Of a stretch of DNA of 45,575 nt, positions 1 to 45,575 are shown one piece after another. Made by a program: the position numbers and the translations under genes. Position 1 is the stretch's first letter. Each line of letters starts with the position of its first letter. Origin of the DNA: Methanotorris formicicus Mc-S-70 (GTDB lineage: Archaea; AGJL01; Methanococci; Methanococcales; Methanococcaceae); contig NZ_AGJL01000006.1 of NCBI RefSeq assembly GCF_000243455.1, forward strand, positions 1 through 45,575. The letters are read 5' to 3'. The notes under the pieces are model-generated. The model did no database searches, was not told the origin of the DNA, and saw only the letters and a program-made list of their open reading frames with translations.

Positions 1-1
1 T

Positions 2-100
2 ATTCACGCTGTAAGCAAGAAAGGGCTGAGTGTTAAGCTCTTACTCTTCACAATCGCTTATAACCTTAAAGTGTTAGATGAAGTTAATTCAATTAAATAA
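2..100 (+). pseudogene. C-terminal tail of a DDE-type transposase (cut by window edge)
   Basis: An open frame enters from the left edge and ends in TAA at 98-100. It encodes about 32 residues including SVKLLLFTIAYNLK, the kind of hydrophobic 'LxxFTIAYNLK' ending typical of IS4/IS5/IS1182-like transposases. Its end differs from the insertion sequence tail at 18777 and 45480, so it is a different family. Whether the gene is intact upstream cannot be seen. The next 32 bases (101-132) show no clear terminal repeat. Confidence 0.5.
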
Positions 101-132
101 ATATTTAAATTTGTGATGGGAATTACGGTTTT

Positions 133-1173
133 TTAATCTTCCTTGAGAAAGATATCTGAATTAAGGGCATATTCAATCTTTTCAACCCATTCATCAATAT
201 TTTCTAAGTCGTTTACAATATAATCTTTATTTTTATTAGCTTCAGGTAGCCCCCCTCTATTACTTGTTATTGCTGGAATCCCTAAATAATTAGCCTCCAA
301 TACAACCCTACCGAAAGCTTCATTCCATCGAGATGGTACTAGAATTAATTTAGACACCTTATAAATCTCCATAACATCTTTTTGATATGGAACAAATAAA
401 ATATTTTCTTTTTTAAAGGGTTTTTTATAAGGACCTACAATTAAAAATTCTTCATTTTTCAATTTTTTTGCAATTTTTAGAACTATATCATGCCCTTTCA
501 TGGAATTTTCCCCACCAATAAATGCGATATACTTTTGATTCTCTTTTTTGATTTTAGTTCTATCCAATTTTGAGTGATCAATTTTCGGGTATTTAACTTC
601 CGAATCTAAGTTAAATTTCCTCTTTAATAATTGTTGGATGTATTTAGAATTTGATATTATTTTATAAGCATTTCTTAAAGCAACTTCATTCTTACTCATA
701 TAATAGTATATAGCAGGAAATTCAATTATTGATTTAAATATCTTGAGTACTTTCCTTAATCCAACTTCATAATTACGAAATTCATTTAAATTTAGTTCGT
801 CCCTTAGATAATATATATATTTAATATTATTTTTAATACAAAATTCTGTAATTATTGGTGTCATTAAATTTTGGGTAATTGCGATAGACTCTTTTAACTC
901 TTCTTTATGTTTTTCCAATGTTGATAAAACATACTCTCTGTTTAAAATTAGTGTATAAAATCTGGAATATTTTGAGAGAGAAACTCTCAATCCATAGTTT
1001 TTACCCTTAATGCCATCTATTATAAAGTCCCCTTTGGGATAAAATTCATCAAAACATATGACAAAAATATGATAACCTTTCTTTTCATATTCTTTTAACT
1101 CATATAGAATAGATTTTTCAGCACCTCCAGGAAAGGATGGAAAATACCAAGTTATTAAACACATCTTTTTCAT
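133..1173 (-). CDS. Glycosyltransferase family 4 (GT-B fold)
   Basis: Transfers a sugar from a nucleotide-sugar donor to a growing surface glycan at the cytoplasmic face. The N-terminal half begins with a GT4 acceptor-domain pattern (WYFPSFPGGAEKSILYEL, about residues 9-26). The C-terminal donor domain has FIGGENSMKGHDIVLKIAKK and the E-x7-E-like block EAFGRVVLEANYLGIPAITS, where the first Glu contacts the donor. At 346 aa it is a normal length. The start has a good GGTGAAAAA site just upstream and overlaps the preceding methyltransferase stop by four bases (ATGA), so translation is coupled. It is the last gene of the glycan operon. Donor and acceptor cannot be told from sequence. Confidence 0.88.
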   Translation of the reverse strand: MKKMCLITWYFPSFPGGAEKSILYELKEYEKKGYHIFVICFDEFYPKGDFIIDGIKGKNYGLRVSLSKYSRFYTLILNREYVLSTLEKHKEELKESIAITQNLMTPIITEFCIKNNIKYIYYLRDELNLNEFRNYEVGLRKVLKIFKSIIEFPAIYYYMSKNEVALRNAYKIISNSKYIQQLLKRKFNLDSEVKYPKIDHSKLDRTKIKKENQKYIAFIGGENSMKGHDIVLKIAKKLKNEEFLIVGPYKKPFKKENILFVPYQKDVMEIYKVSKLILVPSRWNEAFGRVVLEANYLGIPAITSNRGGLPEANKNKDYIVNDLENIDEWVEKIEYALNSDIFLKED

Positions 1174-2162
1174 TTTTTCACCGCAATAACTAAAATTGAA
1201 GGTCCTTTTCCTCTTTTAAATCTTAAATCATCAATAAATTTAAAAGGTTTCCATAAAATATTAGACACTTTAAAAACAATCTCATCAATACCAACGAACT
1301 CTTTCCCACTTGCGGTGCTTTTATTTCTTAACTCACCCCTTATGTTCTCCCTGATTTTCAATAATTTTTCCCTTCCGACAATATACTTTAGACCATAAAA
1401 TAGAAATTGCTTTGATGATAGATAAAGGTGAAAAAGCAAATTTCCAGCAGAATCACCTTTATAAGTCTCTAAATAAATAACTTCAAACCCATGTTTTTCT
1501 AACATATTTTCAATGGTTTTCGGGGAGTAATAAAAGAGATGGGCAGGTGGAGATAACCACTCCCAATATCCACCACACAACTTAAATTCATAGGAACTAA
1601 TATTTGGTAGGGTAAGAACTAAAAATCCTCCTTTCTTTAAAACTTTGTTAATATTCTTTAAGATTTCATTTTGATTGGTCAGATGTTCTAAAACATCCAA
1701 TAACACAACTACATCAAAAAACTCTTCTTTGTTTGCATACTCAGATTGTAAAAAATCACAATTTTCAATCTCAATACCAAAATATCTTTTGGTATTTTCA
1801 CATGCTTCTTTCGAAATTTCTACTCCATAAGGAATAAATCCTCTTTTTTTAACTTCATTTAAGAAAAATCCATGCGATGCACCTATTTCTAAAATTTTAG
1901 AATTTTTCTTAACTCCAAATTTCTCTAATAAGTTTAAAATCTTTTCTGCTTTTTTTATAATCTTTAATCTCTGATACTCTGGCACTGAATATTCGAAATT
2001 ATAATATTCTTTTAATTCCCCATCTGTTGGTAGTGGATTTATAAACATCAATCCACAATTTTTACATTCAACTAAATTGTAATATTTATTTAAATCATCC
2101 TTTTTTAGGATTAATTTAAAGTCTTTTTTTCCACATAATGGACATTCTATTTGTTCATCCAT
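1170..2162 (-). CDS. Class I SAM-dependent methyltransferase with N-terminal zinc ribbon
   Basis: Probably methylates a sugar or sugar precursor of the surface glycan. Residues 7-10 and about 33-36 form two Cys pairs (CPLC and CKNC) of a small zinc-binding domain typical of sugar C- or O-methyltransferases in polysaccharide clusters. The SAM-binding core follows: ILEIGASHGFFLNEV (motif I, about residue 90), then DVVVLLDVLEHL and LKKGGFLVLTLP. The C-terminal 110 residues are helical and unassigned. The start is preceded by GGTGAGAAA. It sits between the GT9 and GT4 genes in one operon. Substrate unknown; O-methylation of a sugar is inference from context. Confidence 0.85.
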   Translation of the reverse strand: MDEQIECPLCGKKDFKLILKKDDLNKYYNLVECKNCGLMFINPLPTDGELKEYYNFEYSVPEYQRLKIIKKAEKILNLLEKFGVKKNSKILEIGASHGFFLNEVKKRGFIPYGVEISKEACENTKRYFGIEIENCDFLQSEYANKEEFFDVVVLLDVLEHLTNQNEILKNINKVLKKGGFLVLTLPNISSYEFKLCGGYWEWLSPPAHLFYYSPKTIENMLEKHGFEVIYLETYKGDSAGNLLFHLYLSSKQFLFYGLKYIVGREKLLKIRENIRGELRNKSTASGKEFVGIDEIVFKVSNILWKPFKFIDDLRFKRGKGPSILVIAVKK

Positions 2163-2174
2163 TTTCTCACCTTT

Positions 2175-3347
2175 TTAGTAGAATTTTCCCCCTTCAAAAA
2201 ATTTGTAAATTTTATTTTTTACATCCTCAACCGGTATGGTTTTTAAACCCTCAACATCTTTATCAACATACTCATATTCGTAATTATAGAACTTCTTTAG
2301 GGGTTTGTAATCATTATACCATAAATAATCATAAATTCCATATTTCTTAAAGTTTTTTGGTAATCTATAAATTGGGTTTACTGGACCAAATAACGCCAAA
2401 GTAGGCGTTCTCATTAAAAAAGCAAAGTGCATTGGACCGCTGTCTGAGGTTATAAATAAGTCGGCAAATTTTAAAAAATATATTGCCTCTTTAATGTTGA
2501 ACTTTCCAGCAACATCTTCAACAAAAATATTTTTTTCTTTTAGTTTATTTTTGATATAATTAACTGTCTCAACAGCATCAGGCCCCCCATACAAAATGAT
2601 GTTAAAGTCTTTATAAATTTCTTCAATTAATTTGACATAATTGTCTCTATCCCACATTCTTGTTTTCCATAAAACAAAAGGATTGATTACAACTGTTTTT
2701 TTGTTTTTATCTAATTTTAAATTATTTAATATTTTTTCAACATTTCTCTTTACATCTTCAGAGAAATCAACTGTTATTAGTTCTTCCTCTAAATCCCCTA
2801 TACCCAAACTCTCTGCAATTTTAAGAGCCATATTCCAATAATGTTCATTTTTTGTGAATCCTAATCCTTTCTTTTTTACTTTAAAGTTAGATAAAATCTC
2901 CCAACCACCTAAATAACCTAATTTATACTTTGGATTTAGAATCTCTAAATAAAATGTTTGATTTATTCCCCTATTCATTATAATTCCCAAGTCATATCTC
3001 TCATTTTTCAATTTATAAAACTCTTTCATTAAATCAAAAATCCCTCCCTTTAGAACAATTATCCTATCCAATTCATCAACTTTGTCAAAAATATCTTTAT
3101 CAGTAATTAGATGAATTTCTGCATTGGGAAAATGTTTCTTAAGTGTTTTTATAAATGGCGTGTCCATTATTAAATCCCCAAATCCCATTGGCTTTGTGCA
3201 TATCAATGCAATTTTTTTGAATCCTTTTTGATAATCTACACTTTTCTTTGGAAAATACTTATATCTAATATAAAAAGGAAATTCCAATGTTTTAACAACA
3301 ACGTATTTGATGTAATTTTTTAGGTGTTTTAATATTAGTTTATCCAT
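2175..3347 (-). CDS. Glycosyltransferase family 9 (heptosyltransferase-like)
   Basis: The family transfers heptose or related sugars in bacterial lipopolysaccharide; here it probably adds a sugar to an archaeal surface glycan. The N-terminal domain carries PMGFGDLIMDTPFIKTLKKH, and the C-terminal nucleotide-binding domain carries FITSDSGPMHFAFLMRTPTLALFGP, the GT9 signature. The frame opens at an ATG at 3359, but that ATG overlaps the GGTG ribosome site; the ATG at 3347 lies six bases after GGTG and is preferred (390 aa). It overlaps the end of the AsnB gene by 13 bases. GT9 proteins are less common in archaea than GT2/GT4, which may indicate past transfer from bacteria. The real acceptor is unknown. 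Confidence 0.82.
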   Translation of the reverse strand: MDKLILKHLKNYIKYVVVKTLEFPFYIRYKYFPKKSVDYQKGFKKIALICTKPMGFGDLIMDTPFIKTLKKHFPNAEIHLITDKDIFDKVDELDRIIVLKGGIFDLMKEFYKLKNERYDLGIIMNRGINQTFYLEILNPKYKLGYLGGWEILSNFKVKKKGLGFTKNEHYWNMALKIAESLGIGDLEEELITVDFSEDVKRNVEKILNNLKLDKNKKTVVINPFVLWKTRMWDRDNYVKLIEEIYKDFNIILYGGPDAVETVNYIKNKLKEKNIFVEDVAGKFNIKEAIYFLKFADLFITSDSGPMHFAFLMRTPTLALFGPVNPIYRLPKNFKKYGIYDYLWYNDYKPLKKFYNYEYEYVDKDVEGLKTIPVEDVKNKIYKFFEGGKFY

Positions 3348-5224
3348 CTCTCCCACCATTTTGTAAATAAAAACAACCTAATCTTATAGATATTATGAAG
3401 TTTATTATTTCCTACTAAGGCGTCATTCTTATAAAATTCAACTAAATCCTTAAAATTTAATTCCTCCAATATTCTTATCCCATCATCTAAAATATTTTTA
3501 TACTTTCTTTTTAGAATCCACTTATCCAACGGTGGTTCAAATCCTCCTTTCCCCCTATTTAAAATCTCTTCTGGCAGAATATCTTTAACAATCTCTCTCA
3601 TTAATTTTTTTGTTTTAAAAAAATCAACCTTCCATTCGTTAGGAATTTTTTGGCTGAACTCTGCAAATCTATAATCTAAAAATGGACTTCTAACCTCTAA
3701 GGCATTTGCCATCGATGCCCTATCAACCTTAACCAAAAAATTATCCGATAGAGTTCTAAATAACAAATCAAAAACCCTAATTGACTCAGGTAAATTATTA
3801 TTTGTTTTATTTAAGGAGTATTTTAAGTGTTCCTCCACCCATATTTTACCCCTATTGGAGATCATAAATTTCCCATCAAATAATTTAGAGTAAAATTTCT
3901 CATTATTTTCAATTAAAGATAAATTAATCGCTTCTCTAATTAAAAATAAAGTGTAATTTTTCAGTAAATTGTTATTGAGGATTTTTAAAAGTAACATTCT
4001 AACAAACTTGGGGATTTTTTTTAAGTATTCTATCCTTTTGCTAATCAAATGAAACCTATATCCGCCAAAAACTTCATCTCCTCCATCCCCACTCAAAACA
4101 ACAGTAACAAATTCTCTTGCCATTTCAGAAACTTTATAAGTAGGAAATCCACTATAATCTCCAAAAGGTTCATCATAAATCCAGATATATTTATCAATTA
4201 GTTTCTCAAAATCTTCTTCCTTAAAATAATAATGGTGATGGTTTGTTTTAAAATAATCAACAACTATCTTAATATATGGTGTTTCATCATACTTCCCCTC
4301 AAAACCAATAGAGAAAGTATGTAACTTACTTAAATCAGTGAAATCTCTCATAATCCCAACAACCGTACTTGAATCTAACCCCCCACTTAAAAACGCTCCA
4401 ACTGGAACGTCACTTCTCATCCTTATCTTGACGGCATCATATAGGAGTTTTTTTCCTTCTTCAATTAATTTATTTTTATCATAAATTGGTTTATAATCCG
4501 GTAGTTCCCAATAACAAAACTTTTTAATTTCTTTTTTATTCAAATCAAATATCAAATTCTGCCTTGCCTCTAATTTAAAGATGTTTTTATAAATTGAATA
4601 AGGTGAAGGAATAAATCCCAAAGCAAAGTATAACTCAACTGCCTCCTTATTAATATTTTCTTTTTTGTTTATCTTTTTAACTGCCAAAATTCCCTTCAAT
4701 TCAGAAGAAAAAATAAATTCTTCCCCATCCCAATAATAATAAAGTGGTTTAATCCCTAATCTATCTCTTGAACAAAAAATTAAATTTTTTTGTTTATCAA
4801 AAATACAAAATGCCCACATACCGTTAAATTCCTTAACGCAATCAAAGCCCAATTTATCATAAAGTTTTAAAATAACTTCCGTATCTGTACCAGTCTCTGT
4901 TTTTAAATTAAATTTTTCTTTTAACTCCAAATAATTATAGACCTCTCCATTATAAACAATAATTATATCTGCATTATCCAATTCTTCATCCCTATAGGTG
5001 ATTTTATCCTCTTCAATGTTATAACCCATTGGTTGATGTCCCTTCTCTGACAAATCCAAAATTGCCAATCTAACATGCCCCAAACCAATAGAATAATTTT
5101 TAGAATTGAGGATAAAAACCCCTTCATCATCCGGACCCCTGTGTCTTATAGCGTTATTCATCCCATCAATTTCTTCTTTTAAAATCCCCCTATCAAACCT
5201 AACAATCCCGTTTATCCCGCACAT
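3335..5224 (-). CDS. asnB: Asparagine synthase (glutamine-hydrolysing) family, AsnB-like
   Basis: Uses glutamine-derived ammonia and ATP to amidate a carboxylate, aspartate in true AsnB. The start is set at 5224, not the upstream in-frame codon at 5257, because this gives Met-Cys-Gly-Ile: Cys2 is the N-terminal nucleophile of the class II glutaminase domain, and GGTG lies five bases before it. The glutaminase domain shows RHRGPDDEG, VYNGEVYNYLELKE and GTDTEVIL. The synthetase domain shows the PPi loop FLSGGLDSSTVVGI, then SGDGGDEVFGGY. Length is about 629 aa, normal for the family. It sits between a UDP-uronate epimerase and glycosyltransferases, so the acceptor may be a uronic acid rather than aspartate (inference). 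Confidence 0.88.
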   Translation of the reverse strand: MCGINGIVRFDRGILKEEIDGMNNAIRHRGPDDEGVFILNSKNYSIGLGHVRLAILDLSEKGHQPMGYNIEEDKITYRDEELDNADIIIVYNGEVYNYLELKEKFNLKTETGTDTEVILKLYDKLGFDCVKEFNGMWAFCIFDKQKNLIFCSRDRLGIKPLYYYWDGEEFIFSSELKGILAVKKINKKENINKEAVELYFALGFIPSPYSIYKNIFKLEARQNLIFDLNKKEIKKFCYWELPDYKPIYDKNKLIEEGKKLLYDAVKIRMRSDVPVGAFLSGGLDSSTVVGIMRDFTDLSKLHTFSIGFEGKYDETPYIKIVVDYFKTNHHHYYFKEEDFEKLIDKYIWIYDEPFGDYSGFPTYKVSEMAREFVTVVLSGDGGDEVFGGYRFHLISKRIEYLKKIPKFVRMLLLKILNNNLLKNYTLFLIREAINLSLIENNEKFYSKLFDGKFMISNRGKIWVEEHLKYSLNKTNNNLPESIRVFDLLFRTLSDNFLVKVDRASMANALEVRSPFLDYRFAEFSQKIPNEWKVDFFKTKKLMREIVKDILPEEILNRGKGGFEPPLDKWILKRKYKNILDDGIRILEELNFKDLVEFYKNDALVGNNKLHNIYKIRLFLFTKWWERWIN

Positions 5225-5238
5225 TATTACACCAAAAA

Positions 5239-6216
5239 TTAAATTTTTAACAGCCAATCTCTATTCTCTAAAAACCAATTACAAAATCTTTTTAAACCTT
5301 CCTCGATAGTAACTTTTGGTTTATATTCCAAAAATTTCTCACTCTTAGTTAAATCAGCGTAGGTTCTTAAAACATCCCCATCTTGTAGAGGTAAAAATTT
5401 CTTTTTTGCTTTTTTGTTAAGGTATTTCTCAATTAACTCAATAAAATACATTAACTTGACGGGTTTGGAATTACCTAAGTTAAAAATCTCATAATCAAAG
5501 TTCTTTTCAATAGCACTTACAATGCCCCCTATAACATCGGATATATACGTAAAATCCCTTTCCATATTTCCATAGTTATAGACCTCAATCTCCTTACCTA
5601 ACAAAATATTCTTTGTAAATTTGAAATACGCCATATCTGGTCTTCCAAACTCACCATAAACTGTGAAAAACCTCAAACCAACCATTTTAATGCCGTATAA
5701 ATAATAAGTATAAGCCATTAACTCGTTACTTCTCTTAGTTGCTGCATATAATGAGATTGGATTATCAACCCTATCCTCCTCACTAAAAGGAATCTTTTTA
5801 TTCCCTCCATAAACTGAAGAGGAAGATGCATAAACAACCTTCTCTATATCAAATCTCCTTGCAAATTCAAAGATATTCAAAGTCCCTAATTCGTTGGATC
5901 TAATATAGGCCCATGGATTTTCTAAGGAATATCTAACTCCTGCCTGAGCACCTAAATGAACAATTAAATCAATTTCTTTGTCTTTTAAATTTTCAACCAA
6001 TCCCTCCCAATCTGAGAAATCTAATTTTATAAACTCATAGTTTTCGTAATTTTTTAAGATTTCATTCCTTTTTTCTTTTAATAGAGGGTTGTAATAATCG
6101 TTTAGATTATCTATTCCAATAACTTTTACATCTTCATGGGTATCCAACAAATATTTACTCAGATGAAAACCAATAAATCCAGCACATCCAGTGACTAAAA
6201 TGTTTCTATATTTCAT
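5239..6216 (-). CDS. NAD-dependent UDP-sugar epimerase (UDP-glucuronate 4-epimerase-like)
   Basis: Extended short-chain dehydrogenase/reductase that interconverts UDP-sugars. It has the Rossmann motif GCAGFIGFHL near the N-terminus, the catalytic YxxxK in SLYAATKRSNE and the active-site Ser/Thr segment YASSSSVYGG. The loop GIDNLNDYYNPLLKEKR is typical of CapI/UDP-glucuronate 4-epimerases rather than GalE. It follows the UDP-sugar dehydrogenase with a four-base ATGA overlap, which fits a pathway UDP-glucose to UDP-glucuronate to UDP-galacturonate. The start has a strong GGTGGGGAG site. Exact sugar specificity is inference. Confidence 0.87.
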   Translation of the reverse strand: MKYRNILVTGCAGFIGFHLSKYLLDTHEDVKVIGIDNLNDYYNPLLKEKRNEILKNYENYEFIKLDFSDWEGLVENLKDKEIDLIVHLGAQAGVRYSLENPWAYIRSNELGTLNIFEFARRFDIEKVVYASSSSVYGGNKKIPFSEEDRVDNPISLYAATKRSNELMAYTYYLYGIKMVGLRFFTVYGEFGRPDMAYFKFTKNILLGKEIEVYNYGNMERDFTYISDVIGGIVSAIEKNFDYEIFNLGNSKPVKLMYFIELIEKYLNKKAKKKFLPLQDGDVLRTYADLTKSEKFLEYKPKVTIEEGLKRFCNWFLENRDWLLKI

Positions 6217-7541
6217 CTCCCCACCCCATAATATTTAAATCCTAATTTTTTAACCTTTTCAACATCTAAGATGTTTCTTCCATCGAATATAACTTTTTCT
6301 TTTACTAAATTTCTTATTTTCTCCCAATCTTCTTTGTTATAGTTGTATTCAGTCGTTATTATTATCCCATCCGCATCTTTAACTGCCTCATATAAATCAT
6401 CTAATACATATAGGTTGTATCCATAGAATCCCTTGGATTTATCCAGTTTGTACATGTTAATGGTGTTTTCCCTCGCTTTTGCAACGTAATCAAACCCCTT
6501 AACAATTGCTCCACTACCTAAAAGTAGATCTATCAACTTTATTGCCCTACTCTCCCTTAAATCGTCAGTATTTGGTTTAAACGCTAAACCTAAGATAGCA
6601 AAAACCTTTCCATTTAGGTTTTTATAGTAGTTTTTAATCTTTTCAAAGAACCATTTTATTTGTTCTTCATTAACTTTATCAGTTGATCTGATTAATATTG
6701 GCTCTATATTGTTGTTTTCAAACTGTTTTATCAATGCTTTAACATCCTTAGGAAAACAACTTCCGGCATATCCAATTCCAGCATTTAAAAACTTATTTCC
6801 AATTCTATCATCCAACCCCATAGCATAACTCACAGTTTTTATATCTGCATTAACTATATCAGATAATTTTGCCAATTCATTTATAAAAGATATTTTTGTT
6901 GCTAAGAAAGCATTTGAGGCATATTTTATCAACTCCGCTGTTTCCCAATTAGTTATTATAAAAGGAACATTTTTTTCTTTAAAATAGTTATAAACTTTGT
7001 TCATTATTTCTATTGGCTTTTTGTTTTCTAAGTTTTCAAAACCTAAAACTATCCTCTCTGGATTAAAGAAATCATAGACAGCAATCCCCTCCCTTAAAAA
7101 CTCAGGATTTGAAACAACATCAACATTATAACCACTTAAAAGTTCTTTAACCTTCCTATTTGTCCCTACTGGAACGGTAGATTTTATAACGATAACTTTA
7201 TAATCGTCTTTGTCTATTGTCTCTTTTATCTTCTCAACTGCAGAAAATAAAAACCTCAAGTCTGCATCACCATCTTTATCTTGTGGGGTTCCAACGCATA
7301 GAAATATGACGTCCGATCCCTTTATTGATTCGTAGGATGTTGTGAAAGTTAGATTTTTATTTACATGCTTTTTTAATAATTCTTCTAATCCTTCTTCATA
7401 TAAAGGACATTCTCCTCTATTTAATGCCTTAACTTTAGTTTCATCAATATCAATTCCAACAACATTAAAACCAAACTCTGCTAAACCAACAGCCTGAATT
7501 AAACCAACATAACCAGTTCCTATGACTGAGATCTTCTTCAT
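6213..7541 (-). CDS. UDP-glucose/UDP-N-acetylmannosamine 6-dehydrogenase family
   Basis: Oxidises the C6 alcohol of a UDP-sugar to the uronic acid with two NAD+. N-terminal Rossmann motif VIGTGYVGLIQAVGLAEFG. The catalytic cysteine is Cys262 in GIGYAGSCFPKDVKAL, which matches the UDP-glucose dehydrogenase consensus. The central domain contains LIKYASNAFLATKISFINE and the C-terminal domain AFKPNTDDLRES. At 442 aa it is a complete, uninterrupted enzyme; the M. jannaschii homologue (MJ1054, from memory) is known to carry an intein. It is the first gene of the glycan operon, with a promoter in the gap at 7542-7620. Confidence 0.9.
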   Translation of the reverse strand: MKKISVIGTGYVGLIQAVGLAEFGFNVVGIDIDETKVKALNRGECPLYEEGLEELLKKHVNKNLTFTTSYESIKGSDVIFLCVGTPQDKDGDADLRFLFSAVEKIKETIDKDDYKVIVIKSTVPVGTNRKVKELLSGYNVDVVSNPEFLREGIAVYDFFNPERIVLGFENLENKKPIEIMNKVYNYFKEKNVPFIITNWETAELIKYASNAFLATKISFINELAKLSDIVNADIKTVSYAMGLDDRIGNKFLNAGIGYAGSCFPKDVKALIKQFENNNIEPILIRSTDKVNEEQIKWFFEKIKNYYKNLNGKVFAILGLAFKPNTDDLRESRAIKLIDLLLGSGAIVKGFDYVAKARENTINMYKLDKSKGFYGYNLYVLDDLYEAVKDADGIIITTEYNYNKEDWEKIRNLVKEKVIFDGRNILDVEKVKKLGFKYYGVGR

Positions 7542-7569
7542 TAAAATCCCCCCTTGAGTAAGTTATTGA

Positions 7570-7605
7570 TTTGAGAGTTATTAATAAATAAATTTAAAAA
7601 AGAAA
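7570..7605 (-). promoter_or_regulatory. Probable promoter of the glycan operon
   Basis: On the minus strand an AT-rich TATA-like element (TTTAAATTTATTTATTAA) lies about 50 bases before the dehydrogenase start, which leaves room for a start site near 7570 and a short leader ending in a GGGGGGA ribosome site. The upstream methanogenesis gene is on the same strand, 79 bases away, so read-through is also possible. Confidence 0.4.
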
Positions 7606-7620
7606 CTAAGAGTATAATTT

Positions 7621-8475
7621 TTAAATTAGTGGCTCTGGTTGCCTTCCTTTTAAACACGGTAATTCTTCAACACTTATTAAAATGGGCTTTTCAACATCCT
7701 TTGCCCTCTCAAGCAAGAGTTCTTTCCCTATCTGACTTAAAGCAAATATTGGAACTGAGACACCAATTTGTGCCTTTATTTTTCCTTTTAAACCTTCTCT
7801 AATATTTTTTGAAGCACATGCAGTTACCAAATCAAAATATTCTACAAATTCTTCTGGATTTTCATTAATTCCTGTTGTATGAACCCCGAAGGTGATGATT
7901 TTTATTTCTTCATTCTCTAAACTCTTGCACTTTATGGCATCATCTAAACTCGTTAATGAAACCCCTATCCTTTTATAACCCAACTCTATGGCTTTTTCAA
8001 CACCTTTTATCTGATTAATTTCTGCAGTTTTAGGATTTAAAACATGTCCTCCTGCTTTTTCTATCTTCTCTATAACTTTTGGGATTGGGGATGTCTTTAC
8101 AATTCCCGATATCCTTCCGCAAAGCCCCTGAACAAGTTTTGGGTTATTGGTTATAACAGTCCCTGCACAATCTGCAACAATAACAACAACATCCAACAAA
8201 CCCCTTTTCAAAGCACTCATAAAAATCTCCGAAGTTCCAAAGCCAACAATACAATCCTCAACCTCTACAACCCTGTTTTCAGTGAAAAGTCCAAAATCCT
8301 TTATTCTAAATTCTATATTTTCCTTTATACTTTCTTTATTTATCTCTCTAATGCCCCTATGCCTATCAAAAAGAGGACAGTATTTTATTTTTGGTTCTCC
8401 AACTTCAACAACCTTCCCATTTTTCACAACAACCCTCGCCTTCCCCAAAGCCTCCATTATATGCTCATCTTCCAT
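7621..8475 (-). CDS. Methanogenesis marker protein 8 (DUF2099 family)
   Basis: Recognised by overall sequence as the conserved methanogen protein 'marker 8'; its biochemical function is not established. It begins MEDEHIMEALGKARVVVKNG, followed by VGEPKIKYCPLFDRHRGI. The central part has a glycine-rich stretch and alternating strands (DVVVIVADCAGTVITNNPKLVQGLCGR). Several Cys are spread along the chain (CPLF, EDCIVG, DCAG, LCGR, CKSL, CASK, CLKG), possibly metal or cluster ligands. An in-frame ATG at 8484 exists, but the ATG at 8475 leaves better space for a GTGG-like ribosome site. It stands alone between sepF and the glycan operon. Confidence 0.75.
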   Translation of the reverse strand: MEDEHIMEALGKARVVVKNGKVVEVGEPKIKYCPLFDRHRGIREINKESIKENIEFRIKDFGLFTENRVVEVEDCIVGFGTSEIFMSALKRGLLDVVVIVADCAGTVITNNPKLVQGLCGRISGIVKTSPIPKVIEKIEKAGGHVLNPKTAEINQIKGVEKAIELGYKRIGVSLTSLDDAIKCKSLENEEIKIITFGVHTTGINENPEEFVEYFDLVTACASKNIREGLKGKIKAQIGVSVPIFALSQIGKELLLERAKDVEKPILISVEELPCLKGRQPEPLI

Positions 8476-8535
8476 ACTAACCATCCACTTAAGTTTATTA
8501 TTATAAAATCAATTGGAATTTCTAAAAATTAAATT

Positions 8536-8967
8536 TTATTCATTTTTGTTGTTTTGTTCTTCTTCAGTATTTCTTACTTCTTTTTTCTCTTTTTCTTCCT
8601 TAACTATTTTTTCAATTATGACATTTCTTGGGACGATGAAGATTTTAGTTTCTGATAAACCAACCATCTTTCCCCCAATTTTTGTAATTTCATTTTTCAA
8701 CTTTGATAAAATTGCAGCGTATTCTTCATCTATGTCTCTTTCTAAGTGAGGGGTGTTTGCAATAACCAAGTATCCTGCCTCAACCATGACAATAATATTT
8801 ACTGCATCTTTCCCATCATTTAAGTCACAAACCTTTATTCTTATTGATTTTTCCTCCTCTACTGGAGCCATTGGAAGTTCAACATACTCTTCAATGGTAA
8901 TCGGTGCAGGTTGTTTTATATCAGTTTTTCCTGACCCAAATAGTTCTTTTAACTTTTCAAAAACCAT
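8536..8967 (-). CDS. sepF: SepF, archaeal cell-division protein (FtsZ membrane anchor)
   Basis: SepF tethers FtsZ to the membrane at the division site. The N-terminal MVFEKLKELFGS can form the short amphipathic membrane-targeting helix, a linker follows (residues 13-40), then the SepF/DUF552 core: IRIKVCDLNDGKDA, a central strand-helix unit, and a C-terminal IGGKMVGLSETKIFIVPRNVI. Length 143 aa is typical. The start lies directly against the stop of the upstream GTPase gene, with the GGTGAT ribosome site inside the GTPase stop region, so the two are co-translated. A second SepF-like protein is at 27664. The tail after residue 125 is very charged (EKEKKEVRNTEEEQ). Confidence 0.85.
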   Translation of the reverse strand: MVFEKLKELFGSGKTDIKQPAPITIEEYVELPMAPVEEEKSIRIKVCDLNDGKDAVNIIVMVEAGYLVIANTPHLERDIDEEYAAILSKLKNEITKIGGKMVGLSETKIFIVPRNVIIEKIVKEEKEKKEVRNTEEEQNNKNE

Positions 8968-9525
8968 TTAATCACCTTTTATATATTTTAATATGGCATC
9001 CATCAAGTTATTTATACCCTCATAAGTTTTTGCTGAAACCAACAATACCCTATTACCCAACCTGTACTCCACGTAATCCTTCAACCGCCGCCTTTCGTCA
9101 TCATTTAATAAATCACATTTATTGACAACTACTATAATAGGTTTTCGATATCTAAATTTTAATAAATGATGTAGTTTTTCAAAACTTTTTGATAATCCTT
9201 CTTTTCCATCAACCACATGGACAATCATATCCGCATCATCAATTTCTTCGTATGTTTTTTCTAAAACGCTTCCTATCATGATTGGAGATTGTTTTTCATG
9301 GACATAGAGCCCTCCCAAATCCACAAATACAACATCTACAAATTTTGGTTGCTTCTTTTCCCTACCTACTTTTAGTTTTCCCCAGTATCTTTTTATCGGC
9401 ATTTTTGTAGTTCCTCCAACTTCAGAAACAAGGGAAACATACTTACCAAACAACGCATTCATTATAGATGATTTTCCTGCATTTTCAGGGCCTAATATTG
9501 CAATTTTAAAGATATCATTATCCAT
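8968..9525 (-). CDS. Era/Ras-like small GTPase
   Basis: P-loop GTPase with all five G motifs: G1 GPENAGKSS (residues 12-20), G2 Thr in GGTTKMP, G3 DLGG, G4 NKCD and G5 SAK. The G3 motif is DLGG, as in archaeal Ras-like/Era-like proteins. At 185 aa it is a bare G domain with no KH or membrane domain. It is translationally coupled to sepF, so a role in regulating division or membrane association is reasonable inference. The start has TGTGATACT before ATG. Its partner and effector are not known. Confidence 0.85.
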   Translation of the reverse strand: MDNDIFKIAILGPENAGKSSIMNALFGKYVSLVSEVGGTTKMPIKRYWGKLKVGREKKQPKFVDVVFVDLGGLYVHEKQSPIMIGSVLEKTYEEIDDADMIVHVVDGKEGLSKSFEKLHHLLKFRYRKPIIVVVNKCDLLNDDERRRLKDYVEYRLGNRVLLVSAKTYEGINNLMDAILKYIKGD

Positions 9526-9628
9526 AGTATCACATTTTTGTTTTATTATAATAAATTACAAATACTTATAAATATTTGGCGAGTTATAAATATTTTTAAC
9601 TTTTACAAAAATAAATATAGTGATTTTT

Positions 9629-10423
9629 ATGAAATTGGCGGTTGTATTTGATAGTGCTGGGACGTTGGTAAAAGTTAAGAGAATAATAAAAGAAATAAAA
9701 ACACAGAAGTTTTTGTGTAATAACCTAACTGTGGATATTGTTGATGAAAAAGTTGGGAGGGCGTTGGTGATTATTAAAGATGATCCTTTGAAGGTTGTGG
9801 ATAAGGAGGATCCTGAAAAACATATATCAGAACTCTTAAAAGAAGTTGATTGGGGGATATCATACTGTAATAAACCAATAGACAGAGATGGAATTTTTAA
9901 AGACAAAAAAACTAAAGTTAAGGAGTTGCAGGATACCCTAAACGTTATGAAGAGATTTAAAATTCAAACTGGATATGGATCTGCAATAATAGTGGATACG
10001 TTAAATGGAATTATCGAATACACCATAACTACAGGGGGCTGCGTATTTCCAGAAGTACCTGAAACTATTAAAAAACTAAAAGAATTAGGGGTTAAGGTAT
10101 TCATTGCGTCTGGAGATAGAAAGGAGTTTATAAAAAGATTGGCTGAAATTACGGGAATTAACGAAAAATATATAATGCCTGAGGCTCATCAAGAGCAAAA
10201 GAAAGATTTGGTTCTAAATTTAAAAAAAGAGAGGTATTATGTAATAATGGTTGGAGATGCAGCAAATGATGTCCCAGCAATGTTGGAGAGCGATTTGTCA
10301 GTTGTTACGCTCCAAAATGGAAATATTTCAAAAAAAGCACTCGAGGTAGCAAAGGTTAAAATATACAACATAAAGGAAATCCTCAACATATGTGAAGATT
10401 TAATTAACAAAAACAAAGGGTGA
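9629..10423 (+). CDS. HAD-superfamily protein resembling a soluble P-type ATPase catalytic domain
   Basis: The HAD motifs are of P-type ATPase style: motif I DSAGTL near the N-terminus (nucleophile Asp followed by SAGT, compare DKTGT), motif II FIASGDR, a motif III Lys near QEQKKDLV, and motif [12 protein letters not shown] (compare GDGxNDxPAL). No transmembrane segment is present, so it is a free-standing soluble protein. The frame opens at GTG 9620, but that GTG is part of the ribosome site GTGATTTTT; ATG 9629 is the likely start (264 aa). Its TGA stop overlaps the ribosome site of moeA, so the two form an operon. Substrate unknown. Confidence 0.75.
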
Positions 10424-10428
10424 TTTTT

Positions 10429-12279
10429 TTGAGATATTTAAAATTATGCAGTATTAATGAGGCAAAGGAAATTGTAAGGAAGTATTTGGATAAATACAAG
10501 AGTGTTGAGGACGTGGATTTATTTAATGCAGTTGGTAGGGTTTTAAGTGAGGACGTAATATCCGATGTTGATATCCCTCCTTTTGATAGGTCTCAGATGG
10601 ATGGATATGCAGTTAAAGCGGAAGACACTTATGCAGCAGATGAGGATAATCCAATAACTCTAAAAGTTATTGGGAGTTTAAAGGCAGGGGAAGTTAAAGA
10701 CCTTGAAGTTAAAAATGGAGAGTGTGTAGAGATTGCAACTGGGGCGGGGATTCCAAAAGGTGCAAATGCAGTAGTTATGGTGGAGTACACTGAAAGATTG
10801 GGGAATCATGTTAAAATTTACAAGGCAGTTGCACCACACGAGAATATCCAGTACTGCGGAACAGACATAATGAGTGGGGAGTTGATTTTAAGGGGGGGAA
10901 CTAAATTAACGCCAAGGGATATTGGCTCTATTGCCGCAATCGGGAAAAATAAGGTTAAAGTTTATAAAAAATTAAGTTTTGGTATTATATCAACAGGAAA
11001 TGAGGTTGTAAGTCCTGGAGAAACGTTAGGAGCATATAAAATTTATGATATAAATGCATATACTTTAGGTTCATCCATTTTAGAGAATGGATGGGATTTT
11101 AAGTTTTATGGTATTGTTGGGGATGATAAGGAGGAATTAAAAAAGGCAATTGAAAATGCATTAAAGGAAAATGACATTGTTCTTTTGAGTGGGGGAACAT
11201 CCGCTGGAGTTGGGGATTTAACAGAAATTGCAATACAGGAACTTGGAGGGGAGGTTTTAATACATGGTATAAAGATAAAACCAGGAAAGCCTACAATAAT
11301 TGGAGTTGTTGATGATAAATTGGTTGTTGGTCTCCCAGGTTATCCTACATCATGCCTTATAGTGTTTGATGTCCTGTTTAATGATGAGAAAAAAACCTTA
11401 AAGGCATTTTTCCCAATGAGGCATATCTCTGCAAAAGGAAGAACTGAGTATTTGCCTATTTCATTGGTAAAGTCAAAGAATGGTTATTCAAGTTATCCAA
11501 TAACAAAGGGAAGTGGGGCCATAACATCCCTATCAAATGCAGAGGGGTATGTGGTAATTGAAGAAAACAGAGAAATTTTAGAGAATGAGGAGGTTGATGT
11601 CCATCTACTTGGAGACATAATGATTGGTTTGAATATCATAGGAAGTCATTGCATTGGTGTTGATATCATTTTAAAGGAAGGAGGCATATTTGCAAAAACC
11701 ATCAATGTGGGTTCACTTGGGGGAATTATGGCAATAAAAAGAGGAGAGGCAGATATTGCAGGAGTTCATCTCTTAGATGATAGTGGGGAATATAACATCC
11801 CATTTATAAAGAAATATAAGGTTAAAGATGCGGTTTTAGTGAGGGGTTATATTAGAGAGCAGGGTTTCATGTTTAAAGGAGATGTTAATAGTATAGAGGA
11901 TGTTGTTAAATACATCAAAAAATCCAAATTTATAAACAGAAACAAGGGTTCTGGAACAAGGATTTTGTTTGATAAATTTTTGAAAGAACATGGGATCGAT
12001 AAAGATGATATAGATAGTTACAACATCGAGACAAAAACACACTCAGCGGTTGCAGTTTCTATTGTAATGGGAAAGGCAGATATTGGAATGGGGATAAGAA
12101 CTGTTGCAGAGCAGTATGGACTTAATTTTATCCCAGTTGCAGAGGAACATTATGATTTCCTCATTAGAAGGGAGAAATTAGATGATGAAGATGTTAAAAA
12201 ATTCATAGAAACACTTAAAAAAGTTGAATTACCATTTAAAAAACCAAAAAATTGTGGGGAAATTATATTTGAATGTTAA
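10429..12279 (+). CDS. moeA: MoeA molybdopterin molybdenumtransferase fused to a periplasmic-binding-type domain
   Basis: MoeA inserts molybdate or tungstate into adenylylated molybdopterin. Residues 1-400 are Moe[15 protein letters not shown], the VSPGETLG region, [12 protein letters not shown] and [13 protein letters not shown]...GLPGYPTS. From about residue 400 comes a substrate-binding domain of the COG1910 type ([46 protein letters not shown]), which may sense the oxyanion or cofactor. The likely start is TTG 10429, eight bases after GGGTGA; the upstream GTG 10420 is inside that ribosome site. Its stop abuts the stop of convergent fwdC, whose enzyme needs this cofactor. Confidence 0.88.
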
Positions 12280-13098
12280 TTAGATCAAATCAAGGTTGCT
12301 TTCAACAGAGATGTATAACTGTCCTTTTGGTTTGTTGTATACATAATCTCCAGTAAACTTATAGAACTTCCCTTCAATTGGGGTTCCTTCATCTTTTTTT
12401 GATAATTTTATAACAGGATTCTCAACAATTCCCTCAAATTTGAATGATGGAAGGACTCCTTCAACTTTTCCATAGACAACAATTGCTCCTTTTTTCATTT
12501 CCCCACCAACTCTCGCTTCAACATCCCCTTCTATGATTATAATTCCTCCCTCTTGGTGGATTCCGGTTAATAAACCAGCATTTCCTTTTATGTGAATGGT
12601 TCCTCCTCTCATGTATTCTCCAATTTCATTTCCAACATTACCTTCAACAACGATCTTTCCTCCACTCATACCTCTCCAATCTCCCCTGTATGCAGAACCA
12701 ACATAATCTTTTGCATCTCCTTTAATAATTAACTCCCCACCTTTCATGTTTTGTCCAGCCCAACTGTCAGCGTTGCCATTAACAATAATTTTTCCCCCCT
12801 TCATTTCACAACCAACATACATTCCAGCGTCTCCTTCAACAATAATTTCCCCTGTTGTCATCTTTTCTCCAATTCTCTTCAACTTAATTGAGGAGTTTTT
12901 TATGATTATTCTTGATACCTCAGATTCATTCAACTCAACATCAAACAAATCTTTTAATAAGATCTTCTTGTTCCCTTGTGGTAATTCTATGTTCTTTATT
13001 TCATCCAATGACATGTTTTCTATCTTCTCTGGAATAACCGCATCCATCTCTACTGGAACAATGATATCCTCTTTTAACGTAAGGATTAACTCCTTCAT
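12280..13098 (-). CDS. fwdC: Formylmethanofuran dehydrogenase subunit C
   Basis: Structural subunit of the tungsten/molybdenum enzyme that reduces CO2 to formylmethanofuran. The central part is a right-handed beta-helix of the glutamate-synthase GXGXG type, visible as repeats with a period of about 18-20 residues: IIVEGDAGMYVGCEMKGG, IIVNGNADSWAGQNMKGG, LIIKGDAKDYVGSAYRG, KIVVEGNVGNEIGEYMRGG, and more. The preferred start is the ATG at 13098, six bases after GGTG; the frame extends to a GTG at 13107 that lies in the ribosome site. Last gene of the fwd operon here, ending one base from the convergent moeA. Confidence 0.93.
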   Translation of the reverse strand: MKELILTLKEDIIVPVEMDAVIPEKIENMSLDEIKNIELPQGNKKILLKDLFDVELNESEVSRIIIKNSSIKLKRIGEKMTTGEIIVEGDAGMYVGCEMKGGKIIVNGNADSWAGQNMKGGELIIKGDAKDYVGSAYRGDWRGMSGGKIVVEGNVGNEIGEYMRGGTIHIKGNAGLLTGIHQEGGIIIIEGDVEARVGGEMKKGAIVVYGKVEGVLPSFKFEGIVENPVIKLSKKDEGTPIEGKFYKFTGDYVYNKPKGQLYISVESNLDLI

Positions 13099-13140
13099 CA
13101 TTCTCACCGTCTCATCTTTTAAAAAATTTAAAAATAGAAT

Positions 13141-14844
13141 TTAGTTTATGTCTGTTGCATCAATTTTGATAACTTTCCAACTGTTTGCATAGGCATCTTG
13201 AACTGGGTAGTTGTCTAAGTTAACTGAGTAGTATCTTGTGAACTTCTCTCTTAAGTCCTTCATAATCTCTTGCTCTAAGGACTCATCAACTTTAACATCT
13301 ACGTATATTGTGTCTCCATAGATCTCTTTAACAACTTCTCCATCTTTAACAACAACTTCTCCTTTCTTCAATACGTAAGATGCGTATCTAAATGCCTTCT
13401 CTATTTTCTTACCATCCTTTTCTTCTGGGTCTATATTGTAGATAGCGATGTCTGCATCTGCCCCAACGCCAAGGTGTCCTTTCTCTTTGCTTAAACCTAA
13501 AACTTTTGCTTGGTTACCTCTTGTAATTTTTGCTATTTCATATAAATCGTATTCTTTATCGTTATCTGCTACATGGCTTCTTTGTAATGCCCATTTGTGG
13601 ACTTTGTTGTATAACCACTCATCTCTGTATTTTTTACTCATCAACCATGCAATAACTCTTGGGTATCTTGTGAATGGTCCTGCGTTTGGATGGTCAGTTG
13701 TTAATAATACTTTGTCTGTGTTTGTGTTTAAGAATAAATCCAAACCAATTGCCCACTGAACTGCATAGACAGGTCCTTTTGGGGAGTAGATGAATGGAAC
13801 AACTCCTGAACCTGTCTCAAGTTCAACGTCACAGTTTGCCCATTTCAATCCATTTGTCATGTGTAAATCATATTCCATCGGTCCATCTGCTGTCATTGTT
13901 GTTGTTTCATCTAATGTAACCTGTCCAACATCAATTACAAGGTGGTCATTTTTATTTACATACTCTGCAATCTCAACACCCTTACTCCCAAAGTCCTTCC
14001 ATGAGGTTCCTCCATAGGAGTGGAACTGAACGTGTGTGTTGTAGTATACAGTTTCCCTCTCTCCATATCTTGGTTTTGCCTTAATATCTTTAACACAATC
14101 CATTGTTGCAAGTGTTGTTTCCCAGTTTCCTGGGTGTCCTAAGTTGTTTGGGTGGACGTGTATTGAGTGAGGTAAACCGAGCATTTCGTTGACTTCTGCA
14201 AGACCCCTAACAATTTCTCTTGGTGTTATGTCAAAGTATGGAACTTTATCATCTATACCGTGGACGTTTTTACCCCAACCCCATGCTTCTGTTCCACCTG
14301 GGTTAACTATCTTTATTGCAAAACCCCTCGTTGCTCTCAAAAGCCATGCTACATAAGCAGCACATTTTTTAAGGTCCCCTTCTTTTAAATACTCAATAAC
14401 AAACCAGTTGTTTCCGAATAATGGCATTGCTGCTTTATCCAGTTGTGGGGTTTCCATAAACTCTTCGTGTGTGTGTCTTGCTATTAATGGTGGCATTGCT
14501 GCTTCAATAACAGTCGTATATCCCATCTCTGAGTATTGGTAACCAGTTTTGTATGTTGAAGGAACTGAAAATCCTGTCCCAGTTCTCAATCCTTTTTTTG
14601 CATAAACATCTTTTTTACTATCTTCTGGTCTAAACATTCTACCAACGTTAACTTTTGCCCCAGCAACGTGGGTGTGAGAATCAACTCCACCCGGCATTAC
14701 AACCTTTCCACTTGCATCGATAACTTTTGCATTACTTGAAACTTCCTCAACTATTTTACCATCTTTGACACATATGTCCATCTTTTCTCCATTTATTCCA
14801 TTCAATGGGTCGTAAACAATCCCATTTTTTATGATGTATTCCAT
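13141..14844 (-). CDS. fwdA: Formylmethanofuran dehydrogenase subunit A (amidohydrolase)
   Basis: Amidohydrolase-fold subunit that condenses formate with methanofuran at a dinuclear metal site. It begins with the beta-sandwich (IIKNGIVYDPLNGING), then the metal motif DSHTHVAGAK (His-x-His). Further metal-site or active-site elements are FAIKIVNPGGTEAWGWG (likely carboxylated Lys), HSIHVHPNNLGHPGNWETT and LLTTDHPNAGPFTRYP. 567 aa is normal for the family. The GGTGATTAA site lies just upstream of the start. Central gene of the fwdEFGDAC operon. Confidence 0.95.
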   Translation of the reverse strand: MEYIIKNGIVYDPLNGINGEKMDICVKDGKIVEEVSSNAKVIDASGKVVMPGGVDSHTHVAGAKVNVGRMFRPEDSKKDVYAKKGLRTGTGFSVPSTYKTGYQYSEMGYTTVIEAAMPPLIARHTHEEFMETPQLDKAAMPLFGNNWFVIEYLKEGDLKKCAAYVAWLLRATRGFAIKIVNPGGTEAWGWGKNVHGIDDKVPYFDITPREIVRGLAEVNEMLGLPHSIHVHPNNLGHPGNWETTLATMDCVKDIKAKPRYGERETVYYNTHVQFHSYGGTSWKDFGSKGVEIAEYVNKNDHLVIDVGQVTLDETTTMTADGPMEYDLHMTNGLKWANCDVELETGSGVVPFIYSPKGPVYAVQWAIGLDLFLNTNTDKVLLTTDHPNAGPFTRYPRVIAWLMSKKYRDEWLYNKVHKWALQRSHVADNDKEYDLYEIAKITRGNQAKVLGLSKEKGHLGVGADADIAIYNIDPEEKDGKKIEKAFRYASYVLKKGEVVVKDGEVVKEIYGDTIYVDVKVDESLEQEIMKDLREKFTRYYSVNLDNYPVQDAYANSWKVIKIDATDIN

Positions 14845-14865
14845 TTAATCACCTTCTTTTTTTAT

Positions 14866-15249
14866 TTATTCCAAGTATGTTCTCATTAATTTTGGCATGT
14901 CTAAGAATTCTTCTTCAGTTTTTTCAATTTCTACTGGTAAAGGTCCTTTGTATGATGGCATTGCTGTGCTGTTAGTTTCAGGTAAGACAACTTTGTTTGC
15001 CCAAGGTCCCATTGGAATATAGATCATTCCTTTTGGCATTGGTTCTGTTGCCTTCTTTGCAAATACAACAACTTCTCCGTATTCTGATTTTACCTTTATT
15101 TTGTCTCCCTCTTTAATACCCAACGTATTCATTTCATCTTCATTTATGTAACAAACTCCTGCTGCTTTAACATATAAATCCAAATTTTTCCCTGCTTCTA
15201 TTGCCTCTCCCTGCCAAATTGTTCTCCCAGTGTTTAAGTAGAATTTCAT
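14866..15249 (-). CDS. fwdD: Formylmethanofuran dehydrogenase subunit D
   Basis: Small molybdopterin-dinucleotide-binding domain subunit; with FwdB it makes up the equivalent of one formate-dehydrogenase-like catalytic chain. The sequence starts FYLNTGRTIWQGEAIEAGKN and carries the double-psi barrel pattern LGIKEGDKIKVKSEYGEVVVFAKK, then GMIYIPMGPWANKVV, which binds the cofactor tail. Length 127 aa is typical. Start has AAGGTGATAGA upstream. It lies 21 bases before fwdA. Confidence 0.93.
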   Translation of the reverse strand: MKFYLNTGRTIWQGEAIEAGKNLDLYVKAAGVCYINEDEMNTLGIKEGDKIKVKSEYGEVVVFAKKATEPMPKGMIYIPMGPWANKVVLPETNSTAMPSYKGPLPVEIEKTEEEFLDMPKLMRTYLE

Positions 15250-15295
15250 TCTATCACCTTAATATTTTTAAAACAATCTATCCTCATTTTGGTAA

Positions 15296-15538
15296 CTATT
15301 GTTTCTCAACAACCAACTTTATCGCATCAACTGGACAAACTTCAACACATGCACCACATCCACCGCATAAATCACCATTTACTATGGTTATTAGGCCATC
15401 CACAACTCTTATGACGAGTTCATCTGTTTCTGGACCTTTTCCACCCCAAGTGTTTGGATCTTTTGCATTCACTGGGCATGATACTACGCAATTTCCACAA
15501 CCATGGCACTTCTCTGGAAATACGACCAACTTATACAT
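15296..15538 (-). CDS. fwdG: Formylmethanofuran dehydrogenase subunit G (2[4Fe-4S] ferredoxin)
   Basis: 80-residue electron carrier of the complex. Two complete cluster motifs are visible, CHGCGNCVVSCP (residues 12-23) and CGGCGACVEVCP near residue 58, separated by a linker somewhat longer than in clostridial ferredoxins. It passes electrons between the polyferredoxin FwdF and the catalytic FwdBD unit. GAGGTGGTTAA precedes the start. Located between fwdF and fwdD. Confidence 0.92.
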   Translation of the reverse strand: MYKLVVFPEKCHGCGNCVVSCPVNAKDPNTWGGKGPETDELVIRVVDGLITIVNGDLCGGCGACVEVCPVDAIKLVVEKQ

Positions 15539-15561
15539 TTAACCACCTCATTATCCTCTAT

Positions 15562-16620
15562 TTATTTCGCCAATAATTTCTCAAATGCTTTTTTCCATGC
15601 AACTGCCTTTGTCTCTTCCATACCAACTTTTGTTCTCTTAACTTTTATAGCATTAATTGGACATGATTTTTCACATGCCCCACATAAGACACATAAATCT
15701 TGGTTAACCACCAATTTTGGAACTTTTTGTGCTTTTTCTTTTGGTTTTGGGAATGTCAATGCATTACATGGACAGATTGCTACACAAGCACCACATGCAT
15801 TACATGCATTCTCATCAATGATGAGTTCCCCTTCAAATGGCTTTTCAACTTTAATCGCACTAACTGGACAGATATTTTCACACCACCCACATGTAACACA
15901 TAAATCTTTATCAATTGTTGTTTTTCCTTTGATATCTTCGTATAATTTTGGTTTTTCAATTCTCTTTGCCAATGGACACTTGTAACAGATAACCTCTATT
16001 GCATTGTGTGGACATGCAACCTCACAAACCTTACAGAATACACACGCATCTTTATCGACTTCAATATCCTTTATTGGGTTTGGACTTAATGAGTTCATGT
16101 CGTTTGGAATTAAGTCAATTGCATCTGCTGGACAGTATTCAGCACAAATTCCACATAAGACACATTTGTCTTTGTTTATAGTAATTTCCCCAAGAACTAG
16201 GTTCTTTCTTGGTGGAAGTTCTCTCTCTACATCAATTGCTCCTTGAGGACAGACGATTTCGCACTGTCCACATAAAACACAGATTTCTTGATCTAATGTT
16301 ATATCCCTTAATATCTTTGGGTATTGTGGGAGTTCTTTTATGGATTTGTCGTTGATTTTTAAATCAATAGCGTTAAATGGACATGCACATGCACACATTC
16401 CACATAAGACACATTTTTCCCCACTAATATCCAATTTTGGAGCATCAATGTCTCCTTTTGCTATCGCCCCTAAAGGTCCCATGGTAATTGCCTTTGTTGG
16501 ACAAATATCAAAACAGATTCCACAACCAACACAGATGTGGTCGTTCCATGTTAAAACTCTCTTTTCTACTCCATACCTTGATATTGTTATGGTCCCGTTG
16601 TATTGTTCTTTTGTTTGCAT
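15562..16620 (-). CDS. fwdF: Formylmethanofuran dehydrogenase subunit F (polyferredoxin, eight [4Fe-4S] motifs)
   Basis: Multi-cluster electron wire of the complex. I count eight complete CxxCxxCxxxCP motifs, for example CVGCGICFDICP, CVLCGMCACACP, CVFCKVCEVACP, CVTCGWCENICP and CVLCGACEKSCP, which predicts eight [4Fe-4S] clusters. An additional CYKC pair after the fifth motif has no partners. The likely start is ATG 16620, seven bases after GGAGG; frames upstream to 16659 overlap the preceding gene and lack a ribosome site. The start region overlaps the end of the upstream HTH-ferredoxin gene, so translation is coupled. Confidence 0.92.
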   Translation of the reverse strand: MQTKEQYNGTITISRYGVEKRVLTWNDHICVGCGICFDICPTKAITMGPLGAIAKGDIDAPKLDISGEKCVLCGMCACACPFNAIDLKINDKSIKELPQYPKILRDITLDQEICVLCGQCEIVCPQGAIDVERELPPRKNLVLGEITINKDKCVLCGICAEYCPADAIDLIPNDMNSLSPNPIKDIEVDKDACVFCKVCEVACPHNAIEVICYKCPLAKRIEKPKLYEDIKGKTTIDKDLCVTCGWCENICPVSAIKVEKPFEGELIIDENACNACGACVAICPCNALTFPKPKEKAQKVPKLVVNQDLCVLCGACEKSCPINAIKVKRTKVGMEETKAVAWKKAFEKLLAK

Positions 16621-16622
16621 GT

Positions 16623-17060
16623 TCATTCCTCCACAAATTTTAGAGCGTTCATAGGACATTTACTTATACATTCCCCACATAAAAAACAACGATCTTCATC
16701 AATTTTTACTTCAATACCATCTATTGATATTGCCTCACAAATGAGACATGCTCCACAAGCGAGGCATTTGTCATTATCAATTTTTATTTTTGCGTTGTAA
16801 ATAACCTTTATGAGTTTTTTTGCAATGTCCTTTTCGTTACTTAGAGAGTGGATTATTCTTGCTCCATATTCCACTGGAAGTTCTGCTATTACCTCTGAAA
16901 TTTTCATGATTCTATCTGAGGGATACCTACCATGAAGGTAATGGGAAATCATTGACCTGTCTATATTTAAGTATTCTGCAATCTCCCTTTGTAGTTTTCC
17001 TTCCTTTCTCATCTTCATTGCTACAAGTGCTTTTATTCCTGATAGTATATGCTCTGGCAT
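16623..17060 (-). CDS. fwdE: HTH-ferredoxin fusion heading the fwd operon (position of fwdE in Methanococcales)
   Basis: First gene of the operon. Residues 1-60 form a Cro/C1-type helix-turn-helix (KLQREIAEYLNIDRSMISHYL), residues 60-90 a helical linker, and residues 98-140 a 2[4Fe-4S] ferredoxin: CLACGACLIC, an atypical C-x2-C-x2-C-x2-C, then the canonical CFLCGECISKCP. By gene order it corresponds to what is called fwdE in methanococci, but it does not look like the FmdE zinc-finger family. A DNA-binding domain joined to iron-sulfur clusters suggests a redox- or iron-responsive regulator of this operon (inference). The start has a GATGAG-like ribosome site. Confidence 0.8.
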   Translation of the reverse strand: MPEHILSGIKALVAMKMRKEGKLQREIAEYLNIDRSMISHYLHGRYPSDRIMKISEVIAELPVEYGARIIHSLSNEKDIAKKLIKVIYNAKIKIDNDKCLACGACLICEAISIDGIEVKIDEDRCFLCGECISKCPMNALKFVEE

Positions 17061-17071
17061 ACTCTCATCTC

Positions 17072-17168
17072 ATGTGAGTCATATTCAACATTATTTTATG
17101 AGGTATATAAATAATTCTTCTAATTTCAAATAGTAAACTATACATAATAGCGTGGGCTTTACTCACAT
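17072..17168 (-). promoter_or_regulatory. fwd operon promoter flanked by two inverted ACTCACAT sites
   Basis: On the minus strand TTATTTATATACC (17103-17115) is a good archaeal TATA box about 45 bases before the first fwd gene; transcription should start near 17083. The octamer ACTCACAT occurs on the plus strand at 17161-17168 and on the minus strand at 17072-17079, one far upstream of the TATA box and one just after the predicted start site. This is a reasonable operator pair for the HTH protein encoded first in the operon. Confidence 0.45.
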
Positions 17169-17296
17169 AATTTGAAAAACCTATATGTCCTTAATGTTTA
17201 TTAATTATATTTTAATTTTTAAGGTAATCTAAACGTATTACAACAGTTTGCATTTTCCAGTATGGTTGTTAATCCATTCAAGTTCAATGAAATCTA
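17169..17296. other. Non-coding spacer between the divergent fwd and purD units
   Basis: AT-rich spacer, part of the 307-base gap at 17061-17367. No RNA gene or open frame is supported. Apart from the promoter elements listed separately, I see nothing in it. Confidence 0.5.
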
Positions 17297-17345
17297 AGGT
17301 TAGAGAACCTAAAAATTTATAAATTTTAGTTCCTAATAATAGCAC
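17297..17345 (+). promoter_or_regulatory. purD promoter with inverted repeat at the BRE position
   Basis: TTTATAAA at 17316-17323 is a TATA box, with the start expected near 17345, about 20 bases before the ATG and its GGTGATGCG site. The perfect inverted repeat AGGTT-AGAG-AACCT (17297-17310) ends six bases before the TATA box, where a regulator could block TFB binding. Function as a purine operator is inference. Confidence 0.4.
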
Positions 17346-17367
17346 ACAAAAAGTAAAAGGTGATGCG

Positions 17368-18702
17368 ATGAAAATATTGTTGATAGGTGGAGGAGCAAGA
17401 GAAAGTGCAATTGCACATGCTTTAAAAAAGAATGCGAATGTTAAATTATACACATTAATGAACAACAAAAACCCAGGAATAGCGAGATTATCTGAAAAGA
17501 TATCATTAAACAAAGAAACCAACTTGGATGCAGTTAAAAGTTTTGCAGAGGAAGTTAAACCAGATTTAGCAGTTATTGGACCTGAGGCTCCATTGGGTGC
17601 AGGAGTATCTGATTTGTTGTGGAGTATGGGCATTCCAACCGTAGGACCAAAAAAACTCCCTGCTCAAATTGAAACAAGCAAAGAGTTCATGAGGAATTTA
17701 TTTAAAAAATACAACATAAAAGGTTCATTGCAATACAAGGCATTTGAAGAGTATGGGGAAGAGTTGGAGGCATTCATTGATGAAATGACAAATCAAGGTA
17801 AGGATGTTGTTGTTAAACCTGTTGGATTGACAGGAGGGAAAGGAGTCAAGGTTGTTGGAGAACAGTTGAAGGATAACGAAGAGGCAAAACAATATGCAAA
17901 AGAAGTGTTTGAGAAGGATATCGGTGGAGGAAAGGTAATTATTGAGGAGAGGTTAATTGGTGTTGAATTTACATTGCATGGGTTTGTTGATGGAGATACA
18001 ATAAAATTCACACCTACGGTTCAAGACCACCCACATGCTTATGAAAACGATGAAGGGCCTATAACAGGAGGGATGGGTTCATATTCATGCCCTAATTTGT
18101 CACTTCCATTCTTAACAGATAAAGATTTAGAGGAAGGTAAAGAAATTATGGAAGAGACGGTTAAAGCAATCAAAAAAGAAGTTGGTGACTACCAAGGATT
18201 CTTATACGGGCAGTTCATGCTCACTGCAGAGGGGCCAAAGATTATTGAATACAACGCAAGATTTGGAGATCCTGAGGCAATGAACATATTGGCAATCTTA
18301 AAGAATGATTTTGTTGAGGTTTGTGAGGCAATAGCAAATAAGAAATTGAAGGATGTTGATGTTGAATTTGAAAACAAAGCAACAGTATGTAAGTATGTTG
18401 TTCCAAATGGCTATCCAACAAACCCAGTAAGGAATAAAGAGATAATTGTTGATGAAGAGAAAATAAAAGAAACAGGGGCAATACTACATTACGCATCAGT
18501 AAATGAGGTTGATGGAAAGTTGTATATGACAGGTTCAAGGGCAGTTGCAGTTGTTGGAGTTGCAGATACGATAGAGGAAGCAGAGAAAATTGCTGAAAAA
18601 TCTATCCAATATATAAAAGGAGAAGTCTTCCACAGAAGTGATGTAGGTAAATTAGATTTAATCAAAAAGAGAATTGAGAGAATGAAAGAATTGAGAGGAT
18701 AA
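17368..18702 (+). CDS. purD: Phosphoribosylamine-glycine ligase (GAR synthetase)
   Basis: Second step of purine synthesis: joins glycine to phosphoribosylamine with ATP. The N-domain starts [18 protein letters not shown]. The ATP-grasp region contains [36 protein letters not shown] and the family signature [11 protein letters not shown] preceded by IIEYNA. 444 aa is the usual length. The start is well placed after GGTGATGCG. It is transcribed alone, from its own promoter, and ends with a T-rich tract. purB, another purine gene, lies about 5 kb away. Confidence 0.95.
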
Positions 18703-18716
18703 TTTTTTTATTTTTT
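18703..18716 (+). terminator. T-rich terminator after purD
   Basis: A run of 13 T with one A directly follows the purD stop codon, the usual form of archaeal intrinsic termination. Confidence 0.5.
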
Positions 18717-18776
18717 GAGATTGTTTGTTATGCAATATTCCAATAAAATTATTTTTTAATTTTACTGACAGTGTGA

Positions 18777-18953
18777 TTACGATATTCCCTTCTTTATTAG
18801 TTCTTTACCACACTCTTTAACCACTTCATAAAACGATAGTCCATATTTGTATCTCAAATATTCTATGCAGTTTGATACTATCGCCATAAATCTAACGAAT
18901 CCAATATTGCTCTTTTCAGATGTTGGATAGTTTCCTTCGATTTCTAAAATCGA
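18777..18953 (-). pseudogene. Transposase C-terminal remnant
   Basis: Open frame of 58 codons with no start, closed upstream by a stop at 18954-18956. It encodes GFVRFMAIVSNCIEYL, then KYGLSFYEVVKECGKELIKK, and ends at the left terminal repeat. The copy at 45480 encodes nearly the same ending, which shows that this frame was once coding. It cannot produce an active transposase by itself. Confidence 0.75.
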
Positions 18954-19036
18954 TTATCTCTTCGCTTGCGGAGCAAGCGAGCAGTGAAACACTTAGTATT
19001 TCACCCAATCGATGTTTTCACCTTGTGATAACAAGG
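18937..19036. repeat. Four tandem stem-loops inside the deleted insertion sequence
   Basis: Perfect inverted repeats follow one another: TCGATTT/AAATCGA (18937-18953), TCGCTTGC/GCAAGCGA with a 3-base loop (18962-18980), GTGAAA/TTTCAC (18984-19004) and CCTTGT/ACAAGG with loop GATA (19021-19036). The second is strikingly GC-rich for this DNA. They could form a structured RNA or a DNA hairpin array. Confidence 0.7.
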
Positions 19037-19123
19037 CGAGTTACGAAAAACCGATTTAAGTACTACCTATTTCTATTTTTTGGTTTTAATTTTAATAGTG
19101 TTAAATCACACTATCAGTAAAAT

Positions 19124-20114
<991 letters not shown>

Positions 20115-20136
20115 AATTGAAACTGGAGGGTTTAAG

Positions 20137-20418
20137 ATGAAAAATTATAGGTGTGTTGAGATGGAAGTTCATCCAGAGGAAATCTTGGAGTATATGCATA
20201 GAGATATTGAAGAAGGGGATTATATTGAAGTGTATTTTGGCAGGGTTCATGTTGAGGGAACTGTAATTCTCGCAAGTGAGGGATTTTTTAGGGTTGATAC
20301 TAACAACGACTTATTTGGAACTTTGGAATTTGAGGCTTCGTCAATTATTGATGATTTAATAGAGTTAGTGCATATAAAAGAAGATTACAAAGAAAAAATT
20401 ATTTTAAGGGTAAAATAA
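20137..20418 (+). CDS. Small conserved methanogen protein (possibly DUF2097)
   Basis: 93-residue acidic protein starting MKNYRCVEMEVHPEEILEY. The frame opens at 20098, but GGAGGG seven bases before ATG 20137 fixes the start. The sequence alternates beta-strand and helix (EVYFGRVHVEGTVIL, GFFRVDTNNDLFGTLEFEA) and has no signal or membrane segment; Cys5 is the only cysteine. I associate it tentatively with DUF2097 of methanogens. No function can be assigned. It lies between nadM and cbiC in one operon. Confidence 0.7.
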   Translation: MKNYRCVEMEVHPEEILEYMHRDIEEGDYIEVYFGRVHVEGTVILASEGFFRVDTNNDLFGTLEFEASSIIDDLIELVHIKEDYKEKIILRVK

Positions 20419-20436
20419 CAGTTGGAGGTAGTTACA

Positions 20437-21087
20437 TTGAAATTTCATGAATTTATGGGGGCAATAACAAAAGAAGGAATAAGTATTGCCGAAAAATCCA
20501 GAGAAATTGTAAGAAATAAGATAAAGAATGTTTTAGGAGATAGAATAAATAAATACTCAAAGGAAGAACTTGCTATTATTGAAAGGGTAGTCCATGCTAC
20601 TGCTGATGAGGAATATGCAAAGTTGATATATTTTAAAGATAATCCAATAGGGGAAGGAGTTAAGGCAATAAAAGAAAATAAGCCCGTGGTAGTGGATATA
20701 AACATGATAAAAGCAGGAATAAGGTACAACAATACATATTGCTTTATAAATGACAAAAAAACTTATGAACTTGCACAAGAGGAACAGATCACGAGAGCAG
20801 TTGCCTCAATGAGAATTGCAAAGGATTTGATAGATGATGGTGTTGTTGTTATTGGAAATGCTCCAACTGCATTGTTGGAAGTTATAAGAATGATTAATGA
20901 GGAAGATATAAAACCAAGGGTTGTTGTTGGGGTTCCTGTAGGTTTTGTTCAGGCAAGTGAATCAAAAGCATTATTGAGAGAAACCGACATCCCATCAATA
21001 ACAACCATAGGGCCAAAAGGAGGAACCCCTGTTGCAGTTTCAATAATTAATGGAATTATAGCGATGAGTAAAAATGAGAAGGTTTAG
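20437..21087 (+). CDS. cbiC: Cobalt-precorrin-8 methylmutase
   Basis: Corrin-ring step: moves the C11 methyl to C12, giving cobyrinate. Family blocks seen: ISIAEKSREIVRNKI, VVHATADEEYAKLI with the catalytic His, VVVDINMIKAGI, GNAPTALLEVIRM and VVGVPVGFVQASESKALL, ending with IPSITTIGPKGGTPVAVSIING. The start is taken at TTG 20437, eight bases after GGAGG; the TTG at 20422 lies before that site. About 216 aa, normal. It ends three bases from the convergent get3. Confidence 0.93.
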   Translation: MKFHEFMGAITKEGISIAEKSREIVRNKIKNVLGDRINKYSKEELAIIERVVHATADEEYAKLIYFKDNPIGEGVKAIKENKPVVVDINMIKAGIRYNNTYCFINDKKTYELAQEEQITRAVASMRIAKDLIDDGVVVIGNAPTALLEVIRMINEEDIKPRVVVGVPVGFVQASESKALLRETDIPSITTIGPKGGTPVAVSIINGIIAMSKNEKV

Positions 21088-21089
21088 AT

Positions 21090-22777
<1,688 letters not shown>

Positions 22778-22821
22778 GCTATCACAATAATTTGGTTATT
22801 TAAAATTTTGGGGGTGTAAAA

Positions 22822-23547
22822 ATTCCAAAAACAACCCTAACTCTTACTTACGAATTTTTTAGCGCGGGTTGTGAAAATTCCAAGTCAGATGTGGCTATTG
22901 TTATCGATATTCTTAGGGCATCAACAACCATAAACACACTTTTACAATTGTGCAATGAGGTATATATAACTGATAGTATAGAGAAGGCAAACTCATATGA
23001 AAATACCATAAAAATTGGGGAAAGAAATGGCAAAAAAATTGAAGAATTTGATTTTGGCAATTCTCCAACAGATATTTTGAAGAATAAAGAAATAATATTG
23101 GAACATGTAAAAAATGGTGGAAAGGTTGTGTTAACAACAACAAACGGAACAAGGGTAATGAAAAGAGTTTTTAAAAATGCAAATTATGTTCTAATTGGTT
23201 CAATAACAAATGCAAAATATGTTGCTGAGAAAGCGGTGGAATTATCCAAATCGGGAATAACCCTTGTCCCATGCCATAGAAAAGGAACATTTGCAATTGA
23301 GGATGTAATAGGGGCTGGATTGATAGCAAGGTATATTGAAGAGATTAGCAAAGAAAAAACCAAAAATGAAGAAGTCCTCGCAGCAAAGTTATTAACAAAA
23401 GGAGATTGGAAGAGTTTAATCCTAAATTCAAATTCAGCAGATAACTTAAGAAATCTTGGTTATCACGGGGATTTAATGTTTTGTATCTCTGAGAATTCTC
23501 AAAATGTTGTGGGAATGTTTGATGGGGAAAAGGTGGTTAAGATTTAG
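22822..23547 (+). CDS. comB: 2-phosphosulfolactate phosphatase (coenzyme M biosynthesis), apparent ATT start
   Basis: Removes phosphate from 2-phosphosulfolactate, the second step of coenzyme M synthesis. Family blocks: VAIVIDILRASTTINTLL, GERNGKKIEEFDFGNSPT, VVLTTTNGTRVMKR and LVPCHRKGTFAIEDVIGAG. The first ATG/GTG/TTG in frame is GTG 22891, but that would cut off in-frame residues (TLTLTYEFFSAG...) that look like the family's first strand. Upstream the frame is open back to a stop at 22801 with no standard start; ATT 22822 lies five bases after GGGGTG. Therefore an AUU start is proposed (241 aa). Other readings: a sequence error or a truncated GTG start. Confidence 0.85.
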   Translation: MPKTTLTLTYEFFSAGCENSKSDVAIVIDILRASTTINTLLQLCNEVYITDSIEKANSYENTIKIGERNGKKIEEFDFGNSPTDILKNKEIILEHVKNGGKVVLTTTNGTRVMKRVFKNANYVLIGSITNAKYVAEKAVELSKSGITLVPCHRKGTFAIEDVIGAGLIARYIEEISKEKTKNEEVLAAKLLTKGDWKSLILNSNSADNLRNLGYHGDLMFCISENSQNVVGMFDGEKVVKI

Positions 23548-23598
23548 ATTTAAATTGATTTAAATCACTTTATTCGATCTGACCTCATCAAAAAGGAT

Positions 23599-23625
23599 GG
23601 GATACCTCACTTCGTTCGGTATCCT
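23599..23625. terminator. Hairpin between convergent comB and purB
   Basis: GGGATACC (23599-23606) pairs with GGTATCCT (23618-23625) around an 11-base loop, one G-U pair included. Its place between two convergent genes suggests a two-way terminator, but the GC-rich hairpin and nearby CTGACCTC also resemble the block at 37046, so an insertion-sequence end is possible. Confidence 0.45.
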
Positions 23626-23638
23626 CTCATGGGTTATG

Positions 23639-24985
23639 TCATTTATTTTTTATTTCCCTTATAACTTCATCCACAATCTCTGATGCTAATCCAATGTAGG
23701 TTTTTGGATTCATCAACTCTTCTAATTCCTCTTTTGTTAAGTATTTCATAACCTCTTCGTTTTCTAATAAAACCTCTTTTAAATGTCTCTTTTCATCATG
23801 TGCCTTCATTGCACACCTTCTAACAACTTCATGGGCTGTTTGCCTACCCATTCCCCTCTTTGCAAGTTCAATCATAATTCTTTCTGCCATGATAAGCCCT
23901 TTTGTTAATTCAAGGTTTTTCTCAACGTTTTCAATATTTACCCTCAACTTTTTCATCCCTTTAATTGCCAAGTTTAAGATGTGGTCTAATAAAACACATG
24001 CCTCAGAAAAGATGCATCTTTCACTTGATGAGTTTGTTAAATCCCTCTCTTCCCACAATGATATGTTATCAAATTCTGCCAATGCCAAACTCTTAACTAC
24101 CCTTGACAATCCACAAATTTGCTCAAATGTGATTGGGTTTCTCTTATGTGGCATTGTTGAAGAGCCGGTTTGTTTTGTTGGGTCGAATTCTTCCTCCAAC
24201 TCTCCAATTTCAGTTCTCTGCATACTTCTAACAGTAACTCCAATTTTATTCAATGTTTGAGCAATTAAAGCGAGAAGTGCAATAAACTCAGCATGCCTAT
24301 CTCTTTGAATAACTTGGTTGGATATTAAAACTGGATTTAATCCTAAAATTTCCCCTACTCTTTTATGCACTTCTAAACCTTTCTCGCCAAGTGCTGCCAT
24401 TGTTCCTACTGCACCAGTTATCATTGAAACGCAAATCCTTTCTTTGCAACTTTCTAACCTTTCAATATGCCTCTGTATCTCAGATGCCCATAAAGCAAAT
24501 CTCATCCCATAAGTTGTTGGGATTGCGTGTTGTCCGTGTGTTCTCCCAATGCAAACGGTATATTTATGCTCTTCTGCCTTCTCCAATAAAATATCCCTCA
24601 ATTCCTTCAATTTTTTCTCCAATATGGCAATTGCCTCTTTGAATTGTAATGATTGGGATGTGTCAACAATATCGTTTGAAGTTGCACCGAAGTGGATATA
24701 TTCTCCTGCGTTTCCTTCACAAACTTCTGCAAATGCCTTAACCATAGCAACAACGTCATGCCTTGTTTCTCTTTCTATTTCTTTAACCCTCTCCAATTTA
24801 ACATATTTTGTTGATGCCTTTCTATTGATTTCTTCTGCTGCCTCTTTTGGTATTATGCCGAGTTCTGCCTCTGCCTTTGCCAATGCTGCCTCAACTTCAA
24901 GCATCTTTTGTAATTTGTTCTCTTCTTCCCAAACCTTCTTCATCTCTTCTGTTCCATATCTGTAGTCAATTGGATGTACTGCCAT
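23639..24985 (-). CDS. purB: Adenylosuccinate lyase
   Basis: Cleaves SAICAR in purine synthesis and adenylosuccinate in AMP synthesis. Fumarase/aspartase superfamily signature GSSTMPHKRNP is present, with the His-containing GRTHGQHAIPTTYGMRFALW and HFGATSNDIVDTSQSLQ. The true start is MAVHPIDYRYG at 24985, preceded by GGTGAAAAA; the frame extends to 25021 without a ribosome site. 448 aa is normal. Transcribed alone or with the upstream membrane protein. Confidence 0.95.
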   Translation of the reverse strand: MAVHPIDYRYGTEEMKKVWEEENKLQKMLEVEAALAKAEAELGIIPKEAAEEINRKASTKYVKLERVKEIERETRHDVVAMVKAFAEVCEGNAGEYIHFGATSNDIVDTSQSLQFKEAIAILEKKLKELRDILLEKAEEHKYTVCIGRTHGQHAIPTTYGMRFALWASEIQRHIERLESCKERICVSMITGAVGTMAALGEKGLEVHKRVGEILGLNPVLISNQVIQRDRHAEFIALLALIAQTLNKIGVTVRSMQRTEIGELEEEFDPTKQTGSSTMPHKRNPITFEQICGLSRVVKSLALAEFDNISLWEERDLTNSSSERCIFSEACVLLDHILNLAIKGMKKLRVNIENVEKNLELTKGLIMAERIMIELAKRGMGRQTAHEVVRRCAMKAHDEKRHLKEVLLENEEVMKYLTKEELEELMNPKTYIGLASEIVDEVIREIKNK

Positions 24986-25054
24986 TTTTTCACCGAGTAG
25001 GTATTTTTGATAATGTTCCAAATTATTTTGTTATGTTTTAAATAAATTTTGGAA

Positions 25055-25573
25055 CTAAATCCTTTTTAAGTAGTTCTTTACAATATCTTCAATCTTTTTA
25101 TTATAATTTAAATGTATTGGAATAATAACCCCTCTTTTTCCAATAAGTATGATTTTGTTGTTCTTTATTGTATATCCCTCAAAACCTTTCCAAGTAATGA
25201 ATCTCCAACCAATATAAATTCCATTATTGTAAATATCTATCCTGTGTTTAATAAAGAATAAAACAATAAACAAACCCATAGCCACAATAAACGCAAACAT
25301 AAAAGAAAATCCAAATCCTTCAGGCAATCTATCCCAATATAAATACAAAAATCCAAAAATAGGAATAATAAAAACTGATAAAAGCCCGATAAACATTAAA
25401 CAATATTTCTTTCCAAATATGTTAAAGTCATAGTCCCTATAAGAATATAAAACTTCTTCCCTTCTATTTTTGTCTGATTTTATTGCTAAATAAAGTCCAT
25501 AATATAGAATCCCCGTTAATGTAAGTTGAATCAAACCAATGTAAAATATAATAATTAATACGTATTGGTTCAT
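25055..25573 (-). CDS. Membrane protein with three hydrophobic segments and a C-terminal soluble domain
   Basis: Not recognised to family level. Hydrophobic segments at about residues 2-29, 53-77 and 84-107 are likely transmembrane helices; the last 60 residues (RIDIYNNGIYIGWRFITWKGFEGY) look like the small beta-rich domain found after transmembrane helices in DUF5673/PH-like proteins. The start at 25573 is chosen because GGTGGGC directly precedes that ATG; two upstream GTG codons are part of the ribosome site. Last gene of a run after the DUF366 protein. Confidence 0.65.
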   Translation of the reverse strand: MNQYVLIIIFYIGLIQLTLTGILYYGLYLAIKSDKNRREEVLYSYRDYDFNIFGKKYCLMFIGLLSVFIIPIFGFLYLYWDRLPEGFGFSFMFAFIVAMGLFIVLFFIKHRIDIYNNGIYIGWRFITWKGFEGYTIKNNKIILIGKRGVIIPIHLNYNKKIEDIVKNYLKRI

Positions 25574-25593
25574 GCCCACCACTTTAGTTTATT

Positions 25594-26199
25594 TTATAAT
25601 AAACTCTTCGTTTTCCTAATATCTCTCTCAATCTTTTCCATCTCCTTTGCATAACCAATAGCAATCTTCCTCATAACTTCTTCAACATCAAAAATACCAA
25701 TATCTTCCAATCCAATGCCTTCAACATGCTCTGGAATACCTTTTGAATTAACATTAATCCCTAAATGAATCTTTGCAGAACTTACTCCCCTTGTTGCTAT
25801 ACACACGGATAATTTTTTACCACTGCAGTATAAATCATCCCCTTCTCTATCCAACTTAACACCAAAATCCCCAATAACGTCTTTAGCAATGCAGATTAAA
25901 ATCCTCTGCCTCAAATAAATCATTTTTAAATCTGGATTGTCAAAATGCTCAACTATGAAGTGTATGCAGTCATCTCCTTTAATTGGGATTTCAAACTCCC
26001 CCTCCTCCTTAACATCTTTTAAATCTTTCATATCCTCTATTCTAACCTCCATTCCTCCCCTAAACGCAACAACACTATCTTTTTGAACATCAAACATGTT
26101 AAATGCCCATAATGGTTCTATCTCTTTTCCAGTATATTTTATTTTCTCTTTTGGAAATATAACATTCATAAACCCAATATCTAAAATCTCCGCATGCAT
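25594..26199 (-). CDS. DUF366 family protein
   Basis: 201-residue soluble protein whose sequence (GKEIEPLWAFNMFDVQKDS, VEHFDNPDLKMIYLRQRIL, CIATRGVSSAKIHLGINV) I match to the archaeal DUF366 family. Function unknown. Resemblance of the RQRILICIAKDVI and ATRGVSSAKIHLGI blocks to lipoate/biotin-ligase-like folds is only an impression. GGTGATAAA precedes ATG. Separated by five bases from the radical SAM gene upstream, so the two are almost certainly in one transcript and may act together. Confidence 0.7.
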   Translation of the reverse strand: MHAEILDIGFMNVIFPKEKIKYTGKEIEPLWAFNMFDVQKDSVVAFRGGMEVRIEDMKDLKDVKEEGEFEIPIKGDDCIHFIVEHFDNPDLKMIYLRQRILICIAKDVIGDFGVKLDREGDDLYCSGKKLSVCIATRGVSSAKIHLGINVNSKGIPEHVEGIGLEDIGIFDVEEVMRKIAIGYAKEMEKIERDIRKTKSLL

Positions 26200-26203
26200 T
26201 TTA

Positions 26204-27067
26204 TCACCATGGAAGTGGATGATATTCCCTCTTGATAATTGGTATATCTGAGAAGCAATCTGATGTTATTCCATTCAAAATAAATCCGTCCATATTCTTT
26301 AATTGAACTAAAAGGCATCCTTTTATTGTAACATTCACATCTGGGGCATTTTCTTTCATCCTATCAACCAACAGCAACAAGTCCTTTATTTTCCCAATAT
26401 TCTCTAAACTGGATATTCTTTTAAGTTCTTTTTTATTTTTCTCATGAACAATAAGTTGGTGAACCATTATCTCATCAACACCAATGTCGTTAAGTTTTTT
26501 TGCTAATTCAACCAACTCCATATCATTGAAATTTGGGATATAAATGGTTCTAACGATTGTATGTAAATGCTTTACTGAAAGTTCTATATTTTTAATAACC
26601 TTATCAAAGGTATCTGCATTTGTTAATTTTTTGTGCGTTTCTGGTTTTGATGTACTTAAACTAATCATCACCAAATCTAAGCCCAAATCCTTAAATTCCT
26701 TTATCAAATTCTCATTTAAAAAAACACCATTTGTTTGCAAATCACACCTCAATCCGAGGGATTTTACATATTCAATACCTTTCTTTACTTTTTCGGGATA
26801 TAGAAGAGGTTCCCCATATTGGCTTATAGTCACTGCTATGCAATCATCTAAATTCCCATAGATTCCTGGCTTTATATTTGTTAATTTAGAATAGCAAAAA
26901 ATACAGTTATGATTGCATTTTTGTGTAATCTCGATTGTAGGGTGATGATGTGGATCTTTGTTATTCAAATCCAACCCTTCACAACCTATGCAGTGCTTAA
27001 CAACCTTTAAATTTTTTACAATCTCTTCCAATTTATCACATATATTACTCCTTAAAACAATCTTCAA
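26204..27067 (-). CDS. Radical SAM protein
   Basis: Radical SAM enzyme with CNHNCIFC (CxxxCxxC, cluster ligands) about 50 residues in, SQYGEPLLYPEK as the GGE-like SAM motif, and LRCDLQTNGVFLNENLIKEF. An extra N-terminal pair HCIGCEG and C-terminal Cys residues (GCLLVQL, SDCFSD) could hold another metal. The start is taken as TTG 27067, eight bases after GGGGTG; the longer frame to 27118 only adds a phenylalanine-rich extension with no ribosome site. Substrate unknown; next to DUF366. Confidence 0.82.
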   Translation of the reverse strand: MKIVLRSNICDKLEEIVKNLKVVKHCIGCEGLDLNNKDPHHHPTIEITQKCNHNCIFCYSKLTNIKPGIYGNLDDCIAVTISQYGEPLLYPEKVKKGIEYVKSLGLRCDLQTNGVFLNENLIKEFKDLGLDLVMISLSTSKPETHKKLTNADTFDKVIKNIELSVKHLHTIVRTIYIPNFNDMELVELAKKLNDIGVDEIMVHQLIVHEKNKKELKRISSLENIGKIKDLLLLVDRMKENAPDVNVTIKGCLLVQLKNMDGFILNGITSDCFSDIPIIKREYHPLPW

Positions 27068-27136
27068 AATTTCACCCCAAAAATAATTAAACAAAAAAAT
27101 AAAAATAGAAAAAAACACTTTTCAGTTATTTTTAAA

Positions 27137-27646
27137 TTACTCCAACAAATAAAAATACTTCTCAGTCCAATCGATAATACCCTTTCTTACCCTTTTATTT
27201 TTTATGGCATCAATGATTTCATCCACGATATCATCAACATCCCTGCCTGTTGCATCTATTTCATAAACTATTCCTTCACTTTCAGCCAAACAAACATCCA
27301 AAATCTCTGCTTCAACATTTTCCATGACTTTCTTTTGCTTATATCTTCTCTCTTCCAATCTCTTTTTAATAACTTCAGGATTGCATCTCAAAACCACAAT
27401 GTAATCTACATCTAAAAGATGACTAACGTGCCCATCAAGTATTACATTATCTAAACCATAGAGAAACTCTCTAAGTTTATCAAAATCGATCACATAAGAA
27501 TCCATTTCCTCATCTTTTTCAGAATACAACTTATATTCCTTCACAACTTCAGTTATATCTATATGTCTAAATCCCAATTTTTCTGCAAGTTTTTTTGAAA
27601 TTGTTGTTTTTCCAACTCCTGGGGTTCCTGTTATGGCGATTTTAAT
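27137..27646 (-). CDS. AK6/Fap7-like adenylate kinase, apparent ATT start
   Basis: P-loop NMP kinase of the AK6 (hCINAP/Fap7) family, implicated in small-subunit ribosome maturation as well as adenylate kinase activity. P-loop GTPGVGKTT near the N-terminus, DGHVSHLLDVDYIVVLRC (NMP-binding/DGH motif) and LEERRYKQKKVMENVEAE (lid). The frame can begin at GTG 27655, but this GTG lies within the ribosome site AGGTGG; the codon six bases after GGTG is ATT 27646, which gives (M)KIAITGTPGVGKTT, the usual family beginning. An AUU start is therefore proposed. Coupled to the SepF-like gene upstream (8-17 bases). Confidence 0.85.
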   Translation of the reverse strand: MKIAITGTPGVGKTTISKKLAEKLGFRHIDITEVVKEYKLYSEKDEEMDSYVIDFDKLREFLYGLDNVILDGHVSHLLDVDYIVVLRCNPEVIKKRLEERRYKQKKVMENVEAEILDVCLAESEGIVYEIDATGRDVDDIVDEIIDAIKNKRVRKGIIDWTEKYFYLLE

Positions 27647-27663
27647 GTTCTCCACCTTTCTAT

Positions 27664-28131
27664 TTATTCTTCATCATCTATTTCAATATTTTGTGGTGAG
27701 TATCTGTCAATCTCAACATTGTCTTTAACTGCAAGGATGACGTATTCTCCTGCTCTGCCCAACTTATAACCCAATGTTTCCAAATACTTTTTAAAATCAA
27801 GGAAATCTTTAATAATCCCTTCCACTGGAATCTCTTCAAGGTTAACTATAACAATATCATGTTCGATTATCTCTCTAACTCTAATGAAATCTTCAGGGGT
27901 TTTGATTCTAACGGTTAGTATTTTTGGTGGTATTTTTATAACCTTTTCTATTACCTTTTCCTCAATATCTCCATCATCTTCTTTTTTTTCTGTTAGTGGG
28001 ATTTGTTCTGAACCGACAATCTCATATGCAGGGACTTCTTCTCCAATAACTATATAATCATCTTCTTTTATTGGTATTTGTTGTGGAAGTTCCTTATTCC
28101 CAACAAATATTCGTTTTATTTTTTTGAGCAT
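27664..28131 (-). CDS. Second SepF-like protein (DUF552 domain)
   Basis: 155 residues. Basic amphipathic N-terminus (MLKKIKRIF), an acidic linker of about 60 residues, then a SepF-type core: LTVRIKTPEDFIRVREII, DIVIVNLEEIPVEGIIKDFL and LGRAGEYVILAVKDNVEID, compare the SepF pattern of GG-x-I-x5-x-V/P-R-N-V. It is clearly related to the SepF at 8536 in layout but has a longer, more acidic linker. It precedes the AK6-like kinase. Role in division as a second anchor is inference. GGAGGGAGAA precedes the ATG. Confidence 0.65.
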   Translation of the reverse strand: MLKKIKRIFVGNKELPQQIPIKEDDYIVIGEEVPAYEIVGSEQIPLTEKKEDDGDIEEKVIEKVIKIPPKILTVRIKTPEDFIRVREIIEHDIVIVNLEEIPVEGIIKDFLDFKKYLETLGYKLGRAGEYVILAVKDNVEIDRYSPQNIEIDDEE

Positions 28132-28364
28132 ATTTCTCCCTCCATGCTATAAATGGATATTTTACATAAAAATTAAATAAATTAAAATCGATAAATTTTA
28201 AAAATTAATCTTGGAGATCAACACCTCATAATGTATAATGACTATATATCTTACTTTCACTTATTTTTAAACTTTTGGATAAATATAGAATATGCGTAAA
28301 ATCAAAATAAATCTATATTTTTTACGATATACTATCTAAATTATATTTTTATATATGTGTAGAA

Positions 28365-28781
28365 TTTACTCCACTACAAGAGATATTCCTATAAATATCA
28401 ACACAGCACCAATACAAACCTTAAATGATGGTATCTTACCTAAAATAATTGCTGATAGCATTATTGTAACAAATGGATATATACTTGATATAACAACACC
28501 TTTGATGGAGAAGATATTGATAAACCTTTGTAGAAAAAGTACTGTCCAACAACACCAGCAATTAATGATACCAAAGTTAAGTAAATAAAAACCCTATAAT
28601 CTATCTTCAATGTCATTAGTTTCCCAGTTGAAGTAAATATGAGGGAAATTATTATAAAGTCCATTAATGATTTAATCAGTATTGCTGTTGCTGAGTCAGT
28701 TAGTTCTAAGGCTTTTTTCTCAATTATTGGACATAAACCCCAACATAACGCCGCTAACAATGCAAAAAATTCACCTTTCAT
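28365..28781 (-). pseudogene. Small EamA/DMT-type membrane transporter, frameshifted
   Basis: The ATG at 28781 follows GGGTGATAAG. The frame encodes GEFFALLAALCWGLCPIIEKKAL and further helices of the EamA fold, then goes off-frame after SISSPSK and stops in a nonsense tail. A second frame on the same strand, from about 28505 to the TAA at 28365-28367, continues the family exactly: VVISSIYPFVTIMLSAIILG, then VCIGAVLIFIGISLVVE. One missing base near 28495-28505 explains it. Whole product would be about 139 aa, five helices, as in short COG2510-type proteins. Pseudogene, sequencing error or recoding cannot be separated. Confidence 0.75.
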
Positions 28782-28906
28782 CTTATCACCCAAATAGTTA
28801 AAAAATCAACAATAAAAAATAAATAATGACAGTACTCCATAATAGTCTATATTTAATTTTTATCGATTTTTATGGATTGAGATTTTTAAATAAAAAGAGG
28901 AGGGAA

Positions 28907-30154
28907 ATGATGTTCCTAACTTTGGATGAGTTTGATTTTGATGGAAAAACTGTTTTGTTGAGGGTGGATATAAACAGCCCAATAGATTTGAACACTGGGG
29001 AAGTTTTAGACGATACAAGGATTAAAGCATGTAAAAAAACAATTGAGGAACTCTGCAATAAAAATGCGAGAGTGGTTATTCTTGCTCACCAAAGTAGACC
29101 AGGGAAAAAGGACTTTACAACCTTGGAAATGCATGCAGAAAAACTTTCCGAGGTTTTAGATAGGGAAGTTAGATATATAGATGATATATTTGGCTCTTAT
29201 GCAAGAAACGCTATAAAGAACATGAAAGATGGTGAGATAATACTTCTTGAAAATGTAAGATTCCTTGCAGAGGAGGTTTTAAAAGATTGGAAAAAATGGA
29301 ATGACATAACACCAAAAAAGCAGGCAGAAACACATTTGGTAAAGAAATTGTATCCATTGTGTGACTATTTTGTAAATGATGCGTTTGCAGCAGCACATAG
29401 GGCGCAACCATCTTTGGTGGGCTTTGCATATTATTTACCAATGATTGCCGGAAAGATTATGGAAAAGGAACTGAGTATTTTAAGAAAAGTATTAAAAAAT
29501 CCTGAAAGACCATGCATCTTTGTTTTAGGTGGGGCTAAGGCAGATGATAGTATAAAGGTAATGAAAAATGTTTTAAAAAATGGTTCAGCAGATAGAGTAT
29601 TAACAACAGGAATCGTGGCAAACATCTTTTTAATAGCAAAAGGTTACAAACTTGGTGTAAATGAGAAGGTTATTGAGGATATGGGATTAAAAGACCAAAT
29701 AGACGTTGCAAAAGAATTGTTGGATAAGTATGAAGATAAAATTATAACTCCAATAGATGCTGCTTTAAATGTTGATGGAGAGAGAAAAGAGATTGATTTA
29801 GATTTAGATATTGAAGTAGAATACCCAATCCACGATATTGGGGAAAGGACAATTGAACTATACAGTGAAATTATTAAAGATGCAAAAACAATTGTTGCCA
29901 ACGGTCCAGCAGGGGTGTTTGAAAACAAAAACTTCCTAAAAGGAACAGAAAATATACTAAAAAGCATAGCAAACTCCAAAGCATTTTCCGTTATTGGAGG
30001 GGGACATTTATCCGCCGCTGCAGAGTTGGTTGGTGTTGCTGATAAAATAGGACATATAAGCATTGGAGGAGGAGCGTGCCTTGAGTTTTTAGCAGGAGAA
30101 GAATTGCCAGTTATTGTTATGTTGGAAAAATCCTACCAAAAGTATAGGGGATAA
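28907..30154 (+). CDS. pgk: Phosphoglycerate kinase
   Basis: Interconverts 1,3-bisphosphoglycerate plus ADP with 3-phosphoglycerate plus ATP; gluconeogenic in this organism. N-domain [29 protein letters not shown] and [14 protein letters not shown] bind the substrate; C-domain has [16 protein letters not shown] and a glycine-rich [13 protein letters not shown]. The start is one of two adjacent ATG codons (28907 or 28910) after GGAGGG; the frame extends upstream to 28826 with no support. About 415 aa, the archaeal length. Followed by T-rich sequence. Confidence 0.95.
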
Positions 30155-30276
30155 TTATTTATTTTTCCATGTATTATTTTTTATCTCAATTTAAAAATTT
30201 GGTTAAATAGAAAGTTTTAAAAGTAATGGTATTAAAAATTAGAAAGGCAATATTACCAACGAAAAAAGGGGATTTT

Positions 30277-31248
30277 ATGAATTTGAAAAAATTGGCAGAA
30301 GAGATAAAAAATTTTGAAGGTGTCATAAGAAAAAAGGAAATTAAGAATGTTGTTAGTAATTTTGTTTTTGAGGAGGAATATGATTTTGATATTATCGTTG
30401 ATTTTGGAGATGATGCCGCTGTTGTTGGAATTGATGAGGAAAATGCCATTTTATTGGCAGCAGATGGAATTTGGGGTAAACTTTTGGAAGCAGACCCCTG
30501 GTGGGCTGGTTATTGCTCAGTATTGGTTAATGCAAATGATATAGCGGCAATGGGAGGTAAGCCAATAGCAATGACAAACATCATAAGTATTAAGGATTGC
30601 AGTATTGGGAGAGAGGTTTTAAATGGAGTTAAGGAAGGTGTTAAAAAATTCGGCATTCCTATGGTTGGAGGACATACGCATCCTGATGCACAATGCAATG
30701 TTTTAGATGTTTCTATCACTGGGATTGTTAAGAAGGATTGCATCTTAAGGAGTGATAATGCAAAGATTGGGGATAAAATCATTTTTGCCTATGATTTGGA
30801 TGGAAAGTTGCATGAGAAATTTAAACTCAATTGGGATACAACAACTATGAAATCAAAAAAACTTGTTAGAGAGCAGTTGAAGGCATTAACCATTATTGGA
30901 GAAGAAAAACTTGCAAACTCCTGCAAAGATATAAGCAATCCCGGAGCTATTGGGACTTTAGGAATGCTATTGGAGGTTTCTAAGAAAGGTGGAGTTGTGG
31001 ATATAACAAAGATACCTAAACCAGAAGATGTGCCATTAAACTACTGGCTTAAAGTTTATCCAGGAAGTGCATTTGTGTTTACTGTAAAGGAGGAAAATGT
31101 TAAAAGAATCATTGAGATTTTGGAAGAGGTTAACATAACTGCAGAGGTCTGTGGGGACGTTATAGGGGATAATAGATTAATCATCTCGGATGGAGAAGAG
31201 AATGAAGTTGTCTTTGATTTTGAGAAGGAGTATATTTGCGGATGCTAA
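30277..31248 (+). CDS. AIR-synthase-like protein, probable methanogenesis marker 2
   Basis: PurM/SelD/ThiL superfamily ATP-binding protein. The N-domain has DIIVDFGDDAAVVGI, and ADGIWGKLLEADPWWAGY and VLVNANDIAAMGGKPIAMT match the methanogen family annotated as marker 2. The C-domain carries ISNPGAIGTLGMLLE. It lacks the SelD Cys/Sec nucleophile near the N-terminus, so it is not selenophosphate synthetase; thiamine-monophosphate kinase is a weaker alternative. GGGGAT before ATG 30277 fixes the start over the upstream codon at 30226. The extreme C-terminus CGC is odd. Role unknown. Confidence 0.78.
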   Translation: MNLKKLAEEIKNFEGVIRKKEIKNVVSNFVFEEEYDFDIIVDFGDDAAVVGIDEENAILLAADGIWGKLLEADPWWAGYCSVLVNANDIAAMGGKPIAMTNIISIKDCSIGREVLNGVKEGVKKFGIPMVGGHTHPDAQCNVLDVSITGIVKKDCILRSDNAKIGDKIIFAYDLDGKLHEKFKLNWDTTTMKSKKLVREQLKALTIIGEEKLANSCKDISNPGAIGTLGMLLEVSKKGGVVDITKIPKPEDVPLNYWLKVYPGSAFVFTVKEENVKRIIEILEEVNITAEVCGDVIGDNRLIISDGEENEVVFDFEKEYICGC

Positions 31249-31268
31249 TATTTTAAAAAATAAATCAA

Positions 31269-33947
31269 TTATTTGCTTTTAACAAACTCTATAACCTTAT
31301 TTTTAATTGTCTCAAACTCATCGCCATATTTTCCTTGTGCTAAATGTTCTCTTCCCCCACCCTTTGCAACATATCTTATCAATTCAACCATATCCATATT
31401 TACATTTTCCCCTCTCTTACACAAAATATTTCCATTATCGTTCAATAAAACCACAATAGCGTTATCTACTGCCAAATTATCAGCAATATTTAGCATCTCT
31501 TTTGGATTACCCTCAACCTTCTCAACTAAAACCTTATAATTTCCAACCTCTTCAAACTTATTCATTAACTCGTATTTTTTAAGTTCTCCAATCTTCTTCT
31601 GCAATTCCTCAATAATTTTCCTCTGCTCTTTCCACTCATCAAAGAACCTCTTAACTGTTTTTGGTAACATCTCTGGCGGAATTCCCAAGATTTCACTTGA
31701 TTCTATTAATGTATCTTCCATCTTTTGAATTTCTTCAACTGAATTTATTCCACTTGTGTATTCAATCCTTTCAACACCATCCTGGATCCTTTCAGTTCTC
31801 AAAATCTTTATAAATCCAACTTCTGATGTGTTCTCGCAGTGCGTTCCACCACACGCCTCAATATCAACACCTTCAATCTCAACGATTCTCAAAACATTTC
31901 CTGGGACAACTCCCCCTTGATAAATCCTAAATCCATACTTCTGCTCTGCCTCATTTCTATTCATGAATGTTGATTTTATTGGAATGCCTTTTAAGACGAT
32001 TTCATTTGCAATTCTTTCAATTTCCTTTAACTCCTCCCTGCTAATTCTCTCATAGTGGGTAATATCCAACCTTGCCTTATCAACCTCAACATTTGAACCC
32101 GCCTGCCAAACGTGTTTACCTAAAACCATTTGACATGATGCGTTGATTATGTGTGTTGCTGTGTGATTTCTCATCAACCTCTCTCTATTTTCCCAGTTAA
32201 TGACGCCTTTTACAACATCTCCTTCTTTTAAACCACTAACATCTTTAAGTTTGTGATAGACAATGTTGTTTTTCTTTTGAACCTCTACAACCTCCTTGTC
32301 ATTTATAAATCCAACATCATACTTTTGCCCACCACCTTCTGGATAGAAGAGCGTCTTGTCTAAAATCACATAATTATCAACAATCTTCAATATCTTTGCC
32401 TCAAACCCCTTCTGTTTTGGATTTTTGTAGAATAAAAGTTCTGTTTCTGGAACATCCACATCTGGCAATTCTTCTTTTTTGTCCTTTGTTTCTTCTTTCT
32501 TCTGTTCATGTCTCTCTGCAACTATTGTGTAGAAGTTGTCTGGGATGTTTATTTTTACCTCTTTCTTTGTTTTTTGCCCAATTTCTTTTGCAATATCTTC
32601 AACAACCTCTGGTGGCAATCCATGACTATCATAGAGTTCAATTAAATCATCTAAACCAATCTCATTCTTGGATTTAACCAATCTCTCAACAATTCCTCTC
32701 CCTCTGTTGAGTGTTTGTATGTATTTTTTCTCTTCAACCTCAACAATTTCCATAATGTAATCTTCCATCTCTAAGAGTTCTGGATAAAGGTCTTTTAAGT
32801 TTTCCAATTGCATTTGGATAATATCTTTTAATGATAAAGTTAATCCTGCCTTTTCCATGTATCTCAACGTTTTCCTTAAAACCAACCTTGCCAAATACCC
32901 ATCCTTAACATTTGAAGGAACAATTCCATCCCCAAACATAAATGCCAAGCATCTTGTGTGGTCACCTATTGCGTAGATGTTTTCTAATGGACTTATTAAT
33001 TTATTAAGTTCCTCAACATCCATTCCAATCTTATCAGCAACCCTCTTCCTCAAAATCTTCAAATCACCAACATCCTCAATATCCATTAAGCCTGCAACCT
33101 CTGTAATCTTTGCCAATATTCTATCATCAATATCTTCAATTCCAGCATTTTCCTTCAATTTCTCAACTATATCCCCAAATACTGCATCATAAGCAGTTGG
33201 TGTTCCCTGTGAAGCCCAAACAAACCTCTCAATTCCATAACCAGTATCGACAATCTTTAATGGAATTTCCTTATAATCATTTCCAACTTTCTCATACTGC
33301 ATAAAGACAAGTGTGGCTAGTTCAACACCGTGCGTAATAACCTCATAGCATGGTCCAGCATTCCCTCCTCCTTCCCACCAACTTTCTATGAACGTTAATG
33401 ATTTCTCATCAATACCAAGTTTTTTCATGAAGTTAAAGCATAACTCAACGGTTTTATCTGTCCAGTATTTGAAATCATCTTCTTTGTTAAATGCATGGTG
33501 CCCTCCCATTGTAAAGCACGTCATGTGCCTTCCAGTTCTCCCAACATTGTCAATATCGTTCAACCTAATACATGGTTGGGCAATTACCAATGGATTCGCT
33601 ATTGGCTCAACAATTCCCTTTGTTACCCATGGTTGGAATACAGCGATTGAAGCAATGGTTAAAAGTATGTCGTCTCTCCACCTTCTTGCCGTGACTGGGT
33701 ATCTTTTTATTGGTGTGTGCCCATTTTCTGCAAAGAAATTTAAAAATTCCTTAACCATCTCATTGTATGTGTATTTTTTCTTTGTTATTGGATTGCCAAT
33801 GAATGTATAAACATCACATGGACTGTCTCCACATGTTTCCCTATCATCATCCAAAGTCCAGAAGTATTGCCCACATTTCTTACATTTTTTTCTTACAAAT
33901 CCCAAATCTTCAAAAAGTTTAACCTTATAATCGTGCTTTACCTCCAT
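31269..33947 (-). CDS. alaS: Alanyl-tRNA synthetase (archaeal type)
   Basis: Charges tRNA-Ala. Class II catalytic core ([36 protein letters not shown]), preceded by an archaeal N-terminal CxxC...C zinc segment ([19 protein letters not shown]). Editing domain has [11 protein letters not shown] (HxxxH) and [16 protein letters not shown] (CxxxH), the zinc site for clearing Ser/Gly. The C-terminal oligomerisation domain ends in [16 protein letters not shown]. 892-893 aa. Two adjacent ATG codons: 33947 lies five bases after GGTG and is preferred over 33950. Confidence 0.95.
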
Positions 33948-33950
33948 CAT

Positions 33951-34072
33951 ATCACCAAATGAACTTTATAGTCGTCTGCAATTAAATGATATTTAACCTA
34001 CTTAAATTTAAATCATGTTGTTGGACGTTCCTCAAATTGAAATTTAAGATTAAGATTTATGCTTATTTAAGA
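33951..34072. other. Short intergenic region between trmY and alaS
   Basis: 122 AT-rich bases on the way from the trmY stop to the alaS start, likely holding the alaS promoter. TATAGTCGTCTGCA at 33968-33981 resembles the recurrent TATAGTYGTTTGCG motif with two changes. No RNA gene seen. Confidence 0.35.
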
Positions 34073-34693
34073 TTATTTAAATCTTTTGTCTAAAATATTA
34101 TGAACAATAACAATGCAATGGTCTGCATGCAACTCCAATGGAGACAAAGATACTTTTTCTGCTCCAATATCCTCTAAAAAATCCTCATCCTCTTCTCCAA
34201 TACCAATATGATCCCCCAAAATAAACACAACATCTTCATTTTCACCAATCTTAACATTTTCAAAATCTTCTCCCGCTTTATGCAAATATAAAATTCTTTT
34301 TCCTTCATTCTTTTTCTCTAAAATAATCTCTCTAAATTCTTTCTTAGATACGCAAATTCCTGGTGTGGATTCTATCCATTCGGTTCTTTTATTTTCTGGA
34401 GTTTCTTCAAATTTTTTTAGTGCCTTTTTTATAAATATGGCTATATTTCTTTCATCTGGGGAAACTTTTTTTAACTCACCTCCAACAAACTTTATTGCAA
34501 CTGGTGGATTTGGTTCACCATAAAAAACTGCATAAAAAACAACATCTCTCCTAATATCATGAGATAAGAAAAAAGCACTACTAACACACCTACAAACCAA
34601 ATCCAACCTTCCGCAACTTCCTGGAAGGTCTTTTAAATTTATATTAGAGGAAGTTATTGTTTTATTTGCCTTGAAAATAAATTCTCTCAACAT
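34073..34693 (-). CDS. trmY: tRNA (pseudouridine54-N1)-methyltransferase
   Basis: Makes 1-methylpseudouridine at position 54 of the T-loop in archaeal tRNA. SPOUT-fold family TrmY, recognised from [32 protein letters not shown] (in parts), [18 protein letters not shown] and the SAM-binding knot [15 protein letters not shown] with [13 protein letters not shown]. 206 aa. GAGGTGA lies just before ATG-TTG; the TTG at 34690 is an alternative start. Two bases after azlD, so it rides on the azl operon. Confidence 0.9.
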
Positions 34694-34694
34694 T

Positions 34695-35003
34695 TCACCT
34701 CAAAATTGTTAGTATCAAATGAACAACTATTCCAATCAATATTGAAATTCCAAAATTTTCCCATTTTTTGTACGATAGGAATACGAATATTAAAGCAATT
34801 ATATCTATACATAAATTTTCCAATTTTATGGGAAAAGACACTAATGAAGTAACAAAAAGTGCAGATATGATAGCAGAGGATGAATAGGCAAAATACTCAT
34901 TCACACCTTTTAATTTTTTAAATCTCTTATTAAATATTATTGGCAATAACCTCATTAAATATGTCCCAATTGAGACAACCAATATTGCTAAATAATGTTT
35001 CAT
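34695..35003 (-). CDS. azlD: AzlD, small subunit of branched-chain amino acid exporter
   Basis: 102 residues with four hydrophobic helices, beginning [22 protein letters not shown], the pattern of the AzlD family. Works with the adjacent AzlC to export branched-chain amino acids or analogues across the membrane. GGGATAAC precedes the ATG; azlC ends one base before it. Confidence 0.85.
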
Positions 35004-35004
35004 G

Positions 35005-35652
35005 TTATCCCAATCTTATTTTTTTATTTTTTAACACTACCAACGGGCTTAAAATGCCCGCAACCAATATGCCAATTGATGGATAACCAAAATAACAAAA
35101 CACCAATGCAATAACCCCTCCAACCGCTATTGATAAACCTGATTTTTTAAGATTTGGGATTAACAAGATAAAATACAATGCAGTTAATGAAAATAACAAA
35201 GAAAGGGTGATAATCTCATTGGATAATAAAATATCTCCCCCAAAAATTCCAATTAGCGTCCCTAAAATCCAAGATAAGTAACTTCCAACCTCTAAACCCA
35301 ATATGTACTTCTCATCCTTTTCCTTTGATGATATAGAAGATGCAAAAACCTCATCAGTTAAACCATAAGCGGTTATAAACCTTTTTTTTAAATCAAACTT
35401 CTGAGAGATGAGATGACTATAAATTATATGCCTCAAGTTTAAAATTAAGGCAACAGATACTGCATCAATAACTGAGTAAGGCAATAGAGAAATTAAAGCA
35501 AACTGACTCGCCCCTGCGAAGATTAAGGCAGAGATTAAAAATATTTCAACCTTACTAAATCCTAAAGCCAATGTAGAGATCCCAAAAGTAATGGCAACTG
35601 GTAAATAACCAATAGCAATTGGAAGACTCCTAACTAACCCTCTTTTAAACAT
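35005..35652 (-). CDS. azlC: AzlC, large subunit of branched-chain amino acid exporter
   Basis: 215 residues, about six membrane helices. Family blocks: RGLVRSLPIAIGYLPVAITFG, GASQFALISLL, AVALILNLRHIIYS, FITAYGLTDEVFA. Pairs with AzlD. Lies nine bases after the XRE-cupin regulator and one base before azlD, in one operon; this strongly suggests that the regulator controls it. GGTTGGGAAT precedes the ATG. Confidence 0.88.
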   Translation of the reverse strand: MFKRGLVRSLPIAIGYLPVAITFGISTLALGFSKVEIFLISALIFAGASQFALISLLPYSVIDAVSVALILNLRHIIYSHLISQKFDLKKRFITAYGLTDEVFASSISSKEKDEKYILGLEVGSYLSWILGTLIGIFGGDILLSNEIITLSLLFSLTALYFILLIPNLKKSGLSIAVGGVIALVFCYFGYPSIGILVAGILSPLVVLKNKKIRLG

Positions 35653-35661
35653 ATTCCCAAC

Positions 35662-36204
35662 CTAAAATAAACTTTTAATTTTCACAATCTCCGTTGGAGA
35701 GTAGATTATCACAACAACTGCTGAAACCTCTTTGTTTAATGCCTTATAGATATGGGGAACATCTCCACAAAATTCAATCTCTTCCCCAACCTTCAAATGC
35801 TTTGGAGAACTTTTAGAGCCAACAATCATCTCCCCCTTCACAACCAAAACTCTCTCAATAACTCCTTTTTTGTGTGGTTTTGCTTCTCTAACACTATTTG
35901 CCTTTAATTTCATTAAATAAACCTCAATTTTTTTATTCTCTGATTGTTCTATCAACTTTACAGTTATCCCTGATTCATCGACTTCATTAAACTCTTTTGG
36001 CAGTAATTCTCCAAAAGGAACATTTAATGCATCCCCTATTGCCCATAGTGTTGAGATTGTCGGATTTGCATTTCCAGATTCTATGCTCGATAATGTTGAT
36101 TTTGAGATTTTGGCAAGTTCTGCAAGTTTAGATAATGATATTCCTTTCTCTTTTCTTAATTTTGATATTCTTTTCCCAATAATTTTTGAGATGTTGTTGT
36201 TCAT
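35662..36204 (-). CDS. XRE-family regulator with C-terminal cupin domain
   Basis: Transcription regulator. HTH at residues 8-60 (RISKLRKEKGISLSKLAEL, ISKSTLSSIESGNANPTIST). The C-terminal cupin (AKPHKKGVIERVLVVKGEM, LKVGEEIEFCGDVPHIY) binds a small effector; in similar bacterial pairs this is an amino acid. ATG 36204 is chosen, with TGTGAT upstream; a further frame to 36216 lacks a ribosome site. It leads the azlCD-trmY operon and probably represses itself through the inverted repeat at 36228-36247. Confidence 0.85.
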   Translation of the reverse strand: MNNNISKIIGKRISKLRKEKGISLSKLAELAKISKSTLSSIESGNANPTISTLWAIGDALNVPFGELLPKEFNEVDESGITVKLIEQSENKKIEVYLMKLKANSVREAKPHKKGVIERVLVVKGEMIVGSKSSPKHLKVGEEIEFCGDVPHIYKALNKEVSAVVVIIYSPTEIVKIKSLF

Positions 36205-36227
36205 TATATCACACATTTTGTTATATA

Positions 36228-36259
36228 TTGTTCGTTATATAGAACAAAGAGTATATAAA
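36228..36259 (-). promoter_or_regulatory. Promoter and probable operator of the XRE-azlCD operon
   Basis: TATA box TTTATATAC on the minus strand (36251-36259) predicts a start near 36228. Immediately after it is the perfect inverted repeat TTGTTC-8 bases-GAACAA (36228-36247), so a protein bound here would block initiation. Autoregulation by the cupin regulator is inference. Confidence 0.55.
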
Positions 36260-36321
36260 GTTTTTTATAAAGCAAATGATGCACAACAGTAAAGTTTAAA
36301 TATCTTTTTAAGTATAGGATA

Positions 36322-36450
36322 AGTACCATTTAATGTTAGATTTAGATGCCTACTTCTGTTGGGTAAGAAGTTATTATTATATTCATTATAATGATCTTAC
36401 CCAACAGGCCCTTTGGGCTGGGAACCGTCGAAAAAACTTGAGGTGAAAAA
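36322..36450 (+). promoter_or_regulatory. Structured 5' leader of rpsO
   Basis: A TATA-like AAAGTTTAAATA near 36292 predicts a start around 36320, about 130 bases before rpsO. CTGTTGGGTAAG (36356-36367) pairs perfectly with CTTACCCAACAG (36396-36407); above it an AT stem of about nine pairs (one mismatch or G-U) is separated by a five-base bulge. A second hairpin GCCC-TTT-GGGC (36408-36418) follows at once. The 12-pair stem is strong for an AT-rich leader and suggests autoregulation or a separate small RNA. Confidence 0.55.
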
Positions 36451-36906
36451 ATGGCAAGACTTCACTCAGATAGAAGAGGTTCCTCCGGTTCAAAGAGGCC
36501 TATGAGGAAAGAAGTTCCTGAATGGGTCACTTTGAAACCAGAGGAAGTTGAAGAATTGGTTGTTAAATTAGCAAAAGAAGGTTATCAATCAGCAATGATT
36601 GGAATGATATTGAGAGATAACTATGGGATCCCTGATGTTAAGTTGATTACTGGAAAGAAAATATCAAAAATAATGAAGGAAAATGGTATATATCCAGAAG
36701 TTCCAGAAGATTTACTTAATTTAATGAGAAGAGCAGTTAATTTAAGAAACCACTTAGAACAAAACCCAAAAGATTTACACTCAAAGAGAGGATTGCAATT
36801 AATTGAATCAAAAATTAGAAGGTTGGTTAAATATTACAAGGAAAAAGGAGTACTACCAATGGATTGGAGATACACACCAGAAAAAGCAAGATTATTGGTC
36901 GAATAA
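36451..36906 (+). CDS. rpsO: Small ribosomal subunit protein uS15 (archaeal)
   Basis: 151 residues, archaeal/eukaryotic-type uS15 with N-terminal extension ([20 protein letters not shown]). Core: [32 protein letters not shown], then the rRNA-binding [20 protein letters not shown] and [17 protein letters not shown]. Binds the central domain of 16S rRNA. GAGGTGAAAAA precedes ATG. Transcribed alone behind a hairpin-rich leader; a T-rich tract follows. Confidence 0.95.
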
Positions 36907-36913
36907 TCCAACA

Positions 36914-36940
36914 ATTTTTCTTTTTATTTTTTATTTTGTT
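36914..36940 (+). terminator. T-rich terminator after rpsO
   Basis: 27 bases, almost all T, starting eight bases after the rpsO stop codon. Confidence 0.5.
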
Positions 36941-37045
36941 AGGATATATTAATTTATTTAAATTAATGGTTGAATAACCAAAAAATATATTGGGAAGTAA
37001 TCAAAAACATATTAAGATTAAAAAGATTATTAATGTATTCTTGCT

Positions 37046-37141
37046 GACCTCCTCTCCGCCCTAAAGGGCGAAGGTTCTGACACAGAACACCCCACTACCT
37101 ACCGTCGCCAGTAGGTCACAGGGCAGGGTCAGATCTGCCCT
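37046..37141. other. GC-rich block of four tandem hairpins before the TnpB remnant
   Basis: In an AT-rich context this 96-base block is far richer in G and C. It folds into four consecutive perfect stems: CGCCCT/AGGGCG (37057-37070), GTTCTG/CAGAAC (37074-37088), ACCTAC/GTAGGT (37097-37116), AGGGCAG/CTGCCCT (37120-37141). GC islands in hyperthermophile genomes usually mark structured RNA. Its first part resembles the hairpin ends of IS200/IS605 elements, so it may be the end of such an element rather than an independent RNA. Confidence 0.6.
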
Positions 37142-37823
37142 CAATAAACAATAGTTGCTTTTTTTTATATATAATAAAAAGGAAGGTAATGATTACTATG
37201 CTTATTTGTCTAAAGTTAAAGAAAAAGGGCCGTATAAACAAACTCTATGGTTTGGTGTTGATTTGGGGGTTTATAATTTGGTTGTCATTGCAGATAATAA
37301 GGGAGAGAGTTTAAGGTTTGATGGGGAAATAGTTAAAGGGCATAAGAGAAGATTAAAAAAGAAAGAGTTTAACAAATATACGAAAGTGGGTAATAAAATT
37401 AGCAATTACTCAAGATATATTAATCATGTAATTTCTAAGGAGATTGTTAAAAAGGCGAAGCAGTATAATGCTGGGATTGTGTTAGAGAAGTTAAAGGGAT
37501 TGAAAAAGAGTAAGTTGAATAACTCAACACCAAAAAATATTAGGAGGGTATTACATATATGGAGTTATGCTGATTTAATTGAAAAGATAGAATACAAAGC
37601 AAATTTAGAAGGGGTTCCAGTTGTTGAGGTCTCTCCAAGAAATACTTCTAAAACATGTAGTCGGTGTGGTTATGTTAATAGAAGGTTGAAGAATGAGAGG
37701 ATTTTTATTTGTTCGAAATGTGGTTTAGAGATTGATAGAGATTTAAATGCGGCAATTAATATTGCTAAGAAAGTAGCTTCTAAGCAAGTTTAATTCCTCT
37801 TCGCCTTAAAAGGAGAAATTCCT
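37051..37823 (+). repeat. Diverged 28-base direct repeat flanking the TnpB remnant
   Basis: 37051-37078 and 37796-37823 align without gaps at 21 of 28 positions (for example CGCCCTAAAGGG versus CGCCTTAAAAGG). The second copy begins three bases after the TnpB stop codon, where IS605-type right-end hairpins sit. Confidence 0.6.
37155..37793 (+). CDS. tnpB: TnpB of IS200/IS605 type, N-terminally truncated
   Basis: RNA-guided nuclease family of IS200/IS605 elements, ancestral to Cas12. Of the usual 370-400 residues only the RuvC half remains (212 aa from TTG 37155). Catalytic acids are all present: Asp36 in GVDLGVYNL, Glu111 in IVLEKLKGL, Asp196 in DRDLNAAINIA. The zinc finger is intact (Cys168, 171, 186, 189). 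Missing are the N-terminal 150 or so residues that bind guide RNA and target motif. No tnpA is nearby. No good ribosome site is seen, so it is probably a decayed copy; it lies 53 bases before aroC. An omega-type guide RNA could in principle come from the 3' end. Confidence 0.8.
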   Translation: MLFFIYNKKEGNDYYAYLSKVKEKGPYKQTLWFGVDLGVYNLVVIADNKGESLRFDGEIVKGHKRRLKKKEFNKYTKVGNKISNYSRYINHVISKEIVKKAKQYNAGIVLEKLKGLKKSKLNNSTPKNIRRVLHIWSYADLIEKIEYKANLEGVPVVEVSPRNTSKTCSRCGYVNRRLKNERIFICSKCGLEIDRDLNAAINIAKKVASKQV

Positions 37824-37846
37824 TAGAGACAAATAATGGTGATGAT

Positions 37847-38977
37847 ATGAATACCATTGGAGATATGTTTAGAGTAACTACATGGGGAGAAAGTCATGGA
37901 AAGGCAGTTGGGGCAGTTGTTGATGGATGTCCTGCAAATCTACCGTTATCTGAAGAGGATATTCAAAAAGAACTCAACAGGAGAAGGCCAGGTTATAGTT
38001 TATTCTCAACTCCAAGAAAAGAGGAGGATAAAGTTGAAATCCTCTCCGGAATTTTTGATGGCAAAACCACTGGAACTCCAATATTGGCATTAGTTTACAA
38101 CAAAAATCAAAGACCCAAAGATTACAGCAAAATAAAAGACACTCCAAGGCCGGGACATGCTGATTTAACATACCATTTAAAATATGGGCATGTCGATTAT
38201 AGGGGGGGAGGAAGGAGTAGTGGAAGAACAACAATTGGAAACGTCATTGGTGGTGCAATAGGTAAGAAACTTTTGGAATACACCTATAACATCAAAATTA
38301 TTGGATACACAATAAAGATTGGTAAGATTAAGGGAGATTTTAATTATTATAAAAGTGAAGAATTCTTCAACAACATAGATGATGATTCTTTAAAAAACTT
38401 TATTGAAAAAATTGAAAGCAATCCATTAAGATGTCCCTCATCAAATGAGAGGGAAATGGAGGAGTATGTTTTAAATGCAATAGAAAATCAGGAGAGCATT
38501 GGCGGAGTTGTTGAGATAGTTGCATTAAACGTGCCTATTGGTGTAGGGAACCCAATATTCAATAAATTAGATGGTGAATTGGCAAAATCTCTGATGAGTA
38601 TAAATGCAGTTAAAGGTGTTGAGATTGGAAGGGGGTTTGAGAGTGCGGAGATGTTTGGAGGTGAAATGAATGATGAGATTTATTTTGATGATGAGAAAAA
38701 CATAAGACTAAAAACCAACAACTGCGGGGGTATTTTAGGAGGAATAAGTTGTGGAACTCCAATTGTTGTTAGAATTGCCATAAAACCAACACCATCAATA
38801 TCAAAAAAGCAACATACTGTTGATTTAAAAACCTTAGAAAATGTAGATATAGAGATTGAAGGTAGGCATGATCCAATAATAGTTCCAAGGGTTATTCCTG
38901 TAGCGGAATCTATGGTGGCAATAACTCTTACTGATTTGATGATGAAAGGTGGGTTTATACATCCTTGCAGAATCTAA
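37847..38977 (+). CDS. aroC: Chorismate synthase
   Basis: Last step of the shikimate pathway, EPSP to chorismate with reduced FMN. Starts NTIGDMFRVTTWGESHGKAV, the AroC N-terminal signature, then RRRPGYSLFSTPRKEEDKVE, RPGHADLTYHLKYGHVDYRGGGRSSGR (in parts) and the C-terminal GRHDPIIVPRVIPVAESMVA. 376 aa, complete. GGTGATGAT precedes ATG, within the sequence that follows the TnpB remnant; the promoter may lie in or before that remnant. Confidence 0.95.
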   Translation: MNTIGDMFRVTTWGESHGKAVGAVVDGCPANLPLSEEDIQKELNRRRPGYSLFSTPRKEEDKVEILSGIFDGKTTGTPILALVYNKNQRPKDYSKIKDTPRPGHADLTYHLKYGHVDYRGGGRSSGRTTIGNVIGGAIGKKLLEYTYNIKIIGYTIKIGKIKGDFNYYKSEEFFNNIDDDSLKNFIEKIESNPLRCPSSNEREMEEYVLNAIENQESIGGVVEIVALNVPIGVGNPIFNKLDGELAKSLMSINAVKGVEIGRGFESAEMFGGEMNDEIYFDDEKNIRLKTNNCGGILGGISCGTPIVVRIAIKPTPSISKKQHTVDLKTLENVDIEIEGRHDPIIVPRVIPVAESMVAITLTDLMMKGGFIHPCRI

Positions 38978-38990
38978 TGAAATTTAAACT

Positions 38991-39824
38991 TTAGTTCTTT
39001 AGCATTTTTAATAGCAAATCAACGGCCTCATTGATTGTTAGGGGTATATCCCCTACATTGTATCCCATATTCCTCAATCTAATAAAAAGTTTAGATACGT
39101 CTGGAACATCCAGATTTAATTTATCCAAATCCAAAGAAAACAGTTCTTTTGGAGTTCCTTCAAATATAATTTTTTTATTTAATACATAGCATCTATCTGC
39201 TAAAGAGGTAATATTTACATCATGAGTAATTAAAATTACAGTCTTTCCATTTTCTTTAAATGATTTTATCAATTTAATGACTTCAATCCTACTCTTTGGG
39301 TCTAAAGCAGAAGTTGGCTCATCCATCAAAATAACTTCAGGTTCCACTGACAAAATACATGATATAGAAACCTTCTTTTTTTCCCCACCACTTAAATTGT
39401 ATGGGTGCCTATCTTTTAGATGGTAAATCTTCATGTCTTCCAATACCTTATCTGTAACTTCAAGTGCCTTCTCTTTTGAATAGAGGTGGAGTGGGGAAAA
39501 TGCAACCTCATCCCAAACTGTTGGATTGAATAGCATAACATCAGGATTCTGAAAAACAAAGCCAACTTTTCTCCTAAACTCCATAATTAATTCTTTATTT
39601 GTTAATATTTCATCAGTCAGTCGTCTGCCTTCAAAATAAACTTCTCCCTTATCGGGAAATACAAGTCCATCCAAAATCTTTAAGAGTGTTGTTTTTCCAG
39701 CCCCATTAGGTCCTAAAATAGCCACTATCTCATTTTTATATACACTTAGATTTACATTATCCAATGCTAAGACACCGTTGGGATATCTATAAGAAACATC
39801 AATGAGTTTGTATATCTCTTTCAT
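38991..39824 (-). CDS. cbiO: Energy-coupling ATPase of nickel/cobalt transporter
   Basis: ABC ATPase of an ECF-type metal transporter. Walker A GPNGAGKTT (residues 38-46), Q-loop FVFQNPDVMLFNPTVWDEVAF, signature LSGGEKKKVSI, Walker B VILMDEPTSALD, switch His in LITHD. Overlaps cbiQ by four bases and ends the cbiM-N-Q-O operon. GGGGGATATT precedes ATG. Confidence 0.92.
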   Translation of the reverse strand: MKEIYKLIDVSYRYPNGVLALDNVNLSVYKNEIVAILGPNGAGKTTLLKILDGLVFPDKGEVYFEGRRLTDEILTNKELIMEFRRKVGFVFQNPDVMLFNPTVWDEVAFSPLHLYSKEKALEVTDKVLEDMKIYHLKDRHPYNLSGGEKKKVSISCILSVEPEVILMDEPTSALDPKSRIEVIKLIKSFKENGKTVILITHDVNITSLADRCYVLNKKIIFEGTPKELFSLDLDKLNLDVPDVSKLFIRLRNMGYNVGDIPLTINEAVDLLLKMLKN

Positions 39825-40651
39825 AATATCCCCCTATCAAACAATAAAAGCACAATAACCAAAGTTATTGACAATATAAGGAATATAATATCCTTCATTT
39901 TGATTTTTTCTTTGTAGATGTATTTTACTTCTCCAGTGTAGCCCCTTGACAACATGGCATAATAAGTATCTTCTCCCATCTCGTAGGTTTTTATAAATAA
40001 TGCTCCAATTGCTTTTCCACCTTCCTTCCAACTTTCTACCATCCCTAACTTACGGATTGTCCTTGATTTTCTTGAATATATCATATCTAAGACAAAATTT
40101 AGAAGTAAAAATATGTATCTATAGGCAAGGTTTGTTATTGTAATAATGACGTCAGGAATTCCCAATCTACCAACAGCAGTTGTTACTTTATTCCATTGAG
40201 TGGTGATGGGGATGAGGACTGCATAAGATACGCAGGTAGCAACTCTTAAGGTAAATGTTGTTGCATAAATAACCCCCTCATAAGTTATAGATATGTGTGG
40301 ATTGTTAAATATAGCGAAAATATCATGACCTGGGGTTACAATGTTAAATATCACTGGAATGACTATAATTCCTGCAAAAATAGGGATAAAGATATAAACT
40401 CTTTTCAAATAGGTAATTATTGGAATATTTGATAAGTATGCAAATAATATTGCAATTAAATTGAAAATAATTAATGTGGTAATATGCTTAGATAAAACAG
40501 ACCCTATGAGAAATATCACCAATGTTATAATCTTTACCCTACTCTCAACATTTTGCAAAAATCCGGAAATTTTTGTATATTTTTCAAAAAATATGCTCTC
40601 ATTTAGATATTTTATTATATGCTCTATAGTTTTATCGAATAATTTATTCAT
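39821..40651 (-). CDS. cbiQ: Transmembrane (T) component of nickel/cobalt ECF transporter
   Basis: 276 residues with several membrane helices. The last long cytoplasmic part contains the coupling helices; MLSRGYTG and ARSRK-like motif KSRTIRKLGM match CbiQ family positions that contact CbiO. An N-terminal amphipathic section precedes the first helix. GTGAAAGC lies before ATG. A gap of 118 bases separates it from the cbiN-like gene upstream, which holds a palindrome and a possible second promoter. Confidence 0.9.
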   Translation of the reverse strand: MNKLFDKTIEHIIKYLNESIFFEKYTKISGFLQNVESRVKIITLVIFLIGSVLSKHITTLIIFNLIAILFAYLSNIPIITYLKRVYIFIPIFAGIIVIPVIFNIVTPGHDIFAIFNNPHISITYEGVIYATTFTLRVATCVSYAVLIPITTQWNKVTTAVGRLGIPDVIITITNLAYRYIFLLLNFVLDMIYSRKSRTIRKLGMVESWKEGGKAIGALFIKTYEMGEDTYYAMLSRGYTGEVKYIYKEKIKMKDIIFLILSITLVIVLLLFDRGIL

Positions 40652-40678
40652 GCTTTCACAACTTACTTTTATATAATA

Positions 40679-40712
40679 TAACCATGGTTAAAAATTTTAA
40701 ATTTAAATTCTT
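40679..40712 (-). promoter_or_regulatory. Possible internal promoter of cbiQO with palindrome
   Basis: TAACCATGGTTA (40679-40690) is a perfect 12-base palindrome. On the minus strand it lies just downstream of the AT-rich TTTAAATTTAAA, in the place of an initiation-blocking operator. It may give cbiQO a separate control. Confidence 0.3.
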
Positions 40713-40769
40713 CTGAAATTTAAACATCATTTACACAAAAAAGTAAAATTAAATAAAGTTATTTATCTT

Positions 40770-41111
40770 TTACGTAGTTCCTGGATTGACTACCTTGACC
40801 AATGCATAGTACGCCCCAATACATAAAGTAACTCCAACTATTGCAGATATGATATAGCCGATTGATGCATGAACTGGATCATCCCATCCTGGAATGTCAT
40901 AATCTGGGAGGGGAGCATAACTCCAAATATCAGCCAAATGAAGCAATCCACTAACTTGTTGCTCACCTACTTTTTCAGCAATATCTTCTGGTCCCCATTC
41001 ACCCCAGGCATCACCATAGTTCCAAACTAATAATATACCCAAAGGACAGAGGATTATCATAGCAACAATTACATAGAGAAATTTTTTAACTAAAGGGTCT
41101 TGCCAGTTCAT
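40770..41111 (-). CDS. CbiN-like/PDGLE-type accessory membrane subunit
   Basis: 113 residues with a helix at each end (about 8-31 and 83-108) and an extracytoplasmic loop between (NYGDAWGEWGPEDI...), the layout of CbiN/NikN accessory proteins that help the CbiM core to load metal. It overlaps cbiM by four bases and precedes cbiQ. GGGGTGAATGT precedes ATG. The sequence is closer to the PDGLE type than to classical CbiN, so whether nickel or cobalt is carried is open. Confidence 0.78.
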   Translation of the reverse strand: MNWQDPLVKKFLYVIVAMIILCPLGILLVWNYGDAWGEWGPEDIAEKVGEQQVSGLLHLADIWSYAPLPDYDIPGWDDPVHASIGYIISAIVGVTLCIGAYYALVKVVNPGTT

Positions 41112-41776
41112 ACATTCACCCCACTAACCTGTTGTTCTTTTGATGTAAATATGTCAGGTCTTACTTTCCTTACATACCAAACAACTATTGCGGTAACTAC
41201 TGCTGCTGCAGGTCCTGCAGTTAATAAATGAGCAAACGCCATTGCTGGAACTGAAACGGTGAATGGATATGGACAGTAACCTGGTTCTATAAATGGCTGT
41301 AGTCCAAACTCAAAACCTGCAACAATTGCTGCTGCAACGATTCCAATATATGCCCCAATACCGCTTGCAACAACTTCCCCAAACCTGTCTTTCAAAAATT
41401 TATAAACATAATAACCAACAAATGGCAAAACAATACCCATATTAAAGCAGTTTGCCCCTATACATGTAATTCCTCCATCTCCAAAGAATATCGCCTGTAT
41501 AACTAAAACAATAGATACTGCAATGGTTGCTACCCATGGGTTGTCCATCAATATTGCTATTAACGTTCCACCAACCATGTGTGCTGTTGTTCCATCTGGA
41601 ACTGGAAGGTTGAACATCATAACTAAGAAGGAAAAAGCCGTTAAAACCCCAAGTAAGGGTAACTTTCTGGGATCTAACTTTTTAAGTTCTAATATGCTTT
41701 TGTACCATAGTGGTATCATTACTAAATAGAAAAAACCACATGTTATTGGGCCGAGATAGCCATCTGGTATGTGCAT
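41108..41776 (-). CDS. cbiM: CbiM/NikM, substrate-capture membrane subunit of nickel/cobalt transporter
   Basis: Seven-helix core that captures Ni2+ or Co2+. The start is set at 41776 because this gives Met-His-Ile-Pro-Asp-Gly: the free N-terminal Met1-His2 segment inserts into the protein and binds the metal, with a further His in MVGGTLIA-preceding TAHMVGG. The frame extends 13 codons further without support. GGTGAAACT precedes ATG. 222 aa. First gene of the operon, under an operator-like palindrome. Confidence 0.92.
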   Translation of the reverse strand: MHIPDGYLGPITCGFFYLVMIPLWYKSILELKKLDPRKLPLLGVLTAFSFLVMMFNLPVPDGTTAHMVGGTLIAILMDNPWVATIAVSIVLVIQAIFFGDGGITCIGANCFNMGIVLPFVGYYVYKFLKDRFGEVVASGIGAYIGIVAAAIVAGFEFGLQPFIEPGYCPYPFTVSVPAMAFAHLLTAGPAAAVVTAIVVWYVRKVRPDIFTSKEQQVSGVNV

Positions 41777-41816
41777 AGTTTCACCTTTTGAATTTTGTAA
41801 TATTTTTTTGAACATA

Positions 41817-41861
41817 TGTGGTATAATATTAATATCACATTTAATGTAATATTATTTAAAC
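41817..41861 (-). promoter_or_regulatory. Promoter and probable metal-responsive operator of cbiMNQO
   Basis: On the minus strand a TATA box TTTAAATAAT (about 41852-41861) predicts a start near 41829. The imperfect palindrome TGTGGTAT-N7-ATATCACA (41817-41839) is centred on that start. Further TGTAAT repeats lie upstream (41845-41880). The form fits a repressor such as NikR, but the regulator is not encoded in this window. Confidence 0.5.
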
Positions 41862-42151
41862 TTTTCTATTGTAATGTAATGAAATAGTATTAAAATATTA
41901 AAAATTTATAATCAAACTATAACCCATTAAAAAGCAATTAAATTATCCAACCATACTTAACCTACAAAAATACAGTTGTTTGCGTCACAAAAGCCATCTA
42001 AAACAAGTTTTTCTAATTTTAAATGTTAATAAATTTAAATATTAATATAATTCAATCTAAGAAATGAGTTAGAAGGTTATGCACTATAACCCATTGAAAA
42101 CTGAAAAAGATATGTTCGATTAACTATAAAAAATAGATTTAAAACTTTCCT
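41862..42151. other. Non-coding region between cbiM and the RecJ-like gene
   Basis: About 290 bases of AT-rich DNA, together with the promoter part a 375-base gap. It contains the recurrent motif GTTGTTTGCG at 41975-41984, and ACTATAACCCATT twice (41927-41939 and 42083-42095, the second followed by GAAAAC). No open frame or tRNA is supported. Confidence 0.45.
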
Positions 42152-44434
42152 TTATTGTTTTTGTTTCATGGATTTTATGATTTCTATGAATCTGTTTAAT
42201 ACCCTCTCTCTCAAACCCTCAACAAACTTCAAACTTCCAGCACATTCGTGCCCTCCACCATCCAATGACGCCTCAGGAATCTCATCCATAAGTTGTTCAA
42301 CAATCAGGTTTAAGTTGAAATCGTATTGCTCATGCACCGCATCTGTAGCCCTTACAACTCCAAAATCAGGCCCGTAGGCAAGGGTTATTATTGCTCTATC
42401 CTCCCCAAACTCCTGAACTTTGAAGTCATGAGCAAACCCACATGTTTTTCCCGGGGCTGGGAAGGTAAATTTGTGGGCGTATTTTTCCACATCTAATACA
42501 TTTAGGATAATTCCATTTTCGAGTTCCGTTGTTTTTATTGCTGGGAGAACTGCTTTCATTTGCCTATCTACCATCTTCATTGCTTGCTCATGGAGTATCT
42601 CTATCAATCTCTCATGCCTTGCAAATTCCTCATTATTAACTCCCAATATATCATCCACAATTCCCTTTCCATCCATGAACCTTAAGTAGAATGCCTCAAA
42701 GTCCATACATAAGGATATTTTTTCTAAGTATTCCCTATCGTAGGAATTTCCTTTTCCATATTTTTTGCTGAGTTCGTTTATCCTTTCAAGGGCAATTTTT
42801 ATATATTCTTCTACCTCCTCTCCTTTTGCATGGTCTCCAACAACCGCAATTCCTGGGAGGTGTTTAATGCTCTCTGAAACATTTGGATTTATCATCCTTG
42901 CTATCTCAGTTGCCAAAACTCCAGCGGTTAAATTACTATCTCCACCAACTAAGTAAGGATTAACATGGGCATCAACGTATTCGTCAACCTCAACCTTTCC
43001 ATCAATAACTTCTCCTGGGAAGTGGTGGTCTATAACAATAACCTCAATACCATAAGCCTTTGCCTTAGAAATTGCAGGAATATCCTCATCGGTACTTCCA
43101 TTATCAACCAATATTATTAATGGCAACTTCTGCCCGAATTTTAAATGGTCTTCAATGGAAAACACCAAATCCTTAGTAACATCCTCCAACTCATAAAATG
43201 GTGCTTTTGATGGTCTTCTTTTGAAGAAGTGCCATTGGGCATCTTCGTCTATTGCAAACTCCTGTATTATTGGGAGTATTGCCCTCTCTAATGCCAATCC
43301 TCCACAATAACCATCTGTATCAGCATGGTGCCTTATTATAATTGGCTTTCCATCCAATATTGCTCTTCTTATTCTTTTTGCAACATCTGCCATCTTTGGT
43401 CTTAATTTTTCCAAAACCTCACTTTTTACTAAGAATTCTATATCCCTTGCTGGTTCTGATTTTCTCTCTATCTCTGCCTCAATCTTTTCCTTAACTTCTC
43501 TTGCCTCATCTTCCTCCAACTTTCTCAATTTAATCCTTTCAATTTGGAGTTTTCCTTCCCTTATCGATACCCTTCCAATAACATCAATGATATCTCCAAC
43601 TTTAACCTCAGGATGTGCCCTTAAACCAGCAATCTCTATTGCCGCAACCCATGCAACATCAGTTCCATCTGTAACTGTAAATACCGTTGGTCCTGGAGTT
43701 TGGACAATTTGAATAACCTCTCCCTGTATGTGAACAACCTCATCTTTCATCTCTATGATTTTACATGCTATATCTTTAATTGGTGATAATGGGACTTCTT
43801 TTTCTAATTTAACTACATTATAATTGGTTATTGGTAAATATCTAAAGTCAATTTCCCTCTTATCTGGTCTAACATCTATTACTTGGACAATAACTTCATC
43901 CCCTATATTGAAATCCTCCATTCTTTTGCCAACCATCTCTCTTGGTCTTAAAAGACCTCTTGTTTGTTCATTCAATGAAATAAATATCCCATATCTCTCA
44001 ATTCTTGATACGGTTCCTTTGTAGAGTTTCCCTTCTTCTATATCACTAAATGTGCAGAGTTCATCAACCTCATATACATTTTTTAAATTCTTTCTTCTTT
44101 CCTCCTCTTCCTTCTGACATTTAGGGCATAGTGTTTTATCCTTATCCTGCGGGTATTTTCCAATAATCTTTCCACATTTATCACATTTCACTATCTTCCC
44201 ACTACCTCCACAAAAATCACACACATCATAAACTGGAACTTTACCAGTTCCCTTACATTCCTTACATGGAACCTCTGCTAAATCCAAATCATACTTTGCT
44301 CTTTTTGATACATTTTTTAGGTGTGCCTTTGGATTAAACTCCTCAACATACCCAGTTCCACCACATACAGGACATGGTTTGTATTTTACTATTTTCTTTC
44401 CTGTTCCATTACAAATTTTACATTTATCTATCAT
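42152..44434 (-). CDS. Archaeal RecJ-like DHH phosphoesterase with DnaJ-type zinc fingers, S1 and OB domains
   Basis: Likely single-strand nuclease in replication or repair (COG1107 type). Domain order: residues 4-110 DnaJ-like zinc fingers (CKICNGTG, CPVCGGTG, CKECKGTG, CDFCGGSG) and a ribbon (CDKCGK, CPKCQK); an S1 domain (GTVSRIERYGIFISL); an OB fold (GEVIQIVQTPGPTVFTVTDG); then the DHH domain with IRHHADTDGYCGG, VDNGSTDED and VIDHHFPGE; and DHHA1 ending DGGGHECAGSLKF. All catalytic motifs are intact. The start is ATG 44434 after GGGGATG. About 760 aa. Confidence 0.88.
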   Translation of the reverse strand: MIDKCKICNGTGKKIVKYKPCPVCGGTGYVEEFNPKAHLKNVSKRAKYDLDLAEVPCKECKGTGKVPVYDVCDFCGGSGKIVKCDKCGKIIGKYPQDKDKTLCPKCQKEEEERRKNLKNVYEVDELCTFSDIEEGKLYKGTVSRIERYGIFISLNEQTRGLLRPREMVGKRMEDFNIGDEVIVQVIDVRPDKREIDFRYLPITNYNVVKLEKEVPLSPIKDIACKIIEMKDEVVHIQGEVIQIVQTPGPTVFTVTDGTDVAWVAAIEIAGLRAHPEVKVGDIIDVIGRVSIREGKLQIERIKLRKLEEDEAREVKEKIEAEIERKSEPARDIEFLVKSEVLEKLRPKMADVAKRIRRAILDGKPIIIRHHADTDGYCGGLALERAILPIIQEFAIDEDAQWHFFKRRPSKAPFYELEDVTKDLVFSIEDHLKFGQKLPLIILVDNGSTDEDIPAISKAKAYGIEVIVIDHHFPGEVIDGKVEVDEYVDAHVNPYLVGGDSNLTAGVLATEIARMINPNVSESIKHLPGIAVVGDHAKGEEVEEYIKIALERINELSKKYGKGNSYDREYLEKISLCMDFEAFYLRFMDGKGIVDDILGVNNEEFARHERLIEILHEQAMKMVDRQMKAVLPAIKTTELENGIILNVLDVEKYAHKFTFPAPGKTCGFAHDFKVQEFGEDRAIITLAYGPDFGVVRATDAVHEQYDFNLNLIVEQLMDEIPEASLDGGGHECAGSLKFVEGLRERVLNRFIEIIKSMKQKQ

Positions 44435-44446
44435 AATCATCCCCAT

Positions 44447-44614
44447 AATCTTAATTTTTATTAAAAATTAAATTAAATGTTTGAAAATAAAAATTTGAAT
44501 AAACCTACAAAAACGAATTTAACTAAATATAGTTGAGAAGAGATGCAACTTATATATTTTACAGTTAATGGTTTTAATACTTTTCTGCAAAATTATGCTG
44601 TTTGCGTTTTTGTG
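44447..44614. other. Intergenic region with the TGTTTGCG motif
   Basis: 168 AT-rich bases that should contain the promoter of the RecJ-like gene. The only distinctive element is TGTTTGCG at 44599-44606, eight bases before the end of the SWIM gene. Confidence 0.35.
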
Positions 44615-45298
44615 TTATATTTCCTCAATCCCTATGCAGTAGTCATAGAAATAATCTCTAACAATCCATAACGCATTTTTGTATTTTTTTGAGAGTTCTA
44701 AGGTATTTTTTATTGTTTTTTTATTCCCCCTCTCAAATATCTCCACAACAATAAGTTCTATAATTTCAACAACATCCCTATCATCATAATCAAAATGCTC
44801 AAAACTTGCAACCTCCTTTAGCATTTCCAACAATTCATCATCACTTGCATTTTTAATAAATTGGTTTCTTAAGAAGGATTTGAATGTGTAGAGGTTTTTT
44901 CTCTCAACAGGAATAAGTTTTAAGATTGCCTTGCCTTTTTCCACCAAACTATCTTCTTCTCCAATTAAATCACCCCAGAGATTGTGCTTTAAAATTATGT
45001 CTTTTAAAATTTCTAAAATTTCTTCCTTTGGTTTTTTTCTGAGGGATTCAAACAACTCGTCTCCATCAATATAGTTGTTGTTTTTATATGCCTCAATTAA
45101 AGCATAGGCGTGTTTGCAGTTGTATTTATATGGGCATGAACAGGAGCCAAAATAGTTGCTTAAATCAACCTTAACATCATAGATATCTCCACCAACAACC
45201 TTTCCATAAAGAAAATCCCCAAATTTCACGCAGAACTTAACGAGCCCATTTTTGTAATATTCCTTTCCCCTTTCAACAATTTTATTATCGTAATGCAT
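44615..45298 (-). CDS. SWIM zinc-finger protein
   Basis: 227 residues. The SWIM signature CxCx(n)CxH is seen as GSCSCPYKYNCKHAYALIEAY (in parts), near residue 53-63; SWIM fingers bind nucleic acid or protein. The N-terminal RGKEYYKNGLV is the usual companion of this finger. The C-terminal 150 residues are helical, with repeats of charged helices, unassigned. GGGATAAC precedes ATG. It lies upstream of the RecJ-like nuclease on the same strand, and archaeal SWIM proteins often accompany recombination factors; a joint role is inference. Confidence 0.78.
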   Translation of the reverse strand: MHYDNKIVERGKEYYKNGLVKFCVKFGDFLYGKVVGGDIYDVKVDLSNYFGSCSCPYKYNCKHAYALIEAYKNNNYIDGDELFESLRKKPKEEILEILKDIILKHNLWGDLIGEEDSLVEKGKAILKLIPVERKNLYTFKSFLRNQFIKNASDDELLEMLKEVASFEHFDYDDRDVVEIIELIVVEIFERGNKKTIKNTLELSKKYKNALWIVRDYFYDYCIGIEEI

Positions 45299-45463
45299 GT
45301 TATCCCAAAAATAAAGATTTTTTAATCATAAACAAAATCCAAAATTCCACCAATTACTGGAACTATAGTCGTTTGCGGAATTCTTTGCACTTATTTAGAC
45401 ATAATGAAATTTTGAAAGGAGATAAAATTATGGCTAAAATTTAAAATAAAGAATAATACTTCC
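45299..45463. other. Intergenic region before the insertion sequence
   Basis: 165 bases, no gene. Contains the recurrent motif as TATAGTCGTTTGCGG at 45364-45378 and probably the SWIM gene promoter. Confidence 0.4.
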
Positions 45464-45575
45464 TTTACTGACAGTGTGATTACGAGAATCCTTTCTTTAT
45501 TAGCTCTTTACTGCACTCTTTAATCACTTCATAGAATGATAATCCATATTTGTGGCTTAAATATTCTATACAGTT
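45464..45575 (-). mobile_element. Second copy of the insertion sequence, cut by window edge
   Basis: Starts with the terminal repeat TTTACTGACAGTGTGATTAC, identical to the left end at 18761-18780. The following 90 bases align along their length with 18781-18872, with scattered differences. It runs beyond the window, so it may be a full element. Confidence 0.8.
45480..45575 (-). CDS. Transposase, C-terminal part only in window
   Basis: Minus-strand open frame ending at TAA 45480-45482. It encodes NCIEYLSHKYGLSFYEVIKE and then CSKELIKKGFS, against CIEYLRYKYGLSFYEVVKEC in the remnant at 18777. The substitutions keep the frame, so both descend from a working transposase. Completeness cannot be judged. 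Confidence 0.7.
   Translation of the reverse strand, partial: NCIEYLSHKYGLSFYEVIKECSKELIKKGFS

Follow-up and report, generated by a model that had tools for sequence, protein, structure and literature searches.

Comparison of two Methanotorris genomes points to an AUU start codon for the archaeal gene comB

A few bacterial genes are known to start at AUU. The Escherichia coli gene infC, which encodes initiation factor IF3, has an AUU start and is autoregulated (PMC5472188, PMC1780047), and in E. coli pcnB an AUU start limits expression (Binns and Masters 2002, as cited in PMC1780047). The start of Streptomyces sigR, a GTC repressed by IF3, was missed by annotation (PMC5472188). A survey of 36 genome groups counts one AUG-to-AUU switch among 61,358 ancestral AUG starts, and non-AUG starts are reported to tend towards stronger Shine-Dalgarno (SD) sequences (PMC5622118). 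For Archaea, a review of initiation gives AUG, GUG and UUG only (PMC7531240); aIF1 discriminates against non-canonical starts, and less translation is expected from weaker ones (PMC6237735). We found no report of an archaeal AUU start in the literature searched, in which coverage was incomplete and most subscription journals lay outside.

We analysed the start of comB in a 45,575-nucleotide stretch of Methanotorris formicicus Mc-S-70 DNA (contig NZ_AGJL01000006.1; the whole stretch is referred to as the window) and concluded that comB of this species, and of the other genus member, is very probably translated from AUU (window position 22822). An AUU start codon would be common to infC and comB, but infC is the bacterial gene for IF3 whereas comB is an archaeal gene for a metabolic enzyme; because ComB is no initiation factor, one would not expect it to be autoregulated as infC is. 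Archaea are not known to have IF3, and archaeal initiation employs aIF1 and aIF2. pcnB is like comB in having an AUU start outside the initiation-factor genes (PMC1780047), although the limitation of pcnB was shown by experiment whereas we infer one for comB, the SD of which was among the strongest in our sample. sigR is also like comB in having a non-canonical start, but differs in the codon, the domain of life and the fidelity factor.

Started at ATT, comB occupies 22822-23547 on the plus strand (stop codon included) and would encode 241 residues. In profile searches the product scored 262.4 bits against TIGR00298 (curated cut-off 175.05) and 184 bits against PF04029 (curated cut-off 26.4), and judged by these matches it is a member of the ComB family, 2-phosphosulfolactate phosphatase. 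comA was found in the same genome, which makes the pathway setting of comB plausible. In the AlphaFold model of ComB (pLDDT 92.6), residues 5-8 form a strand. The nearest relatives of the protein with solved structures are 1vr0, 2z0j and 2yyv. Alignment of the model with 2z0j, 1vr0 and 2yyv using VIA-align gave Z scores of 32.7, 31.2 and 29.4 across the three, with 217-227 residues aligned and the fold of the solved members matched along the full length. These alignments start at the first residues of the solved chains (model residue 4 is matched to residue 1 of 2z0j, model residue 6 to residue 2 of 2yyv and model residue 2 to residue -1 of 1vr0), and beta-strand 1 lies at the N-terminus in all three.

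The comB frame opens after an in-frame TAA (22801-22803, plus strand), from which the codons run AAT TTT GGG GGT GTA AAA ATT(22822); from the ATT they read ATT CCA AAA ACA ACC CTA ACT CTT ACT TAC GAA TTT TTT AGC GCG, and continue as GGT TGT GAA AAT TCC AAG TCA GAT GTG(22891). This codon listing agrees with a preliminary description of the locus, which had noted no ATG, GTG or TTG in the frame until 22891, and with its placing of a strong SD five bases before the ATT: GGGGGTG (22810-22816, plus strand) is followed by TAAAA and then by ATT (22822-22824, plus strand), the inferred start codon, read as Met. The proposal made there that comB starts at this ATT gained support from the presence of the same ATT and SD in the congener and from the coding character of the N-terminus, both described below. 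The N-terminus predicted from the ATT start is (M)PKTTLTLTYEFF, and the residues upstream of V24 include TLTLTYEFFSAGCENSK. In both the window and the congener, full-length ComB lacks any canonical start able to yield it. The neighbouring gene (22106-22777, minus strand) is divergent, its start codon lying 44 nt from the ATT, and translation of comB from an upstream co-directional gene was rejected for this reason. A TATA-like sequence, TTTAAAAT, lies at about 22798 on the plus strand; it would place the comB transcript start too far downstream.

The SD pairs with the 16S 3' end GGAUCACCUCC, and both genomes carry the anti-SD GGATCACCTCC; the duplex energy at the comB ATT is -12.3 kcal/mol in both species. 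This is stronger than for about 98% of 229 sampled genes, each taken at its best canonical start, and ATT triplets with SD pairing this strong numbered two among the 3,480 on both strands of the window, comB's own being counted by construction. The strong SD fits the trend of stronger SDs at non-AUG starts reported in PMC5622118. The gap between GGTG and ATT is 5 nt in the window and 6 nt in the congener, which are the two commonest GGTG spacings at shared starts (68 and 30 of 114 orthologous genes, respectively, or 98 together).

The genus is represented by two genomes, the window's own (G000) and G001, which is a single contig and whose ComB protein is 90% identical to that of the window. 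G001 reads GGGGGTGTAAAAAATTCCG where the window reads GGGGGTGTAAAAATTCC, so that its comB has ATT at the same codon after an identical SD (GGGGGTG TAA AAA ATT CCG), with a one-base indel just before the ATT (an extra A in G001) that shifts the upstream phase between the species. In G001 the codon preceding ATT is AAA, and a TAA stands immediately upstream of this AAA, so that comB of G001 can start no earlier than AAA; of the near-cognate codons ahead of the conserved block, ATT alone is found in both species. Within codons 1-23 (22822-22890, plus strand), which encode the N-terminal beta-strand 1 and a loop, 8 codons differ synonymously and 5 non-synonymously between the two species, with 4, 2 and 10 changes at codon positions 1, 2 and 3; this third-position bias, together with the excess of synonymous over non-synonymous codons, indicates that codons 1-23 are coding. 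Comparison of the two species thus gives good support to an ATT start of comB, apparently a rare archaeal example that has been conserved. That the third base is the same in two species at 90% protein identity hints weakly that AUU itself may be selected. The G001 SD sits inside a tiny frame, ATG GGG GTG TAA, just upstream of comB and in phase with it (locus L002; G001:C1 about 571950-571965, minus strand); in the window its counterpart is TTG GGG GTG TAA, and comB lies in another phase.

Alignments with relatives in the order revealed a short N-terminal strand at this place (e.g. MKISISFDFF, MNVSISYDF, MITLCNKF), which bacterial and other archaeal family members also bear. The earlier suggestion that the codons ahead of GTG 22891 are real N-terminal sequence is therefore borne out both by coding-type substitutions relative to G001 and by strand 1 in homologues. 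Its expectation that the homologues' Met would fall on ATT 22822 held in part: the homologues do extend upstream of GTG 22891, but in the alignments the ATT lies 3-4 codons ahead of their Met. The ATT-started N-terminus is therefore 3-4 residues longer, and the ATT did not arise by a simple ATG-to-ATT change at the aligned codon. The comB start is ATG in most relatives, TTG in L006 (2220, minus strand), GTG in L009 (2307, minus strand) and ATT in this genus. No homologue examined in the order has its start where GTG 22891 lies, save that of G025, which has a shortened N-terminus, yet its own ATG.

A start at GTG 22891 (22891-22893, plus strand), giving a ComB of 218 residues with the upstream similarity as leftover sequence, has in its favour that this is the first canonical start, that it is also present in G001, that the TIGR00298 match begins there and that the N-terminus of G025 is nearly as short. 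It is nevertheless very unlikely, as the GTG is almost without an SD (-0.3 kcal/mol), the 23 codons ahead of it evolve like coding sequence, and its product would lack the beta-strand 1 seen in 3 of 3 solved homologues, while the strong and rightly spaced SD at the ATT would be left idle. With comB started at ATT, the GTG encodes an internal valine.

The remaining alternatives carry still less weight. Initiation further upstream, either ahead of the stop or in a different frame, with comB reached by frameshift or stop readthrough, would find some encouragement in the short G001 frame in phase with comB (ATG GGG GTG TAA AAA ATT). We consider this extremely improbable, since in the window the one-base indel puts the corresponding frame out of phase, and one readthrough mechanism cannot serve both species. 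A sequencing or assembly error masking an ATG at 22822, which the preliminary description had named as the finding that would count against an ATT start, could be imagined in a window taken from a 121-contig draft assembly, but its likelihood is negligible: the same codon is ATT, preceded by one additional A, in the independent single-contig genome of G001, and the comB ATT is therefore not a sequencing error.

Translation from the ATT would probably proceed as follows. The strong SD, GGGGGUG, 5-6 nt upstream, would set the 30S subunit with AUU in the P site, where the ordinary initiator Met-tRNA (anticodon CAU) would pair with AUU despite a third-position mismatch, and full-length, 241-residue ComB beginning Met-Pro-Lys would result. 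Met would thus be inserted at the AUU, where initiation would be weaker than at AUG, and the strong SD may compensate for the weak codon. It is plausible that AUU controls or limits ComB translation. A further suggestion, which adds to the AUU start and offers no alternative to it, is that AUU serves as a regulatory device, with aIF1, by penalising non-AUG starts, tuning ComB as IF3 does infC. aIF1 does work against non-canonical starts (PMC6237735), and both genomes have one SUI1/aIF1 gene each, but the strong SD suggests compensation and the conservation of ATT in two species is compatible with drift, and we regard such tuning as unlikely. The wider proposal that this is the first evolutionarily conserved archaeal AUU start, kept across the genus, with ComB set low via aIF1-dependent discrimination and the SD strengthened to match, is doubtful. 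With a conserved archaeal AUU start, nature would offer a way to test how aIF1 and aIF2 handle near-cognate codons under a strong SD. Gene finders confined to ATG, GTG and TTG would cut 23 residues, including a core strand, off ComB.

We surveyed 445 kb of G000, a sample that contains the window and makes up about a quarter of its genome, against 1.2 Mb of G001, both as stretches. Among about 240 non-overlapping reciprocal orthologous frames, comB was the sole real gene in which conserved coding sequence precedes all canonical starts in both species; there may be further cases elsewhere in the genome. Apparent survey matches near fragment ends and in L102 and L107 proved to be shadow frames antisense to real genes. 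As near-cognate starts, L098 was rejected because it has a GTG start with GGAGGT, and L110 and L096 because they have ordinary ATG starts.

Throughout the order comB has the same divergent neighbour, and a gene for an ArsA/Get3-like ATPase follows comB. In many relatives within the family, the start codons of comB and this neighbour are only 12-19 nt apart (loci L003-L007, L020, L021 and L023) and share a two-sided SD (TATCACGGTGA), and the divergent mRNAs must therefore overlap; in the genus of the window the gap is wider (window 22778-22821). Within genus g2 of the same family, G005 and G009 have both comA and PF04029, and five genomes (G002, G007, G013, G015 and G017) have comA (PF02679) with no PF04029 match, which suggests that the ComB step is replaced or missing in these five.
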